Below, piece after piece: positions 1 to 64,000 of a stretch of 64,000 nt of DNA; within the stretch, counting starts at the first letter, position 1; every line of letters starts with the position of its first letter. Location of the stretch: contig JABSQZ010000020.1 in the NCBI GenBank assembly GCA_013215505.1, positions 1 through 64,000 of the forward strand. Reading direction: 5' to 3'. Below the pieces are notes generated by a model. That model was not told the origin of the DNA, made no database searches, and saw nothing but the letters and a program-made list of their open reading frames with translations. The translations under genes were made by a program, and so were the position numbers. This DNA is from Oceanospirillaceae bacterium (lineage in GTDB: Bacteria > Pseudomonadota > Gammaproteobacteria > Pseudomonadales > Balneatricaceae).

Positions 1-1039
1 GGATCGGCTCTTCTACAATGGCATTGCGGAAGGGGTTGTGTGTCTGGTCGAATTCGAAGTGTGGCGACCTGGCTTCATGAGCATTGGGGGCGGGTGGGAT
101 AATCGCGTGAAAATGCAGACCGGCAGCCATGGCGATATTGGTACCCCACACGTGTGGAACCAAACGCACATGATGTATTTCAGCCAGGGTAATAATTTTT
201 CTCACTTCCGTTAAGCCACCGACTCCACAGACGTCCGGTTGAATAATGTCAACGCTCTGTTGCTTGAGTGCTTCATTGATGCCCCAGCGGCTGTGCCAGG
301 TCTCGCCGCCAGCGACTGGGATAGGTTGGCGGTTACGCATTTCTCTGTAGCAGTTTAGCGCCTCGGGAATAACCGGCTCTTCGAACCAATCGATATCGTA
401 TTGCGCCGCCTGCTGGCCCACTTTAATGGCATCAGGCAAGTCATAACCGTGATTGGCATCGATCATTAAACTGATTTTGGGGCCTATTGCCTGCCGCACT
501 GCGGCGATAGCGGCAATATCCAATTCTATGCCAAAACCAATCTTGATTTTTAAGGCTTTAAATCCCTGCGCCACATAGGCGCTAGTCTCTGCGATTAAAG
601 ACTCTATCCGGTCTTTGCCAACCATGCGAAAGCCGCCGGTGGCGTAGGCGGGTATCTCTTTGCGATAGGCACCGCCAAGTAATTGATAGATAGGTTTGTC
701 GTAATATTTACCCGATAAGTCCCAGAGTGCAACATCTATACCGCTGATGGCGGTAAGGGTAGCGCCGCGCTGTCCCTGATCACGAAACTGGCTGTACAGC
801 TCATTCCATATTGGCTCAATGTCTAATGCCTGCTTGCCTATTAACAGAGGGGTCATCATCTTGACGATGGCGACATTGATATCGGCGGGCCCCAGGCACT
901 CACCCCAGCCCACTAAGCCGTTATCGCAGACAATTTCAACCAGCATGTGGCGCCTGTTGTAGAAGGTAGAAAATGCCGATTGAAAGGGCTGGTCTAAGTC
1001 GTGGTGCAGAATGTGAGTATGGACCGCGGTAATTATCAT
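1..1039 (-). CDS. gci: Galactarolactone cycloisomerase, enolase superfamily (3' end outside window)
   Basis: Read directly from the minus strand; the ATG is at 1037-1039 and the frame stays open to the left edge, about 346 codons. Enolase-superfamily landmarks are visible: a K-x-K motif in KIKIGFG near residue 166, metal ligands in MIDANHGYD (about 194), WFEEP (about 220) and VAGGETWH, then the catalytic His region VPHVWGTN. The text closely follows my memory of the Agrobacterium Gci protein (about 378 residues), for example in RGATLTAISGIDVALWD. That enzyme opens galactaro- and glucarolactones to 3-deoxy-2-keto-hexarate. Adjacent kdgD and nearby udh supply the steps after and before it. A glucarate or galactarate dehydratase is the alternative, but the neighbours favour Gci. 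Confidence 0.85.
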   Translation of the reverse strand, partial: MIITAVHTHILHHDLDQPFQSAFSTFYNRRHMLVEIVCDNGLVGWGECLGPADINVAIVKMMTPLLIGKQALDIEPIWNELYSQFRDQGQRGATLTAISGIDVALWDLSGKYYDKPIYQLLGGAYRKEIPAYATGGFRMVGKDRIESLIAETSAYVAQGFKALKIKIGFGIELDIAAIAAVRQAIGPKISLMIDANHGYDLPDAIKVGQQAAQYDIDWFEEPVIPEALNCYREMRNRQPIPVAGGETWHSRWGINEALKQQSVDIIQPDVCGVGGLTEVRKIITLAEIHHVRLVPHVWGTNIAMAAGLHFHAIIPPAPNAHEARSPHFEFDQTHNPFRNAIVEEPI

Positions 1040-1111
1040 TGATGGCTTCTCATAATAGAAAGTTGATGGGCGTTTGATTGCAATCAAACGCCAGTGTTTC
1101 TCGATGGACAG

Positions 1112-2029
1112 CTAGCTGTACTTACTCACAACAGCTTTTAGCATTTCCAGTTCTTCACCGGTTAAATCAGTTAGCGGTGAGCGAACCGGACCCGGGTCAC
1201 GACCAATGGCGGTAAGTCCCGCTTTAACAATAGAGACTGGGTAGCCGTTGGCGCGATCTCTGATCTTGGCAAATGGATAGAAGAAATCCTTCAGTACTGT
1301 TTCCATATAGGCGTTGTCTTTATTGCGCATCGCCTGGAAAAATTGCAGCGCCATTTCAGGGACAAAGTTAAAAACAGCAGATGAATAAGTAGTAACCCCC
1401 ATGGCGTCGTATGCTTGTGCAAACATTTCATGTGTTGGCATGCCGCCGATGTAGACCAATCTGTCACCCAGTAGTGAAGTGATCTCACGTACTGTGTTGA
1501 TATCGCCAGTGCCGTCTTTAAAGCCGATTAAGTTAGGGCAGGCCTCTGCTAAGCGTTGTACCGTTGCAGCTTTTACCACTGAGTTTGCGCGGTTGTAGAT
1601 AATCACACCGATATCAATGCTGTCACACACCGCTTTAATGTGGTTGAACAGCCCCTCTTGTGTCGCGCCAATCAAGTAGTGGGGGAGCAATAACAGGCCA
1701 TCGGCACCTTTAGCTTGCGTCGCCTGAGCAATTTCAATCGCCATGCGGGTGCCATATCCGCAACCGGTGAGGATAGGGACATCGCCTGCTACTTCTTTAG
1801 CGGCTTCTACAATGATGGGGATTTCCTTGGGCGAAAGCGAAAACAACTCTCCGGTACCGCCGGCGGCAAATAAGCCTGCAGCATCGAATTGCGTCTGCCA
1901 GGAGATGTGATCTTGATAGGCTTTTTTGTCAAAATCAAAAGTATTCTTGTCAAAATGAGTGACCGGGAAAGACAGCAGCCCAGAGCTGATTTTTTGTTTT
2001 AGATCGGAATAATGCATTCTAAAGTCCAT
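1112..2029 (-). CDS. kdgD: 5-dehydro-4-deoxyglucarate dehydratase (KdgD)
   Basis: A 305-residue TIM-barrel protein of the DHDPS/NAL family. It should dehydrate and decarboxylate 5-keto-4-deoxy-D-glucarate to 2-oxoglutarate semialdehyde in the cytoplasm. Visible landmarks are [11 protein letters not shown] near the N-terminus, the phosphate/carboxylate-loop region [10 protein letters not shown], the conserved Tyr in IIYNRAN and the Schiff-base Lys in IGFKDGTGD. Length fits the family (about 300). Met5 (position 2017) may be the true start: it has a GGA 7 nt upstream and matches the usual N-terminus, while Met1 has no clear ribosome-binding site. It lies downstream of the GntR gene and just upstream of gci on the same strand, so both are probably co-transcribed. 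The semialdehyde dehydrogenase that would finish the route is not in the window. Confidence 0.9.
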
Positions 2030-2102
2030 AGCGAAGAGTGGGATGTAAGTGTTATTACCAACAATGCTATAGTTATAATATATCTACACCAATAATGTCA
2101 AT

Positions 2103-2117
2103 AGTCATATGATGACT
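2103..2117. promoter_or_regulatory. Dyad AGTCAT-ATG-ATGACT in the kdgD promoter region, candidate GntR operator
   Basis: A perfect 6-bp inverted repeat with a 3-bp spacer lies between the GntR gene and kdgD. Its core TCATATGAT is repeated upstream of dctP at 2951-2959. FadR-type GntR proteins bind short palindromes of this size, and the two copies sit in front of the two transcription units the neighbouring regulator would be expected to control. Assignment to this regulator is inference. Confidence 0.45.
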
Positions 2118-2128
2118 GGCTGTGCCTG

Positions 2129-2866
2129 CTAACTCTGTTTTCTTTGCACTAGTCTTGCAAGTGCCCGGTAGCGTTTGGATCCACCGTTTAAATGTGATTT
2201 CATGGCCTTACGTGCACGTTCCGGATCTCTGTCTGCGATAGCGTCAATGATTTCTTTATGTTCGTCATCAAGTCTTGAGTCAATGTCCGATACAGGCTCT
2301 ATTCCCGCCTCCTGCTGCAGTCGGGCACGGGGTATGGTTTTCTTTCCCAGCAAGGTTAGAAAGTCTACAAAGTGTTGATTGTTAGTGGCTTTTGCAATAG
2401 CGACATGCAGTTCGAAATCTTCTTGCTCAGTGTTCTGTTGCAGCTCTTTTTTGTCCTTAAAGGCATAATAACACTCAAATATATCCATTTCCTGGGCGGG
2501 GGAACAGCGTATTGCAGCGAGCCCTGCGGCCTCTATTTCAACGGCTGCTCGCAGCTCAAGAGCCTCAATAGTGTCTGAAATTTTATGCGAGTTTTGCAGC
2601 AGTAAATTGAGTTTTCCACTGTTTTTCGGTGGTTCAGTGATGAATACCCCAACGCCGTGTCTGGGTTCTACCAGGCCTGCTGCCTTAAGACTGGCAATAG
2701 CTTCGCGAATCACGGTACGACTGACACCCAGCTGAGCGATGAGTTGTTTCTCGGTGCCAAGTTTGTCGCCGCTCTTTAGTTCCCCAGACTCAATCTGCAG
2801 TTTAATTTGAGAAAATAGCTTGTGAGTTAGGTTTTCTCTGGGTTTTTTTGTATTCTTTTTGGTCAT
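2129..2866 (-). CDS. FadR-family GntR transcriptional regulator of the hexuronate genes
   Basis: About 245 residues. The N-terminal winged helix-turn-helix reads LGTEKQLIAQLGVSRTVIREA, followed by the wing sequence VEPRHGVGVFI. The C-terminal half is an alpha-helical FCD ligand domain, with the usual spaced Asp and His ligands suggested by DFELHVAIA and later DDEHKEI and MKSHL. The start at 2866 is chosen because GGA precedes it by a normal distance; an ATG two codons upstream is also possible. It sits between kdgD/gci and the divergent TRAP operon. A uronate or hexarate-lactone effector is the natural guess, but the sequence does not show the ligand. Confidence 0.85.
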   Translation of the reverse strand: MTKKNTKKPRENLTHKLFSQIKLQIESGELKSGDKLGTEKQLIAQLGVSRTVIREAIASLKAAGLVEPRHGVGVFITEPPKNSGKLNLLLQNSHKISDTIEALELRAAVEIEAAGLAAIRCSPAQEMDIFECYYAFKDKKELQQNTEQEDFELHVAIAKATNNQHFVDFLTLLGKKTIPRARLQQEAGIEPVSDIDSRLDDEHKEIIDAIADRDPERARKAMKSHLNGGSKRYRALARLVQRKQS

Positions 2867-2949
2867 TAGCATGTTCCATGGTAAGAAATCGTTATTTTAC
2901 TACTGAAATGTAAAACAAAATAATAAGAGATATTATGACTTGTCTATTG

Positions 2950-2959
2950 ATCATATGAT
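2950..2959. promoter_or_regulatory. Palindrome ATCATATGAT upstream of dctP, candidate GntR operator
   Basis: A perfect 10-bp palindrome between the GntR gene and dctP. It shares the nonamer TCATATGAT with the dyad at 2103-2117. The same decamer also occurs inside an unrelated acetyltransferase gene at 32740-32749, so the motif alone is not decisive; position is the main argument. Confidence 0.4.
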
Positions 2960-3038
2960 TTCTATGTGTAATCCTATCTGTCTTCCGATCATCACTTTAC
3001 GTAGTCGGATCACACAAAGCAACTCGAGGATAATAAAA

Positions 3039-4034
3039 ATGATAAATGCACTCTCTAAAAAAATTATTGCCACTGCAATTCTTGCAGCTAGTGTTGCGCT
3101 GATTAGCGCACCAGTATCAGCCGGCGATTGGAAAGGCTGGAATATCCACGGTAAAGATTACCCAGTGGGTATAGGCATGGAAAAATTCATTGAGCTGGCA
3201 TCCGCTAAAACCGATGGCCGTGTAGGCGGTAAAGTATTCCATGGCGGCGTACTGGGAAGCCAGGGCGATGCTATTTCGCAAATGCAGTTGGGCGGAATTG
3301 AATTTGCAGGATTCAATCTGGGGCCACTAGGCAACGCAGTACCAGAGTTAAATGTATTGTCTCTGCCTTTTATCTTTAAGGATATGGAGCATATGCACCG
3401 TGTAATGGACGGTGAAACCGGCGATATTTTGAGTGCGGCAATGCGTAAGTCTGGCATTATGGCGCTGTCTTGGTACGATTCTGGTGCTCGCTCTTTTTAT
3501 AACAACAAAGGCGTTGTTATCAACAAGCCTGCGGATCTCAAAGGTTTGAAATTTCGTGTAATGGGCAACCCTTTATATGTCGATATGGTAGAAGCACTGG
3601 GTGGCAATGGTATTCCTATGGCTTACTCTGAAGTTTATTCATCACTTAAAACCGGTGTGATAGACGGTGCAGAGAACAACTGGCCTTCTTTCGAGTCAAG
3701 TGCTCACTATGAAGTGGCAGGTAACTACTCACTTTCTCAACACTTGATCTTACCAGAGTGCATTTGTGTCAGTGTTAGTGCTTTTGATGCGCTGTCTGAC
3801 GAAGATCAGAAAAGCGTCAAGGAAGCGGCGGTAGCATCCGCTGTACTGCAGCGTTCTGAGTGGGCCAAACGGGTTGAAGTGTCTAAAGCAGCAGTGCTTA
3901 AATCGGGTGTTAAGTTCAATGAAATCGCCGATAAGTCTGCTTTCCAAGCATTGATGGCGCCGGTCTATGAAGGTGCAGTTAAGAAAAATCCAATCCTTAA
4001 AGAGCTAATCGCGGGCATTAAAGCAGTCGATTAA
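3039..4034 (+). CDS. dctP: TRAP transporter periplasmic substrate-binding protein (DctP family)
   Basis: 331 residues from the ATG at 3039, which is preceded by GAGGA at 3026-3030; an upstream in-frame start at 2940 lacks such a site. A signal peptide covers roughly residues 1-28 (a hydrophobic IIATAILAASVALI followed by PVSAGD). The mature part has the DctP architecture, including the conserved RVMGNPLYVDMVEALGGNGIPM region, whose Arg normally binds the substrate carboxylate, and EVYSSLKTGVIDGAENN. It should capture an acidic sugar, most likely a hexuronate, in the periplasm for the DctQM permease encoded downstream. It is divergent from the GntR gene. Confidence 0.9.
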   Translation: MINALSKKIIATAILAASVALISAPVSAGDWKGWNIHGKDYPVGIGMEKFIELASAKTDGRVGGKVFHGGVLGSQGDAISQMQLGGIEFAGFNLGPLGNAVPELNVLSLPFIFKDMEHMHRVMDGETGDILSAAMRKSGIMALSWYDSGARSFYNNKGVVINKPADLKGLKFRVMGNPLYVDMVEALGGNGIPMAYSEVYSSLKTGVIDGAENNWPSFESSAHYEVAGNYSLSQHLILPECICVSVSAFDALSDEDQKSVKEAAVASAVLQRSEWAKRVEVSKAAVLKSGVKFNEIADKSAFQALMAPVYEGAVKKNPILKELIAGIKAVD

Positions 4035-4047
4035 AGCTTAAGAAATG

Positions 4048-4235
4048 CTACTGGCTAGCCTCTGGTCCAGTAGTGCCTGAATCCGTCGCTTCAGAATTGA
4101 TAGCCAGTGTAGATATTGGTTTTGCGTTGGAATTGAAAATCTTAGCTGCACCCATAGGTTCAGCGGGTGTTTTTTGAACCGCCGTATAATCAAGAGCTTG
4201 TGCTAAGTGCTGCATTGAAATCACGGATTCAGGCA
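4048..4235. repeat. Structured spacer between dctP and dctQ: hairpin plus 13-bp terminal inverted repeats
   Basis: The 298-bp dctP-dctQ gap holds a hairpin with arms CTACTGG (4048-4054) and CCAGTAG (4067-4073). Directly after it come perfect 13-bp inverted repeats, TGCCTGAATCCGT at 4074-4086 and ACGGATTCAGGCA at 4223-4235, enclosing 136 bp. No U-tract follows either structure. The minus strand is open for 62 codons across the interval, but it would start with TTG and resembles nothing I know, so I do not call it a gene. Intercistronic structure that favours dctP over dctQM expression, or a small mobile relic, are both possible. Confidence 0.4.
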
Positions 4236-4332
4236 AAGATTAAAAGGTAGCATAGCTTAAAACAGTGGGGCTTTGGCAAAGTAGTAATATTGCGCTCTGT
4301 CCCACATATAAGAACAAATATAAGAGTTAGTC

Positions 4333-4890
4333 ATGGAAAAACAGAAAATTTTACATCCCTCTGTGGAGCGATGTTTAGATACCCTGGCCGCCGTAGGGAC
4401 CTTGGTGTCAGCGCTGTCTCTGATTGTGCTTGTCTCTACTTTTGGCTGGTTAGTTTACGGCCGCTACATACTAAACGATTCCCCCACTTGGGTTGAGCAG
4501 TTAGCACTGTTAATGATGATTACTATTACCTTTATGTCTTCGGCGACAGGTATTCGCGAACGTACCCACCTTGCGGTAGATATTATACCTATGCTCTGTG
4601 GTCCCAGAGTCAAAATAGTATTGAGATTAATATGCGATCTGATTCTGTGTGGATTCGGTGTTCTTATGGCTCTCAAGGCCAATGAATTGTTGCAGTTTAC
4701 CTGGAGCCGGGAAATCCCTCTGTTGTCCGTCCCCGAGGGAGTGCGTTATATCCCGGTAATTATTAGCGGTGTATTAGTGGCGCTCTTTTCTGCGACTAAT
4801 GTGCTTAGTGGCGCCATCTCATTGTTTACCTATTCAGATGCAGTTTTGCATAAAGACAGATCTGAACCTAAAAATAAGGCCGAGGAATAG
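4333..4890 (+). CDS. dctQ: TRAP transporter small permease subunit (DctQ family)
   Basis: 185 residues with four predicted membrane helices, at roughly residues 18-45, 55-75, 92-115 and 135-158. This is the usual DctQ topology. The conserved WVEQLALLMMITITFMSSATGIRERTHLAVD matches the family region that follows the second helix. It sits between dctP and dctM in the normal order. A GAGGAA next to its stop codon serves as the ribosome-binding site of dctM. It should form the membrane complex with DctM for sodium-driven uptake of the DctP-bound substrate. Confidence 0.88.
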   Translation: MEKQKILHPSVERCLDTLAAVGTLVSALSLIVLVSTFGWLVYGRYILNDSPTWVEQLALLMMITITFMSSATGIRERTHLAVDIIPMLCGPRVKIVLRLICDLILCGFGVLMALKANELLQFTWSREIPLLSVPEGVRYIPVIISGVLVALFSATNVLSGAISLFTYSDAVLHKDRSEPKNKAEE

Positions 4891-4894
4891 TTGT

Positions 4895-6178
4895 ATGGGT
4901 TTATTAATTTTACTGGGCTGTTTTGGCTTAATGTTAGTCATAGGCATGCCCGTTGCCTATGCACTAGGCATCGCGGCACTGTCCTCATTCGTCTATGAAG
5001 GGATCCCACTGCTCATAGGTTTTCAGCGTATTGTCTCTGGTGTTTCGGTATTTTCATTGCTGGCTATTCCGTTTTTTATCTTTGCCGGCGAGCTAATGTT
5101 GCACGGTGGTATTGCCGCCAGATTAGTCAGTTTAGCATCCTCAGCGGTCGGCTGGGCGAAGGGCGGGTTGGGGCAAGTTAACGTTTTTTCCAGCATGTTA
5201 TTCGGCGGTATATCAGGGTCTGCGGTCGCCGATGTCTCGGCGCTGGGATCACTGCTAATTCCAGTGATGAAAGAAAAAGGTTACAGCGCCGAGTATGCGG
5301 TGAATGTCACAGTGACCTCTTCAGTGGCCGGGATAATGATTCCCCCCAGTCACAATATGATTCTGTTTGTAGTGGCTGCCGGCGGTGGTATCTCGGTATC
5401 CAGTTTGTTTATGGCAGGGCTTATTCCCGGCATTTTAATGTGCTTGTGTCTGGGCTTCGCCGCCAGATGGGTGGCAATTCGCAACAACTATCCGACTGAG
5501 AAATTTCCGGGTTGGAGTGTGGTGCTGTACGCTGCAATTACCGCTTTCCCAGGTTTGTTTACCGCGGTGATCATCGTGGGTGGCGCTCTTTCCGGTGTCT
5601 TTACGGTAACAGAATCCGGCGCTATCGGTTGTATCTACGCCATAGTGGTCTGTCTTTTGGTGTATCGTTCACTGTCCTGGCAGGGCTTTATTACCGCGGT
5701 TAAAAATGCGGTACGCACCACAGGCATGGTAATGATTTTAGTCGCCTGTGCCTCGGCTTTCGGTTATATGTTAGTGCTTTATGATGTGCCGACTGAACTG
5801 ACCAATTTTCTCCACGCTATCTCTGATAACCCTATCATTATATTGCTAATGATGAATCTTATGTTGTTGCTGTTGGGTATGATCATGGACATGAGCGCGC
5901 TGATCCTTATCTGTACACCTATCTTTTTACCCGTGGCGGCGGGCTTAGGTATGGATCCGATCCAGTTTGGTGTCATGCTGATGATGAACTTAGGCTTGGG
6001 GCTGTGTACACCACCTGTCGGTAGTTGCCTGTTTGTCGGCTGCGCCATTGGAGGGGTGCCAATACAAAATGCAGTACGTACTATCTGGCCTTTTTACTTA
6101 GCAATATTACTGACGCTAATGTTAATTACTTTTGTGCCTTCGGTGTCAATGTTCCTGCCTAATCTGTTAAACGATTAA
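4895..6178 (+). CDS. dctM: TRAP transporter large permease subunit (DctM family)
   Basis: 427 residues starting at ATG 4895, five bases after the dctQ stop and preceded by GAGGAA. The open frame extends further upstream over dctQ, but that part is not DctM-like. About a dozen hydrophobic helices are visible, with family motifs such as GISGSAVADVSALGSLLIP and SVAGIMIPPSHNMI in the first half and GLCTPPVGSCLFVG near the end. It forms the translocation channel of the TRAP system. Substrate is inferred from the neighbouring uronate enzymes only. Confidence 0.93.
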   Translation: MGLLILLGCFGLMLVIGMPVAYALGIAALSSFVYEGIPLLIGFQRIVSGVSVFSLLAIPFFIFAGELMLHGGIAARLVSLASSAVGWAKGGLGQVNVFSSMLFGGISGSAVADVSALGSLLIPVMKEKGYSAEYAVNVTVTSSVAGIMIPPSHNMILFVVAAGGGISVSSLFMAGLIPGILMCLCLGFAARWVAIRNNYPTEKFPGWSVVLYAAITAFPGLFTAVIIVGGALSGVFTVTESGAIGCIYAIVVCLLVYRSLSWQGFITAVKNAVRTTGMVMILVACASAFGYMLVLYDVPTELTNFLHAISDNPIIILLMMNLMLLLLGMIMDMSALILICTPIFLPVAAGLGMDPIQFGVMLMMNLGLGLCTPPVGSCLFVGCAIGGVPIQNAVRTIWPFYLAILLTLMLITFVPSVSMFLPNLLND

Positions 6179-6284
6179 AAGAACAGCTTAATAGAAAAAT
6201 GTTTGGGCATTTATCTTGGTTTTCACTCTCCGGCAATTGCTGATATGTAGTTGTTGGGGGAGTTTTTAGTTATTTGGAGTTATG

Positions 6285-7079
6285 ATGAAACGTATACTAC
6301 TTACTGGTGTCGCCGGTAATTTAGGAAAAATTGTTCGCGTAAAGCTGGCCGGTTGGGCGGATGTTATGAGGCTTTCTGATTTGAATGAGATCACTGATGC
6401 CAGTGCCACCGAAGAGGTTCAGTGCTGTGATTTAGGGGATAGGGAAGCGGTCATGAAATTGGTTGAGGGCTGTGATGGCATCATCCATTTAGGGGGTATT
6501 TCCACAGAAAATACCTTTGACTCAATTCTTAATGGCAACATTGTCGGCACCTACAATTTGTACGAAGCAGCCCGTAAACACGGTGTTAAACGTATACTGT
6601 TTGCCAGCTCTAACCACACTATTGGTTTCCATGAGCGCGAAACACAGCTGGATGCAGATTCAACAATGCGTCCAGACAGTCTTTACGGTGTCTCAAAGTG
6701 TTACGGTGAAATGTTGGCCAGTCTCTATTATGATAAATTTGGCATAGAAACAGCTCGTGTTCGCATCGGCTCCTGCTTTGAAAAGCCATTAGACAGACGC
6801 ATGCTGGCGACTTGGTTGAGCGCCGATGACTTTGTCTCTCTGATCAAGCGTATCTTCGAGTGTGATCGCTTAGGTTGCCCTGTGATCTATGCTGCTTCTG
6901 CCAATGCAGAGCAGTGGTGGGATAACAGTAAAGTGAGCTACATAGGCTGGCAGCCAAAAGACAGCTCTGAAAAATTTGCGCAACAAGAATACCTGCAAAA
7001 GCGCGCTGTGAATGCAAATGATCCGGCTGTTCGCTATCAAGGTGGTGGCTTTGCAAGTGCTGGACACTTTGAAGATTAA
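6285..7079 (+). CDS. udh: Uronate dehydrogenase (NAD-dependent)
   Basis: 264 residues of the extended SDR/epimerase type. The Rossmann motif is LLTGVAGNLG at the N-terminus; the active-site Tyr and Lys are in YGVSKCYGE, and the conserved IHLGGIS and FASSNHTIG stretches are present. The sequence follows my memory of Agrobacterium Udh (265 residues) along its length, including the GCPVIYAASAN and WWDNS segments. It oxidises galacturonate or glucuronate to the aldarolactone, the substrate of Gci. The start at 6285 is preferred to the ATG at 6282 because of the GGAG spacing. It lies about 100 bp after dctM, so it is probably in the TRAP operon. Confidence 0.92.
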   Translation: MKRILLTGVAGNLGKIVRVKLAGWADVMRLSDLNEITDASATEEVQCCDLGDREAVMKLVEGCDGIIHLGGISTENTFDSILNGNIVGTYNLYEAARKHGVKRILFASSNHTIGFHERETQLDADSTMRPDSLYGVSKCYGEMLASLYYDKFGIETARVRIGSCFEKPLDRRMLATWLSADDFVSLIKRIFECDRLGCPVIYAASANAEQWWDNSKVSYIGWQPKDSSEKFAQQEYLQKRAVNANDPAVRYQGGGFASAGHFED

Positions 7080-7156
7080 TAGCCAGAAAACAAACTTGTT
7101 CAGTTAAATTCTGCAGCCAGTTAGCTGTTTTCAAGGGGCTCTTTTGTTTATCTGGC

Positions 7157-7192
7157 CCCTTTAGCCGCTAGTGACAATTATCGGCTAAAGGG
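7157..7192 (+). terminator. Hairpin downstream of udh
   Basis: Perfect 11-bp inverted repeat: CCCTTTAGCCG at 7157-7167 and CGGCTAAAGGG at 7182-7192, with a 14-nt loop. The T-rich tail is weak (TCTGTCGCGTTTTC). It fits the end of the dctPQM-udh operon. Confidence 0.5.
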
Positions 7193-7204
7193 TCTGTCGC
7201 GTTT

Positions 7205-7330
7205 TCATATACTTAGTAGTTTGTCGGATATCGGCATACATAAGATGCCTTTCATGTTGTCGGGTCGGGGGCGAGTAGACCGCATAATCCTATGTTGTGT
7301 ACGCACTTTAGTTTCTTTAAATTTATAGCG
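7205..7330 (-). pseudogene. Decayed fragment duplicating part of ilvN
   Basis: The minus-strand translation contains KVRTQHRIM, a diverged stretch, then DNMKGILCMPISDK. This mirrors intact ilvN at 8556-8837, which reads KVRNHPGTM, then YNMEGILCMPMADK. At DNA level the run ATCGGCATACATAA plus ATGCCT is shared, and flanking bases agree at roughly two thirds of positions with small indels. Only the middle of the ACT domain is recognisable. It lies on the same strand as ilvN, about 1.3 kb beyond it. It looks like a relic of a tandem duplication rather than a working gene. Confidence 0.6.
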
Positions 7331-7428
7331 GTTTTTGTTAAAGCGTGCGTCAGGAGCTGGAATTTCGGGAGCTGAAATTGAGTCAAGATCGCTAGAATGA
7401 CTTCTTGAAATAATATGTAATTCCACCC

Positions 7429-8229
7429 TTACTTCTGGTATTCGCCTCTCTTTGAAGCTTCGAGCATTTTTTTAATCTGTCCTTGCATGCGAAGATAGTG
7501 CAGACCTGCATTGAACCGTTCCAATAACACAATGCTTTTCTGTTTATTTTTTTTATTGAAAAGTAGTCGATAAAATGAAACTCTTAAGGAATCTGGATGG
7601 GCGACGATTTTATCTCTTTGGGCTATTGATAAAGTTTTGTTAATAGCGTCAACGCCCGCAGCATAATTCAACGCCAGCATATCGATGCGATTAAAAAATA
7701 ACTTTTTAATATTCTGCTCATTAGTCGCGACATAATCGACTTGTAGGTAACCTTCATCATAAGCTTTTTGTAATTTTACAGGTATGATCTCACCTATCAA
7801 AAGGCCGAGTTTCAACCCTTTGAGCTCCTCTGGATTTTTCCAATTAAATGTTGTTCCCTGGCGAATCCAAAGAACGAAAGTCCCCGAATATAAAGGATCA
7901 CTCGCATAATGTGTGTCTATCCAGTTTTCATACCCTCCCCAGGCAGAAACTGCATCAAATTTGCCAGCAGTGGATGTATGCAAAATTCTTTTCCAGGGCT
8001 GAAAAACAAAGGTTACTTCTATTCCGACGGCTCTAAAAGCTTCCTGCACAATATGGTTGCCAACCCCAAAATGTTTCAGAGTCAGTGAATGATAGGGTTG
8101 CCACTCTCCAGTACCGATAACAATGCTATCAACCTTGAGCGTATCTTGACTGGCCTGAGAGAAATTTGGCTGAACAAATAGTGACAGAATGAATGTAAAA
8201 AACACCAAAAAAACTCTAGTCTTTTTCAT
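7429..8229 (-). CDS. Periplasmic solute-binding protein, family 3 type, orphan
   Basis: 266 residues with a signal peptide at about 1-27 (VFLVFFTFILSLFV, then QASQ). The mature protein has the layout of polar-amino-acid binding proteins of ABC systems (SBP_bac_3): an early GEWQPYHS, a central LKGLKLGLLIGE lobe hinge, and a C-terminal helix ending in GQIKKMLE. No permease or ATPase gene is adjacent, so it may work with an unlinked transporter or as a sensor-type binding protein. It is transcribed in the same direction as ilvBN, but 326 bp separate them. Confidence 0.7.
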   Translation of the reverse strand: MKKTRVFLVFFTFILSLFVQPNFSQASQDTLKVDSIVIGTGEWQPYHSLTLKHFGVGNHIVQEAFRAVGIEVTFVFQPWKRILHTSTAGKFDAVSAWGGYENWIDTHYASDPLYSGTFVLWIRQGTTFNWKNPEELKGLKLGLLIGEIIPVKLQKAYDEGYLQVDYVATNEQNIKKLFFNRIDMLALNYAAGVDAINKTLSIAQRDKIVAHPDSLRVSFYRLLFNKKNKQKSIVLLERFNAGLHYLRMQGQIKKMLEASKRGEYQK

Positions 8230-8555
8230 ATATCATCTCAATATTTGAAGGGTAATAGACTTGGTTTAAATTTACCCTCATTTCAATCCCTTGAATGAAA
8301 TTTTCAGATCCAGAGGCATTAAATCGCGGATTAAACCCTAGTTGACAGGAGCTAGCGACACAAAGAAAACAAGATTAAAAATAGCATGTTTTGTTTAAAT
8401 CCGAAATCTAAGAAATCTCAAATAACCGGGTTAGGGAATTTTCTGAACCAAAGACCGGTAACTGAATCGGTAGATCTGTTGAGTGTCGTTCAATTCAGTG
8501 AAAGGCAGCTTAGCTATGAGCAAGGCTGCCATTTTTCCATTGTTGATCGCTATAC
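8230..8555. other. Intergenic gap with one hairpin (8504-8530)
   Basis: No open frame of note. A hairpin GGCAGC (8504-8509) / GCTGCC (8525-8530) lies just past the end of ilvN. Read on the minus strand it is followed by TTTCA, read on the plus strand by ATTTTT, so it may be a weak terminator for ilvBN. The rest is AT-rich, with nothing I can assign. Confidence 0.35.
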
Positions 8556-8837
8556 TTAACTATTAAAGAAGCACTCCAGTTTCTCAAATATTTCATGGCT
8601 GGCTGCATGCTCTGTTATAGCAAGCACATCAATCAGTTTGTTGGTCTGTAATATCACTTGTTCGAGGCGTTTGTCCTCATCGACTAATAGCCAGATTTTA
8701 CTGAATTTCTTGTCGGCCATCGGCATACATAAAATGCCTTCCATATTGTAGGACCGGCGGGCAAACAGGCCGCATACATGCGACATTGTACCGGGATGGT
8801 TTCTTACCTTTAGCTCTAAAACAGCGCGCTTACTCAT
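8556..8837 (-). CDS. ilvN: Acetolactate synthase I small (regulatory) subunit
   Basis: 93 residues, matching the short IlvN of isozyme I (96 in E. coli) rather than the about 160-residue IlvH type. It is a single ACT domain: LELKVRNHPGTMSHVCGLFARR, followed by NMEGILCMP. It binds the catalytic subunit IlvB and confers valine feedback inhibition. It follows ilvB by 57 bp in the same orientation and shares its attenuated promoter. A decayed partial copy lies further downstream. Confidence 0.92.
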   Translation of the reverse strand: MSKRAVLELKVRNHPGTMSHVCGLFARRSYNMEGILCMPMADKKFSKIWLLVDEDKRLEQVILQTNKLIDVLAITEHAASHEIFEKLECFFNS

Positions 8838-8894
8838 AATAGTGATCCTGTCATTTTGGTTAATAGCTTAACTTGCCTGTACTTTTGCATGCGC

Positions 8895-10565
8895 TTAGCA
8901 AGCTTGCTGTTCAATTAAGTCTTTGTTGGCTGCCCCTGGGGGAACCATGGGAAATACCATCTCATTCTCATCGATGGGTACGTTGATCAGTACCACACCC
9001 GGTGTGTTTAAGGCCTGCTGCAAAGTGGCCTGCGGGTCCGCGGCAGTGGCCAGATCAAAGCCACTTGCTCCCATCGCTTGTGCGACTGCTGCATAGTTGA
9101 CCGCGTTACGGTTATTGATGGCGCTGAGGTTGCCTTTAAAAAATAAGGTTTGCTGTTGGCGTACTAATCCGAGACTGCGGTTGTTGAGCAATACAATTTT
9201 TAAATTCAGGTTGTGCTCGACAGCGGTGTCCAGTTCCTGGATGTTGATCAGAATGCTGCCATCACCGCTAAACAGCAATGACATGCGCTCGGGTTCTGCC
9301 AGTGCCGAACCTATGGCTGCCGGTAAGCCATAGCCCATAGTGCCTAAACCCCCCGAGCTGCTCCACTGACGGGGGCGATTGAAAGGGTAGACTTGAGCGG
9401 TCCACATCTGGTGTTGGCCAACATCGGTGTGTACATTGGTGTTTTCTCCGGCTATTTCTGCCACTTGTTGCAACAGACAATAAGGGTTTGAAAGCCGGCC
9501 GTGCGCCGGGGTGATGATGGCGTGTTTAGCTTTTAAGTATTGAATCCGCGCATGCCATTCAATGCGGTTGTCCGAGGGCATCAATTGCAACAGCTCTCTC
9601 AGGGTCGAGCCAATATCGGCATTAACGGCAAAGGTAGGGATTTTAAGTTTGCCTATTTCGCTCTTGTCGATATCGATGTGAATAACACTGGCTTGAGGGC
9701 AAAACTCACTGATTTTACCGGTAGCTCGGTCATCGAATCTGACTCCGGCGCCTATTAACAAATCGCACTCTTCTAAGGCGATGCTGGTGGCTTTAGTGCC
9801 ATGCATGCCCAGCATACCCATGTTTAGCGGATGACTATGAGGGAATACGCTCAGGGCTAAAAAGGTGGTGACCGCCGGGATATCTAATTGCTCGGCCAGT
9901 TGCACTAACTGTTCGCTGGCATCGGCGTTGATGACTCCGGCGCCGACCATCAACATCGGCCGCTGTGCAGACTCGATCATTTGTTTTATCTGTTTTATAT
10001 CGGCACTGGAGGGCTGGGCTAATGGTGCGGCTGTCCCCGGTTCTGGCCACTGCTGAATGTCGATCATCTGATTTTGTATATCTTTGGGAATGTCTATTGC
10101 CACAGGACCGGGACGTCCGGACAAGGCGATACTGAAGGCCTCGGGGATCACTTCTAACAGCTCTTCGATAGAGTGCACTAAGTAGTTGTGTTTAGTGATT
10201 GGCAGCATCAGACCGAAAGTGTCTATTTCCTGAAAGGCATCAGTGCCGAGCATAGCCGAGGGGACTTGGCCGGTGATGGCAACCACCGGAATTGAGTCCA
10301 GCTTGGCGTCGGCAATAGCAGTAATCAAGTTAGTGGCGGCGGGACCTGAACTGGCAAAGCAAACTGCGGCCTTACCAGTAACTCTGGCAATCCCCTGGGC
10401 AATAAAGCCTGCGGACTGCTCGTGTCTGACTAATACGTGTTTTATATCACTATCGAGCAGCGCATCATACATAGGCAAGTTTGCGCCACCTGGCATGCCC
10501 GCTATTTGTGTTATTCCCTGTCTCTCTAACAACTTGATGATTAATTGTGCGCCACTGATTTTCAT
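8895..10565 (-). CDS. ilvB: Acetolactate synthase I catalytic subunit
   Basis: 556 residues with the three-domain fold of thiamine-diphosphate enzymes. The N-terminal PYR domain carries the catalytic Glu in VLVRHEQSAGF (about residue 49); the middle FAD-binding-type domain runs roughly 195-340. The C-terminal PP domain has the Mg/ThDP motif GDGSILINIQEL and then LLNNRSLG. It condenses two pyruvates to acetolactate, or pyruvate plus 2-oxobutyrate, in branched-chain amino acid synthesis. The start is supported by GAGAGG seven bases upstream. The preceding attenuator and pairing with short ilvN identify isozyme I. No ilvC or ilvD is present nearby. Confidence 0.95.
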   Translation of the reverse strand: MKISGAQLIIKLLERQGITQIAGMPGGANLPMYDALLDSDIKHVLVRHEQSAGFIAQGIARVTGKAAVCFASSGPAATNLITAIADAKLDSIPVVAITGQVPSAMLGTDAFQEIDTFGLMLPITKHNYLVHSIEELLEVIPEAFSIALSGRPGPVAIDIPKDIQNQMIDIQQWPEPGTAAPLAQPSSADIKQIKQMIESAQRPMLMVGAGVINADASEQLVQLAEQLDIPAVTTFLALSVFPHSHPLNMGMLGMHGTKATSIALEECDLLIGAGVRFDDRATGKISEFCPQASVIHIDIDKSEIGKLKIPTFAVNADIGSTLRELLQLMPSDNRIEWHARIQYLKAKHAIITPAHGRLSNPYCLLQQVAEIAGENTNVHTDVGQHQMWTAQVYPFNRPRQWSSSGGLGTMGYGLPAAIGSALAEPERMSLLFSGDGSILINIQELDTAVEHNLNLKIVLLNNRSLGLVRQQQTLFFKGNLSAINNRNAVNYAAVAQAMGASGFDLATAADPQATLQQALNTPGVVLINVPIDENEMVFPMVPPGAANKDLIEQQAC

Positions 10566-10595
10566 AACTGCCTCTCGCTATAGGTTATTTGGGGC

Positions 10596-10633
10596 AAAAA
10601 AAAACCCCCTTCGGCTTTCGCCGAAGGGGGTTT
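10596..10633 (-). terminator. ilvB attenuator terminator
   Basis: On the minus strand a 14-bp perfect stem (arms 10620-10633 and 10602-10615) closes a GAAA tetraloop. Its 3' arm runs directly into nine consecutive T residues. It stands between the leader peptide ORF and ilvB, as in classical amino acid attenuation. Confidence 0.93.
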
Positions 10634-10650
10634 AATTGTCTGCTAAACCC
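10628..10650 (-). promoter_or_regulatory. ilvB antiterminator stem
   Basis: The minus-strand RNA has GGGUUUA (from 10650-10644) that can pair with UAAACCC (from 10634-10628), loop of nine. This second arm overlaps the 5' arm of the terminator, so the two structures exclude each other. Ribosome stalling on the Val codons of the leader would leave the antiterminator free to form. Confidence 0.75.
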
Positions 10651-10651
10651 G

Positions 10652-10738
10652 CTACGACGAAACGTTAACCACGACTAGGACCACGACAGAGACGACGTGT
10701 AGTAGTTGAGTGATTAAAGCCTGGATAGCGAATTTCAT
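10652..10738 (-). CDS. ivbL: ilvB operon leader peptide (IvbL-like)
   Basis: A 28-codon ORF, too short for normal gene calling, starting MKFAIQALITQLLH and then running VVSVVVLVVVNVSS to a TAG. Nine of its last 14 residues are Val, with Leu codons interspersed. Its stop lies just before the antiterminator arm. Sequence differs from E. coli IvbL but composition and position are the same, as expected because only regulatory codons are conserved. It should sense valyl- and leucyl-tRNA charging. The ribosome-binding site is weak. Confidence 0.9.
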   Translation of the reverse strand: MKFAIQALITQLLHVVSVVVLVVVNVSS

Positions 10739-10775
10739 TATATGTTTGGGTATCTGTAAATTTGGATTTCCAAGA

Positions 10776-10803
10776 AATTAACAAACAATAGCCACTGGGT
10801 CAA
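10776..10803 (-). promoter_or_regulatory. Predicted sigma-70 promoter of the ilvB leader
   Basis: On the minus strand, TTGACC (from 10803-10798) and TTAATT (from 10781-10776) are separated by 16 bp. Transcription would start near 10768, about 30 nt before the leader ATG. A 12-bp dyad TTGGATTTCCAA at 10762-10773 overlaps the expected start region. Confidence 0.5.
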
Positions 10804-11182
10804 CAGCGGAATTGAAATTTATTGTGCTGAGTGGGAATTTTAGACTATTTTCTCAAGGAAATCTTTGTGGTAAAGAGCGCCGCTTAACCAACAGATACCA
10901 GTGGCTGATAGATTATTTGTAGGTGATGGCAGAGTAGTAGCAGAAATAGGGATTACTGTAGTGATGAAATAGATTGTTTGGATTTATAATGCTTATAATC
11001 AAATGGTTATATTTGGCATGCAATGTCTTTTGGTGTTTTATGAAACCAATATTGAGACAGTAAAAGCCATCAATAGTTGATGACAGAACTCAGTGTAAAT
11101 TGTTATAAATGAGTAGCGGAAACAAGCGGGACTATTATTTAGCTGTGTTACTGGCAAATGTTTTAATCAAAAGGATTTAACT
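10804..11182. other. Intergenic region, nothing assigned
   Basis: About 380 bp of AT-rich DNA between the divergent ilvB promoter and the SGNH hydrolase gene. It presumably holds the promoter of the latter; the hydrolase has a plausible AAAGGA site at 11170-11175. I see no ORF, RNA gene or repeat. Confidence 0.4.
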
Positions 11183-11830
11183 ATGCAACAGATCTTAATT
11201 TATTCGGACAGTCTAACCTGGGGAATCATTCCCGACAGTCGTAAGCGATTGTCCTTTGACAAGAGGTGGCCTGGGGTTTTTGAGGATAAACTAAAAGCTG
11301 CAGGCAATAACATCAGAGTATTGGAAAATTGCCTCAATGGTCGGCGCACCGTCTGGAGTGACCCCTACAAAGAGGGCCGGGATGGATCAGAAGGGTTCGC
11401 TCAAGTGTTAGAGATGCACGCCCCCCTTAGCTTAGTGATTTTGATGCTGGGCACTAATGATTTTCAATGTACACACAACAACACTGCCTGGATGTCGGGA
11501 CAGGGCATGGCCAAGTTGATCAACATTATCCGCACCGCGCCTATAGAACCGGGCATGCCAGTACCAGAGATTTTAGTGGTAGCACCACCGAGCATGTTGA
11601 CGCCCAAAGGTGCGCTGGTCAGAAAGTTTTCTGGTGCACAAAATCGCAGTGTCGGTCTCAGCCAGGAGCTAGAACATATTGCCGAAATGCATCACTGCCA
11701 TTTTTTTGATACGGCCGCAGTTACAGCGGCAAGCACTGTCGATGGTATTCATTTAGATGAGTCACAACATTGTGTATTAGGGGCAGCAGTTGCCGACGCC
11801 GTAGTGGCTTTTAACATTTTAAAAAATTAA
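11183..11830 (+). CDS. SGNH/GDSL-type hydrolase (arylesterase/acyltransferase-like)
   Basis: 215 residues. Block I carries the nucleophile Ser10 in IYSDSLTWG (the usual G of GDSL is S here). Block III is LMLGTNDFQ and block V DGIHLDESQH, with the Asp-His pair. The pattern and length match the small arylesterase/acyltransferase type known from Mycobacterium smegmatis. No signal peptide is seen, so it is cytoplasmic. It hydrolyses or transfers an acyl ester of unknown identity. It precedes a VOC-family gene by 38 bp and an agmatine-deiminase-like gene, probably in one operon; the shared role is not evident. Confidence 0.8.
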   Translation: MQQILIYSDSLTWGIIPDSRKRLSFDKRWPGVFEDKLKAAGNNIRVLENCLNGRRTVWSDPYKEGRDGSEGFAQVLEMHAPLSLVILMLGTNDFQCTHNNTAWMSGQGMAKLINIIRTAPIEPGMPVPEILVVAPPSMLTPKGALVRKFSGAQNRSVGLSQELEHIAEMHHCHFFDTAAVTAASTVDGIHLDESQHCVLGAAVADAVVAFNILKN

Positions 11831-11868
11831 TCAGCGTGATTATCTTAGCTTGGTTTAAAGGAAATTAA

Positions 11869-12273
11869 ATGGCGCTAACAAATGGGATCAATCATCTAGG
11901 CCTAACAGTAAAAGATTTATCGAAAAGCAGGGCTTTTTTTGTAGAATTATTGGGCTGGAAAGAATCAGGGTTTGATAGTAGTTATCCGCGTACTGCAGTC
12001 TCGGATGGGTTGATTAAACTCACTTTATGGCAAGTGCAAAACCCCGGCGAAGTAGCGGCTTTTGATCGGCGCAAAAACTTGGGATTGCATCACCTGGCGT
12101 TGGAAATCGACACTGAGGAAAAACTCCAGCAGTTGTACCAAAAAGCACGGGTCTATCCTGGGGTAGACATAGAATTTGCCCCTGAGAATTTAGCTGGTGG
12201 TCCCCGTAAGCATATGATGTGCTCGGAGCCTGGTGGGCTGCGTATAGAGTTTATCTGGCCAGCCAATGTCTAA
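11869..12273 (+). CDS. VOC (glyoxalase/bleomycin resistance) family protein
   Basis: 134 residues forming one full vicinal-oxygen-chelate module. The first beta-alpha unit reads INHLGLTVKDLSKSRAFFVELLGW, the second LGLHHLALEIDTEEKLQQLYQ, and it ends in PGGLRIEFIWP. Candidate metal ligands are the His in NHLGL, the His pair in LHHLAL and the Glu in RIEFIW. Such proteins act as isomerases, dioxygenases or resistance proteins, and substrate cannot be told from this sequence. It lies between the SGNH hydrolase and the deiminase genes. Confidence 0.8.
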   Translation: MALTNGINHLGLTVKDLSKSRAFFVELLGWKESGFDSSYPRTAVSDGLIKLTLWQVQNPGEVAAFDRRKNLGLHHLALEIDTEEKLQQLYQKARVYPGVDIEFAPENLAGGPRKHMMCSEPGGLRIEFIWPANV

Positions 12274-12296
12274 ATCAAGGATCGACGGGGAAATGT

Positions 12297-13424
12297 ATGT
12301 TAAGTCGTAGAAAGTTTAACCGCAATGTAGCAGGCTTAGCTGCAGGCTTACTGTCTTGTACAACATTATCAGCGCATAGCCGCCTTGCATCCAAAGAGTG
12401 GTTCATGCCAGAAGAGCAGGCTAGCCATTTGCTGACCTGGATGGGGTTTATCGCCAATGAAGATATTTGGCACCCTTCGCAAATAACTGCTGTGCAGAAA
12501 AATTTGCTGTTAATCGCCAATACTATCGCTAAATACGAATCGGTAAATATGCTGGTTAGGGCACAAGATTATTCACTGGCCATCGCTATGTTGGCTGATT
12601 TTCCAAAGCGCAAGTATCCAATCAATTTTATTGAATGTGAATTTGATGATTTATGGTTACGCGATAGCGGCCCGATCTTTTTAATTAACGGCAGTGGTGA
12701 ACATGCGGCTATCGACTTCAACTTTAACGGTTGGGGCAACAAACAACAGCATCCAAAGGATGCAAAAGTTGCTGAGTTTATAGCGGCACAAGCAGCCGCT
12801 AAAAGAATTGTTTCCAGTATTGTCATGGAGGGCGGTTGTTTTGAATTGGACGGTGCTGGCACCGCAATAATGACCGAGAGCTGTATTCTTAATGACAACC
12901 GTAACCCCGGAATATCTAAGCAACAGATTGAAAACGAGTTAAAGCAGTTACTTAACTTGCGCAAAATAATCTGGCTCAAAGGGGTTAAAGGTGCCGATAT
13001 CACCGATGCTCACACCGACTTTTACGCGCGCTTCGCCTACCCTGGAGTGGTAGTGATTAGCCGGGATAACGATAGCAGCTCGCCCGACTACCAACAGACT
13101 CGTGACAATATTGAGTATCTGAAAACGGTGACGGATGCCAGTGGCAGGTCACTGGAATTGGTTATCATGGATGCCCCTGAAACTATCAATGGCCAGTATG
13201 GCGAGTCAGATTTTGCCGCCGGCTATTTAGGTTATTATCTGTGTAATCAAGCTATTATCATGCAAAAATTTGGTGATAAAGAAGCAGACAATGCCGCGTG
13301 GGAAACTATGCAAGATCTGTTTCCCAACTATCATATTGAGCAGATAGCAGTAGATGCTATTGCCAGTGGCGGTGGCACTATTCACTGCGCGACACAGCAG
13401 CAACCCCTGAGAGTTAAAATATAG
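12297..13424 (+). CDS. Exported agmatine deiminase / peptidylarginine deiminase-family protein
   Basis: 375 residues from ATG 12297; the upstream open frame lies over the VOC gene and is not used. The N-terminus MLSRRKFNRNVAGLAAGLLS has an S-R-R-x-F twin-arginine motif followed by a hydrophobic stretch, so export by Tat is likely. Family landmarks are FDDLWLRDSGPIF, FNGWGNK, VMEGGCFELDG, ITDAHTDFYARF and the catalytic Cys near residue 364 in GGGTIHCATQQQP. Agmatine deiminases make N-carbamoylputrescine and ammonia and are normally cytoplasmic, so a Tat signal is unusual. A general guanidine-modifying enzyme of the same family is the alternative. Confidence 0.8.
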   Translation: MLSRRKFNRNVAGLAAGLLSCTTLSAHSRLASKEWFMPEEQASHLLTWMGFIANEDIWHPSQITAVQKNLLLIANTIAKYESVNMLVRAQDYSLAIAMLADFPKRKYPINFIECEFDDLWLRDSGPIFLINGSGEHAAIDFNFNGWGNKQQHPKDAKVAEFIAAQAAAKRIVSSIVMEGGCFELDGAGTAIMTESCILNDNRNPGISKQQIENELKQLLNLRKIIWLKGVKGADITDAHTDFYARFAYPGVVVISRDNDSSSPDYQQTRDNIEYLKTVTDASGRSLELVIMDAPETINGQYGESDFAAGYLGYYLCNQAIIMQKFGDKEADNAAWETMQDLFPNYHIEQIAVDAIASGGGTIHCATQQQPLRVKI

Positions 13425-13521
13425 TAAGCCTCTAGAGGTTTGCTAATATCTAAAAAACTTGATTATAAATAAAGATTTAGTCTTATAAGCTAATTTTTTT
13501 GCAACTAATTATGGAGCAATA

Positions 13522-14415
13522 ATGAAACGTACTGGTCACAGATACATAGATGTAGCGACAAACACTACCTTGGATACTTGGTTTCCCAGAGATAACCAAC
13601 GCATTGTCAGATCTTGCCTGGCACAACAGACCGGTTTAATTAAAAGCGACTTTATTGAAATAGAAATTGTCGATTTGAGTATTGCTGCGACTACCACTGA
13701 AGAGGCCTATCTGAGGCTGCACTTACTCTCCGAATGTGCGGTATTACCTAACGAGCTTAATCTTGACGGGATCTTTGCATTGCTACCTAACATCGCCTGG
13801 ACCTCGGCGGGGCCTGTACTGCCTAAAGATGTTGACCAGTTGCGTGGCTTAATTGCAGAGCATGCCCATCATTTACGTGTGACATCTATCGATAAATTTC
13901 CACGGATGACCGATTACGTGATTCCGGAGGGAGTACGCATTGGCGATGCCGACCGGGTCAGATTAGGGGCGCATTTGGCACCAGGTACTACGGTGATGCA
14001 CGAAGGCTTTGTTAACTTTAATGCCGGGACAATGGGCGACTGTATGGTTGAAGGGCGAGTAACTCCAGGAGTGATCGTCGGGAAAAACTCCGATGTGGGC
14101 GCTGGTTCTTCGATTATGGGCACTTTATCTGGTGGCGGTAAACAAGTGAACTCTATCGGCCAGCGCAGCTTATTAGGCGCCAATGCCGGTATTGGTATCT
14201 CGCTGGGGGATGAATGTATCGTTGAAGCTGGGCTATATTTAACAGCGGGCACTAAAGTGAAAACCCCGGATGGTGAAATCGTCGCTGCACGTGCTCTCTC
14301 CGGCCGCTCAGGTTTGCTGTTCCGTCGCAATAGTATCAGTGGCACGGTGGAAGTACTGCCGACAGACTCATCTGTCTGGGGCGGATTAAACAACGCTTTA
14401 CACAACAATGATTAA
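13522..14415 (+). CDS. dapD: 2,3,4,5-tetrahydropyridine-2,6-dicarboxylate N-succinyltransferase, DapD type 2
   Basis: 297 residues. The C-terminal half is a left-handed beta-helix of hexapeptide repeats, with ADRVRLGAHLAPGTTVMHEGFVNFN, which matches the DapD of pseudomonads and actinobacteria. It is about 45 residues shorter than the Pseudomonas form as I remember it. The enzyme succinylates tetrahydrodipicolinate in lysine and diaminopimelate synthesis. The neighbours are not lysine genes. It begins 98 bp after the deiminase and has GGAG ahead of its ATG. Confidence 0.88.
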   Translation: MKRTGHRYIDVATNTTLDTWFPRDNQRIVRSCLAQQTGLIKSDFIEIEIVDLSIAATTTEEAYLRLHLLSECAVLPNELNLDGIFALLPNIAWTSAGPVLPKDVDQLRGLIAEHAHHLRVTSIDKFPRMTDYVIPEGVRIGDADRVRLGAHLAPGTTVMHEGFVNFNAGTMGDCMVEGRVTPGVIVGKNSDVGAGSSIMGTLSGGGKQVNSIGQRSLLGANAGIGISLGDECIVEAGLYLTAGTKVKTPDGEIVAARALSGRSGLLFRRNSISGTVEVLPTDSSVWGGLNNALHNND

Positions 14416-14440
14416 CCTTTAGCACAGTTAAAACCCTCTG

Positions 14441-14467
14441 GAACAGGCAGCGAGATGCTGCCTGTTC
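14441..14467 (+). terminator. Hairpin after dapD
   Basis: Perfect 11-bp inverted repeat GAACAGGCAGC (14441-14451) / GCTGCCTGTTC (14457-14467) with a 5-nt loop, 26 bp after the dapD stop. It has no T-tract, so it may act in RNA stability or as a weak terminator. Confidence 0.5.
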
Positions 14468-15086
14468 GGCTCTCTTATCCCTTAAGGGGGCATGTCTTAA
14501 GCCAACTAATCTATACAGTGGACAAAAGCCGACTAACCCAGTCAATCATGGCACTAACCCAATCCACCCCCCACACACAGAGTTTGCGGCCCAACAAATA
14601 TGCTACTCAAGAGCGCCATCCGTAACAGAGTTCTCAACCCTCTAACCAGCCCACCAGAATTTTTCATGAGTTACCTGAATAAGTTAGGTATCAATTTGTA
14701 TAAATGATGCATAACAATTTAGAGTATTGCGGCAATCAGATCTGTGATTAAGTGACCTAAAACTGAATTATTTAATAGTATTGAAACCCTTTGAAATTGC
14801 AAAATTTTGCTGCTGTGGTTGGAGTAGACCAGGCTTTTAGCCGATAGTTTTAGAGTAACGTCTAATCTCATTTATGGGGGTGAATTCAATCCCGAGCGAC
14901 TTTGGTGTAACGCCCTATCAGGCTCTTGCTAAAGCAGCAATGCAACAGTCATTATCAGGCTATTTGCATGCCTAACTCTTCCATGAGGGCACTGCCTAAG
15001 TTGGTCGCTAGGATAAAGGTGTTAATTAGCAAATGTTCACTATACTAAAACCACATTTAGCGATAAAACTATTAACGGAGAAGGAA
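14468..15086. other. Intergenic region, no supported gene
   Basis: About 620 bp. A 33-codon frame from ATG 14874 exists, but it has no ribosome-binding site and no resemblance I recognise, so I do not call it. No RNA gene or repeat was found. The haemoglobin promoter is presumably near the 3' end. Confidence 0.35.
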
Positions 15087-15446
15087 ATGTCGGACACACT
15101 TTTTAACAAGTACGGTGGATTCGAAACGTTTAGCACAATAGCATCTAACTTTTATAAAAAAGTATTAGATTCAGAGAAAATTGAGCACTATTTTCGCGAT
15201 ATTGATATAAATCGATTGATATCTCATCAGACAAATTTCTTAGCCAAAGCGTTAGGCGGTCCTGATAAATATAAGGGAAGAGATCTAGCACTTGCCCATG
15301 CGAATATGAATATCTCTTCAGAGGATTTTAACGAAGTCGTAGAATTACTTGAAGAGGCATTGGAAGAAGCCGGTGTAGAGGAAGCAGATATTCTGACAAT
15401 ATTATCTGCTATCGGTGGCTTGAAAGAACAAATCGTAATGCTGTAG
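15087..15446 (+). CDS. Truncated haemoglobin, group I (TrHbN-like)
   Basis: 119 residues from ATG 15087, preceded by GGAGAAGGAA; an upstream in-frame ATG at 15033 is not needed. The 2-on-2 globin signature is visible: YGGFETFSTIASNFYKKV, with Tyr B10 near residue 23, Phe CD1 near 36 in HYFRDIDI, and the proximal His near 71 in LALAHANMNIS. It should bind haem with O2 or NO in the cytoplasm. It is followed by a hybrid histidine kinase after 34 bp, so both are probably one operon. That suggests a gas- or redox-sensing role as well as NO detoxification; the link is inference. Confidence 0.85.
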   Translation: MSDTLFNKYGGFETFSTIASNFYKKVLDSEKIEHYFRDIDINRLISHQTNFLAKALGGPDKYKGRDLALAHANMNISSEDFNEVVELLEEALEEAGVEEADILTILSAIGGLKEQIVML

Positions 15447-15480
15447 ACCCTTCAAGGCATAATCAGGAAATCATTCATAG

Positions 15481-17589
15481 ATGAAAGAAGTCTTAACAGA
15501 GCTACTTTGTAACCTTGATACTGGCGTAGGAATCTGTGAGCTTGATAGCCTGTGTTTGGTAGAATACAACGATACACTAGCTAATTGGTTATCTGTTGAT
15601 GAAGCGAAATTTTGTCTGCCGAACTATTTTTCGGATGAAATAATAAAACGCATTAATAAAGCGATTAAGAAAAATCGTAAACTGCGCTTTAACCACACTA
15701 TTACCAGCAACTCTCGAAATGAAAACGTCGACTTCAATGTTAAGCTTACGCAACTTTCAGACGGTAATACTTACTTGCTGTTGCAAGGGGTTGTCAATAA
15801 TGCAGACATAGAATTGCAAAGAATAATGAAAGATCACGACTCATTGAATGAAACGATTAAACGACAGCTTAAAAGGGAAAAACTAAAGGCAGAAGCTGCA
15901 AATAAATCAAAAAGTGAGTTCCTAGCGACAATGAGCCACGAAATCCGCACGCCAATGAATGGCGTATTAGGGATGCTCGGATTATTATTGACAACTGAAT
16001 TAAACAAAGATCAGCTGCATAAAATGGGGTTGGCAAGAACAAGTGCAGAATCACTGCTGACGATAATAAACGATATATTGGATTTTTCTAAAATTGAAGC
16101 GGGACAAATGGAACTGGAGGTTCTTGAATTCAATTTAACAGATATGCTGGGCGATTTTGCTGAAACTATGGCACTAAGAGCTGAAGCAAAAGGTATTGAA
16201 GTTGTATTGGACACTGTTGATATCGATCATTCTTTGGTCATGGGGGATCCCGGTCGTATACGTCAAGTATTGACCAACATAGTAGGCAATGCCATCAAAT
16301 TTACTGAGTCTGGTGAAATTGTCATTCGTGCCAAAACAATTGTTTGCGATGACATTAATATTAGCTTTCACTGTGCGATCCAAGACACGGGTATAGGTAT
16401 TCCCAACGATAGAATTGCTGCGCTGTTCGATCCGTTTGTACAAGTAGATAAGTCAACGACTCGAAAATATGGTGGCACGGGACTGGGTCTGTCAATTACT
16501 AAAAAGCTGTGTAAATTATTGGGCGGAAACATAAGCGCCGGTAGTGAATTAGGGCTGGGAAGTTGTTTTTCGATAGACATCAATTTGCAGGTAAGTTCCA
16601 AATCTCAGCCTGTACATCCACTACTTGATGTTAATAATTTACGGATTTTGATAGTCGCCGACAATGACAGTTGCAGAGCATCATTAAGTCGACAATTGGG
16701 ACATTGGAATATAGACGTTACTGAAGTCAAAACTGCTGTTCAAGCGTTACAATTTTGCCGAGAAAAAGTCAAAGTTGCAAAAAATAATGCCGCTGTTTTT
16801 GATTGCGTATTTATAGATATGCAAATGCCAGAAATGGATGGATTCGAGCTAGCCAAGCTGATACGACAAGACAGCTCTTTTACTATAGCCAAGCTCTTTG
16901 CTATGGTGCCGCTGTCAAATAATCAAACAAAACAGCAATTACTCAAATTTGGCTTTGACGGTTTGTTTGCAAAGCCGATAACAACCAAGAGCCTTTTTGC
17001 TGCATTCGATATTGCATTAAATAGAGATACGCTGGAATATGCCAAACATAGCTTCCAGCCTTCTACCAGTACGGGTTATTTAAATAGTATTGACAGCGCC
17101 GAACCTAACAAAAGTTCAGATGATTTCCCTGAGAATACACGTATATTACTTGTCGAAGACAATACCACCAATCAAGTTGTAGTATTGGGTATTTTAAAGC
17201 GTTTTGGTTTGACCGCTGATGTAACCTGCGATGGTATAGAAGCACTAAGCGCACTGTCTTCAGCGCCCGACGACTGCCCCTATCAGTTAATATTGATGGA
17301 CTGTCAAATGCCGGAAATGGATGGCTATGAAGCGACTCAAAACATCCGCTCAGGTCAGGCTGGAGAAAACAATACAGAGATAGCAATTATTGCTTTGACC
17401 GCCAATGCTATGCAAGGCGATAGGGAAAAGTGCCTTAAAGCTGGAATGGATGATTATCTGACGAAACCCATTGATCCTGAAAGTTTACTGACAAAGCTTC
17501 AACAATGGTTATTAGCTGTTTCAAACAGCGACCAGTTAATGGATGTTCAGCCTAAATACCTGTTTAAAAAAGAAAATATACAAACGTAG
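15481..17589 (+). CDS. Cytoplasmic hybrid sensor histidine kinase with two receiver domains
   Basis: 702 residues. Order: a PAS-like N-terminal region (about 10-110), a short coiled coil (115-145), HisKA with phospho-His153 in [13 protein letters not shown], and HATPase with an N-box (NIVGNAIKF, about 263) and a G-box (GGTGLGLSI, about 332). REC1 follows with Asp about 446 in [11 protein letters not shown], then REC2 with Asp about 606 in [11 protein letters not shown] and its Lys in YLTKPID. No membrane helix is present. It lies directly after the haemoglobin gene, which may act as or feed its sensor. The coding frame stops shortly before an HPt domain that continues in another frame, so a C-terminal HPt has been lost. 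Confidence 0.9.
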
Positions 17590-17590
17590 A

Positions 17591-17929
17591 AAAGTAAAAG
17601 TGAAAATAAACGGGACTGTGTGGGGCAGGGAATCTGCATTAAAAACAGTAATGGGCAACACTAAAATACTGAAAGCCATTATAAAAAGCTTTGTTGTGGA
17701 TATGCCTGCCAGAATTGAGGCATTAGGTGCGGCAATAAACCGCAAAGATATTAAACAAAGGTGTCGTCTCGCCCATTGAATTAGAGGGTTTTATGCCAAT
17801 ATTAGTGGCTTGTATTTACTATGTTTGGCAAGTGCATTGGAACAGGCGTCGCTAATCGATAACATTGATTGGTTTGAATTTTTTACACTGATATCTCAGC
17901 GGCACCCCCTTCATTACACCTACAACTAG
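17591..17929 (+). pseudogene. Decayed C-terminal HPt domain of the hybrid kinase
   Basis: In the +2 frame just after the kinase stop, the translation reads WGRESALKTVMGNTKILKAI and later ARIEALGAAINRKDIKQRCRLAH. It is interrupted by a TGA at 17777-17779 and then continues in the same frame as IRGFYANISGLYLLCLASAL to a TAG at 17927. This is a typical HPt helix bundle in which LAH-x-I-R-G is the phospho-His motif; the TGA replaces what would be the Ser/Thr codon after the His. One frameshift near 17,560-17,600 separates it from the kinase. Two independent lesions argue for true loss rather than a single sequencing error. Confidence 0.7.
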
Positions 17930-18523
17930 AGCAGTTTGTAGCTGAGCAATAAATACGGCAGCAGCGGCAGTCTTGTCGCAGGGCATTTACGTCGACTCGC
18001 TCGGTATTAGTCAAGTTTTAACCTGACATTTACCTTCAAAAGAATAATTTACAGCCCCTTCCAATCAGAAATTCCTAGTTATTACCCATCCAACGAGCTT
18101 GTCGAATTTAGACTGCTATTGGCCCGTGAACTGCCTCATGCCCCACGACAATGCCATTGCACGGATCTATTTAAGCAGAAGATAAGTTTGCTATTGGTGA
18201 ACTCGAAAAAGGAAGTATTTGAGAAAAACACTTAAAAAATCACCAATTTCGATTCGGTTTTTTGATAATTTTCTTTATAAATAAATCATCTGAGTTAATT
18301 GTCTGGCCGAGTTAATTACCTGGCTCATGAAGAGTTTGTTACCTAACGATGCTGGTAGAGCGGGTAACCAAAATGCGGATTGGTGCAGCGCGCCAGTGCC
18401 TCTTTGCGAAGGCCAGCGATTTTGAATACAACTTTTGATACTTCTCCCGGCTTACCTAAGGTGATGCGGGAATTACCTTTAATGCATCGCCAGTGATCAG
18501 TCGCTCTGCAGTTTATTATCAGC
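17930..18523. other. Intergenic region with unassigned open stretches
   Basis: Two stretches are open for 50 or more codons: plus strand about 18,060-18,230, and minus strand from the end of the LysE gene down to a TAG at 18343-18345 (its tail reads RKEALARCTNPHFGYPLYQ). Neither has a convincing start or a resemblance I can name. They may be relics of lost genes. Confidence 0.25.
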
Positions 18524-19144
18524 CTATAGTGTTTTGACGCTCAATAAAATGGCCGCCAAAATCATAAAACTACCGCCGCTGCGTTCTATCCACGCCCTGG
18601 CAGATCCCTTAAATTTTTCTGTCACCCAGCTTGCCATTTTGCCATAAGCAGACAGGAAAGAGCCGTCGATGACTATGTAGGTCGCCGACAGGATCAGGAA
18701 CTGGGGCCAAAAGGGCTGATTGGCTTGGATAAACTGAGGAAACAGCGCAGCAAAAAAGACCACGGCTTTAGGGTTGGCGGCTGATGTAATAAAACCCTGC
18801 AACCACAGTGTTTTCAGAGTCGCTGACTTGCCCTCATTTAGCAGTGCACCAGAGCCTGGGGAAGCTTTGAGGATCATCCTTATGCCCAGCCAGATCAAAT
18901 AACACACGCCCAACCATTTGATCACCAATAGCGCCTGACCGGATGCCGCTATGATCGCCGCTAATCCCAACCCGGAAGCTAACATCTGCAGAGCATTTGC
19001 ACTGAGATCCCCCGCCGCGGTAGCCAGTGAGCGGCCAAACCCGTGACTGGCGCTGTTTGACAGCATCAATAACTGGCTTGGGCCCGGTGTACTCATTAAA
19101 GCCAGCACAGTGGCGACATAGATCAACCATATTTGTAGGGTCAT
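18524..19144 (-). CDS. LysE/RhtB-family amino acid exporter
   Basis: 206 residues from the ATG at 19144, which has AAGGAG at a good distance; the frame is open further upstream but without a comparable site. About six hydrophobic helices. The family motif STPGPSQLLMLSNSASHGFGRS lies after the first helix, and NPKAVVFFAALFPQF is the conserved mid-protein stretch. It probably exports an amino acid or related small molecule across the inner membrane. It is divergent from an AraC-type regulator across 191 bp, a common arrangement for a regulator and its exporter. Confidence 0.88.
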   Translation of the reverse strand: MTLQIWLIYVATVLALMSTPGPSQLLMLSNSASHGFGRSLATAAGDLSANALQMLASGLGLAAIIAASGQALLVIKWLGVCYLIWLGIRMILKASPGSGALLNEGKSATLKTLWLQGFITSAANPKAVVFFAALFPQFIQANQPFWPQFLILSATYIVIDGSFLSAYGKMASWVTEKFKGSARAWIERSGGSFMILAAILLSVKTL

Positions 19145-19335
19145 GTGCAGATACTCCTTCTCGCTATGAATGTATGCCAATTTGCTGCCAGCGCTATTGC
19201 TAGTGCTGTTTCGTTCGGCGAATATCAATTGTAGTTTCGGCTATCCGCTACAGTTTCTATTACCTGTTAAGTGTTGCAGTTTAAAGAGTATAAGTTGTAA
19301 CATCTGTCGACAAAAACTCATTTAATGTCTCTAAT

Positions 19336-20064
19336 ATGCCAATGCTGTCAAAGATCACAGTTGCAAGCCTCGCCTCCGACTATCCGGCTGGCCATCTTAT
19401 TGCTGAACATGCACACCCTACCAAGCAGATCATCTATGCGATTGAAGGAGTGATGCGCGTAGAAGCAGAGCAGGGACTGTGGGTTGTTCCCCCAGGACGG
19501 GGTCTGTGGATGCCTGAGCGTGTATTGCACCAGATACACTGTGTTGGTGCAGTAAAGCTTCGCACCCTTTACCTCAGTGGACAAGATGCAGCCTTTACTG
19601 ACTCCATTCAGGTTTTTGATGTTTCCGACTTGATGCGCGAAGTTGTGATTCGACTAACGGAGCAAGTTTCATCGCTAGTGGCAGAGCATTTAACGGCAAT
19701 TCTTATCGATGAGCTTAGCCGTGCAGACTCTGCAGCACTTTTTTTACCCACAGCGAAAGATGCCCGTGTTTCCCGCATGGGGGCTGCTTGGCTTGCCAAC
19801 CCAGCAGATCAGGCAACATTGCAAGACTGGGCAAATATACTCGGATACTCTCCCAGAACTCTTATCCGCCGTGTTAAAAAAGAAACAGGCATGTCATTTA
19901 GAGAATATCGACGACAAGCACGCATTCTTGCAGCCCTGGAGCTGCTGTCGGCAGGGAACTCCGTCACTAATACCGCTTTAGATGTGGGTTTTGAAAGCCC
20001 CAGTGCCTTTATCCAATCCTTCAAGGCGGTCATGGGAAAAACCCCTGGGCACATATTTGACTGA
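19336..20064 (+). CDS. AraC-family regulator with N-terminal cupin sensor
   Basis: 242 residues. The N-terminal part is a cupin (EHAHPTKQIIYAIEGVMRV, then VPPGRGLWMPERVLHQI). The C-terminal part has the AraC double helix-turn-helix: DWANILGYSPRTLIRRVKKE, and VTNTALDVGFESPSAFIQSF followed by GKTPGHIF. It is divergently transcribed from the LysE-type exporter and is likely its regulator. The ligand is not shown by the sequence. Confidence 0.88.
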   Translation: MPMLSKITVASLASDYPAGHLIAEHAHPTKQIIYAIEGVMRVEAEQGLWVVPPGRGLWMPERVLHQIHCVGAVKLRTLYLSGQDAAFTDSIQVFDVSDLMREVVIRLTEQVSSLVAEHLTAILIDELSRADSAALFLPTAKDARVSRMGAAWLANPADQATLQDWANILGYSPRTLIRRVKKETGMSFREYRRQARILAALELLSAGNSVTNTALDVGFESPSAFIQSFKAVMGKTPGHIFD

Positions 20065-20140
20065 TCTGCAAAGGCTTAGTTGCAGAGAGAAGTTTGAAAA
20101 CCTTGGTTACTTGATTTGAATTGGGCTTTGAATGTAACTC

Positions 20141-20704
20141 TCAGACTGGGTTTTCAAAATACACATGCTTTTTAAGACTATATATTGTCACTTCTTTAGC
20201 TATTTCCTGTTCAAAAAAAAGGCCTTGCAGTTTTAAACCTGATTTTTCCATTACCTTTAGTGATGCTTTATTTTCTGAAACAGCTCCGGCCATAATGCAA
20301 TTTACTGATAATTCGTTAAAACCCTTAAATATTAGAGCTTTAGATCCTTCAGTTGCATAGCCTTTGCCCCAGGACGATTGTATGAATCTATAGCCTAATT
20401 CAACATCATCTGGGTCGGAAATATCAGGGTTAAAATAAGAGGCGTTTTTTATAGGCCTGAATAAAAACCAGCCAATAAATTGATGGGTAGATTTTTCCTC
20501 TACCGCCCAAAATCCGTAGCCGTCGTATTCTTCATAATAGGAATAAACGGCTTGTATGAAGGTCCTGATTTTTTCGCGATTGACCTCAATACCTGGGAAA
20601 AAACGTACTACTTCAGGATCGCTATCTAACTCAAATAAATTATTTTCATCTGCATCGGTGAATTGACGCAGGATGAGTCGATCTGTTTCTAAGAATATTT
20701 TCAT
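20141..20704 (-). CDS. GNAT acetyltransferase, RimJ/RimL type
   Basis: 187 residues. It opens with LETDRLILRQFTDADENNLF, the standard start of this subgroup. The acetyl-CoA loop lies around SSWGKGYATEGSKALI, and NCIMAGAVSENKASLKVMEKSGL is the conserved second half. It should acetylate an amino group of a protein N-terminus, amino acid or drug; the target is unknown. It converges with the AraC gene. Confidence 0.85.
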   Translation of the reverse strand: MKIFLETDRLILRQFTDADENNLFELDSDPEVVRFFPGIEVNREKIRTFIQAVYSYYEEYDGYGFWAVEEKSTHQFIGWFLFRPIKNASYFNPDISDPDDVELGYRFIQSSWGKGYATEGSKALIFKGFNELSVNCIMAGAVSENKASLKVMEKSGLKLQGLFFEQEIAKEVTIYSLKKHVYFENPV

Positions 20705-20882
20705 TTATTCCTCTGTGATTGATGCTCAGTATGAATGTGACTTACTGGTATATTTGCCGGTGCCTTAGGATATGTGGTCGATTAGTTGTATAAATTAATA
20801 ACTGCTTTACTCCGCTTTTATAATTTTAATTATACATAATTAATTCATAGGTTTGTATGAACATAATCACTCTATAAATACT

Positions 20883-21450
20883 CTAGATGTAAGCGTGATA
20901 TAGCTGTTGATAGCTTTGTTTTACAGAGGAATTAGTTTTGTTTACATAGAGCTCCAAAGCTTCACTTTCAGCTATTAGTTCTTCCACTAAACCCCAGAGT
21001 TTTGGAGCAAATTCTTTGATATATTTCATTTTAGCCCTTACTTTTTCACTTGTTGTCACTGTGTCACTCAGGCTTCCCGTTATAGGGTGATTTAGTAAAG
21101 GTTAGATACCGTCGAAGATTGCTGCGAATTTCGCCTGCTCAGTGGAGCGATTTCCAAATTTTTTCCATAAATTAATATATTCGATTTTTTGATCATTGGG
21201 CAATAGAGAAAATAGTCTGCGCGCAGCCCTGGTTTCATCTTCGAACTTTGAAGTTTGCTCTGCATCGTACAGCCATGTGTCACCGGCATCTATTTCCACC
21301 AGGTCATGGATTAACAGCAGCTTGGTAACCTTAAACATATCTAAATCGCTGGCTACATGCTATTCAAGAATAAGTGCCATGAGGGCTACATTCCATGAAT
21401 GTTAAACTGAGTTTTCCTGCCTTTGAGTGAATTTAATTTCAATATATTAC
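20883..21450 (-). pseudogene. HD-domain hydrolase pseudogene with three in-frame stops
   Basis: One minus-strand frame reads, across stops, RQENSV*HSWNVALMALILE*HVASD, then TKLLLIHDLVEIDAGDTWLYD, later AAIFDGI*PLLNHPITGS, and finally YIKEFAPKLWGLVEELIAES to a TAG at 20883. This is the HD-type phosphohydrolase family: the conserved ENSxEHSWH, the HD in LLIHDLVEIDAGDT, and a C-terminal aromatic LW helix. The three stops are TAA, TAG and TAA, at positions where relatives have Glu or Gln (first and third); no frameshift is needed. The N-terminus is missing or too diverged. The pieces are visible only as separate 78- and 48-codon frames. Confidence 0.75.
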
Positions 21451-21470
21451 ACCCTGATAAAAAACTTAAT

Positions 21471-22739
21471 TCACACTGCTCTTTTTGCAGGAGCTGACTC
21501 AATTTCCTGTTTAAATTTTCTCCTTTGATCCCAGGCGAGTATGCTGGAAAAAAAGATAATGACTAATCCCCAGTAGTAAAAGTAATCGCTACTACTGGAA
21601 AGCTTTACAAATGTTGGCGATAAGCACATTAACAATGCTCCCACAGAAAATGCCATCTCCAGATAAGCTTTAGTCCGGCCAATGGTCTGCTCGGTACAAA
21701 TTTGTAATACTCTGCTATCAATAGTGATACGGCACATCCAGACACAGAACCCGAGAGCTGCATGCAATATTGCAAGGGGAATTATCGAACTCATTGCAGA
21801 AAAAATGACAGTAATTAGGCCAATTAATACCGCGAGTATGTAGACCATATTGGCGGCTGCTAATTTCTTTAGGCCAAGGCTTAACAACATTGCTGCTAAC
21901 ATGCCGCCCACTGGCCAAGCTGCATCCACAAAGCCAAAAGCATCACTGCCAAGGGCTAAATCATCGCGAATAAACGAGGAGAGAATGGCGTTGGATAACT
22001 GGCCAATCGGTAGGGCGATGGCTGCGATTAACGCTAAGATTAACAATTGAGGGCTGTTGCGAAAGAAAGCTAATCCACTGCTGAAATCAGTAAAAAAACT
22101 ATTTGCGCCGACAACAGTATTGTTTACAGAAACGTATTTAATACTTATTACTGTAAAAATCAGCACAACCGAAGACCCAGCAGCAAAATAGAAGCCAGCA
22201 GCGGGTGATTGTTGGTCGATTATGAATCCAGTGAGCAGTGTACCTGCTGCGGTGGCCAATAAGTGTAACCCCCGAAAGCGGGCAACTGCACTTGCCAATT
22301 TATCTTTGTTGACATTGGCGTGTATCAAACCATCATGTGATCCCTGATAGATCAGGCGAAAAAAAGTGACAATTATCACGGCAATGAAAAACCAAAATAC
22401 CGGCAATTGATGGTTTTCTGATAGAGCTAAACCCAATACAAGCAGCGTCATAGCGAGTGCGAAGTGGGTAATTATGGTCAAATATTTGCGGTTGTACCTG
22501 TCGACTATAATGCCAATGATGGGGCCTGCCAGTATGCTGGTCAACATAGCCGTAATGAAAACTTGTCCAACTGCAGCAATATCATCGCTGACAATTAATG
22601 TTGTCCAGCCTATGCACACTAAATAGGAACCCCGGGCCAGACCTGCGAAACACTCCATAAAATATAAAAATCTTAAATTGTGTTGCTGCATGATGTAAAC
22701 ACTCTTATCTGGTCCCTGATGAGAATCTGAAAGTATCAT
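21471..22739 (-). CDS. MFS transporter (EntS/MFS_3-like)
   Basis: 422 residues with about 12 hydrophobic helices. The loop between helices 2 and 3 reads GIIVDRYNRKYL, the MFS signature region. Met17 (22691) is an alternative start; neither has a strong ribosome-binding site. Overall layout resembles multidrug or siderophore-type exporters of the MFS_3 group, but no siderophore gene is nearby. Substrate unknown. Confidence 0.8.
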   Translation of the reverse strand: MILSDSHQGPDKSVYIMQQHNLRFLYFMECFAGLARGSYLVCIGWTTLIVSDDIAAVGQVFITAMLTSILAGPIIGIIVDRYNRKYLTIITHFALAMTLLVLGLALSENHQLPVFWFFIAVIIVTFFRLIYQGSHDGLIHANVNKDKLASAVARFRGLHLLATAAGTLLTGFIIDQQSPAAGFYFAAGSSVVLIFTVISIKYVSVNNTVVGANSFFTDFSSGLAFFRNSPQLLILALIAAIALPIGQLSNAILSSFIRDDLALGSDAFGFVDAAWPVGGMLAAMLLSLGLKKLAAANMVYILAVLIGLITVIFSAMSSIIPLAILHAALGFCVWMCRITIDSRVLQICTEQTIGRTKAYLEMAFSVGALLMCLSPTFVKLSSSSDYFYYWGLVIIFFSSILAWDQRRKFKQEIESAPAKRAV

Positions 22740-22934
22740 ACTGTATGTTTAATTTACATAAATATTGTTAATGGTAAAAAGCAGAAAAGGGATAGGCCCT
22801 TTACAATGAGAAAATTAGTTGTGATTTACAACTTTAGGTGCAGCGGAATTGTTCGCTTGCTCTTTAAACCCTCATAATATTCTGAGCTATAATTTATTGA
22901 TCCAGTACCCATAATTTTTATTTAGGTTGATGTG

Positions 22935-23813
22935 ATGTTTAAAAACACTGCTGAAAAGATACTATTTTGGATTAAAAAATCGATAATAACACTCGTTGCA
23001 TTGAGTCTCTTCAACGCTCCGTTATACGCCTTAGAAATTAAACTTCCGGTGACTTCGAAATACTTGAGTAGAGACAATTTCAATATTGGTCTGCTGAAAC
23101 TGTTACTGAGTAAAATCCCCGGAGAACACAAAATATCCTCTACCGTCCTGCAATACACCCAAGCCAGGGTTGTGAAGGAGTTGAAAAAAGGAGAAAGTAT
23201 CAATTTATATTGGATGGGCACTTCGCCCGAATTGGAGCGCGACTTACTGCCGGTGTATTTTCCTATCTATCGTGGGCTATTGGGGCATAGGGTTTTAATC
23301 ATACATAAAAACGATAAAAGTAGCTTTGATCATATCACCTCACTAGATGACCTTAGCAACTATGTCGGAGTACAGGGAATTGGCTGGTCAGACATAAAAA
23401 TTCTTGAACACGCAAAATTAAAGCAAAAACAAGCAGTGTATGAAAACATTTTTAGTTTGATGAATCGCGGCCGTTATGACTATTTTTCACGAGGTATCAA
23501 CGAGGCATACAGAGAAGTGGCGTCCAGACAAAGTGCAATGCCTAATTTGTACATTGATGAAAACATATTATTGGTATATCCATTTGCGTTTTATCTGTTT
23601 ACCAATCCTGAAAATGAAGAGTTAGCAAGATTATTAACTCAAGCTTTTAACCAGGCATACGATGACGGTAGTTTTCTGGATTATTTCTACAAGCACTCTG
23701 AAACGTTAGAAACATTTAAATTAATGAATATAAAAAAAAGAGTCCGCTACGATATTGCTAACCCTTTCCTGACTTCCCGCACTAAAGCGATAGCTGCCAG
23801 GTATTGGCATTAG
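22935..23813 (+). CDS. Periplasmic binding-protein-like protein of unknown ligand
   Basis: 292 residues (a GTG one codon earlier is possible). A signal peptide lies at about 1-35, with ITLVALSLFNAPLYALE. The rest follows the two-lobed solute-binding layout: SLDDLSNYVGVQGIGWSDIKI resembles the lobe hinge, and LLVYPFAFYLFTNPENEELARLL the later strand-helix unit of family-3 binding proteins. No permease is adjacent. It may be a stand-alone sensor or binding protein. It differs strongly in sequence from the one at 7429-8229. Confidence 0.6.
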   Translation: MFKNTAEKILFWIKKSIITLVALSLFNAPLYALEIKLPVTSKYLSRDNFNIGLLKLLLSKIPGEHKISSTVLQYTQARVVKELKKGESINLYWMGTSPELERDLLPVYFPIYRGLLGHRVLIIHKNDKSSFDHITSLDDLSNYVGVQGIGWSDIKILEHAKLKQKQAVYENIFSLMNRGRYDYFSRGINEAYREVASRQSAMPNLYIDENILLVYPFAFYLFTNPENEELARLLTQAFNQAYDDGSFLDYFYKHSETLETFKLMNIKKRVRYDIANPFLTSRTKAIAARYWH

Positions 23814-24125
23814 CCATCAACGAATCTCTAGGTCGGCATATGAGGTAACTTAGGTGTAATCAGAGAAATTAAAATTCTCCAACTCGCGCGCATGGATTTC
23901 AATCTGAGACATGTATTGTTGCTGATAACCCTTGGCTATGGATAGGGGTGATCAAGAGGTCATTCTTGACCGCTGGGTTGTCATTAACAGAGAATTTGAA
24001 AACCATCCCGAAACTGAATATTAGTTAATCTAATCGATTAACAGAATGATTTTTAATCGGTTTTAGTTATAATTCACTGATCAATTCACTCCTCTTTAAG
24101 TGCGAAAAATGAAAATCAGGGATTT
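23814..24125. other. Intergenic region, nothing assigned
   Basis: 312 bp of AT-rich DNA between the binding protein and the large envelope protein. It likely contains the promoter of the latter (TTATAATTC near 24,068 resembles a -10). No ORF or repeat worth naming. Confidence 0.35.
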
Positions 24126-27100
24126 ATGATGTTTAGGATTATTAAAGCTGTGTGCAGCTTATTGTTGTTAACGACCCTCAATCTGAATGCGGCGCCGAAT
24201 GTTATTGAGGCCCCGCAAGCCTTAAAACAATGGCGGGGCTGGGTGGTACATCAATATCCTGAGCTCAACTGCAGTCAGGGGCCAGAAAACATCAGGCGTA
24301 ATTGTCACTGGCACTCGGCATTAAATGTAGAGGTTAGTACTGGCCAGATTACTTTTTCGCAACAGCATATTCTTGAGAAACAGGGCTGGATTGAGTTACC
24401 CGGCGACACAGATTCCTGGCCCAGCGTGGTGCGTGTTAATGGTTACCCTGAAAATATTATGCGCCACAATCAACAACCGGCGCTCTATTTAGCCCCAGGT
24501 GAACACTTGATTGAAGGGAGTATCTCGATAAGCGAGGTACCGCTGTCACTTAAACTTCCCAGCTCCAGTACTTTTGTCAATTTAACCATCGATGGCAAAG
24601 AAATAAGCCAGGCCAGTGTTGATAATCAATCCCTGTTACTCAATCAAGTTAAAGTCAAAGTAGCCAAAGCCAGTGATAGCCTGAATGTGCAAGTGTATCG
24701 ATTGCTCCGCGATGGCTATCCGCTGTGGCTGGAGAGCAAAATTGAGGTAAATGTATCGGGCGAGAGACGCATTGAAACTTTGGGCAGAGTACTACCGGCA
24801 GGTTTTGAGTTAACCGATATTCGATCAAAACTGCCACTGCGCATCGATGCTCAAGGCAATATGCAAGTACAGCTAGATGCAGGTCGCCATGTGATTCATC
24901 TACAGGCGCGGCTGGTGGATAGTGTTGAGCAATTTAAGGTTGAAGCTCACAAAAATTGGCCGGATCAAGAGCTGTGGAGTTTTGCTCCCAATCGCAGCTA
25001 TCGAATTGTCGATTTGCAAGGTACGCCAATAGATGGCGGGCAAACCAATATGCCAGATCGCTGGAAAGCCTTCAGCAGCTATTTGTTAACACCAGAACAG
25101 GGATTGACCTTGATTGAGAAAAGCCGAGGCGATGTTAACCCGGACCAGCACCAACTGCGTTTAGATCGACAATTATGGCTGAGTTTTAAGGGTGATAATT
25201 TCACCTCACAAGAGCAGATTTCAGGGTCTATGGGTTACCTGGATCGACTCAGTGCCGGTGCCAACTACAGCGCCGGGCGCATTAGTATTAACCGATCTCC
25301 TGTATTGCTAACTACCGTCGAAGGTGATCAGGGGGTAGAAGTATTACCAGGGCCAATCAACATAGATTCGGTCGGCATAGTGCAGGGGCACGATATCGCC
25401 ATTAACCCCTGGTCGAGTGAGCTCAACGACGCTACGCTACAAGTGAACTTGCCTCCTGGCTATCGAATGTTTGCAGTGAGCGGGGCGGATAGCGTCTCTA
25501 ACGATTATCTGTCGAGCTGGAACTTGTGGGAAATTTTTATTGTTATCTTATTCGTGGTAGTGCTGTGTAAACAGTATGGTTTAGCGGCGGGAGCGGTGGG
25601 GCTATTGTATGCTCTGACTATCAATAATATTGAGGGCGCGCCAGGTATCATTTTATTACTGCTGATCATAGGTTTACACTTTGTCGTCAATGTACTGGCG
25701 CAGAATAAAATCCGCGCAGTACTGACGCGTATTTATCAGTTGGGGCTAGTATTACTGTTGTTGAGCTTCTTGCCTTTTGCGATAGAGCAAGCGCGGCTGG
25801 CAATCTATCCACAACTGGAAAAACCTTATTTGATGGATAGTTCAGATTACCGCGATGATCAACAGATTTCCTATGAGATGCAACAAGATCAAATAGAGAT
25901 GCCCTCCGCTTTGCAGGAGAGTAAGAAAATAGTACGGGAAAAAATTCGGACAATGAAACAACAGGCCGCATCCGGGTCAATGCTGCCAGCGCCCGCTCCT
26001 AGGTATCAAAAGCGCTATCAGGAAGGCGAGGTGGTGCAAACTGGACCGGGTATGCCGAGTTGGCGTTGGAATAGAGTCGATATTAGTGTCAGTGGGCCTG
26101 TAGTGGTAGGGCAGAGCATTCAATTGATTATCACGCCCCCCTGGGTCAACCGCACTTTAAATCTACTGCGTATTATTTTGTTTGTCCTACTGGCCTATTT
26201 ACTCTGGCGTCGACACAGCTTTAATGACCCGAGTACCGGTAGTGTAGATAAAGACTCTAAAACTGAAGAGCAGCCAAATGCATCCTCTGGTCCAGCCGCC
26301 AGTGCTAGCATTCTGTTAGTTGCTGCCTTAGTGATTTATTCCGGGATTAATTCCAGCAATCTGTTGGCTGCTGATTTTCCTCCGCAGCAGCTGTTACAAG
26401 AGTACTATCAGCGGCTAAATGAAGCGCCTCAGTGCCATCCCAATTGTGTGGCGATTAATCGACTGAATATCCAAGCCAGCGAATCTGAACTGGTGTTGGA
26501 TATGCACGTCGCCACCCTGGCTAAGGTTCCCTTGCGCCTACCCCTGTCGGTGGTGGACACCCGCAGTGTACAGGTCACCGTCAATGGTGAAGCGGCCAAT
26601 TTTCTCAGTCACTATCGTGGGCGTGCCTACTTGTTATTAGGCAAGGGCTTGCATCGAGTGCAGCTGCGTCTGGGCGCGACAGATTTAAGCCAATTGCAAT
26701 TACAGTTTGATAATATCCCGCAACTGACCCGTTATACAGGAGAGGGTTGGCAAGTATCAGGGATCCATAAACAAGCGGTTCCCAGTGGCCGTATCTCACT
26801 GCGAAAATTAAAAAAACAGCCAGTGACAGAGACTGAGAAACGTTTGACCGCCAACCCAATCCAATCGCTGGTTAAAGTGACCAGGGTATTATCTCTGGAT
26901 GTAGATTGGAGCTTGACTACGACTGTCAGCCGGGTTGCGCCTAGTCGAGGTGCGATTAATCTAGCGGTTGAGTTACTGCCAGGTGAGTCAGTGACCACTG
27001 CCGGGGTGAAAGTGAAAAACAACAAAGTTCTGGTAGATTTAGGGCAAAACAGCACCAGTACCAGCTGGCGCTCAGACTTGCAAAAATCTTCACCTGTCAC

Positions 27101-28262
27101 TTTGATTGCCACTGATTCTCAGGATTACTTCGAAGTGTGGCAGTTAAACCCTTCTCTTAAATGGCATGTCAGCCATCGGGGGATAAAACCGATAAAATCT
27201 AATGCTGCAAATTTGATCTGGCAGCCTGTGGCTGGGGATCAACTAACCATTTCACTGCAAAAGCCTGAACCACTGGCGGGTGTGAGTTATTCTATTGACG
27301 GGGTAACAATGGGCTATCAACCGGGCAAACGTCTGGCTAACACTGTTTTAGAATTAGATTTTAGAGCCAGTAAAGGCAGTGATTACCCGCTGCAATTACC
27401 GAAACAGGCGGATATCAGTAGTATTCGTTTAAATGGCAACAGCATTATTTATGTGCAAGAGGAGGGAGCAGTGATCTTGCCGATCCCCCCGGGCAAGAGT
27501 CGCTTTGTTGTTGAGTTCAGCCAGGGCGATGAGTTGCAGTTAGTCACTCATACACCGGTACTTGCCATCCCCGGCGCCACTAACATTAAGATTGAAACTA
27601 GTATGCCGGGAAACCGTTGGGTTCTTGCCGTCAGCGGTCCGTTGATTGGTCCGGCTATCTTGTTTTGGGGCGTTTTATTAATGATATTAGCAATAGGTTT
27701 TATACTTGGGCGCCAGGCCTGGTCACCACTGAAAAGCTGGGAGTGGATGCTGATGGGTTCAGGTATAGCGACTAGTTTCTGGCCGATAACACTGTTAGTG
27801 GTGCTCTGGTTTGCAGCGCTGGCCAAGCGCAGCTCGCTTGTAAATACGCAAACCAGTGCCAGAAAATTTAATCTGCTGCAAGTGGCTATTGCGCTGCTGA
27901 CTTTTGTCATGTTATTGGCGCTAGTGGGCAGTGTCGCCAACAGCTTAATGTTTGGCTCCCCGGATATGCAAGTGACAGGCAATGGCTCTTATGCGACCAG
28001 TTTAAATTGGTACCAGGATGCTATTAGCAACAACCTGCCAGAAACCACTGTCATCAGTGTACCTATGTGGAGCTATCAAGTGTTGATGCTGTTGTGGTCG
28101 ATCTGGCTGTCGATGTCACTGATCCGATGGTTGAAGTGGGGCTGGAACAACTACAGCAATGACGGTTTGTGGAAAGCCCTGCCAAAAGCTGCCAAAAAAG
28201 ATCAGCGCGAAGCGAAGAAAGCGCAGCGAGCGAAAGAAAAGAAACAAGATGATCCCTGGTAG
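24126..28262 (+). CDS. Large membrane-anchored envelope protein of unknown function (1378 aa)
   Basis: I do not recognise the family. Signal peptide at about 1-22 (VCSLLLLTTLNLNAAP). Residues 25-460 look like extracytoplasmic beta-rich modules. A cluster of about four membrane helices follows (466-560), then single helices near 680 and 728, a second extracytoplasmic region (about 745-1165), a third set of helices (about 1173-1336) and a very basic C-terminal tail. The two extracytoplasmic halves share a pattern of V-x-V-N-G, then a YL-x-x-G-x-H turn, then alternating hydrophobic residues, suggesting internal duplication. It stands alone, with a strong terminator after it. A role in envelope stress or surface assembly is a guess only. 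Confidence 0.75.
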   Translation: MMFRIIKAVCSLLLLTTLNLNAAPNVIEAPQALKQWRGWVVHQYPELNCSQGPENIRRNCHWHSALNVEVSTGQITFSQQHILEKQGWIELPGDTDSWPSVVRVNGYPENIMRHNQQPALYLAPGEHLIEGSISISEVPLSLKLPSSSTFVNLTIDGKEISQASVDNQSLLLNQVKVKVAKASDSLNVQVYRLLRDGYPLWLESKIEVNVSGERRIETLGRVLPAGFELTDIRSKLPLRIDAQGNMQVQLDAGRHVIHLQARLVDSVEQFKVEAHKNWPDQELWSFAPNRSYRIVDLQGTPIDGGQTNMPDRWKAFSSYLLTPEQGLTLIEKSRGDVNPDQHQLRLDRQLWLSFKGDNFTSQEQISGSMGYLDRLSAGANYSAGRISINRSPVLLTTVEGDQGVEVLPGPINIDSVGIVQGHDIAINPWSSELNDATLQVNLPPGYRMFAVSGADSVSNDYLSSWNLWEIFIVILFVVVLCKQYGLAAGAVGLLYALTINNIEGAPGIILLLLIIGLHFVVNVLAQNKIRAVLTRIYQLGLVLLLLSFLPFAIEQARLAIYPQLEKPYLMDSSDYRDDQQISYEMQQDQIEMPSALQESKKIVREKIRTMKQQAASGSMLPAPAPRYQKRYQEGEVVQTGPGMPSWRWNRVDISVSGPVVVGQSIQLIITPPWVNRTLNLLRIILFVLLAYLLWRRHSFNDPSTGSVDKDSKTEEQPNASSGPAASASILLVAALVIYSGINSSNLLAADFPPQQLLQEYYQRLNEAPQCHPNCVAINRLNIQASESELVLDMHVATLAKVPLRLPLSVVDTRSVQVTVNGEAANFLSHYRGRAYLLLGKGLHRVQLRLGATDLSQLQLQFDNIPQLTRYTGEGWQVSGIHKQAVPSGRISLRKLKKQPVTETEKRLTANPIQSLVKVTRVLSLDVDWSLTTTVSRVAPSRGAINLAVELLPGESVTTAGVKVKNNKVLVDLGQNSTSTSWRSDLQKSSPVTLIATDSQDYFEVWQLNPSLKWHVSHRGIKPIKSNAANLIWQPVAGDQLTISLQKPEPLAGVSYSIDGVTMGYQPGKRLANTVLELDFRASKGSDYPLQLPKQADISSIRLNGNSIIYVQEEGAVILPIPPGKSRFVVEFSQGDELQLVTHTPVLAIPGATNIKIETSMPGNRWVLAVSGPLIGPAILFWGVLLMILAIGFILGRQAWSPLKSWEWMLMGSGIATSFWPITLLVVLWFAALAKRSSLVNTQTSARKFNLLQVAIALLTFVMLLALVGSVANSLMFGSPDMQVTGNGSYATSLNWYQDAISNNLPETTVISVPMWSYQVLMLLWSIWLSMSLIRWLKWGWNNYSNDGLWKALPKAAKKDQREAKKAQRAKEKKQDDPW

Positions 28263-28346
28263 CGATAAACCAGCTAACCGTTGGCTGTCACAATTAGTGA
28301 GCGCTGAGCTGCAGTAATAAATGATTACCGGGGGATATAAAAAAGC

Positions 28347-28376
28347 AAAAAAAAGCGCCATTGCGGCGCTTTTTTT
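28347..28376. terminator. Bidirectional terminator
   Basis: Stem GCGCC (28355-28359) / GGCGC (28365-28369) is flanked by eight A on the left and seven T on the right, so it works on both strands. It separates the convergent 1378-residue gene and the PRPP-synthetase-like gene. Confidence 0.9.
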
Positions 28377-28387
28377 ATGTCTGCTAG

Positions 28388-29611
28388 TTATTCCCCAGCG
28401 TCTTGGTGCAGCGAATCTAATTGATCGGCAAACCAGATTTTACGGGTAAATCTTGGGTTTTTAGATGACATATCAATCTTGTATGGATTTGCTTCTTTGG
28501 TCAGTGGTAGCTCAAGTATTTTGCCCAGTTCTTGCGCCAGCCATTTTTCAATTTTAAGTACCACCATCTTCTTGCGCAGACGACCTTGCACATCGCGATT
28601 TAAGATAGTTGGCAAAGTATTTAAGGTGAGTATCTCATCGACGGCATTGTTGGCCATGCGCTCGCGACCTTCATCGGAGGCATAGAAGTGGGAAACGGCA
28701 AAAATCATTCGTTCAGGTTGTAACTGCTGTAAAAACTGGCAAGATTTTACCACCGTTGAACCCGTGCGGACCATGTCATCAAAGAGTACGATACTGCAGC
28801 CTTCCAAGTCTTCAAAAGTGTCTTCACTCTCTTTGTGCAAGGTAATACTGACCTTGTGCTCAGAAGTACGCTCTTTATCCAATAAGATAAATTTGGCGTT
28901 GCTCAGGCCTAAAGTGACGAACATTTCTTTTACAAAATCTCTGGCGCCTTTATCAGGGGCACAGAGGACTAATCCCTCTCCCTTAGGGCCATAATTGATA
29001 ATGTTGGAATTAAGTAAGTAGTGGGCGTAAATTTCGTAGGGGATCAAGTTATGGAAATTGCCTTCGAACACTTGGCTAAAGATGCTCTGCACTGAAGAGG
29101 AGTGATTGTGTACAGTGAGCACCCTATCAACACCTGATAATTTGAGCATTTGCGCGTAGAGTTTAGAGGTAAAAGGCTGGCCATCGAACTTCTTTAAATC
29201 TGTCTCGCTACGCGGCTGTGCTGTATCACCTAAATCGGTATGTGCTCCTCGGTCCTGTGCGCTGAAAAACAGATCGGGTTCAAGCAGTATGACACTTGTA
29301 GCACCGTTCTCTTTGGCAGCTCTGGCGATGAAAAAATTGTGCATTGCCAATTCTTGACGGGTTTTTACTAAGCTGCTAGTGCTGACAATAACAACAGTTT
29401 TACCTGCTAAAACATTACCTATAGAGCTAAAGTCCAGCTCGTCAGAGATAAATCGTGGGCAAAATTCGGTATTGGTGAAAGCTTTCATACCGATTAAATC
29501 TGCTATGTCTTGGTTTTGGCCCATGGCATAAGCGACATCGATTGCAAATGGATTATCTGAGGAGTTACCGACAATGACAATATCATTAGAAGGGTTTGAT
29601 ACAGGGGGCAT
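28388..29611 (-). CDS. Ribose-phosphate pyrophosphokinase-like phosphoribosyltransferase
   Basis: 407 residues. It has the Prs fold layout: an N-terminal half with a GNSSDNPFAIDVA start, and a C-terminal half with the PRPP-binding loop VLFDDMVRTGSTVV. It is about 90 residues longer than housekeeping Prs (about 315) and lacks the typical flexible-loop sequence, so it belongs to the divergent Prs-like group. It may make PRPP from ribose 5-phosphate, or act as a regulatory paralogue. The gene stands alone between a terminator and a long spacer. Confidence 0.75.
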   Translation of the reverse strand: MPPVSNPSNDIVIVGNSSDNPFAIDVAYAMGQNQDIADLIGMKAFTNTEFCPRFISDELDFSSIGNVLAGKTVVIVSTSSLVKTRQELAMHNFFIARAAKENGATSVILLEPDLFFSAQDRGAHTDLGDTAQPRSETDLKKFDGQPFTSKLYAQMLKLSGVDRVLTVHNHSSSVQSIFSQVFEGNFHNLIPYEIYAHYLLNSNIINYGPKGEGLVLCAPDKGARDFVKEMFVTLGLSNAKFILLDKERTSEHKVSITLHKESEDTFEDLEGCSIVLFDDMVRTGSTVVKSCQFLQQLQPERMIFAVSHFYASDEGRERMANNAVDEILTLNTLPTILNRDVQGRLRKKMVVLKIEKWLAQELGKILELPLTKEANPYKIDMSSKNPRFTRKIWFADQLDSLHQDAGE

Positions 29612-30127
29612 AGTTTTAACTCTTAAAGGGTTTTAACTTAGGTTCTCAAACAACTGAGATTTCAGGGGCAGGATTATAGCATTAGTTGCCCTGAGAATTT
29701 GAGCTATTAATACCTATATTTGCAAAGGTGATTCCCCACAACATAGATGCTGTAAATATCTTACTGTTAGAAACGTATAGCTTGTACACATAATCATATC
29801 TTCAACGATTCCTGAGCCCCAATCGGTTTTTTGTGAGCAGCACTAATGGCATAAATATCCCATTTTAATTCATGCATAAAACGGTCAATGTTGGTCACTT
29901 TGCCTTGCCGGTGGCAATATTATTCCTTTTATATCAATGGCAAAAAGGGTATCAAAGCTTTTTATGCAGGCTAGATTTCTTAGAGGTAACCCTTGGAATC
30001 CTCTGTGAGCCCGGGCTGTCGTGGGTTTATCAATCCCTTTTTAGCGCAAAGGCATAAACATTAGTAAAGGTGGCTCACTTATTGCTCAGAACAGTAGCGA
30101 ACTAAAGTCATTGAATATGGAGATACT
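29612..30127. other. Intergenic region, no supported gene
   Basis: 516 bp. A 61-codon plus-strand frame (29872-30057) has no ribosome-binding site and no recognisable sequence. A short imperfect stem around 29,807-29,825 (CGATT / AATCG) is followed by GTTTTTTG and could be a weak plus-strand terminator. Nothing else seen. Confidence 0.3.
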
Positions 30128-30895
30128 ATGCAAATCAACACATTGTTTGCAACTAACACTCAGCTAACTAATGGCACTAAAGTGGCAGATACTGACAACC
30201 TATTTGCTCGCTTGAATAGCGATTTTAAAACAGAAATCACCGATGCCATGCGCCGTGGTGCCGGTAACGATTTTGTTTTAAAACTCTCTGAAAATCGGCA
30301 GCGGTTTGTAGAACTGGCGATGATGGCACAACAGCAAGAGCCAGTGGATAGCAAAAAATTTATCAAAAGCTTAAGCTTTGAAGACCGCCAGGTATTGCAA
30401 AAAGTTCACTCTTTGGGTGTTTCTATTACTGATTCGAATGTCGATAAAATGTCGGGAGAGGGAGCCGATAATCTACTGTTAATCCCGGGCAAAGGGTTGG
30501 ATGCCAACAATGATGCAATTACCGAAATCGGCACTGCTAAATCATTTAAATTTCCCAATTCTAATACCCCTGCCGATGTAGCCGCCGCCTGGAATAAATC
30601 GTTGGAGGGCAGCAGCCCTGAAGATAGATTAATGGCCACGGCAAGCATCATGACAATGATGTTCTCCGCTAATGTCAGGGTAGATGCCGATGGGAATTTT
30701 TTAGGGGTAAATGAGCCTGGGTCACCTGAATATGTTAATCCTATGGCTGACCCAAACTTCTCCTATAAAGATTGGGCGAAAGGCCAGCTAGAATACAATG
30801 AGGCATTCAAGCATAAAATCCCCAGTAATGTGTACGAGAGGGATGTTAAGTTTTTAAGCAGCTTTCTGCTGAATTTAAATAACGATATTGCTTAA
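30128..30895 (+). CDS. Hypothetical cytoplasmic protein, 255 aa
   Basis: I do not recognise it. No signal peptide or membrane helix. The N-terminus MQINTLFATNTQLTNGTKVAD is polar. A helix-rich middle (about 30-95) precedes a segment rich in Gly, Asn and Asp, including SGEGADNLLLIPGKGLDANND. The C-terminus is mixed (DWAKGQLEYNEAFKHKIPSN). The start is supported by GGAGA at 30119-30123. Composition is coding-like and the frame is intact. The gene is isolated, so context gives no clue. Confidence 0.65.
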   Translation: MQINTLFATNTQLTNGTKVADTDNLFARLNSDFKTEITDAMRRGAGNDFVLKLSENRQRFVELAMMAQQQEPVDSKKFIKSLSFEDRQVLQKVHSLGVSITDSNVDKMSGEGADNLLLIPGKGLDANNDAITEIGTAKSFKFPNSNTPADVAAAWNKSLEGSSPEDRLMATASIMTMMFSANVRVDADGNFLGVNEPGSPEYVNPMADPNFSYKDWAKGQLEYNEAFKHKIPSNVYERDVKFLSSFLLNLNNDIA

Positions 30896-31122
30896 ACACA
30901 GATGAAGGTGAGTAGCAGTCGTTAATCAAATATCGGCTGCGATTATTCCCTTTAATTTAATGAAAAAATAGTATATTGAGTAACTTAGATGTATTAGAAC
31001 ATGCTCTTTAGGCTACATGTTTTTGTGCTAAAGCAGGGCTTAAAGATCAAAACTATCATTAAATGATAAATCTTGAAAAAGATAAAAGTGAGCATGTTTT
31101 TACAGCAGGTGTAGGATGCCTT

Positions 31123-31722
31123 TTAATTTTCTATTAACTGGAATTCTTTTGGGACACGTAATAACTCAAAGCTAATCCGCACGTCATCAAAAAACAGCCG
31201 AATTCCCTCGCAATAGCCAAAGGCATCCCCCAATTTGCTAAAGTCTATTGCTGGCAAGATCGCAATCAGGCCCAATTCAATAAAAGCACCGTGGGTAATT
31301 ATCAATGCTTTTTCGCCGGGGCTAATTCTGCTGGCTATATTCAACCAGAGTTCTGACTGCAATTGAGCGAATGTTTGACAATGCTTGTTTAGTGCTGCTA
31401 TTTCAGAGACATCGGCAATACCGCTAGGCCAATTGATTTGCTCTAAGACTATGCGGGGTAAATATCCCAATCCGGCTTGTTTTTCATCGATATTACAGCC
31501 CATAGCTTCGGCCGTCTCTATCGCTCGGGGAATATCGCTAGTGACGACTAAATTAAAAGTTTCAGTGTGGGTAGCGACTAACTGGGCTAAGGCAATCCCC
31601 TGGGCGTTTAAGTGCGCTCCGGGCTTTTCTCTCATACTGTGGCGACGAATGTCCAAAGTACGACAGTGATTAAATTTGCGCTCTGTAACTAGAGGTGTAT
31701 CGGACTTATCCGTATGTTCCAT
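31123..31722 (-). CDS. Histidine phosphatase family protein (phosphoglycerate mutase-like)
   Basis: 199 residues. The N-terminal catalytic motif is TLDIRRHSMRE (R-H-S instead of the usual R-H-G), followed by LNAQGIALAQLV and VVTSDIPRAIETAEAMG, the standard branch-1 pattern. The second His is in ALIITHGAFIELG. It probably removes phosphate from a small metabolite. Its ATG lies two bases after the stop of cpdA, so the two are translationally linked; a joint role in nucleotide metabolism is plausible but unproven. Confidence 0.8.
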   Translation of the reverse strand: MEHTDKSDTPLVTERKFNHCRTLDIRRHSMREKPGAHLNAQGIALAQLVATHTETFNLVVTSDIPRAIETAEAMGCNIDEKQAGLGYLPRIVLEQINWPSGIADVSEIAALNKHCQTFAQLQSELWLNIASRISPGEKALIITHGAFIELGLIAILPAIDFSKLGDAFGYCEGIRLFFDDVRISFELLRVPKEFQLIEN

Positions 31723-31724
31723 AG

Positions 31725-32507
31725 CTACACCTTAAGCCAATGGACTTTGGTTGTGAAACTGGCATCCGCCATTAAGTCTAATACCCTGAAACCAATGGTT
31801 GCACCGTCGAGCTGGTGGCCTGCCCAAAAGTCCTGTTCACTATGCTCTGCCAGCTCCTGCTTATGGGTAGCGTGGGCAAAAGTTGAAGGGGTAGTATATT
31901 GACTATAGCGCTGGCTTTGGTCAGTCTCATCATTGTGAGTATGACCGGCGATCACAAGTCTAAGGTTATTATGCTGTAGCAACAGTTGCTGTAATTCCCC
32001 GGCATTTTGCAGTTGACAGCTCGCCAGAGGACAGACAGTAAAAGTGGGATGATGCAAAGCCATTAACACTGGCCGGTCTGGGTTGTGGCTCAGGTAGCTG
32101 TCTATATCATGCAATTGCTGCGCAGATAACAGCCCGTGAGACTGACCGGCAACTTGAGAGTCCAGGAAAATAAAACCCCAATTGGCAACTTCAGCCGAAG
32201 GTGTAATATTGATATTGGCACTTTGTAGATGGGTTGACATCAGTTGTGGGTCGTCATGATTACCGGCTGTGACATAGACAGGCACTGGTAATTGGGCGAG
32301 TATTTTGGCTAGCCTCTGATAAGTAGCTGCTGCGCCATCTTCGCTTAAGTCACCGCTGGCGATAACCATATCCACTTTGGGTTCTAGTTGATTAATCTCG
32401 GCTATCACAGCCTCCAGGGACGCAGCGGTATCAACCTGGTAATACTTATCCCCGGGCTGCGGTAAAAGGTGAATATCGGTGATTTGTACTACTCTTAATG
32501 CCTGCAT
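31725..32507 (-). CDS. cpdA: 3',5'-cyclic-AMP phosphodiesterase CpdA-like metallophosphatase
   Basis: 260 residues of the calcineurin-like superfamily. Metal-binding motifs appear in order: QITDIHLLP (D-x-H), SGDLSEDG (GDxxxDG variant), AGNHDDP (GNHD), LHHPT and VIAGHTHNDE (GHxH). The arrangement and length match class III cyclic nucleotide phosphodiesterases such as E. coli CpdA (275). It should hydrolyse cAMP and so damp CRP signalling. It leads a two-gene unit with the histidine phosphatase. Confidence 0.85.
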   Translation of the reverse strand: MQALRVVQITDIHLLPQPGDKYYQVDTAASLEAVIAEINQLEPKVDMVIASGDLSEDGAAATYQRLAKILAQLPVPVYVTAGNHDDPQLMSTHLQSANINITPSAEVANWGFIFLDSQVAGQSHGLLSAQQLHDIDSYLSHNPDRPVLMALHHPTFTVCPLASCQLQNAGELQQLLLQHNNLRLVIAGHTHNDETDQSQRYSQYTTPSTFAHATHKQELAEHSEQDFWAGHQLDGATIGFRVLDLMADASFTTKVHWLKV

Positions 32508-32642
32508 AACACCTCTGAATTAAGGAGGGAGATGTAAAAAATACAGTAACTCCCGTGCGAACTGAGGCAGGTGTACTGGTTGTTCACATCCTGCCAATTA
32601 TTGAATGTTGTCAGTTTGCACTAGATGCCTAATAGAATGCAA

Positions 32643-33224
32643 TTACTTCAATTTATTGGTTAAATACATTTTGATACCAGGCCAGCTACCGTTGATAATA
32701 CTAAACAACACAGAATCCCTAACCCGGCCATCAGGCATGATCATATGATTACATAGAATTCCCTCTTGCTTGGCCCCCAGGTTTAATATGGCGTCGCGTG
32801 ATTTTTTGTTCAGATAATCGGTTAAAAACTCTACCCGGTTGAAGTGTAATTCATCGAAGGCGTAGCTGAGCATCAGCAACTTGGCCTGGGTGTTTGTTCT
32901 AGTGCGCTGTGCAGACTTGGCTAAAAAGGTGTAGCCAATCTCAACTTTTTTGTGGCTGAAGTCTGCTTTCATAAAGCGGCTGGAGCCGACAATTTTGTTG
33001 CTCTGATTATCGATAGTGACAAAAGTAATGCCATCCCCTGTAGCGTATAGATCTAATGCCTTATCGATAAAAGCATCAATGTTATCCGGATGGGGGACTA
33101 AAGTTACCTGTAAGTTCCAGAGCTCACCATCTCTTATTGCCTCACATAATCCCTGTCTGTGCTCTCTCGTTAATGGTTCTAGTCGAACTAAATTACTTTC
33201 TAATACAATTTTGTCAAAGGTCAT
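32643..33224 (-). CDS. GNAT acetyltransferase, RimJ/RimL type
   Basis: 193 residues. It begins VLESNLVRLEPLTREHRQGL, typical of the group. The CoA-binding part is FLAKSAQRTRTNTQAKLLML, and the next conserved helix-strand unit is FDELHFNRVEFLTDYLNKKS with RDAILNLGAKQEGI. An amino-acetyltransferase of unknown target. It differs clearly from the GNAT genes at 20141 and 34662. Confidence 0.85.
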   Translation of the reverse strand: MTFDKIVLESNLVRLEPLTREHRQGLCEAIRDGELWNLQVTLVPHPDNIDAFIDKALDLYATGDGITFVTIDNQSNKIVGSSRFMKADFSHKKVEIGYTFLAKSAQRTRTNTQAKLLMLSYAFDELHFNRVEFLTDYLNKKSRDAILNLGAKQEGILCNHMIMPDGRVRDSVLFSIINGSWPGIKMYLTNKLK

Positions 33225-33535
33225 GATAATTCCCGTTGTTGGTGATTAACGGGATAAAAATACATCAATTAGCCAGGGACTAAAGACCCACTTTATTAAA
33301 ATGTAACCACCCAATTTAGACTTCTGTTACTGATACCAAGAAAGCACTGCAAATAGAATAAATGTATCTACTTTAGTGTAGACTGTTGGCTACTCTACTG
33401 CGCTGAATACGGTACTTGATTAACAAAACACCATTCATTGGCTCTGCCAGTATTCTATTCGCTGTTAATAACAGCCTGTTTAAACATCATAGTATCGGGC
33501 GCATCTCATTTTTTATAACCAATTTTGAGGCAGTA

Positions 33536-34495
33536 ATGGACGTTTCTCTCTACCCAAAAATAAAACCTTATCATACTGAAATGTTTAAAGTCAGTGACTT
33601 GCACACAATCTATTTTGAGCAGTGCGGTAATCCTGAAGGCCAACCGGTTGTGTTTTTACACGGTGGTCCAGGGGGTGGAATATCCGCCAATGCGGCGCGC
33701 TTTTTTGATCCGGATAAATACCGGATCGTATTAATTGATCAGCGTGGCTGTGGCCGGTCAACGCCTTTTTCTGAGCTTGAAGACAATAATACCTGGGCCT
33801 TAGTTAACGATATCCAGAAAATCAAGAATCATCTGAATATTGAGACCTGGGCGGTATTTGGTGGCAGCTGGGGGTCAACACTTTCACTTGCTTACGCGCA
33901 AACGCATCCTGAGTCTGTCGATGCACTGTTTTTACGTGGCATCTTTATGTTGCGCAAAAAAGAGCTGCAATGGTTTTACCAGGAAGGGGCGTCACATATC
34001 TTTCCGGATGCCTGGGAAGGATACAAAAATGCCATTCCCGAAGATGAACGCGATGACTTTATCAGCGCCTACCATAAGCGTTTGACCAGTGCAGATGCCA
34101 GTGTCAGAGCCGCTGCCGCGAATGCCTGGTCGGTGTGGGAAGCCTCAACGTCACAGTTAATTCAGGATCCGAAAGCTATTGCAGATGCGGGCGAAGATGC
34201 TTTTGCTGATGCATTTGCCCGTATTGAGTGTCACTATTTTATCAATAAAGGCTTTATGGAAAATGAGAGCCAGCTACTTGATAACGTCGACAAAATCAGA
34301 GATATCCCGACGATTATCGTACAGGGCAGATACGATGTGGTTTGCCCTATGCAAAGCTCATGGGATTTACACAAGGCATGGCCAGAAGCTAACTATGTAG
34401 TCGTTGCCGATGCCGGACACGCAATGAGTGAGACTGGTATCCGCTCTGCACTCATTAACGCCACTGATAACTTTGTACGCAACGGTAAAGTATAA
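33536..34495 (+). CDS. pip: Prolyl aminopeptidase (proline iminopeptidase)
   Basis: 319 residues from ATG 33536, which has GAGG upstream; an in-frame start at 33416 adds a stretch not found in the family. Alpha/beta hydrolase of peptidase family S33. The oxyanion region is FLHGGPGGG, the nucleophile is Ser about 110 in FGGSWGSTLSL, the catalytic Asp is about 266 in GRYDVVCP and His about 294 in ADAGHAMS. It removes N-terminal proline from peptides in the cytoplasm. The length is usual. A terminator follows directly. Confidence 0.95.
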   Translation: MDVSLYPKIKPYHTEMFKVSDLHTIYFEQCGNPEGQPVVFLHGGPGGGISANAARFFDPDKYRIVLIDQRGCGRSTPFSELEDNNTWALVNDIQKIKNHLNIETWAVFGGSWGSTLSLAYAQTHPESVDALFLRGIFMLRKKELQWFYQEGASHIFPDAWEGYKNAIPEDERDDFISAYHKRLTSADASVRAAAANAWSVWEASTSQLIQDPKAIADAGEDAFADAFARIECHYFINKGFMENESQLLDNVDKIRDIPTIIVQGRYDVVCPMQSSWDLHKAWPEANYVVVADAGHAMSETGIRSALINATDNFVRNGKV

Positions 34496-34526
34496 AGTGG
34501 ATTGATAAAAATCCTTTCAGATATTT

Positions 34527-34556
34527 AAGCCTCGACCTTAAGGTTGGGGCTTTTTA
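34527..34556 (+). terminator. Rho-independent terminator after pip
   Basis: Eleven paired positions (two G-T wobbles) between AAGCCTCGACC (34527-34537) and GGTTGGGGCTT (34542-34552), loop TTAA, running into TTTTTATT. Confidence 0.85.
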
Positions 34557-34661
34557 TTGTTTGTAGCATTATTTTATAGTTATGTTATTGAACTATAGTA
34601 ATTTTTATTATAATGCTTACTAAGTTACATTTATTTAATGCAGCTTAGTGCAAGGTTAAAG

Positions 34662-35207
34662 ATGCAAGTACCGGTGATAGAGACTTCAAGGTTACGCTTG
34701 AGAGGTTGAACTCTGGAAGACGCCCAGCCGTTGGCCGAACTGAATGCGAATGCAGAGTTCATAAAATACTTAGGTGAGGGAAAGCCTATTACAGCGTAAC
34801 AGAGCTGGCAGGTATTAACGATGGTCGCTGGCCACTGGCTGTTGCGCGGCTATGGCTTCTGTCTGGTAGGGCTCAAAGAGACTGCAGAGTTTATTGGCAG
34901 GGTAGGCTGGTGGCAACCACTGGATTGGCCGGGAATAGAATTGGGCTTGGGGATTTCGCTTAAGTTTTGGGCGACAGGTCTTGCACAGGAGGCGGCCATA
35001 GCAGCACTGCAATGGGGTATGGATAATCTCAAAACCGAGTCTATCTGCAGCTTGATTCACCCGCATAACAGTGTCTGAATTAAGCTGGCGATAAAACTGG
35101 GACAAAGCTATAGCCACAATCTACAAGTGACAGACAAAGAAATACAAGTTTATAAGATCAGTCGTAGTCAATTCTTAGGTAGCCGAAATGTTGCCAACAA
35201 TTTATAA
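34662..35207 (+). pseudogene. GNAT acetyltransferase pseudogene with three in-frame stops
   Basis: A single plus-strand frame from ATG 34662 to TAA 35205-35207 (181 codons) reads as a RimJ/RimL-type acetyltransferase. It shows IETSRLRLRG*TLEDAQPL, EFIKYLGEGKPITA*QSW, GYGFCLVGLKETAEFIGRVG, ELGLGISLKFWATGLAQEAA and LIHPHNSV*IKLAIKLG. The stops are TGA, TAA and TGA at places where relatives carry Trp, Glu and Arg; each is one substitution away. No frameshift is present. Only the middle 85 codons remain as an uninterrupted frame. It is probably a recent loss, since the rest of the domain is still well conserved. Confidence 0.8.
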
Positions 35208-35320
35208 GCGGCTTCTCAACCATAAAAGTATTTCCCCAGTAGCTAGCAGCCATCAGGGGGGCATTAACTATGCCTGAGTACACTTGAGCAATGATCAATG
35301 TTCAGTTATTAATCAGTGAC

Positions 35321-35355
35321 TTCCAACTTCCAACTTCCAACTTACGACTTATGAC
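35321..35355. repeat. Heptamer array TTCCAAC, 3 exact plus 2 diverged copies
   Basis: Three TTCCAAC units (35321-35341) are followed by TTACGAC and TTATGAC. TTCCAAC is the reverse complement of the GTTGGAA heptamer repeated 13 times at 48215-48305. The diverged units form the last codons and the stop of the GFA-family gene. Confidence 0.8.
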
Positions 35356-35761
35356 TAGTCTCGTCTGCCGGGTGGTGGACACCATCATAAACAGTTGTTT
35401 TCTCAATTTTCATCGCGTTAATCCCCTCTAAACAAGCGACATTGAAAGCGTATTGGCTGGGATTTGATCTTCGCTGGTGATGGGTATAAATACCGCAATT
35501 GTCGCAAAAAAAGTGCTTCGCTGTTTTAGTATTAAATTGATACAGCTTTAATGACTCTGCCCCTTTAATTATTTTGATTCCAGAGAGCGGTACTGAAGCT
35601 GCAATTGCACCGCGACGGCGACACAGAGAGCAATCGCATCTGCGCACATCCACTAAACCATCCGCTAATGAGAGTTGTAACTGTACATTGCCACAATGGC
35701 AACTTGCCAGGTGTTTGGGTTGTATTTTTACACCATCTACTTCAGTCAAATGAATAGTCAT
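35342..35761 (-). CDS. GFA-family (glutathione-dependent formaldehyde-activating enzyme-like) zinc protein
   Basis: 139 residues. The zinc-binding cysteines of the family appear in order: ASCHCGNVQLQLS, RRCDCSLCRRRGA and FFCDNCGIYTHH. Length is typical of a single GFA domain. Members bind zinc and sometimes glutathione adducts; most, including this one, have no proven reaction. The stop codon lies within a degenerate heptamer array, so the C-terminal residues after about 130 may have been set by repeat expansion. Confidence 0.85.
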   Translation of the reverse strand: MTIHLTEVDGVKIQPKHLASCHCGNVQLQLSLADGLVDVRRCDCSLCRRRGAIAASVPLSGIKIIKGAESLKLYQFNTKTAKHFFCDNCGIYTHHQRRSNPSQYAFNVACLEGINAMKIEKTTVYDGVHHPADETSHKS

Positions 35762-36030
35762 GACATCTCCTGTAATTGGATGACTTAGGCCGAGGGAAGT
35801 GACTGCTAAACCTTACTCAACAATAAGTTAATAATTTTAAGCCGGCCCAATCGGGTTAGCTGCAAAATATCTTAAAGGGGTGCCGGGAATAAGGCTAATA
35901 TAAATATTCAATAGATTGTGTAGGTAAGAGTATGTTGATGGGGTTAGTTAAAAAGGGCTAAATGTAACAATATTAGCCCTGTAGGGGAGGTAGGCAATAA
36001 CAGTGGAATACCAGAATCTGGGGTTCTTGC

Positions 36031-36903
36031 TTAACCTCGGCTCGCTGCAACTGTATTTCGCGACATCTTTAAACGAATCAAGGTGTGGATGATCAAGGTT
36101 GCTATAACGATGCTGCCCCCTTGCAGCGCAGCTGTATTTGGCGCGATTTCCAAAAAGATCCAAACCCACAGCGGGCCTATTACCGTTTCGAGCAACATTA
36201 ACATGCCCACTTCAGCGGCGGGAATGCGTTTGGGACCCAAGGTGATCAAGATAAAGGCAATAGGTACTATCACCAGGCAGAGCATCAGAGTCCAGATCCA
36301 CTGGCTGCCGTGCAGCATGATAGAGTCAGAATTAAATAACGCAAACAGCGCCATTATCAGGCCGCCGCCGATTAGTGAGGGCACCATAGAATGTTTGGTT
36401 TCGGCCCGGTCATTGACAAATTTACTGGACAGGGCCAGCCCACAGGCCAGTGCCAGTAAATCACCTTTTAAGTTGGGGCCATGCCAGGAGTCAATTAATA
36501 CCCAGGCAATGCCAAACATGGAGATGACAATAGCAGCCCAAGTGACCAGTGGCGATTTCTCCCCGAGCAGTGCCCAGGAGAGAAAAGCAGCAAACAGAGG
36601 CTGTACACTGATAATCACTAAAACATTGGCAACAGACGTTGAGTTGATTGCCATCACAAAGCAGATAGAGCTGATGCCAAATAAAACGGTAGAGCGAATG
36701 TAGCGCCAGTCACTGCGAAAAAGAGCTTCGTCCGGCGATTTTAACTTGCAGCCAATGGCGACAATAATACTCAGCAGTATGCCGCGCCAAAATAACAAAT
36801 CGGCACTCTCGCTATCGATCAAACGGATAAACAGCGCGTCGAAACTGAGAAAAACAACCCCAATTGCGGTCAGGGAAAATCCTTTAAAATATTCCGTGTT
36901 CAA
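36031..36903 (-). CDS. DMT-superfamily transporter (EamA type)
   Basis: 290 residues with about ten hydrophobic helices in two homologous five-helix halves, as expected for EamA proteins. The first half contains FGISSICFVMAINSTSVANV, the second WTLMLCLVIVPIAFILITLG and AEVGMLMLLETVIGPLWVW. An inner-membrane exporter or importer of a small metabolite. It is divergent from tpa across about 360 bp, so a role in taurine metabolism is possible but not shown. Confidence 0.85.
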   Translation of the reverse strand: MNTEYFKGFSLTAIGVVFLSFDALFIRLIDSESADLLFWRGILLSIIVAIGCKLKSPDEALFRSDWRYIRSTVLFGISSICFVMAINSTSVANVLVIISVQPLFAAFLSWALLGEKSPLVTWAAIVISMFGIAWVLIDSWHGPNLKGDLLALACGLALSSKFVNDRAETKHSMVPSLIGGGLIMALFALFNSDSIMLHGSQWIWTLMLCLVIVPIAFILITLGPKRIPAAEVGMLMLLETVIGPLWVWIFLEIAPNTAALQGGSIVIATLIIHTLIRLKMSRNTVAASRG

Positions 36904-37269
36904 TGAAAACCTCTAAAAATCTAAGTATAAAAACAGTCTATTGTAGCGAAATTTAGATACAGGCTAGGCCTGTATTAACCACAAAGCAGACTTAAAACGC
37001 AACCGGGTTTCTAAAACGTGTGTCTAAACCAGATCCCATAAGCTGATAGATCCAGCCGCTATCCCCGATGAAACCTACTGGTATCAATGTCGATAAAGAT
37101 CTGGTTCTATCTGCTTTTTTGCATTCCCCTATAGCTTAAGGGCAGGGCATGTGATTAGGCAGAGACTTTGTGTGAGCGAAAACTGCTCTTAGCTGTCGAA
37201 CATTTGGCGCATGTACTTTATACAATATTCAATGAACAGCGCAATCGATAATGATTGGGGGAGGTAAAT
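36904..37269. promoter_or_regulatory. Divergent regulatory region upstream of tpa with ATCTGGTTCTA motif (37099-37109)
   Basis: The 366-bp gap holds an 11-mer ATCTGGTTCTA at 37099-37109 that recurs exactly upstream of xsc at 40628-40638. A related inverted copy (TCTAAACCAGAT) lies near 37,022-37,033. The motif resembles in part the CTGG-containing direct repeats known for TauR in Rhodobacter. GGGGGAGG at 37257-37264 is the tpa ribosome-binding site. Confidence 0.45.
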
Positions 37270-38712
37270 ATGACAATTAATCTGAACGAGTACGATGCCA
37301 AACAAGTAGTGGCCAATGATCGAAAACACGTATGGCATCACTTATCTCAGCATAAAGTTTATGAAGATTCCGATCCTATGGTTATCGTTAAAGGCGCTGG
37401 TATGCGCGTTTGGGATGCCAGTGGCAATGAGTATTTAGATGCAGTATCTGGTGCGGTGTGGACTGTTAACGTCGGCTATGGCCGCACAGAAATCGCCGAT
37501 GCTGTGCGCGAGCAACTAGTGACTATGAACTATTTTGCCCAGACAGCTGGCAATGTAGTGGCAGCGCAATACGCCGCCAAATTGATTGAAAAGATGCCGG
37601 GATTGTCACGGGTTTACTATTCCAACTCAGGCTCTGAAGCAAACGAGAAGGCCTTTAAAATTGTCAGGCAGATAGCGGCAAAGAAATACGGCGGTAAAAA
37701 ATACAAAATTTTATATCGCGATCGCGATTACCATGGAACAACGATTACCGCTTTAAGTGCTACCGGGCAGTTTGAGCGCAAGAATCAATACGGGCCATTT
37801 ACTCCTGGGTTTATCGAAGTGCCGCACTGCTGTGAATATCGCTCGCAGTGGGGAGAGGTCGATGACTACGGTCTGCGCGCTGCTAACGAGATTGAAAAAG
37901 TTATTTTGCGTGAGGGTGCCGACACAGTGGGTGCTTTGTGCCTGGAGCCTATTACTGCCGGCGGGGGAGTGATCGAGCCACCCGAGGGTTACTGGCAACG
38001 AGTACAGGAAATCTGCAAAAAGTACGATATCTTGCTGCACATCGATGAAGTAGTTTGTGGCTTGGGCCGTACCGGTACTTGGTTTGGCTATCAGCACTAC
38101 GGCGTTAAGCCCGACATAGTGACTATGGCCAAAGGGGTTGCCTCCGGATACGCCGCTATTTCATGCACCGTCACTACCGAAGCGGTATTTGATCACTTCA
38201 AAGAAGATGATGATGCGCGTATGGGTTACTTTCGTGATATATCCACTTTTGGTGGTTGTACTGCAGGGCCCGCAGCGGCCCTGGCTAATATGAAAATTAT
38301 TGAAGATGAGAATTTATTAGAGAATGTAAAAGTTCAGGGGGAATACCTGATTGGCCGTCTGCGTGAACTGATGGATAAATACCAGGTGATAGGCGATGTC
38401 CGCGGTAAAGGATTGTTTGTTGGCTTTGAGATGGTTAAAGACCGGCAGACTAAAGAGCCGGTGGATGAGAGTTTGGCGATGCAAATTGGCGCTCACTGCA
38501 TGAAAAATGGAGTGATTATCGGTCGTACCAATCGCTCATTTAAGGATTACAACAATGTTGTTTGTCTGAGCCCTGCGCTGATAGCCACCCGTGTTGAATT
38601 AGACATCATTGTTGATGCACTGGACAATGCGTTGGCCGAACTGGCACCTAATCAACAACCGGTCGTTGAAACGGAAGAAGAAATGCAGGAGGTGGAAGTA
38701 GCTGCAAACTAA
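37270..38712 (+). CDS. tpa: Taurine:pyruvate aminotransferase (class III)
   Basis: 480 residues from ATG 37270, behind a GGGGGAGG; a TTG five codons earlier is not needed. Class-III PLP enzyme: FKIVRQIAAKKYGG and SNSGSEANEKAFK bind cofactor phosphate, and HIDEVVCGLGRTG carries the PLP-binding Asp. The Schiff-base Lys is in VTMAKGVASGY. Overall it matches taurine-pyruvate aminotransferases, which move the amino group of taurine to pyruvate, giving sulfoacetaldehyde and alanine. The next genes (TauR-like regulator, xsc, pta) confirm the pathway. A spacer of about 300 bp separates it from the regulator. Confidence 0.88.
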   Translation: MTINLNEYDAKQVVANDRKHVWHHLSQHKVYEDSDPMVIVKGAGMRVWDASGNEYLDAVSGAVWTVNVGYGRTEIADAVREQLVTMNYFAQTAGNVVAAQYAAKLIEKMPGLSRVYYSNSGSEANEKAFKIVRQIAAKKYGGKKYKILYRDRDYHGTTITALSATGQFERKNQYGPFTPGFIEVPHCCEYRSQWGEVDDYGLRAANEIEKVILREGADTVGALCLEPITAGGGVIEPPEGYWQRVQEICKKYDILLHIDEVVCGLGRTGTWFGYQHYGVKPDIVTMAKGVASGYAAISCTVTTEAVFDHFKEDDDARMGYFRDISTFGGCTAGPAAALANMKIIEDENLLENVKVQGEYLIGRLRELMDKYQVIGDVRGKGLFVGFEMVKDRQTKEPVDESLAMQIGAHCMKNGVIIGRTNRSFKDYNNVVCLSPALIATRVELDIIVDALDNALAELAPNQQPVVETEEEMQEVEVAAN

Positions 38713-39017
38713 TTGCTATAAAAATGATTTAGTTTGTTAGTAACGAAGGAGCATATGTATGGGTGATTCTGACTCTATATAGATGCTCTAAAGAGAGCCA
38801 AATCTGCCATCGCCAGGTTTGGCTTTGTCGTTTTTGGCTATTTACAAATATAATCAAATCGTAGTATTAATGAGATGCATTAATTCTACAGAAAATATAA
38901 AACTTAGTTCGTATGTCCTCTAGTTGAGCCCCTGTGCATGTATAATAATTCCCTGGCACATCAGTATTTGTATAAAGTTATGCTGTCCAGTGGCAATTTC
39001 TAAAAAAGGTATTTTTA
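38713..39017. promoter_or_regulatory. Spacer upstream of the TauR-like gene, shares GATTCTGACT with the xsc promoter
   Basis: The 305-bp gap contains GATTCTGACT at 38765-38774, found again at 40599-40608 in front of xsc. It could be a half-site for the regulator. Nothing else is evident. Confidence 0.3.
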
Positions 39018-40493
39018 ATGTTTCAACTATTCCATTTGAGCCAAGGAAAGGGTGCAAGTCTACAACAGCAACTTCGTGAACAGATCGCCGGCGCCATATT
39101 AAATGGAAATATACCACTGCAAAAACCTCTCCCCTCCAGCCGCAAGCTGGCACAACAGTTGAAGGTTGCGCGCAACACAGTAGTGATCGCCTACGAGCAT
39201 TTGTTAGATGATGGTTATATTGTGGCAAAAGAGCGCTGTGGCTATTTCGTCAATCCCGATATTTTAAATGGCAACGTAAAACTCGACCTGCTTGATCCTA
39301 ATTCAGAAGCTGAGATCAGCGGAAATGCTCCCGATTGGCAGCAGCGGTTTAAACTAAACCCCAGTAGCCAAACTAACGTGGTAAAACCTAAAGATTGGCA
39401 GAAATACGATTATCCGTTTATCTACGGTCAGTTCGATAACAGTATGTTTCCCACGGTTAACTGGCGTGAGTGTTGTAAAGATGCAGTTAGCGGACCGGCG
39501 ATAAGCGAGTGGGCGGCAGACAGATTTGATAAAGATGATCCACTGTTAATAGAGCAGATACGCACCCGTTTATTGCCGCGTCGAGGCGTTTGGGCCAGTG
39601 CCGATGAAATTTTAGTGACAGTAGGGGCGCAGCAGGCGCTGTATATGCTAGTCAAACTGCTGATGGATAAAAATAGCACCATTGGCCTGGAGGAACCGGG
39701 GTATGTGGATATCCGAAATATCGCCAGTATAAATCCGGCGAAGATAAAATCGATACCTGTGGATGCCGATGGTATGCTGGTCGGTGAGGTATTGTCCGGC
39801 TGCGACTTAGTCTATACCACTCCCAGTCATCAGTGCCCAAGCACTGTGACTATGCCCTTAGAGCGACGCTATCAATTGTTGCAGCAAGCCAGCGATGAAG
39901 ATTTTATTATCGTTGAAGATGACTACGAAAGTGAAACAAACTTTAATTCTAATCCAATCCCTGCGCTGAAAAGCTTAGACAAGAATGACCGGGTCATCTA
40001 TGTCGGCAGCTTATCTAAAACCTTGGCTCCGGGGCTGCGCTTTGGCTATATCGTCGGCCCCGCAGAGTTTATTAGAGAGGCGCGGGCGCTGCGGCGTTTG
40101 ATGTTGCGTCACCCTGCAGCAAACAATCAGAGATCTGTGGCGCTGTTTTTAGAACGAGGTTATCACGATTCATTAATTATGAACATCATGCGCAATTACC
40201 AAACCCGCTGGCGCGCTATGGATCAGGCGCTGACTAAGTACTTACCTGAGTCCCACGATCAACCGACATTTGGTGGGTCCTGTTATTGGGTAAAAGGTCC
40301 AGCGAACCTGGATGCCGGGAAACTGCAACAATTGGCGCGCGAGCACAGTATTTTGATCGAGGCAGGTGAGATTCACTTCTTGCAGCAACCGGCGGCAAAA
40401 AATTATTTCCGTTTAGGTTTTTCCTCTATCGCCACCGATAAAATAGAGCCGGGAATTAAAAAGCTGGCTGAGATAATTCGCTCGATTGTCTAG
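39018..40493 (+). CDS. tauR: MocR-family regulator, TauR-like (GntR HTH fused to aminotransferase fold)
   Basis: 491 residues. Residues about 10-80 are a GntR winged helix (ILNGNIPLQKPLPSSRKLAQ, then VARNTVVIAYEHLLDDGY). Residues 120-490 form a fold-type-I aminotransferase domain with the PLP Lys in YVGSLSKTLAPGLRFGYI. Such proteins bind PLP as an effector partner. In Rhodobacter, TauR activates taurine genes; its position between tpa and xsc suggests the same role here. It is distinct from the second MocR gene at 43801-45186. Confidence 0.82.
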   Translation: MFQLFHLSQGKGASLQQQLREQIAGAILNGNIPLQKPLPSSRKLAQQLKVARNTVVIAYEHLLDDGYIVAKERCGYFVNPDILNGNVKLDLLDPNSEAEISGNAPDWQQRFKLNPSSQTNVVKPKDWQKYDYPFIYGQFDNSMFPTVNWRECCKDAVSGPAISEWAADRFDKDDPLLIEQIRTRLLPRRGVWASADEILVTVGAQQALYMLVKLLMDKNSTIGLEEPGYVDIRNIASINPAKIKSIPVDADGMLVGEVLSGCDLVYTTPSHQCPSTVTMPLERRYQLLQQASDEDFIIVEDDYESETNFNSNPIPALKSLDKNDRVIYVGSLSKTLAPGLRFGYIVGPAEFIREARALRRLMLRHPAANNQRSVALFLERGYHDSLIMNIMRNYQTRWRAMDQALTKYLPESHDQPTFGGSCYWVKGPANLDAGKLQQLAREHSILIEAGEIHFLQQPAAKNYFRLGFSSIATDKIEPGIKKLAEIIRSIV

Positions 40494-40538
40494 CAATTCT
40501 GTGTAGCTAAGCACAAATTATTTTTATCAAATATACCA

Positions 40539-40559
40539 GGGGCTTTAAGCCCCTTTTTT
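40539..40559 (+). terminator. Rho-independent terminator after the TauR-like gene
   Basis: GGGGC (40539-40543) pairs with GCCCC (40549-40553) around a short AT loop, followed by six T residues (40554-40559). Confidence 0.85.
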
Positions 40560-40598
40560 GTTTTCCTGTATGTAATTGTTTTTTAGTGATTTTTCTTA

Positions 40599-40706
40599 GA
40601 TTCTGACTGGCTTAACTTAGAGTCTAAATCTGGTTCTACTGCCCCAGCGTGGCTGCTACTAATATCGACTGTAAGATATTTGACTGTAGCTCTGACATCT
40701 GGTCAG
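40599..40706 (+). promoter_or_regulatory. xsc control region with shared motifs and a CTGAC/GTCAG dyad
   Basis: GATTCTGACT (40599-40608) recurs upstream of the regulator, and ATCTGGTTCTA (40628-40638) recurs upstream of tpa. A dyad CTGAC-ATCTG-GTCAG lies at 40692-40706, and the ribosome-binding site AGAAGGAAGG follows. These are candidates for TauR binding; binding itself is inferred. Confidence 0.45.
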
Positions 40707-40729
40707 AAAATATAAGAAGGAAGGCTAAT

Positions 40730-42493
40730 ATGGCACGTATGACTCCCAGCGAAGCATTTGTAGAAACCTTGGTTGCCAATAAAGTGAGCGACTGTTTTGG
40801 AATAATGGGTTCAGCATTTATGGATGCTATGGACATTTTTACCCCGGCAGGTATTCGTTTAATTCCGGTTGTACACGAGCAGGGAGCCGGGCATATGGCC
40901 GATGGTTACTCCAGGGTCTCAGGTCGTCACGGGGTGTGTATTGCGCAAAATGGCCCGGGTATTACCAACTTTGTTACCGCTATCGCCGCCGCTTACTGGG
41001 CACATTCCCCAGTGGTTTGCATTACCCCGGAAACAGGCACCAACAGTCAGGGGTTGGGAGGCTTTCAGGAAGCGGAGCAGCTACCGTTCTTTGAAACTAT
41101 TACCGCCTACCAGGTAAGTGTGGTTAACAATAGCCGCATGGCCGAGCTGACTGCACGCTGTTTCGACAGAGCAATGTTAGAAAATGCACCGACTCAGCTG
41201 AATATTCCAAGAGATAATTTTTACGGAGATATCGACTGCGAAATCCCTAAGCCAATTCGCATTGAGCGCTCAGCAGGGGGTGCCCAGGCACTTAAAGATG
41301 CAGCGGCACTCTTAGCCAGCGCTGAGTTCCCAGTGATGGTTTCCGGTGGTGGTGTTGTGATGGGAGATGCCTTTGAAGAGGCAGTTGCTATTGCCGAGGC
41401 ACTAGATATGCCGGTAGTGAACAGCTATCTGCACAATGACTCGTTCCCGGCGTCGCACCGTCTCTGGACCGGTCCACTGGGCTACCAGGGATCTAAAGCG
41501 GCAATGAAACTGATTGCTAAAGCCGATGTTATCTTGGCCCTGGGCACGCGTTTAGGCCCCTTCGGTACTTTGCCACAACACGGTATGGACTACTGGCCAA
41601 AAGATGCAAAAATTATTCAGGTCGATTGTGATCCTAAGATGTTGGGTCTGGTTAAAAACATCGATGTGGGTATCAGTGGTGATGCTAAAGCGGCAGCACT
41701 GGCGCTGATGGAATTGCTTAAAGATCATTCTCCTAAGTGTTTGCAAAACCGCGAGGCGCGCCTGAAGGTTATCAACGAGGAAAAATCGGCCTGGGAAGCG
41801 GAACTCAGCGACTGGACTCATGAAAAAGATGCCTATTCACTGGAAATGATTGAAGAGCAAAAAGCCGAGCAGGGCAGCTTCATGCACCCACGCCAGGTAT
41901 TGCGTGAACTGGAAAAAGCCATGCCGGCCGATGTGATGGTCTCTACCGATATTGGTAACATTAACTCAGTCGCCAACAGTTATCTGCGTTTCGATCGTCC
42001 AAGATCATTTTTTGCCCCTATGTCTTTCGGTAACTGCGGCTATGCGCTACCGACTATTATCGGTGCGAAAGTAGCCGCTCCTGAACGTCCGGCAATTGCC
42101 TACGCGGGTGACGGCGCCTGGGGTATGTCTATGGTAGAAATCATGACTTGTGTGCGTGAAAGTATCCCAGTCACAGCGGTAGTGTTCCACAACCGTCAGT
42201 GGGGAGCAGAGAAGAAGAACCAGGTAGATTTCTATAACCGTCGCTTTGTCGCAGGTGAGCTAGAAAACCAGAGCTTCGCTGGAATTGCTCAGTCAATGGG
42301 CGCCCATGGTGTTGTAGTCGATAAACTCGAAGATGTTGGCCCGGCACTGAAAGAGGCAGTTAGGCTACAGATGGAAGAGGGAATCACTACGGTACTGGAA
42401 GTTATGTGTACCAGAGAACTGGGTGACCCGTTCCGTCGCGATGCTCTATCTAAGCCAGTGCGTCACTTAGACAAGTACAAAGACTTCGTTTAA
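40730..42493 (+). CDS. xsc: Sulfoacetaldehyde acetyltransferase
   Basis: 587 residues from ATG 40730, behind GAAGGAAGG; the open frame before it has no homology. A thiamine-diphosphate enzyme with a PYR-domain Glu in VVHEQGAGHMADG and the Mg/ThDP motif GDGAWGMSMVEI. Xsc-specific stretches such as MTPSEAFVETLVANKVSDCF and GIMGSAFMDAMDIF are present. It converts sulfoacetaldehyde plus phosphate to acetyl phosphate and sulfite in the cytoplasm. tpa lies upstream and pta downstream; the sulfite can go to SoeABC encoded 11 kb away. A strong terminator follows, so pta has its own promoter or depends on readthrough. Confidence 0.95.
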   Translation: MARMTPSEAFVETLVANKVSDCFGIMGSAFMDAMDIFTPAGIRLIPVVHEQGAGHMADGYSRVSGRHGVCIAQNGPGITNFVTAIAAAYWAHSPVVCITPETGTNSQGLGGFQEAEQLPFFETITAYQVSVVNNSRMAELTARCFDRAMLENAPTQLNIPRDNFYGDIDCEIPKPIRIERSAGGAQALKDAAALLASAEFPVMVSGGGVVMGDAFEEAVAIAEALDMPVVNSYLHNDSFPASHRLWTGPLGYQGSKAAMKLIAKADVILALGTRLGPFGTLPQHGMDYWPKDAKIIQVDCDPKMLGLVKNIDVGISGDAKAAALALMELLKDHSPKCLQNREARLKVINEEKSAWEAELSDWTHEKDAYSLEMIEEQKAEQGSFMHPRQVLRELEKAMPADVMVSTDIGNINSVANSYLRFDRPRSFFAPMSFGNCGYALPTIIGAKVAAPERPAIAYAGDGAWGMSMVEIMTCVRESIPVTAVVFHNRQWGAEKKNQVDFYNRRFVAGELENQSFAGIAQSMGAHGVVVDKLEDVGPALKEAVRLQMEEGITTVLEVMCTRELGDPFRRDALSKPVRHLDKYKDFV

Positions 42494-42510
42494 GCACTGC
42501 ACTTAACCAA

Positions 42511-42541
42511 CCTGAGTTGCACTTTGGCAACTCAGGTTTTT
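42511..42541 (+). terminator. Rho-independent terminator after xsc
   Basis: Perfect 10-bp stem CCTGAGTTGC (42511-42520) / GCAACTCAGG (42527-42536), 6-nt loop, then TTTTTG. Confidence 0.92.
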
Positions 42542-42625
42542 GTATTTTTGATAATGAACATGCAAATACGCCCGCTATTAAATGCCTGGACTTATTCGCA
42601 TGTTCCCTGTTGGAGTCACTAACAG

Positions 42626-43618
42626 ATGAAAGCACTGAATAATATATTCCGTCGCGCCGCTGCCGATGCCAGGCACATTGTCTTAGCGGAAGGGGAGGAT
42701 CCACGCATAATCAGCGCCGGTGTGCAAAGCGTGGCTAAGGGCATAGCGACAATTACTTTACTGGGTAATGCGTCGCGCATTGCCCGCGAAGCGCAACGGC
42801 TCAATCTTAGTTTGGCTGGCATCAATGTTATTGACCCCCAATCTGCTGCTAATAAAACGCAGTATAGTCAGGTTCTCTACCAGCTTAGAAAAAATAAAGG
42901 CATGACAGAGAAAGATGCCAGCGAATTGACTGATCATCCACTCTATTATGCGCAGTTAATGGTGCATCTGGGAGAAGCCGACGGATCAGTAGCTGGGGCT
43001 GTGTACACCACCAGTGACACAGTGCGCACAGCGATTCAAATCATTGGCAAAGCCGAGGGCGCCGCCATGGTATCGAGCTTCTTTTTGATGATGCTGTGTC
43101 AGCCGTTTCATGAGATGCAGGGCGGCGTGATATTTTCTGATTGCGCTTTAATCATTGAACCCGATCATCAGCAATTAGCTGAAATCGCCCTCAGTGCTGC
43201 CGCCAGTGCCGAAAAACTGCTGGCAGAACCTGCCCGGGTGTCTATGCTGTCCTTTTCAACCAACGGCAGTGCTAAGCATCCGGCGGTGGATAAAGTGGTA
43301 GCGGCAACGGCACTGGTCAAAGCACGGCGACCAGAGTTGATGGTAGATGGCGATGTACAACTGGATGCGGCAATTGTTCCGGATATAGCCGAGCGCAAAG
43401 TCGCAAATTCAGAAGTAAAAGGTAGAGCCAATGTGTTAGTTTTCCCGTCGTTGGAGGCGGGGAATATCGGCTATAAATTGGCGGAGCGAATCGGCAAGGC
43501 TGAAGCTATAGGCCCTATTCTACAAGGGCTTAAGAAACCAGCAAATGACCTGTCTCGTGGTTGCAGTGCCAATGATGTGCTGAACGTGATCGCTATTACG
43601 GTGGTACAGGGGCAGTGA
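42626..43618 (+). CDS. pta: Phosphate acetyltransferase (short form)
   Basis: 330 residues, the single PTA_PTB catalytic domain, without the N-terminal DRTGG/CobB-like part of E. coli Pta. Conserved segments are IVLAEGEDPRIISAG, DGSVAGAVYTTSDTVRTA and LSFSTNGSAKHPAVDKV, with ANVLVFPSLEAGNIGYKL near the end. It converts the acetyl phosphate made by Xsc into acetyl-CoA. The short form next to xsc is the usual companion in taurine degraders. It starts 132 bp after xsc, beyond a terminator. Confidence 0.93.
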   Translation: MKALNNIFRRAAADARHIVLAEGEDPRIISAGVQSVAKGIATITLLGNASRIAREAQRLNLSLAGINVIDPQSAANKTQYSQVLYQLRKNKGMTEKDASELTDHPLYYAQLMVHLGEADGSVAGAVYTTSDTVRTAIQIIGKAEGAAMVSSFFLMMLCQPFHEMQGGVIFSDCALIIEPDHQQLAEIALSAAASAEKLLAEPARVSMLSFSTNGSAKHPAVDKVVAATALVKARRPELMVDGDVQLDAAIVPDIAERKVANSEVKGRANVLVFPSLEAGNIGYKLAERIGKAEAIGPILQGLKKPANDLSRGCSANDVLNVIAITVVQGQ

Positions 43619-43713
43619 TGGGCGAGCGTCACCCTGTTAGCGAGTGCCGATGATCTATTCTCAATACTCCTCTTGCAGTGCCGGGGCACTAAAGAATCAG
43701 AGCGTTTCCTCAG

Positions 43714-43752
43714 CCGCGCTGCTAAAAGCAGTACAGCGCGGTCTGTTTTTTT
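43714..43752 (+). terminator. Terminator after pta
   Basis: CCGCGCTG (43714-43721) pairs with CAGCGCGG (43734-43741); the loop can form a small inner stem. TCTGTTTTTTT follows. Confidence 0.8.
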
Positions 43753-43800
43753 ACAATGATAGCGCCCTTTAGAGGCTGCATAACTGTATTTCACTGATTA

Positions 43801-45186
43801 TCAGATAACCACATCAGTCTGAGTTATTAGTTGCTCTAACACTTGCGCAAATATAGCAACGCCCCGGTCAAACAGCTGGCGGCTATCTGGCCCACCGATG
43901 GCGATTCTTAAAGCATTACCTCGCAACTGACTATTTAGACTAGTAAATACATCCGCGGTTCGCACTTTAACATTCTGCGCCAGTAATAAGCCGCACAATT
44001 GATGCATGTTGATGTTATCCGGTAACTCCAGCCACAGATTTAAACCGCCACAACGGGCACTTAGATCGTACTGCTCAAACATCTGTGTAAGCGCCTGCTG
44101 CCGGTATCTTAGTTCTTGTTCCAGTTTCTGTTGGTTTTGCTGATAATTGTCGTTTTGGATAAAGCGACAGGCGAGCTCGAAGTTCATGGTTGACACCATC
44201 CAGCACTGACTGTGGATGTGCTGATTTAACTTCGCCTGTAGCGCTCCTGGCGCCAACATATAGCCGATGCGCAAACCGCCGGCAAAATATTTGGATAAAC
44301 TGGATAAATAAATAAATCGGTCAGGCGCCTGCTGTTGGAAAGGTTGCCTCCAGTATTCGCTAAGACAGTAATTGACGTCATCCTCAATGATATAAAATTG
44401 ATATTTTTGACTTAAGGCCAGTAGTTGATGCAGCAGTTGATGACTGTATTGAATATTGGTCGGGTTTTGCATGTTTGGCGTGATATATAAGACTTTTACG
44501 CTGTTCTCTCGACAAATGTGCTCAAGTATTCCTAAGTCTAGCCCTTCACTGGTTAGAGGAATTCCCTGAGTTTCCAGGCCAGAAGCCTGCGCCGCTTTAT
44601 AAAACCCTGGATAGCACAATTGTTCGTGTACGACTAAGTCACCAGGTTGAGTCAAAACCTGCAGGACAGTATAAATTCCCTGCTGAGCACCTTGTGTGAA
44701 GATCAGTTCTCTAGGATTGGTTTCAATACCTTTAGCATTTAACCACTGACCAAACACCTTTTTGTGTCTGCTTATGCCCTCTGCAGAATAGGCCATCATT
44801 TGCAACAGTGCCTGAGAGTCACTGGCCAGTTCTCGCATAGCCTGGGCCAAGATATTTTGCTGCCCGAGCATCGGTTGCATACTGGCGGAAAAATCAATGC
44901 ATTGATTTTCTTGGCGCACCAACAATTGCGAATTTACAAATGTCCCGGCGCCCAATTTGGCGACTACTACACCTCTTTTCTCAGCGAGGGCATAAGCGCG
45001 GGTAACAGTACCGTGTGTCACTTTGATTTGATCTGCCAACCAGCGCTGTGCGGGGAGTTTCTGCTGATGTACAAGCTCACCAGTGCTTATCGCCGTTTCA
45101 ATGTAACTGGCCAATACTTTGTATTTAGGCTGAGTTTGACAATCTGCGATAAAAGCTTGTTGATCTATTTTCCAAATTGTACCCAT
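43801..45186 (-). CDS. MocR-family regulator (GntR HTH plus aminotransferase-like domain)
   Basis: About 461 residues from ATG 45186; the frame extends to 45279, but the family N-terminus corresponds to MGTIWKIDQQAF. Winged helix in LVHQQKLPAQRWLADQIKV and THGTVTRAYALAEKRG; aminotransferase domain with the PLP Lys in YLSSLSKYFAGGLRIGYM. It is divergent from a LysE-type exporter, with a perfect 11-bp dyad in the shared promoter region. The exporter is therefore its likely target. It is a separate lineage from the TauR-like gene. Confidence 0.85.
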   Translation of the reverse strand: MGTIWKIDQQAFIADCQTQPKYKVLASYIETAISTGELVHQQKLPAQRWLADQIKVTHGTVTRAYALAEKRGVVVAKLGAGTFVNSQLLVRQENQCIDFSASMQPMLGQQNILAQAMRELASDSQALLQMMAYSAEGISRHKKVFGQWLNAKGIETNPRELIFTQGAQQGIYTVLQVLTQPGDLVVHEQLCYPGFYKAAQASGLETQGIPLTSEGLDLGILEHICRENSVKVLYITPNMQNPTNIQYSHQLLHQLLALSQKYQFYIIEDDVNYCLSEYWRQPFQQQAPDRFIYLSSLSKYFAGGLRIGYMLAPGALQAKLNQHIHSQCWMVSTMNFELACRFIQNDNYQQNQQKLEQELRYRQQALTQMFEQYDLSARCGGLNLWLELPDNINMHQLCGLLLAQNVKVRTADVFTSLNSQLRGNALRIAIGGPDSRQLFDRGVAIFAQVLEQLITQTDVVI

Positions 45187-45245
45187 AACAATAAAACCAT
45201 TGCTCAATTGGTGGAGTTGTGACAAATTATGCATGCATACACTGT

Positions 45246-45271
45246 TATAAATTGTATGCCTACAATTTATA
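45246..45271. promoter_or_regulatory. 11-bp dyad operator between the MocR and LysE genes
   Basis: Perfect inverted repeat TATAAATTGTA (45246-45256) / TACAATTTATA (45261-45271) with a TGCC spacer. It lies in the divergent promoter region, 20 bp before the exporter start. It is the best candidate binding site of the MocR regulator. Confidence 0.7.
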
Positions 45272-45291
45272 TAAATCAAGAGGAAATTAAC

Positions 45292-45897
45292 TTGAACAGC
45301 GCACTGATCGATCTGGCTCCCACTTTGGCTTTGTTTTGCATGGTGACAACCCTGACTCCTGGGCCCAACAATATTTTATTGGCTCACTCTGGTGCTCACT
45401 TTGGTATCAGGAGAACCTTGCCCCATGTATTAGGCATTCGCTTTGGCATGACCGCCCTACACTTAACGATACTGTTTGGTTTAGGCGAGTTATTTAAAAC
45501 CTGGCCCAACTTACAGCAACTATTGAGTCTGCTCGCCTGTAGCTACATCATTTATATTGCGATTAAAATTGCCTGTAACAAAGCGCCAGACGGCAGTTCA
45601 AAAGGCGATCCTATGAGCTTTCTACAAGCTGCCTGTTTCCAGTTGATCAACCCAAAATCCTGGGCAATGCTACTGACAGCTAGCTCTGTTTTTACCCTGG
45701 AAAATGAATTGTTCTGGCCCTCAGCGATTCTAGGGCTGGTGTTATTTAATCTGGCAACTTTACCAGGCACTTTTATGTGGATCACTATCGGCAAGCTGGT
45801 AGCAAAGAAATTAGTCGAGCCAAAATTTAATCAACGCTTTAACTGGAGCATGAGCTTTTTGCTGTTACTGACATTGCCTATGCTGTTTTTGTCGTAG
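45292..45897 (+). CDS. LysE/RhtB-family exporter
   Basis: About 201 residues from a TTG at 45292 with GAGGAA six bases ahead. The ATG at 45229 would place the operator dyad inside the coding sequence and adds an un-family-like N-terminus. Family motif TLTPGPNNILLAHSGAHFGI follows the first helix, with INPKSWAMLLTASSVF in the middle. About six membrane helices. It exports an amino acid or relative, presumably under control of the divergent MocR protein. A second, unrelated-looking LysE gene lies at 18524-19144. Confidence 0.85.
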   Translation: MNSALIDLAPTLALFCMVTTLTPGPNNILLAHSGAHFGIRRTLPHVLGIRFGMTALHLTILFGLGELFKTWPNLQQLLSLLACSYIIYIAIKIACNKAPDGSSKGDPMSFLQAACFQLINPKSWAMLLTASSVFTLENELFWPSAILGLVLFNLATLPGTFMWITIGKLVAKKLVEPKFNQRFNWSMSFLLLLTLPMLFLS

Positions 45898-46014
45898 CAG
45901 TAGGAGATAAGTTTAGAGTAGCTAATCAAGTTCTCAGTTTAACCTATTAGCGTTATCTGGCGCGGCATCCAGTACCGTGAAAACGGTAACTACTATCTTT
46001 AAGAGGTCATTAGC

Positions 46015-46518
46015 ATGTTGGAATCTTTGAAAATGTTCACCCAGTATAAAGGCTGGGCAACCGAAACCAGTTACAGTGCCCTGGAGCAAGTGGCGGATGC
46101 TGAGTTACATAAACAGCGGCGGACTAATTTTAAAACTATAATCTCCACCTTGAATCATATCTATGTCGTTGATGATATTTTTAAAGCGCATCTGAGGGGC
46201 ACTCAACATCAGTATCAACAGAGAAATACTGAACAGCAGTTCTCCTTTAAAGAGTTATGGGATAAACAGCGGCAGATGGATGTATGGTATTTAGACTATG
46301 TAAATGCCTTAGGCGGTAAAGATTGTGCGCAGAGAATTAGCTTTGAATATGTGGGTGGGGGCGAAGGTAATATGAGCGTCGCTGAAATCATCTTGCACAT
46401 AGTCAATCACAATACTTACCATCGCGGTTTTGTCAGTGACATGATGTATCAGATACCGGCTAAGCCAACGGCCAATGATCTGACCGTATTTTTGCGGGAT
46501 CATTATAAGCCAATCTGA
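46015..46518 (+). CDS. DinB-family putative metal-dependent protein
   Basis: 167 residues forming the DinB four-helix bundle. The three metal His are expected in TLNHIYVVDDIF and in the pair ILHIVNHNTYHRG; the latter stretch is the most recognisable part. Members include thiol-dependent transferases such as bacillithiol S-transferase, and damage-induced proteins. Function here is open. The ribosome-binding site AAGAGG lies at 45999-46004. Confidence 0.8.
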   Translation: MLESLKMFTQYKGWATETSYSALEQVADAELHKQRRTNFKTIISTLNHIYVVDDIFKAHLRGTQHQYQQRNTEQQFSFKELWDKQRQMDVWYLDYVNALGGKDCAQRISFEYVGGGEGNMSVAEIILHIVNHNTYHRGFVSDMMYQIPAKPTANDLTVFLRDHYKPI

Positions 46519-46543
46519 CCTAGGGCCCAGAGGCTAATAACTG

Positions 46544-46571
46544 AGCCTGAATCCGCAGTGGCATTCAGGCT
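46544..46571. terminator. Hairpin downstream of the DinB gene
   Basis: 9-bp stem AGCCTGAAT (46544-46552) / ATTCAGGCT (46563-46571), followed by GATTTGATAAT and the heptamer array. No true T-tract. Confidence 0.45.
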
Positions 46572-46578
46572 GATTTGA

Positions 46579-46662
46579 TAATCCTTAATCCTTAATCCTT
46601 AATCCTTAATCCTTAATCTTTAATCTTTAATCCTTAATCTTTAATCTTTAATCTTTAATCTT
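46579..46662. repeat. Heptamer array, 12 copies of TAATCYT
   Basis: Twelve consecutive 7-bp units with no gaps: units 1-5 and 8 are TAATCCT, units 6, 7 and 9-12 are TAATCTT. The array overlaps the stop codon of the HD-GYP gene (TTA at 46655-46657 on this strand). Confidence 0.92.
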
Positions 46663-48103
46663 TAAACTCTAATGCGATCTCAACAAACCTCTGTTCCAGC
46701 TTTAAAAATACATCGATTATGGTCGGGTCAAAATGACTGCCATTACCTTCAATGATAATAGATTTTGCTTTGTCATGGCTAAAAGCTGGTTTGTATACCC
46801 GTTTGGTAATCAGTGCATCATAGACATCTGCCAATGCCATCAGGCGACCTGATAGGGGGATTTTCTCTTCCCTGAGGCCATTTGGATAGCCGCTACCATC
46901 CCACTTTTCATGATGGGTAAGGCTGATATCCCGGGCGACAGACAGAAATGAGGTACCGCCTGAATCGCCTTTGGCTCGCTCCAGCGCGTCGGCACCTATC
47001 TGCGGGTGCTGTTTCATAATAGAAAATTCTTCATCCGTTAACTTGCCGGGTTTTAGTAAAATGCTATCGGGTATTCCCACTTTGCCAATATCGTGTAATG
47101 GTGCCGACTTGAACAGCAATTCTATGCTGTAGTCATCCAGTTCAGCAGCGTATTTGGGGTTTTTCCTCAACTCCAGCGCCAGTGCTTTAACATAATTTTG
47201 GGTGCGCATTATATGCCCGCCGGTCTCGTTATCGCGGGTTTCTGCCAGTGTCGCTAAGCTGAGAATACAGATATCGCGGGTCAGGTTTATCTCGCGACTC
47301 TGCTCGGTCAGTGCCGAGATCATCACATTAGTATGCTGGGCTATAAGGCCAAACTCATCGTTGCTGATAACCGCGACCTGAGAGGATAAATCACCACGAG
47401 TGACTTGCGTTAAGACGCAGTTTTGGGTGCTGATAAACGCTTTTAAATTTCTTGAGTAAGACAGAATAATCAGCAATACGTAGGCCATCATCACACAGAT
47501 GACAAATATTACTTCCCCGAGGATATAAGCTTTGGCCATTTTCAGGTCAATGCCTGGGTCTCTGTTTATCAACCAATGCAAATCCTTGTTGATGACTAAT
47601 ACCACCACAAAGACAATTGATAACAGGCAGATGGTGGCGAACCAGCTAAATTTTTTGGTCAGCGGATAGGGGTTGTTATCCGGTGTTAAGTGTCGATTAG
47701 ATTTTTTCAGCGCTGTACCTATGTTGAATTCTCTAAACAGTGATAAATCACAGCTGATAAAAAATCCCAAAATGATGATACCCAGCAGGACTTTTATTTC
47801 ACTTTCCAGTGGGAAGTTATGTACTACTTTGTTATAGCCTGCCAAAGCCAGGGCAATGCCGGTAAATAATACTAAATCCAATATAAACTGATGTTTAGCT
47901 TGTTTTTTTAATTCCACATTACTCAGCTTCTGCTCCAGGGAGAACCTTGCCAGCAATGCCAGACAAAACATGATTAAGATAGGGGCAAGTAGGGCAGTTA
48001 AGCTTAGGGACTCTATAAATGGACAGACGTTAATGCCGTATACCGCGAATATTAGGGCGGCAAGTGCGTAGTGACCAGTGCTTCTGATTAATGTTGAATT
48101 CAT
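46655..48103 (-). CDS. Membrane-bound HD-GYP c-di-GMP phosphodiesterase
   Basis: 482 residues. About seven membrane helices in residues 8-225, with a HAMP-like linker (residues about 225-275, LTQVTRGDLSSQVAVISNDE). The HD-GYP domain follows: TRDNETGGHIMRTQNYV, the HD pair in SAPLHDIGKVGIPD, HHEKWDGSGYPNG for the GYP triad and ALADVYDALITKRVYK. It should hydrolyse c-di-GMP at the inner membrane; the signal sensed is unknown. It is divergent from the curli-like locus, consistent with control of surface fibres by c-di-GMP. Its stop codon lies within the heptamer array. Confidence 0.92.
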   Translation of the reverse strand: MNSTLIRSTGHYALAALIFAVYGINVCPFIESLSLTALLAPILIMFCLALLARFSLEQKLSNVELKKQAKHQFILDLVLFTGIALALAGYNKVVHNFPLESEIKVLLGIIILGFFISCDLSLFREFNIGTALKKSNRHLTPDNNPYPLTKKFSWFATICLLSIVFVVVLVINKDLHWLINRDPGIDLKMAKAYILGEVIFVICVMMAYVLLIILSYSRNLKAFISTQNCVLTQVTRGDLSSQVAVISNDEFGLIAQHTNVMISALTEQSREINLTRDICILSLATLAETRDNETGGHIMRTQNYVKALALELRKNPKYAAELDDYSIELLFKSAPLHDIGKVGIPDSILLKPGKLTDEEFSIMKQHPQIGADALERAKGDSGGTSFLSVARDISLTHHEKWDGSGYPNGLREEKIPLSGRLMALADVYDALITKRVYKPAFSHDKAKSIIIEGNGSHFDPTIIDVFLKLEQRFVEIALEFKD

Positions 48104-48608
48104 GGTGTCTCAGTAGATAATTAATGGCGATCAGAGGTTTTACAAGCAAGCTAAATGCCTCTATATTTTACCCAAATAACATGGGATAGGCATTAAGAAT
48201 AAGTGGGGTAATTAGTTGGAAGTTGGAAGTGGGAAGTGGGAAGTGGGAAGTTGGAAGTTGGAAGTTGGAAGTTGGAAGTTGGAAGTTGGAAGTTGGAAGT
48301 TGGAAGTTGTGGGGGGCGTTGGGGTTTTTGAGAATGTTGCTGTTGGGCTCTAGCTACTCTGTATTTATCAGTGGGATAGGAATCTGTTAAGTTATATGAA
48401 CATAATATAAATTACTTTCATTTCTGTTGCTTTAGATATACTCTAACTCGGTCATGGATGATAAACACAATAGACTTCATAAAAATGAGAATAAAGTAAG
48501 TGCAAATTGTTGGCGCACTCGTTGTCCCTCAACTGATTGAAATCCAGCGTAACTCTGAAATGATGTAGCTATTTTTTTCTTTTATATTAAGGATAGGATG
48601 AATTAAAA
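48104..48608. other. Divergent spacer between HD-GYP and the curli-like operon
   Basis: 505 bp containing the 13-copy heptamer array and, after it, AT-rich DNA that presumably carries the operon promoter (for example TTATATGAACATAATATAAAT near 48,392). No gene seen. Confidence 0.4.
48215..48305. repeat. Heptamer array, 13 copies of GTKGGAA
   Basis: Thirteen gapless units: two GTTGGAA, three GTGGGAA, then eight GTTGGAA. The reverse-complement heptamer occurs at 35321-35341. It lies 304 bp upstream of the curli-like first gene and 111 bp upstream of the HD-GYP start. Confidence 0.95.
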
Positions 48609-49109
48609 ATGAGAAATTTCACGTGTATTTCTGTCGCTTTGCTTCTTGCATTGCCCGCTGTCGCTATGGCTGATGATTATATGATAAATCAGAACATTAA
48701 CATTTTAGATTTAGGAGACATCACACAGTCAAGAGGTGGCAGTAACATACAGGCACTTAACAACGCAGAACTTAATTCAACCTCTGGAAAGGTCGAGCAG
48801 AAAGCTGTATTTACCAATTTCAATGCTATACAAACTAAGGGGGCTGAAAATTTACAAGCTATCAACAGGGTAGTATTAGATGATACTGGACATGGCACTA
48901 GAATCGTTCAGGAAGTGGAAGCCGATGTCATAAGATTGACACAAGAAGGCGGCAATGATAATCAGCAAGCTGCTAACTATGCAGAATTTGCAGGCGATGC
49001 TCATTTTGTGTCTATTGCTCAGACTGTCAGTGCTGATGATGTTTACATGAAGCAAATTGGCGGTAATGATAACTTGCAAAGTCTGAATAGTATCAAATTG
49101 CTGAGATGA
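48609..49109 (+). CDS. Curlin-like repeat protein, candidate secreted amyloid subunit
   Basis: 166 residues. Signal peptide at about 1-21 (ISVALLLALPAVAMA, cut before DDYM). The mature part has four exact copies of Q-x2-G-x2-N-x-Q-x2-N, starting at Q40, Q75, Q112 and Q149, so spaced 35, 37 and 37. Between them a second strand-like unit recurs around Q64, Q101 and Q138. Curlin repeats use Gln and Asn ladders with Gly turns in the same way, but with a period of about 22. No cysteine after the signal peptide. The stop overlaps the next start (ATGA). A CsgG-like gene completes the unit. I infer a functional-amyloid subunit; other repeat adhesins are possible. Confidence 0.65.
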   Translation: MRNFTCISVALLLALPAVAMADDYMINQNINILDLGDITQSRGGSNIQALNNAELNSTSGKVEQKAVFTNFNAIQTKGAENLQAINRVVLDDTGHGTRIVQEVEADVIRLTQEGGNDNQQAANYAEFAGDAHFVSIAQTVSADDVYMKQIGGNDNLQSLNSIKLLR

Positions 49110-49438
49110 AACCGTTTATAATTTTACTTATCTCATTTATAGCACAGTTATCATGGGGGGAGGGGAACTCAACATTCCCCAAAATCCCCCTCCCTGATAA
49201 ATCATACAGTGCTAGAAACATGATCTCTCAAGCTAAAGTGACTAGGTCGGAGACTAAGACTGACGGCTATAAAGTAACAGGTCCTGATGGAAAAGAGTTT
49301 TTTGTTGATGATATAGACCATCCCACTAAAGCTTTTTACGGTGTTTATATCGATTTTGATAATGACGATATTTTACAATCTCAGATAGATATTGAAATAA
49401 ATATCGATATTGACAGTATAAATTTCTTTGGATTATAG
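49106..49438 (+). CDS. Small secreted protein of the curli-like locus, unknown family
   Basis: 110 residues with a signal peptide at about 1-18 (FIILLISFIAQLSWG). The mature protein is about 90 residues and acidic at the end (FDNDDILQSQIDIEINIDID, about 79-98). I do not recognise it as CsgE, CsgF or CsgC. Its four-base overlap with the curlin-like gene and the eight-base gap to the CsgG-like gene place it firmly in the operon. It may be an accessory or chaperone factor of fibre export. Confidence 0.6.
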   Translation: MKPFIILLISFIAQLSWGEGNSTFPKIPLPDKSYSARNMISQAKVTRSETKTDGYKVTGPDGKEFFVDDIDHPTKAFYGVYIDFDNDDILQSQIDIEINIDIDSINFFGL

Positions 49439-49446
49439 GGTTTGTT

Positions 49447-50328
49447 ATGAAATATCAGGTCTTTGTTTTGTGTTTTATTTTTTTTATTGAAGGCTGTAGT
49501 AATACACAAGTCGCATTTCAAAATGTCAGTTCAGTGCCTGTTAAATCAACCACGAGTTTAAGCAATGTTTTAGCTTGTACCAAAGAAAAAATAGCGACGC
49601 ACAACCAAAATACCGCCTACCTTATTATCGTAAGAGAGATGGTTGACGGCACTGTCAGAGAGAGAAGTACCAGTGATGGGCCGCTTGGCGATGCAGGAGT
49701 GCATCAGTTACAAGGCGCATTGGTTAGCTTATTAACCACTGAAAAAGCGATAATTGTTGATAATCAGCCATCAATGTTTTCAAAGTACAATAGAGGATCC
49801 ATTGGCTTAAATAAGTTCGGAGTACCCAAGAATGGGGCGCAACTTGCCTATAAAGAATCGATGTTAAATTATGTTAATGCCATAAGAACAGGTAAGGGCA
49901 TCCGATCTGCAGAGTCTATTGTTATTTTAACGGTATCGGGCGCTTTTACGCGGATAGACTCCGCCAACCTAGCTAATGATGGATACGGTTTAACTTTCGG
50001 GGCTAATGGTAGCGGTGGTAAAGGAGATCTTGAATTTGGCACATCTGTGTCTAAGAAAGTCATTTCTTTAAGTATAAATTTAATCAGACCTATGCTTAAT
50101 ACCGTTATCAAGTCCCAATCATTCGATCTTGAATTTTCTAATTCATCCAAAAAATATAATCTTAAAGGGACTGTAGGAGAAGTTGATTTAGGTTTAGCGC
50201 TTTCCAATACAAGTATAGAAAGTATGCACAGTGCCCAGCAAACTTTAATCGATGCCTCAGCTATCTGGCTGGTTGAAAGTCTTTTTTCTGGGGCTACGAC
50301 ATCGTGTTTAACTGCAGAAATAGTATAG
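49447..50328 (+). CDS. CsgG/HfaB-like outer-membrane lipoprotein
   Basis: 293 residues. The N-terminus MKYQVFVLCFIFFIEGCSNT carries a lipobox-like IEGC (Glu at -2 is unusual), predicting a lipidated Cys17. In the middle, VILTVSGAFTRIDSANL and the following Gly-rich strand FGANGSGG resemble the CsgG core, where GA-x-T-x-x-D-S is followed by a Gly-rich hairpin. Further matching strands ISLSINLIRPMLNTVIKSQ and a final helix MHSAQQTLIDASAIWLVE are in CsgG order. Length is close to CsgG (about 277) and HfaB. CsgG forms the outer-membrane export pore for curlin. This is fold-level recognition by eye, so moderate certainty. Confidence 0.6.
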   Translation: MKYQVFVLCFIFFIEGCSNTQVAFQNVSSVPVKSTTSLSNVLACTKEKIATHNQNTAYLIIVREMVDGTVRERSTSDGPLGDAGVHQLQGALVSLLTTEKAIIVDNQPSMFSKYNRGSIGLNKFGVPKNGAQLAYKESMLNYVNAIRTGKGIRSAESIVILTVSGAFTRIDSANLANDGYGLTFGANGSGGKGDLEFGTSVSKKVISLSINLIRPMLNTVIKSQSFDLEFSNSSKKYNLKGTVGEVDLGLALSNTSIESMHSAQQTLIDASAIWLVESLFSGATTSCLTAEIV

Positions 50329-50449
50329 CTGATGGTAGAGAGTTTTCTGCAGATAGCGGCACAAAGCTATTTCAACTAGCAGACGGTTTATGAAGTAGCT
50401 CGCTGCTCAATAACTTTTAGAGTGCTGCGCTGATCAGTAGAAAGCCAAC

Positions 50450-52219
50450 TTACACTCCTCTTCGCTGCAACATCTGCAAAATCTGGGTAAAGATTGAATT
50501 TTCCATTTTATCCGGGATCTGCAAGGCTAAGCTGTGACGATAGTAAGGGCTCAAGTCCAGTCCAAAGCCCAGGGCATAGAGTTCGATATCAGCGCTGTTC
50601 TCCAACATAGTGGCCACCTGGCGCAAGTGGTTGTCCAGATAGTTGTTAGTATTAGTCTGATGGGTGGCGCTCTCCATCGGGCAGCCATCGGATAAGACGA
50701 TTAATATGCGTCGCTGTTCTGGTCTTGCCTGCATACGCTTTGCCGCCCACAGCAGTGCTTCTCCATCGACCCCCTCGCGAAATAAATCAGCCTTTAACAT
50801 TGCCCCTAAGCCCCGCTTAGCCCGTTGCAGTTTTGTGTCGGCATCTTTGTAAATAATGTGGCGGGTTTCACATAAACGGCCGGGGTTTTCTGGACGCATT
50901 TGCCGCATCCACTGTTTGTAGCTTTTACCTCCCTGCCAGGATTTAGTGGTAAAACCTAACACTTCGGTACTGGCTCCCGCCATTTCCAGAGCTTTAGTTA
51001 AAATGTAGATAAGCGTAGAAATAGCGTGAATGTGCTCTTTCATCGAGCCTGAATTATCCATCAACAGTGTCACCAGGCAATTACCGCTGGGCAGCTGCCG
51101 CTGGCTGCGAAATATATTGCGGTAGCCTGGAGTAGTGACAATGGTATTTAATTTACGACCATCTATGTAGCCCTGTTCGAGTGAAAACTCCCAGCCGCTA
51201 TCTTGCTCTCCAGGGAGGATCGCCGCCAGTTCACGGGCTAATCGAGGGATATTAATCGCTTGGTTTTTCAGTAATTTTGCCTGTGTTTTACTGAAATCAT
51301 CTAGCTGCGAGTTTAAAACCAGCTGCTCGGCTTTAACAATTTGGTCATTGTTGCGGGTAAATATTTGATAGTTGTTCAGCTGCTCGATTATCTGTCGCAC
51401 AGCAGTGCTATCAGGTCTTTTTCCCGCCACTGAAATCTCGCTGTTGTCATCGGTTTCAGGTTCCAGAAATAAGCTGAAACTTGCCCCAGAATTATTAGCA
51501 GCGCTCTCGCTTTGTTCGGTATCAGCATCGCTATCGTCAATCAGACTATCCATCACTTCAACAATGACTAACGCATGGCGGGCAAAGACAGCTTGATCGC
51601 GGGTGTTCTTACGCATTCCCATCAGGGCACCGCCTATGTGCCTGGCGATCATCATGCGCATCGACTCGATTAAATCTTCGCTCTGGTGATTCATTGGTAA
51701 ACTGGTAAGGCGGCACCAGACAACCTGAGCGACAGTGAATACCATTAAGCCCATTTGGTTTTCGACCGTGTCAGAGGCGCAAAATTGGCGGCACCACTGA
51801 CGAAATCGATGCTCGAGATTGTTTCGGGTTCCAGGCTGTAAATCGCTGACCAGTGATTCAGTGCGCAATTGTTCTAATAGTTCAAACACCAGCTGGCCAA
51901 TGTTACTCTTTGGCATTAATTGCTGGTGCAGTTGTGCATCACTGTGTTTGAGTCGCAGAGCAATGGCATCTGCGGCACCGCGAAAAGATTGATAGTTATC
52001 TCGGGTTAAATCAGGGCGCAAATGCGGCGCTCGTATCTGCGCCGATTGGCCATTAACTTCTGGACGCTGACCGCGAAATTGAAAACTACTACAGCCGCTA
52101 TTGGCGCGAACAGTCGCGCTGCAGAGCTTTTCTACATGTTGCTGTAGTTTCTCTATGCGCATGTCCGGGTTGTCGATAGGCGCCTTGTCGGTATTTTGCA
52201 GAGTATCAGTGACGGCCAT
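50450..52219 (-). CDS. cobT: CobT-like VWA-domain subunit of aerobic cobaltochelatase
   Basis: 589 residues. A CobT N-terminal region with an acidic linker (about 225-260, DDSDADTEQSESAANNS) precedes a C-terminal VWA domain. The VWA metal site is complete: LLMDNSGSMKEH, then Thr in LGFTTKSW and Asp in VLSDGCPME. With CobS it forms the chaperone part of cobalt insertion into hydrogenobyrinate diamide. It overlaps the end of cobS by 14 bp. Neither cobN nor other cobalamin genes are in the window. Confidence 0.85.
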   Translation of the reverse strand: MAVTDTLQNTDKAPIDNPDMRIEKLQQHVEKLCSATVRANSGCSSFQFRGQRPEVNGQSAQIRAPHLRPDLTRDNYQSFRGAADAIALRLKHSDAQLHQQLMPKSNIGQLVFELLEQLRTESLVSDLQPGTRNNLEHRFRQWCRQFCASDTVENQMGLMVFTVAQVVWCRLTSLPMNHQSEDLIESMRMMIARHIGGALMGMRKNTRDQAVFARHALVIVEVMDSLIDDSDADTEQSESAANNSGASFSLFLEPETDDNSEISVAGKRPDSTAVRQIIEQLNNYQIFTRNNDQIVKAEQLVLNSQLDDFSKTQAKLLKNQAINIPRLARELAAILPGEQDSGWEFSLEQGYIDGRKLNTIVTTPGYRNIFRSQRQLPSGNCLVTLLMDNSGSMKEHIHAISTLIYILTKALEMAGASTEVLGFTTKSWQGGKSYKQWMRQMRPENPGRLCETRHIIYKDADTKLQRAKRGLGAMLKADLFREGVDGEALLWAAKRMQARPEQRRILIVLSDGCPMESATHQTNTNNYLDNHLRQVATMLENSADIELYALGFGLDLSPYYRHSLALQIPDKMENSIFTQILQMLQRRGV

Positions 52220-53204
52220 CAGCCATCACCTGATTTGCTCTGCTAGCCCAGGATTCAGTCAGTTCCATATCGAAACAGCGCTGGAAAAACTCGGCGATAA
52301 TTGCTCGCTCGGCCTCGTCGCACTTGTTTAGAAAAGAAAGTCGAAAGGCCACTGCTGGATCATCAAAGATATCAATATTCTCAGCCCAGGAGATCACGGT
52401 CCGCGGTGACATCAAGGTTGAGATATCACCAGCTGCAAAACTATTGCGGGTCATTTTCGCCACTTCCAGCATCGACATGATCAGTGAGTCCGGGATAGCG
52501 TTGGCGAAATTTTTGCACTTGCCGCGGATAATCTGCAGCTCATCCTCAGCCGGTAAATAACTTAAATTTGTCACTATATCCCAGCGATCCATCTGCGCCT
52601 GGTTGACCATCTGGGTACCGTGATAAAGGCCGTTGCTGTTACCTAAACCTATAGTGTTAGCTGTGGCGAAAAGCCTAAATTGTGAATGTGGGGTGATGAC
52701 TTCATTTTGATCGAGCAACGTAAACTTGCCGTCGCGCTCCAGTAATCGCTGAATGACAAACATGACTTCAGGACGCCCGGCATCAAACTCATCAAAGATT
52801 AGCGCGGTGGGGCGGCGCAGCGCCCAAGGTAGTATTCCCTCCTGAAATTCAGTGATCTGCTTGCCATCGCGGATCACTATCGTATCTTTACCCACCAGAT
52901 CCAGACGGCTGATGTGTCCGTCTAAATTGATGCGCACACAGGGCCAGTTGAGACGCGCCGCTATTTGTTCTATGTGGGTCGACTTACCAGTGCCGTGTAG
53001 TCCCTGCACCATCACTCGACGATTTCGGCTGAAACCAGCCAGGATAGCCAAGGTTACTTCTGGATTAAATACATAATTCGGGTCAATTTCCGGCACGTGC
53101 TCATCGGCATAACTGTATGCCGGTACCTTTAGTCGGGAATTAATTGAAAAAACCTCACAGACCGATAGCATTAAGTCTGGTTGATCTATTTGAATGTCTG
53201 ACAT
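52206..53204 (-). CDS. cobS: CobS-like AAA+ ATPase of aerobic cobaltochelatase
   Basis: 332 residues from ATG 53204, preceded by GGAAG; this equals the length I recall for Pseudomonas CobS. The frame is open to 53240, but the extra 12 residues are not family-like. Walker A is GLHGTGKST at about 68-76, Walker B ALIFDEFDAG, and sensor region LFATANTIGLGN. It works with CobT as an AAA+ ring that drives metal insertion by CobN. cobT follows with overlap. If CobN is absent from the genome, the pair may serve another chelatase-like complex. Confidence 0.9.
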   Translation of the reverse strand: MSDIQIDQPDLMLSVCEVFSINSRLKVPAYSYADEHVPEIDPNYVFNPEVTLAILAGFSRNRRVMVQGLHGTGKSTHIEQIAARLNWPCVRINLDGHISRLDLVGKDTIVIRDGKQITEFQEGILPWALRRPTALIFDEFDAGRPEVMFVIQRLLERDGKFTLLDQNEVITPHSQFRLFATANTIGLGNSNGLYHGTQMVNQAQMDRWDIVTNLSYLPAEDELQIIRGKCKNFANAIPDSLIMSMLEVAKMTRNSFAAGDISTLMSPRTVISWAENIDIFDDPAVAFRLSFLNKCDEAERAIIAEFFQRCFDMELTESWASRANQVMADGRH

Positions 53205-53797
53205 GTACGCTTCCATGATGAGAATTACTAGCTTAAACAATTATATAAGCAGTTTCTGCAAGTACCAGAACCAGTGGTAGAGAATCGATATGGCCAAGGG
53301 CATTCATCTCTGGATCTACACTTTGTTAAAAATTGGCCTTTGCTTCAAGGGTCGCAAATTTCTAAGCTATAGTCGGTAATGGGAACTGTATAGAAATTAT
53401 TTAAATTCTAATCGCTTTAAAGGGTACAGTTTAAGTTTGAGCGACAATGGCTGTCAATAAGCAGGTCGTAAAACAGTTTTTTATATAGTTTTTAATATAT
53501 TAGCTGGTAATGATGAGAACCTGCCGACACCTTTAAATCATTTATTAGTGTTATCAAGTATAACATTAACAAAGAATTAATATTGCTTTCATGGACTTAC
53601 TCGAACAATTACAGTGTTAAAACCCTGCGACCAGTTACATGCTATATTTTATATATGAGTATGATATAACCTTATAACCAAAAATAATGATAATAAAATG
53701 TTCTAGCCTTAAACATTAATCTGATAGCGCGAAGCCCGTTTATGGCTTTGCATTATTGGCGTTAATCTTAGTGATAGACACAGCTTGGACCACCAAA
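53205..53797. other. Divergent spacer between cobS and soeA
   Basis: 593 bp, AT-rich. I looked for a cobalamin riboswitch upstream of cobS and found no B12 box. A short stem GCGAAGCC / GGCTTTGC at about 53,728-53,750 precedes soeA; its role is unclear. No ORF or repeat. Confidence 0.35.
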
Positions 53798-56700
53798 ATG
53801 ACAAGCCAAGAAAAGATCATAGCGATAGATTCTGGTCTTCCAGAGTTTGAAAATAGAGATAAACAGCAAATTAAATATACCACTTGTTATATGTGTGCCT
53901 GCCGCTGCGGCATTAAGGTGACAGTGGAAGATAACAAAGTACGCTTTATTCAGGGCAACCCCAATCATCCGGTTAATAAAGGGGTGCTCTGTGCTAAAGG
54001 CAATGCGGGAATAATGAAACAGTATTCCCCGGCAAAGTTGAGCTCACCATTGCTGCGCAAACCAGGCACTGAGCGTGGAGCGGGGGAGTTTGAAGAAATC
54101 TCCTGGGACCGAGCACTGGGTATCCTGGAAAAACGCCTGGCAAAGATACGCGCCACAGATCCAAAAAAGTTGGCATATTTCACTGGGCGGGATCAAATGC
54201 AGGCGCTGACTGGCATGTGGGCCAGCCAATTTGGCACTATTAACTGGGCGGCTCACGGCGGCTTTTGTTCTGTGAATATGGCCGCTGGCGGCCTCTACAC
54301 TATGGGTCACGCCTTTTGGGAATTTGGCGATCCGGACTGGGAAAACACTAAGTATTTCATGATGTGGGGAGTGGCTGAAGATCACAGCTCCAATCCACTT
54401 AAATTAGGGCTTAAACGCTTAAAAGAGCGCGGCGCTAAGTTCGTTTCGGTCAATCCGGTGCGCACTGGGTATCAGGCAATTGCCGATGAGTGGATAGCTA
54501 TACGTCCAGGTACTGACGGCATTTTTGCACTGTCTATGATCCATGTACTGTTAAAAAACCAGCTGGTCGATGAAGAGTTTTTAATCCGCTACACCAATGC
54601 CCCACAATTGGTGGTTACCACCCCTGGAAAAATGGGAGACGGGTTGTTTTACCGCGGTGCTGTTAATAGTGACGGCACTGAAGGTGTACCTCAGGTTTGG
54701 GATCAGCAGAGTAAAACTTGTGTCGATGGCACTAGAGCGGATTGTAGCCCGGCGCTGTTTGCCGAGTTTACCACGGATGATGGCACGCCAGTGCGAACTG
54801 CCATGAGCATACTGCTGGAAAAGTATCTGGACGATCAGTACTCACCTGAAGTGGCTGCCAAAGAATGTGGAGTCAGTGCCGCAGATATTGAACGTATTGC
54901 ACTGGAAATGGCCCATGTCGCCTTTAAAGAAACCATAACATTAGATATTGAGTGGACAGATTGGGCTGGACGCAAGCAGACTCAGTTTATCGGTCGTCCG
55001 GTTTCTATGCACGCGATGCGTGGCATCTCGGCTCATTCCAACGGTTTCCAAACTTGTCGGGCACTGCATTTATTGCAGATCGTACTTGGGACTATCGATT
55101 GCCCCGGCGGACACTTGGCCAAGCCTCCTTTTCCCAAGCATATACCCCCCGGGATTAAGCCGGCTAAAACCAACATACCCAATACCCCGCTAAAGTCTCC
55201 ACCGCTGGGCTTCCCCACTTGCCCGGAAGATCTGGTGATCGATGATGCTGGCCAGCCGTTGCGCATTGACAAAGCCTACAGCTGGGATGCACCTATTTCC
55301 TGCCACGGTATGATGCACATGGTGATTAGTAATGCAGTCAAAGGCGACCCTTACAAAATAGATACGCTGATGTTGTTTATGGCCAATATGGCCTGGAACT
55401 CCAGCATGAATACCGCGCAGACCCTGGAAATGCTCTGTGCCAAAGAAGATGATGGCGAATATAAAATACCTTTTATTGTCTGCTCCGATGCCTTTAATTC
55501 TGAGATGGTGGCCTACTCTGATTTGGTGTTGCCCGATACCACTTACCTGGAGCGCTATGACACTATTTCTATGCTCGATCGGCCTATCTCTGAACCTCAT
55601 GCCGCCTGCGACTCAGTGCGCACACCGGTGATTGAAGTAGACCGGAATGTACTGTCATGGCAAGAAGTAATGATCGAGATGGCCGGCCGCTTGAAATTTC
55701 CGGCCTTCACTACTGCTACAGGTGATAGGCGCTATAAAGATTACAAAGACTTCATCATAAATTTTGAAAAAGAGCCGGGTATAGGTTTTCTGGCGGGTTA
55801 TCGTGGAGTCGATGGCACTAAGTCACTGCGCGGCGAGCCAAACCCAAGACAGTGGGAGGCCTATGAGGAAAACCAGGGGTTCTTCGAATTTCCCCTGGAG
55901 CCGAATCAACGCTACATGCGCCACGCTAATAAAGACTATCTCGAGTTGGCCAAAGAAGCAGGCTGGGTAGGCTCCACAGAGCAGATTGTGATTGAAATTT
56001 ACTCGGAAAAACTGCAGAAATTTCGCCTCGCCGGCCAGGGTTTATACGATGGGCCTATGCCCACCGAGGAGCATCACAAAGAGCGCCTGGTGAAGTACTT
56101 CGATCCTCTGCCCATTTACTACATGCCGTTGGAAGAGCAGCGCATCGATAGAGATGAATACCCCTTTCATGCGGTGAATCAGCGGCCGATGTTTATGTAC
56201 CACAGCTGGGATAGCCAGAACTCTTGGCTGCGGCAAATAATGAATCAAAATTACCTGTACATGAACAGGTTAGCCGGGGAAAGACTGGGGATTGAGGATC
56301 TTTCCTGGGTTTGGGTCGAATCGCACAATGGCAAAATTCGCGCGCAGATCAAGCTGATGGAGGGCACTAACGAGCATACTGTCTGGACCTGGAATGCAAT
56401 CGCCAAGCGCGGCGGTGCCTGGGGTCTGTCAGAAGACGCCAACGAGGCTACCGATGCCTTTTTGATGAACCATTTGATCTCTGAATTACTCCCGGCAAAG
56501 GGCGATTCAGCAGACAAAATAACTAATTCAGATCCGATCACCGGACAGGCTGCCTGGTACGATTTAAGAGTGAAAATAACCCCGGTTACCGATGGAGAGA
56601 CCGGCTCCTGGCCACAGTTTAGTGCCCTTAAACCTCAGCCAAATGCACCCCAGTCCCCGAAAATGCTCAGTTATGCGACCCATAAGAATGTCAATATCGT

Positions 56701-56815
56701 CAGGCGTTGGGCGGATATACTGTTCACCGGTGAAAAACACAGCAGTAAAAAAACACAGACTGAAAAAGTCACCAATAAATCGATCATCAATAGTCAGTCA
56801 CCGGGGGATAAATAA
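53798..56815 (+). CDS. soeA: Sulfite dehydrogenase molybdopterin subunit SoeA
   Basis: 1005 residues from ATG 53798; an earlier in-frame start at 53756 is possible, and neither has a strong site. DMSO-reductase-family molybdoenzyme. The N-terminal 4Fe-4S motif is CYMCACRCGIKV, with its fourth Cys in GVLCAKGNAG. The region GGFCSVNMAAGGLYTMGHAF holds the likely Mo ligand Cys. The C-terminal molybdopterin-dinucleotide domain ends near residue 960. No twin-arginine signal, so it stays in the cytoplasm, as SoeA does and unlike periplasmic relatives. The sequence resembles the Ruegeria SoeA I remember. It oxidises sulfite to sulfate. The operon order soeA-soeB-soeC and a taurine locus nearby support this; a polysulfide or formate enzyme is less likely. 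Confidence 0.8.
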   Translation: MTSQEKIIAIDSGLPEFENRDKQQIKYTTCYMCACRCGIKVTVEDNKVRFIQGNPNHPVNKGVLCAKGNAGIMKQYSPAKLSSPLLRKPGTERGAGEFEEISWDRALGILEKRLAKIRATDPKKLAYFTGRDQMQALTGMWASQFGTINWAAHGGFCSVNMAAGGLYTMGHAFWEFGDPDWENTKYFMMWGVAEDHSSNPLKLGLKRLKERGAKFVSVNPVRTGYQAIADEWIAIRPGTDGIFALSMIHVLLKNQLVDEEFLIRYTNAPQLVVTTPGKMGDGLFYRGAVNSDGTEGVPQVWDQQSKTCVDGTRADCSPALFAEFTTDDGTPVRTAMSILLEKYLDDQYSPEVAAKECGVSAADIERIALEMAHVAFKETITLDIEWTDWAGRKQTQFIGRPVSMHAMRGISAHSNGFQTCRALHLLQIVLGTIDCPGGHLAKPPFPKHIPPGIKPAKTNIPNTPLKSPPLGFPTCPEDLVIDDAGQPLRIDKAYSWDAPISCHGMMHMVISNAVKGDPYKIDTLMLFMANMAWNSSMNTAQTLEMLCAKEDDGEYKIPFIVCSDAFNSEMVAYSDLVLPDTTYLERYDTISMLDRPISEPHAACDSVRTPVIEVDRNVLSWQEVMIEMAGRLKFPAFTTATGDRRYKDYKDFIINFEKEPGIGFLAGYRGVDGTKSLRGEPNPRQWEAYEENQGFFEFPLEPNQRYMRHANKDYLELAKEAGWVGSTEQIVIEIYSEKLQKFRLAGQGLYDGPMPTEEHHKERLVKYFDPLPIYYMPLEEQRIDRDEYPFHAVNQRPMFMYHSWDSQNSWLRQIMNQNYLYMNRLAGERLGIEDLSWVWVESHNGKIRAQIKLMEGTNEHTVWTWNAIAKRGGAWGLSEDANEATDAFLMNHLISELLPAKGDSADKITNSDPITGQAAWYDLRVKITPVTDGETGSWPQFSALKPQPNAPQSPKMLSYATHKNVNIVRRWADILFTGEKHSSKKTQTEKVTNKSIINSQSPGDK

Positions 56816-57504
56816 TGAAACTAGGATTAGTTGTTGACCTGGATACTTGTGTCGGTTGTCACGGTTGTGCCACTGCCTGCAAACAGTGGAATACCTCGGG
56901 CACGATTGGCCCGCTGTCGGATAAAGACCCCTATGGCAAAGACCCCAACGGGGCCTGGTTAAACCGCATTCGCACTTATGAAGTGGGTGATACCCCCAAC
57001 AGCAAAACAGTGCATATGCCGATGTCCTGCATGCATTGTGAAGAGGCGGCCTGCGTCACGGTCTGCCCAACAGGTGCCTCCTACAAGCGAGCTGAAGATG
57101 GCATAGTGCTGGTAGACCAAGATAAATGCATGGGTTGTAATTTGTGTGCCTGGGCCTGCCCTTACGGTGCCCGGGAACTAGACCCTGCTGAGGGCACGAT
57201 GAAAAAGTGTACATTGTGTGTCGATCGAATTTACGATGAAAAGTTACCGGAAGACGAACGGCAACCGGCCTGTGTCTTAACCTGTCCGACTAAATCGCGT
57301 GTTTTCGGTGATTTTGATGATCCGAACTCGCAAGTCAGTCAACTAGTGCGCGAGCGCGGTGGCAAGCAATTAATGCCGGAGTTAGGTTACAACCCGGTTA
57401 ATACTTATCTGCCACCACGCAACAAACCGGCCGTTGAAGTCTATAAAGTGACGTCGATAAAACAGGGTGTCAAAGCCTGGGTCAATAAAATGATTTCGCG
57501 CTAG
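56815..57504 (+). CDS. soeB: Sulfite dehydrogenase iron-sulfur subunit SoeB
   Basis: 229 residues of the DmsB/NrfC type with four 4Fe-4S clusters. Cysteine groups: CVGCHGCATACKQW at the N-terminus, CMHCEEAACVTVCPTGA, CMGCNLCAWACPYGA, and KCTLCVDRIY with a final CVLTCPTK. It passes electrons from SoeA to the membrane subunit. Its ATG overlaps the soeA stop (TAATG). No signal peptide. Confidence 0.88.
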   Translation: MKLGLVVDLDTCVGCHGCATACKQWNTSGTIGPLSDKDPYGKDPNGAWLNRIRTYEVGDTPNSKTVHMPMSCMHCEEAACVTVCPTGASYKRAEDGIVLVDQDKCMGCNLCAWACPYGARELDPAEGTMKKCTLCVDRIYDEKLPEDERQPACVLTCPTKSRVFGDFDDPNSQVSQLVRERGGKQLMPELGYNPVNTYLPPRNKPAVEVYKVTSIKQGVKAWVNKMISR

Positions 57505-57578
57505 CACCATAGCGTTGTATTTAATAACAAGAAAATTTACAGCGGGCACAGCTTAGTGTCAGCTGATTGGAGAATGAT

Positions 57579-58508
57579 ATGCATCCCGCTTTTTCGGTGC
57601 TAGTTTTTACCGTGCTCTCAGGGGCCGGTTACGGGTTAATTTTATTAATGGTATTAGGGCATTTAATAGGCCTGGGAGAACTGCAAGATCGCAACTTATT
57701 GCTTAGTGGCGGTGTACTGTCACTGCTGTTGATATCCATTGGGTTACTGGCTTCAACTTTGCACTTAGCCAACCCGAAAAATGCCTGGCGGGCCTTTAGC
57801 CGTTTTAAGACCTCCTGGCTGTCAAGGGAGGCGGTATTTGCGATACTGTTTTATCCTTTTGTCATCCTCTATTTGGCCGGTATTTGGTTTATGGGTGCAG
57901 AGCTCAGCGTTATCTTTGCTGCGGCGGGAATGATTAGCGCAGTACTGGCGCTAGTCACATTATTTTGTACCAGTATGATCTACGCCAGTTTGAAAACCAT
58001 TCGTCAGTGGAACAGTGCCCTTACTCCGGTTAATTATTTAGTTCTGGGGATTATGTCCGGCTCACTGTTACTGTTGGCCGTACAATCTATAGTGACCGGC
58101 AGTGTTTCGGCGCAACTTCAACAGTCAGCCATTGCGCTGCTGGTGCTTGGAGCAGCCGTTAAAGTCATCTATTTCTTTTGGATTGGTAAGCCTTCAGGCA
58201 GCACCATTAAAACCGCGACTGGTTTCACTCAAGCCAGTGTGCGATTGTTAGATCAGGGGCACAGCTCTAACGGTTTCTTAAATAATGAGTTTGGCTACAC
58301 TGTGGCAGCCAATAAGTTGTTGCGAATCCGGCTGCTGATGCTGGCAGTGGCCTTTGTTTTACCCCTTTTGTTACTACTAACAGCCAATAGCCTATTGTTA
58401 TTGGCCGCCGCACTGATTACTTTGGCCGGCTTGCTGGCCGAGCGCTGGCTGTTCTTTGCCGAAGCCAGACATGTGGTGAGGTTGTTTCACGGCGATCAAA
58501 CCGTCTAA
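57579..58508 (+). CDS. soeC: Sulfite dehydrogenase membrane anchor SoeC (DmsC family)
   Basis: 309 residues starting at MHPAFSVLVFTVLSGAGYG (ATG 57579, GGAG upstream). Eight hydrophobic helices are apparent. HLANPKNAWRAFSRFKTSWLSREA is the hallmark DmsC stretch after helix 2. It anchors SoeAB on the cytoplasmic face and hands electrons to quinone. Third gene of the operon, 74 bp after soeB. Confidence 0.85.
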   Translation: MHPAFSVLVFTVLSGAGYGLILLMVLGHLIGLGELQDRNLLLSGGVLSLLLISIGLLASTLHLANPKNAWRAFSRFKTSWLSREAVFAILFYPFVILYLAGIWFMGAELSVIFAAAGMISAVLALVTLFCTSMIYASLKTIRQWNSALTPVNYLVLGIMSGSLLLLAVQSIVTGSVSAQLQQSAIALLVLGAAVKVIYFFWIGKPSGSTIKTATGFTQASVRLLDQGHSSNGFLNNEFGYTVAANKLLRIRLLMLAVAFVLPLLLLLTANSLLLLAAALITLAGLLAERWLFFAEARHVVRLFHGDQTV

Positions 58509-58605
58509 GTTAAGATTTAACTGCAAAGTGTAAAGTTAGGTTAAGTGCTTGTGTAAGGGAGCTTTAGACTCTATATTTTAGAAAATCTATTTCGAGAATA
58601 TAGCC

Positions 58606-58980
58606 ATGCAAATGCCCCCCCAAAGTCAGGCAAAGTCCTCTGCGATAAGTAAACTGCTCCCCAGTTTACTGATCAGTTGCGTTTTTGTAACTAGCGCAAT
58701 GGCCAGCCCCAGTGTTTTAAAAAACGACCCCAAACGGCCCGTCGGCAAAATAAGTGCTGATCTGAAGATCAGCGCGGATCAATTTGTCAGCTGTTTTTCC
58801 CATGTTAACCCCACCCCAGGTGGCGATCGTCCTGAGTCAGGGGAGAGGGTGCACGCCAACAAGAAAGTCTTGCTTAGCTGTCTGCAGCAACACAATTCAC
58901 ATATCACTAATGACTCTCTGGATAGAGTGATGGATAAATATCGCCCCGGCGGCAGAGCCGCTCAGGTCCCCAGAAGTTAG
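58606..58980 (+). CDS. Small exported protein, unknown family
   Basis: 124 residues with a signal peptide ending near 33 (LLPSLLISCVFVTSAMAS). The mature part has two cysteines, in FVSCFSHV and LLSCLQQH, and a conserved-looking SADLKISADQFVSCF segment. I do not recognise the family, but its sequence and position suggest pairing with the YHYH protein that follows after 71 bp. GAGAATA before the ATG serves as a weak ribosome-binding site. Confidence 0.55.
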   Translation: MQMPPQSQAKSSAISKLLPSLLISCVFVTSAMASPSVLKNDPKRPVGKISADLKISADQFVSCFSHVNPTPGGDRPESGERVHANKKVLLSCLQQHNSHITNDSLDRVMDKYRPGGRAAQVPRS

Positions 58981-59051
58981 GGAGTCTGCAATTCATCTGG
59001 CAGCTGAATCAGCGGCTAAAAATTGATCCATAACATACTAAGAGAGCAACT

Positions 59052-60197
59052 ATGAGTCACAACCAAGACATCCAAAAAAAACCTTTTAGCCATGCATCGG
59101 GCCGGATGCTCTCCTGTGCATTTGGCGTGGCCGCTGCAACCCTATTGTCACTGTCATCAACTAACTTAAGCGCCCATAGCAAAGACACTAATACCTTGTA
59201 TGAGTGGCAACCGGACAGTTCAATTCTCACGCAACTGATCAACGCCATTATTACCCCGGTTTCTGCCAGTGCTCTGATCTCTATTCAAGGGGATTATCGG
59301 GTGATCGCCTCGGATGCTCTCCCTGGACACGAAACCGGGGCTTTCCCGAACCGTAACAATCCAAACAGTATCAAGAGCAAAAATTTAACCTACAAAGTAC
59401 CTGCCAACCCCAAACTCAAAGGGAAAACAACTCCGCTGGGTATGTCTCCCTTTGGAGTGGCACTCAATGGGGTACCCTTTGATCCCAATGCCGCAGAGTT
59501 CTGGCAAAATAATCGTCGCTCTGGATGGCAGTATGAAGCGCTCGGCGGCGGGGTCAATTTAGGCTTAGATAAGAGCAGTGCACACGTCCAGCCTGATGGG
59601 ACTTATCACTACCATGGCATTCCCTATCTGCTATTAGTCGATCGCTCATCCCAGCAGTTGTTGGGCTATGCCGCCGATGGCTTTCCAATTTACTCTCCCT
59701 GGGGTTATACGGATGCTATGGATAGCAGCTCGGCGGTGGTCGAACTGAAAAGCGCTTACAGTATTAAAAGCGGCAGTCGCTCCTCTGGCCCTAAAGGTAG
59801 CTACGACGGAACATTTGTTGAAGATTATCAATATCAGGCGGGGTCGGGGCAGCTGGACAGTTGTAATGGACGTAGCGGGGTGACGGCTGAATATCCCCAA
59901 GGGACATATTATTACGTGATCAGCGCACAATTCCCTTTTATACCGCGCTGTTTTAAGGGTACTCCGGATAGCAGTTTTGAGCGCAAGCGCGGGGCCAATA
60001 ATGGTGCTCAGCAGCGAGCGGATCAGGGTAACAGACAGCCACCAGGTCAGGCTGGTAGAAAGCCGCCTGCACAGGCAATAGCCGCTTGTAAAGATAAGTC
60101 AGAAGGTGCGAAAGTGAGCTTTAATGTAAACAACCGACAGCTTAGTGGCACTTGTCGCAGCCGAAACGGCCAGTTATTTGCTGTACCGCAACGTTAA
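59052..60197 (+). CDS. Secreted YHYH-domain protein
   Basis: 381 residues. An N-terminal hydrophobic segment (about 18-38) probably serves as signal. The YHYH signature is DGTYHYHGIPYLL at about 184, and the surrounding domain (about 70-310) contains ADGFPIYSPWGY and GTYYYVISAQFPFIPRC, typical of this family of predicted metal-binding, often membrane-attached proteins. A Pro/Gln-rich linker (about 318-340) and a Cys pair follow. It lies downstream of soeC and next to a DUF411 gene, suggesting a metal-related role. Confidence 0.75.
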   Translation: MSHNQDIQKKPFSHASGRMLSCAFGVAAATLLSLSSTNLSAHSKDTNTLYEWQPDSSILTQLINAIITPVSASALISIQGDYRVIASDALPGHETGAFPNRNNPNSIKSKNLTYKVPANPKLKGKTTPLGMSPFGVALNGVPFDPNAAEFWQNNRRSGWQYEALGGGVNLGLDKSSAHVQPDGTYHYHGIPYLLLVDRSSQQLLGYAADGFPIYSPWGYTDAMDSSSAVVELKSAYSIKSGSRSSGPKGSYDGTFVEDYQYQAGSGQLDSCNGRSGVTAEYPQGTYYYVISAQFPFIPRCFKGTPDSSFERKRGANNGAQQRADQGNRQPPGQAGRKPPAQAIAACKDKSEGAKVSFNVNNRQLSGTCRSRNGQLFAVPQR

Positions 60198-60216
60198 TTT
60201 AACGCAATTCAAAATT

Positions 60217-60248
60217 ACTCACTAACAGCTCAGGGGCTATTAGTGAGT
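60217..60248. terminator. Hairpin between convergent YHYH and DUF411 genes
   Basis: ACTCACTAA (60217-60225) pairs with TTAGTGAGT (60240-60248), 14-nt loop, in the 63-bp convergent gap. No T-tract on either side, so modest support. Confidence 0.45.
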
Positions 60249-60260
60249 GACCCCAAATAA

Positions 60261-60800
60261 TTACCCTTCTACTATTTTTCCTGTCGCATAGGCATAAACG
60301 CTGTCAGATGAACCATCTTTGTTTAACAAATGGATAGGGTAGCGCATGGTTTTGTTGCCTACTTCCATTCCCGGGCTGCCAATTGGCATACCAGGCACAG
60401 CCAGCCCCAATGCTCCTTCAGGCGGGTTTGCTAAAAAGGATTCAATCGCCGCGTTGGGAATGTGCCCTTCAAACACAAAACCGTCATCTGTCACCGCAGT
60501 GTGGCAAGAGCGGTGCTGCAAACTGAGGTTGTATTTATCTTTGATCGCAGTGATATCACCGGTGTTGTTAACACTGGCGACAAAAGAAGATGACAACTGC
60601 TCAACCCAACCTTTGCAACAGCCACAGTTAGGGTCTTTATGTACCAACATATGGGTTTTCCCAGCGGCCACTGCTACTGTAGTGACCGGGTTGCTAGCTG
60701 TTGATTCTGAAGTGTTTTGCGAGTAGCCAGTCCCCGCGATAGCAATAGTTAAAACACTGGCAGAAGCAAGGGCGAGAGTGGTTTTTTTAAATTTGATCAT
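60261..60800 (-). CDS. Exported DUF411 (metal-binding) protein
   Basis: 179 residues with a signal peptide at about 1-27. The DUF411 core is KDPNCGCCKGWVEQLSS (Cys 59, 61, 62), then QHRSCHTAVTDDGFVFEGHIP and AVPGMPIGSPGME. These proteins are often found with copper-handling genes, and the Cys cluster is a plausible soft-metal site. It converges with the YHYH gene. A small membrane protein gene lies upstream on the same strand. Confidence 0.82.
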   Translation of the reverse strand: MIKFKKTTLALASASVLTIAIAGTGYSQNTSESTASNPVTTVAVAAGKTHMLVHKDPNCGCCKGWVEQLSSSFVASVNNTGDITAIKDKYNLSLQHRSCHTAVTDDGFVFEGHIPNAAIESFLANPPEGALGLAVPGMPIGSPGMEVGNKTMRYPIHLLNKDGSSDSVYAYATGKIVEG

Positions 60801-60947
60801 AGTGGTAATTCCATATTCGACACAGGGCTAGTGTCGTTGGTATTCAAATAAAAGTGATTTGAGCTGACTTTATTTTGGAACATGCTAGCAAGCCCGATAC
60901 GCCTCTGGCTTACAGAACTTATCGGTGTGTTCCTATATGGATTAATT

Positions 60948-61337
60948 CTAATTCAGCCAAGTGCAATACGTTAAATGCAGTCTGGGGTAGTTATATAAAT
61001 GCAGGAAGGGGGCTTCTGATCGAAATGCATAGCGGTTGATCGCTGAGGCAATACTGCCTTTAAGTTGCGAGACTGCAAAGAGAAAAATAAAGAAGACTAA
61101 GGCAAGCAGGCTTAAGCTTAGACCTAGACTCGCTTCAAGCAGACATCCACTTAGAGTATTGCAGTGGCTGACAGCGGCCATCTGGGAAACTGTGGAAGTT
61201 TCAATATGGCTAGGATCAACAGTGGCATGTGGTGACGATTTTGCCATAGAACAATTTAACAGCGCACAGCCGAGCACTATCAACACTAATAAAAGTGCCA
61301 GCTGACTGCGGTGAAATCTGAGCTGTTGCAAAACCAT
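60948..61337 (-). CDS. Small membrane protein, unknown
   Basis: 129 residues. Helices at about 12-30 (LALLLVLIVLGCALLNC) and 68-92 (LGLSLSLLALVFFIFLFAV). Between them is a short loop with SHCNTLSGC. It could be a metal-related DUF2946-like protein, but I cannot confirm this. It lies about 150 bp upstream of the DUF411 gene on the same strand and may share its operon. Confidence 0.5.
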   Translation of the reverse strand: MVLQQLRFHRSQLALLLVLIVLGCALLNCSMAKSSPHATVDPSHIETSTVSQMAAVSHCNTLSGCLLEASLGLSLSLLALVFFIFLFAVSQLKGSIASAINRYAFRSEAPFLHLYNYPRLHLTYCTWLN

Positions 61338-61466
61338 TAAAGAATCTTAACCTTATTGATGAAAATTATTGTCACTGTTACTGAGAAACACATTGGGCAC
61401 TAGCAGATGATAATAGTTCAGTAATATTATGCAACACTTAAAAAGCCTGCAAAAATTTCTTTCACT

Positions 61467-61536
61467 TGACAATACTCAATAAAAGTTTAACCTGACGCTC
61501 CGAATATTGGGTTCCCTCACCCCATTAATAAAGGAA
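61467..61536 (+). promoter_or_regulatory. PreQ1-I riboswitch upstream of yhhQ, with -35 box
   Basis: A consensus -35 TTGACA lies at 61467-61472; the -10 is poor. From 61508 the RNA matches the preQ1-I layout. P1 is TGGG (61508-61511) with CCCA (61521-61524), then TTC, then the P2 5' strand CCT (61515-61517), the specificity C at 61518, the 3' P1 arm, an A-rich L3 (TTAATAA) and the P2 3' strand AGG (61532-61534). The last is the Shine-Dalgarno of the ATG at 61537. Ligand binding would hide it. It resembles the Thermoanaerobacter and Bacillus aptamers I know, and the downstream yhhQ (COG1738) is a known preQ1 target family. Confidence 0.82.
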
Positions 61537-61584
61537 ATGCGATCGACAGCGATTTGGCTGTTGGGCATTCCACAAAAAGGATAG
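61537..61584 (+). CDS. 15-residue leader ORF between the preQ1 switch and yhhQ
   Basis: MRSTAIWLLGIPQKG and a TAG at 61582-61584. Its ribosome-binding site is the AGG within the riboswitch P2. Its stop lies within the AAAAAGGATAG that forms the yhhQ ribosome-binding site, and the yhhQ ATG begins three bases later. This points to translational coupling: the switch controls the leader ORF, and yhhQ follows. It could be fortuitous, but the spacing is exact. Confidence 0.55.
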   Translation: MRSTAIWLLGIPQKG

Positions 61585-61587
61585 AAG

Positions 61588-62253
61588 ATGAATCTCACTA
61601 CTAATCAGGCTTCACGCCTGATGTTAATTGTTGCCGCTTTCCATATAATTGTCATTGCGACAAGTAATTACCTGGTACAGCTACCGTTCGAACTGTTTGG
61701 TTTTCATACCACCTGGGGCGCATTTAGCTTTCCCTTTATATTTTTGGCCACAGATTTAACCGTACGTTTGTTTGGTGCAAAAATGGCCAGACAGATAATA
61801 CTCGGGGTAATGTTCCCGGCTTTACTGATCTCTTATATTGCCTCAGTGGTTATGGTCAAAGGCAGCTATGTGGGCATGGAAGGATTCAACGAGTTTAATA
61901 CTTTTGTTGCACGTATTGCCCTGGCCAGTTTTGTCGCCTATATGTTTGGTCAGTTCTTAGATATTCAGGTGTTTGCCCGATTGCGCAAGATGAAAAACTG
62001 GTGGGTGGCGCCAGCAGCTTCCACTGTGGTCGGCAATTTGGTTGATACGCTGTTGTTTTTCTCCATCGCATTTTACGCCAGTGTCGATCCCTTTATGGCC
62101 GCGAACTGGTTGGAAATCGCCTGGGTCGATTACGCATTTAAACTGGTGATCAGCTTAGCGGTATTTTTGCCATTGTACGGCCTGTTACTGAAGTTCTTAG
62201 AGACTAAACTACTCAATATGACCGGTGATAAACTGAGCAGCCAGAGTATTTAA
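61588..62253 (+). CDS. yhhQ: Queuosine precursor transporter YhhQ
   Basis: 221 residues with about six membrane helices. Family motifs include FELFGFHTTWGAFSFPFIFL and ATDLTVRLFGAKMAR, then FGQFLDIQVFARLRK and STVVGNLVDTLLFFSIAFY. It imports 7-cyano-7-deazaguanine or preQ1 for tRNA queuosine modification. The upstream preQ1 riboswitch fits this function exactly. Confidence 0.93.
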   Translation: MNLTTNQASRLMLIVAAFHIIVIATSNYLVQLPFELFGFHTTWGAFSFPFIFLATDLTVRLFGAKMARQIILGVMFPALLISYIASVVMVKGSYVGMEGFNEFNTFVARIALASFVAYMFGQFLDIQVFARLRKMKNWWVAPAASTVVGNLVDTLLFFSIAFYASVDPFMAANWLEIAWVDYAFKLVISLAVFLPLYGLLLKFLETKLLNMTGDKLSSQSI

Positions 62254-62279
62254 CGGCTAGCTCATTGCTGAACTTTGCT

Positions 62280-63365
62280 CTAGTCAAGGTTCAGCAGCTT
62301 CAAACACACGGGTGTCGGTGCAAAAATTTCATCTACCCGTGCCAAAGTGCCATTTTTAGCATCTCTCTTAAAGCTCACAATGTTGTCGCTGTTCTGGTTG
62401 GCCACTAATAAATACCGACCACTTGCCGCTATAGTAAACCCTCTTGGAAATTTACCACCACTGGATTGAAAGCCGATTAGATTCAACTGCTGTTGCTGTT
62501 GATCAAAAGCGTAGATGACAATGCTGTCGTGCCCTCGATTGGAGCCGTACAAGAATTTTCCATCCGGGGACAGATGAAGATCTCCGGGATAATTAACGCC
62601 GCGGTAATCTTGTGGCACTGTGTTGATAGTTTGCAGCACTGTCAATTCGCCGTTAGCTGCATCATATGAGAGCAGCGTCACCTGAGAGATTAGTTCGCTG
62701 ATCAGGAAAGCGAACTTGCCGTTGGGGTGGAACACTAAATGCCTGGGGCCCGATCCAACTTGCAGCTGCACAGAAGCCAGTTTCTGTAACGGCTGAGTTT
62801 CGCACTGCAATCGATAACTGAAAATTTGATCGCTGCCTAAATCCGCTGCAAAGGCGTATTTGTTGTCCGGGCTTAGCACTATGCTGTGGGCGTGCGCTGC
62901 TTCCTGACGCTCTTGGTTAGGGCCGCTGCCCCAATGTTGCACAATAGCGCTGGCAGGTGACAAACTACCGTCCTCTGCCACCGGGTAGGCACAGACATTA
63001 CCAGTGACATAATTAGCCAGCAGGGCAGTGCTGCCGGTTGCGTCAATGCTTAGATAACAGGCTGCGCTGCCGTTGGCTTGTTGGCTGTTGATGTAACTGA
63101 GCTCACCGCTGTTGAGGTCAATCTGATACGCGCTTATCCCGCCAGTTTCATGTTGTTCTATTTCACTGACCGCAAACAACCTTTGTCTGACCTGATCGAT
63201 ACACAGATATGAAGGGTTTTCAATGATCAGCGGTTCGCTGCTACAACTTAGTGCTCCAGTGTCTAAATCTAGAGTGTAAAGATGAATTCCCGAGCCATTA
63301 GCTGTTTCAAGGTGGGGGGCTAAACGGGTATAAGTGCCGACATAAAGATGTTGCTGGTTACGCAT
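62280..63365 (-). CDS. Lactonase-family beta-propeller protein (6-phosphogluconolactonase-like)
   Basis: 361 residues of the Pgl/YbhE type: seven-bladed propeller with HLYVGTYTR at the N-terminus, AAHAHSIVLSPDNKYAFAADLG in the middle and GRYLLVANQNSDNIVSF near the end, each marking a blade. No signal peptide. E. coli YbhE hydrolyses 6-phosphogluconolactone; other members open aldonolactones, so a role with the uronate pathway's lactones is possible but distant (55 kb). It converges with yhhQ. Confidence 0.82.
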   Translation of the reverse strand: MRNQQHLYVGTYTRLAPHLETANGSGIHLYTLDLDTGALSCSSEPLIIENPSYLCIDQVRQRLFAVSEIEQHETGGISAYQIDLNSGELSYINSQQANGSAACYLSIDATGSTALLANYVTGNVCAYPVAEDGSLSPASAIVQHWGSGPNQERQEAAHAHSIVLSPDNKYAFAADLGSDQIFSYRLQCETQPLQKLASVQLQVGSGPRHLVFHPNGKFAFLISELISQVTLLSYDAANGELTVLQTINTVPQDYRGVNYPGDLHLSPDGKFLYGSNRGHDSIVIYAFDQQQQQLNLIGFQSSGGKFPRGFTIAASGRYLLVANQNSDNIVSFKRDAKNGTLARVDEIFAPTPVCLKLLNLD

Positions 63366-63877
63366 AGTGACTTCTATAGGTGAACGTTTTATTGAGCAGA
63401 AGCTGATAGTTAATGCCTCTATCTTGTTGATAATATTCTGTTTATATTGTGTGGCTGTAACTAGTATAAATTTTTATCGGCTAGGGAACAGGTTATTGAA
63501 ATCAGCCAGCTTTAAGTTACTATATCCCCTGGCACAAGCCGCTCCAGTCGCAATACAACACTAGTGCTGGATCTACAGTTACGCAATTAGACTTTAGTTT
63601 AATTAACAACTCTGACCAGGGACTTAGTATTGATAAACTGGCCACTACTGTGATCTAGCCTGTTGACCAGGCAAGTTTTGACACTGTCAGCGTGGCTACT
63701 AATGGTTTTCGCGACCCCATTAGCTAGCCAGATTGCCTGGAAGACAGCATAGATAAGTGTTTAAACTTAAGTAAAATCAAATATATAACATTATAATTCG
63801 GCGTTGGGATGGATGGTTTTTTTAGCCCTGGAGCAACAGTAAATCCAGCTATAACCTGAGTATTGTGAGATAAAAAT
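63366..63877. other. Intergenic region with a bulged hairpin (63694-63729)
   Basis: 512 bp without a convincing gene. GGCTACTAATGG (63694-63705) pairs with CCATTAGCTAGCC (63717-63729), apart from one bulged C. No T-tract follows. A 65-codon frame from 63367 overlaps the lactonase promoter region and has no recognisable sequence. Confidence 0.3.
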
Positions 63878-64000
63878 ATGTCAGACATGTTAGTGAAGTT
63901 GTATCAGTTGCCCGAGACTGGAGTGTTCAGCAAGCTTGCTGAAGCGGGAGTGGAAATACGCCCAGCAATGGCACCGGAAAAGCGTTTAGTGTGCTCCTGG
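63878..64000 (+). CDS. Start of a probable GNAT acetyltransferase (cut by right edge)
   Basis: 41 codons from ATG 63878, open to the window end: MSDMLVKLYQLPETGVFSKL, then GVEIRPAMAPEKRLVCSW. This start resembles a group of small GNAT proteins in which MSDxLVxLYxLP is followed by an IRxAxAPEK stretch. Only the N-terminus is visible, so this is tentative. A weak GAGA lies upstream. Confidence 0.45.
   Translation, partial: MSDMLVKLYQLPETGVFSKLAEAGVEIRPAMAPEKRLVCSW

Follow-up and report, generated by a model that had tools for sequence, protein, structure and literature searches.

Two outer-membrane routes are well described for bacterial functional amyloids, namely the CsgG pore of curli and FapF, a pore of a different kind, which belongs to the Fap system of Pseudomonas together with the repeat proteins FapB and FapC. 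Curlin repeats have a mean length of 23 +/- 5 residues according to a passage in PMC10192328, and the minimal curlin repeat is given as X6QXGX2NX10 in part of PMC3521004. The repeats of FapB and FapC are mostly 38-39 residues long, with a single cross-beta layer formed by each repeat of FapC, in the portion of PMC12392863 that describes them. For the Caulobacter holdfast anchor, an excerpt of PMC6707917 reports that HfaA is similar to CsgA and HfaB to CsgG.

Here we describe three adjacent genes, designated P1, P2 and P3, from a 64,000-nucleotide stretch of DNA (the window) of an Oceanospirillaceae bacterium. Our best reading is that they constitute a rare curli-type export system, with a predicted CsgG fold in its lipoprotein and a repeat class of its own.

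Gene layout and conservation

The trio spans positions 48609-50328, and all of the features described for it lie on the forward strand. P1 (48609..49109) is an ORF of 166 amino acids encoding an exported Q/N-rich repeat protein of 3.5 units, which is a putative amyloid-like subunit. P2 (49106..49438; 110 amino acids) encodes a small exported protein and candidate CsgF-like coupler, and P3 (49447..50328; 293 amino acids) a lipoprotein with a predicted CsgG fold, which is a putative outer-membrane export pore. P1 and P2 overlap by the four bases ATGA (49106-49109). These three ORFs, the overlap and four repeat motifs in P1 spaced 35/37/37 had been reported in an earlier, sequence-only reading of the same DNA, and each was confirmed.

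The whole trio is present in three of the seven same-genus genomes. Identity to the window copy in the two same-genus homologues is 63-66% for P1, and 80-84% for both P2 and P3. Among the three copies dN/dS is 0.07-0.26 for P1 (where synonymous sites are partly saturated, with dS up to 2.8), 0.15-0.26 for P2 and 0.10-0.12 for P3, compared with 0.06 for the neighboring CobT. With dN/dS well below 1, all three genes are under purifying selection, and they are real, conserved genes.

Neither P2 nor P3 has any match in Pfam or NCBIfam at E values up to 10, and over the same range P1 has only a sub-threshold match to DUF4148 (E 0.31) in its signal-peptide part. Pfam profiles for CsgE, CsgF, CsgG and curlin find no match in the trio, in keeping with the earlier remark that no csgE or csgF is recognizable here. 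No paper in the open-licence PMC literature was recognized as describing the P1-P2-P3 gene set, which is weak evidence that the set is missing from the published literature.

The repeat protein P1

P1 begins with a signal peptide recognized by eye (48609..48671; residues 1-21), and the N-terminus of P2 is signal-peptide-like by the same standard. The strict motif Q-x2-G-x2-N-x-Q-x2-N occurs four times, starting at residues 40, 75, 112 and 149 and so spaced 35/37/37: motif 1 lies at 48726..48761 (residues 40-51), motif 2 at 48831..48866 (residues 75-86), motif 3 at 48942..48977 (residues 112-123) and motif 4 at 49053..49088 (residues 149-160). When the mature sequence was shuffled 2000 times, four motifs never arose. 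The homologues of P1 occupy the same place in the two same-genus loci, L046 and L047, and both keep all four motif positions despite being only 63-66% identical to the window copy.

The curlin pattern, a unit of about 23 residues with Q-x-G-x2-N, was not found in the window P1, whose unit is 35-37 residues; Q.G..N occurs nowhere in this protein, and once and twice in its two same-genus homologues. The FapC motif N-x3-G-x2-N-x-Q-x-N is absent from all ten repeat proteins tested, and the core G-x2-N-x-Q is common to the window P1 and FapC repeats. When the P1 profile was compared with FapC repeats the observed score was reached by 7 of 200 shuffles, and with curlin repeats by 13 of 200; these likenesses are suggestive only. 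We take the P1 repeats as a class of their own, near FapBC in length. The repeat unit had been described earlier as unusually long, which stands in comparison with curlin but is not unprecedented, since FapB and FapC repeats are given as mostly 38-39 residues in the relevant part of PMC12392863.

A structure model of P1 made from three sequences is all beta and unreliable (pLDDT 40, pTM 0.35). No PDB match to this model attains E 0.001. Among its 115 weak matches FapC comes first (E 6.2e-3, probability 0.13) and the CsgA fibril second (E 0.36, probability 0.03), and we treat this ranking as a hint only. Searches of PDB sequences with P1, and with the P1 of the distant locus L049, returned nothing relevant. 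The amyloid nature and beta-solenoid form proposed earlier for P1 are kept here as putative, as the all-beta model is of very low confidence.

The lipoprotein P3

The lipobox of P3, recognized by eye, is IEGC (49486..49497; residues 14-17). Glutamate at position -2 relative to C17 is atypical, and relatives have GGC or IGC; the GC is invariant in all seven aligned P3 homologues. A structure model made from five sequences has a mean pLDDT of 63.3 and a pTM of 0.67. In a Foldseek search of 350,542 PDB chains with this model, the 12 best chains are all CsgG (E 2.8e-6 to 6.2e-5, probability 1.00), although their TM-scores are low (0.32-0.44). HpaA (E 7.9e-5), FlgT (8.9e-4), PelC (3.0e-3) and GNA1162 (3.4e-3) come after CsgG. 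P3 is therefore listed here with a predicted CsgG-like fold, as the sequence-only reading had supposed from its core strands.

That reading had also proposed a profile search of P3 against CsgG, and this did not bear the relationship out. P3 has no match to the Pfam CsgG profile (PF03783) at E 10, and a PDB sequence search with P3 returned nothing relevant. Against a profile of curli CsgG, for which 25 of 30 loci were used and five longer than 400 amino acids excluded, the P3 profile scores 32.3 (P 0.0017), compared with a maximum of 26.0 in 200 column shuffles. However, the score falls to 15 without the first 20 columns, which hold the signal peptide and lipobox, and therefore rests on these two elements. 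We consequently rejected the comparison as sequence proof that P3 is CsgG.

Two membrane hairpins are presumed at 49960..50202 (residues 172-252), in the segments that separate and follow the model's long strands; they are called presumed because residues 172-201, and with them the first hairpin, fall below pLDDT 50. A gap of 43 residues separates the anchor strands in three P3 proteins including that of the window, and one of 46 in three distant homologues; it is 34 in 19 of the 22 measurable curli CsgGs, so that P3 has room for a membrane hairpin. Alternating hydrophobicity is present in the window P3, but it is weak as proof of hairpins, since the best-scoring stretches of three curli CsgG controls lie mostly outside the hairpins.

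The middle protein P2

P2 is present as a single copy in the host genome, and its homologues in L034 and L035 share the motif GYxVxGPxGxxFxVDxI. Comparison with 17 CsgE proteins by hhalign detected no similarity (P 0.095). The identification of P2 as CsgF by profile comparison of mature alignments was rejected, with 79 of 150 shuffles reaching the observed score.

Prompted by a resemblance that had already been noticed, we scanned for the CsgF N-terminal peptide with a matrix from 25 same-order CsgF proteins, covering 68,916 positions in 581 ORFs from seven sources; this is the only positive CsgF result for P2. Sites in three distant P2 proteins rank 2, 3 and 4, with one unrelated site higher, and the peptide is missing from all three same-genus P2 proteins, that of the window included. 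In curli the N-terminal region of CsgF sits inside the CsgG barrel, and because the distant P2 proteins carry a CsgF-like peptide, P2 may be a CsgF-like coupler. The middle component, previously described as of unknown kind, could accordingly be CsgF-like to judge by the distant peptides, whereas the window P2 and the whole-protein comparison speak against this.

A four-gene version in a distant clade

The trio was found not only in the same genus, but also in a distant gammaproteobacterial clade (loci L042, L043, L048 and L049), where the gene grouping is kept even though the P3 proteins are only about 30% identical. The earlier reading had suggested looking for the trio in related genomes, and the outcome supports it. 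The order in L042, L043 and L049 is a long P1 (ORFs of 488-504 amino acids), P2 (143), P3 (375-377) and P4 (235-237), a second repeat protein. L048 has P3 and P4, and its P1 and P2 are unreadable because the contig starts just before P3. P1, P2 and P3 occur together in all six loci in which the three positions are readable. P4 follows P3 in four of four distant loci and in none of three same-genus loci, where cobT lies convergent downstream. The description of the system as minimal consequently holds for this genus, but not for the distant clade with its four genes, longer P1 and second repeat protein.

P4 is clearly related to the long P1 (hhalign E 1.3e-18). The window-type P1 scores 36.8 against P4, compared with a maximum of 18.1 in 60 column shuffles, and only weakly against the long P1 (20.9 against a shuffle maximum of 19.0). 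Repeat units of 35-37 residues in the window P1 compare with mostly 36-43 in the distant clade. By eye, a stretch resembling [DE]-[WY]-x-[VI]-x-Q follows the signal peptide in both P1 and P4, and by analogy with the N22 region of CsgA it could be an export signal.

The P3 homologue of L048 (68-1405) has a C-terminal SPOR domain (E 1.9e-12), which is a peptidoglycan-binding module. This suggests that the putative exporter of L048 is tied to peptidoglycan.

Distribution

P3 was found in three of 96 relatives searched, all in its own genus: the window genome, G003 and G006, the latter two being assemblies of the Osedax symbiont Rs2 that contain L046 and L047. A class-wide search of 369 genomes gave nine at E 0.1, from which we kept the host genome and two more full-length homologues, G594 (E 2.7e-51) and G689 (E 9.1e-47), and dropped six short matches (E 0.01-0.09). 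A scan of contigs yielded four relatives from 72 candidate stretches (L046-L049), and searches around G594 and G1103 yielded four among 119 and the same four among 145. Counting L049 as G1059 and L048 as G1103, whose coordinates match, P3 is present in seven genomes. A phylum-wide sample of 398 genomes had four at E 0.01 and provided no accepted addition, as one was the host genome and three were dropped (about 66 amino acids inside frames of 815-912). P3 was not found in a plasmid collection. Overall, the trio is rare and patchily distributed.

In the host genome PF03783 has no match at E 0.001, with positive E. coli and Caulobacter controls, and the curlin repeat (PF07012) has none even at E 1. 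Of the 293 same-order genomes sampled, 90 have a PF03783 match.

Comparison with curli, Fap and Hfa systems

Like curli, the trio encodes a Q/N/G-rich repeat subunit alongside a lipoprotein of CsgG fold (predicted for P3), with a small exported accessory protein and, in the distant clade only, a second repeat protein; P1 and P4 flank P3 there, as CsgA and CsgB accompany CsgG. Unlike curli, it is without a PF03783 or PF07012 match, its unit is 35-43 rather than about 23 residues, P2 is neither CsgE nor CsgF by whole-protein comparison, and no counterpart of CsgD, CsgE or CsgC was recognized beside it.

The resemblance to Fap lies in unit length (mostly 38-39 residues in FapBC), in the G-x2-N-x-Q core and, again in the distant clade only, in the presence of two repeat proteins. 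In contrast, the FapC motif is missing from the ten repeat proteins tested. The six neighboring proteins in the window match other Pfam families, and no Fap protein, FapF included, is among them. HfaABD is comparable as a short locus combining CsgA-like HfaA with CsgG-like HfaB. However, the Pfam CsgG profile finds the Caulobacter control genome, in a match that we take to be HfaB, and misses P3. Inspection found no HfaD-like large protein or large exported ORF beside the trio, and we know of no Hfa counterpart of P2. By these membership tests, the best reading is that the trio works like curli, yet is not curli, Hfa or Fap as these are defined.

Proposed function and alternatives

Taken jointly, the observations make it fairly probable that P1 is a subunit exported through a CsgG-fold pore formed by P3, helped by P2, and that it forms a cross-beta fiber. 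Sec would move P1 (and P4) unfolded to the periplasm. P3 would be an acylated outer-membrane lipoprotein of CsgG fold forming a ring-shaped pore for the passage of P1, while P2 would couple subunit and pore, as CsgF (or CsgE) does for curli. Once outside, P1 would build the cross-beta fiber by stacking its units of about 37 residues. For the distant clade, we propose the longer P1 as main subunit and P4 as nucleator or minor subunit. That P3 forms a pore, that P1 passes through it, that P2 acts as a coupler and that P1 is secreted and forms amyloid fibers is what we infer from these comparisons; a function in biofilm or host contact is a guess.

P3 could instead be a pore-less lipoprotein of the wider CsgG superfamily, similar to PelC, FlgT or HpaA, and serve P1 and P2 as an anchor or scaffold at the outer membrane without exporting them. 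HpaA, FlgT and PelC do rank next after CsgG by fold, the model is poor in the hairpin region, and the SPOR domain on one homologue suggests a wall-bound protein. We nevertheless consider this unlikely, as the first 12 fold matches are all CsgG and those to HpaA, FlgT and PelC are weaker, the 43 residues (46 in three distant homologues) between the anchor strands leave hairpin room, and P1 and P4 have the look of exported subunits, which depend on a channel. Very unlikely, in our estimation, is that P1 and P4 fold into beta-solenoids at the cell surface, as adhesins or similar proteins, and form no amyloid fibers. Their regular Q/N/G ladders have no obvious capping domains, and FapC and CsgA are first and second for the P1 model, albeit at low probability. 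Nonetheless, the weaker matches of that model include adhesin-like, haemagglutinin-type and ice-binding beta-helices, and beta-solenoids are common in proteins forming no fibers, as a section of PMC10192328 states.

Sequence drift by itself might also explain the locus, which would then be a far-diverged curli or HfaA/HfaB holdfast-anchor locus. The predicted fold of P3 is CsgG-like, and the logic is the same as that of Caulobacter HfaA/HfaB in the available part of PMC6707917. However, PF03783, which finds the Caulobacter control and 90 of 293 same-order genomes, misses both P3 and the host genome, the curlin repeat has no match in that genome at E 1, and both repeat length and motif differ, which makes drift highly improbable as the whole explanation.

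The preferred reading, export of P1 through a CsgG-fold P3, may be extended to a third gammaproteobacterial lineage of functional amyloids, having a Q/N unit of its own that is Fap-like in length (about 35-43 residues), a CsgG-fold pore outside the known CsgG/HfaB family, a CsgF-like coupler, a SPOR tie to the wall in one lineage and a reduction to three genes in relatives of Osedax bone-worm symbionts. We regard the chances for and against this extension as evenly balanced. If true, a repeat of Fap length paired with a CsgG-fold pore would mean that pore type and repeat geometry can recombine, that the CsgG family reaches beyond profile detection, and that a three-gene system is available for testing pore, coupler and subunit together. 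The two relatives that are Osedax symbiont assemblies raise a possible role in host contact as a question.

Genomic surroundings

A non-coding block upstream of P1 (48450..48511, forward strand) is a candidate regulatory region. It was recognized in an alignment of the three same-genus loci and has barely changed across three species in which P1 identity is 63-66%. Rfam has no match over 48100-50450, and promoter and terminator scans gave counts not above those of shuffles. Divergent to the trio is a gene for a protein with a MASE10 sensor and an HD domain (46655-48103; Pfam, window copy), and homologous ORFs occupy the same place in L046 and L047. The MASE10/HD protein may have a c-di-GMP role, and its proximity together with the conserved upstream block hints at regulation of the trio.

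Three arrays of 7-base repeats are present in the window: AGTTGGA x13.7 at 48214-48309, about 300 bases upstream of P1, TAATCCT x12.4 at 46579-46673 and ACTTCCA x3.6 at 35318-35350. Tandem Repeats Finder detected no array in L046 or L047, and the array upstream of P1 is therefore recent. Phase variation by means of it is conceivable.

Downstream, a CobT-/CobS-like pair (VWA and AAA proteins; 50450-53240) is convergent with the trio and conserved in L046, L047 and G001. A 16-kb stretch of G001 with cobT and cobS has neither the trio nor the MASE10/HD gene. As cobT was not found in G002, G004 and G005, G001 is the sole trio-less genome with a located site. Other genes, some of them TRAP-transporter-like by eye, replace window positions 43.8 to 50.3 kb there (L057, approximately 430-6795), and the site is therefore a variable spot in the genus.
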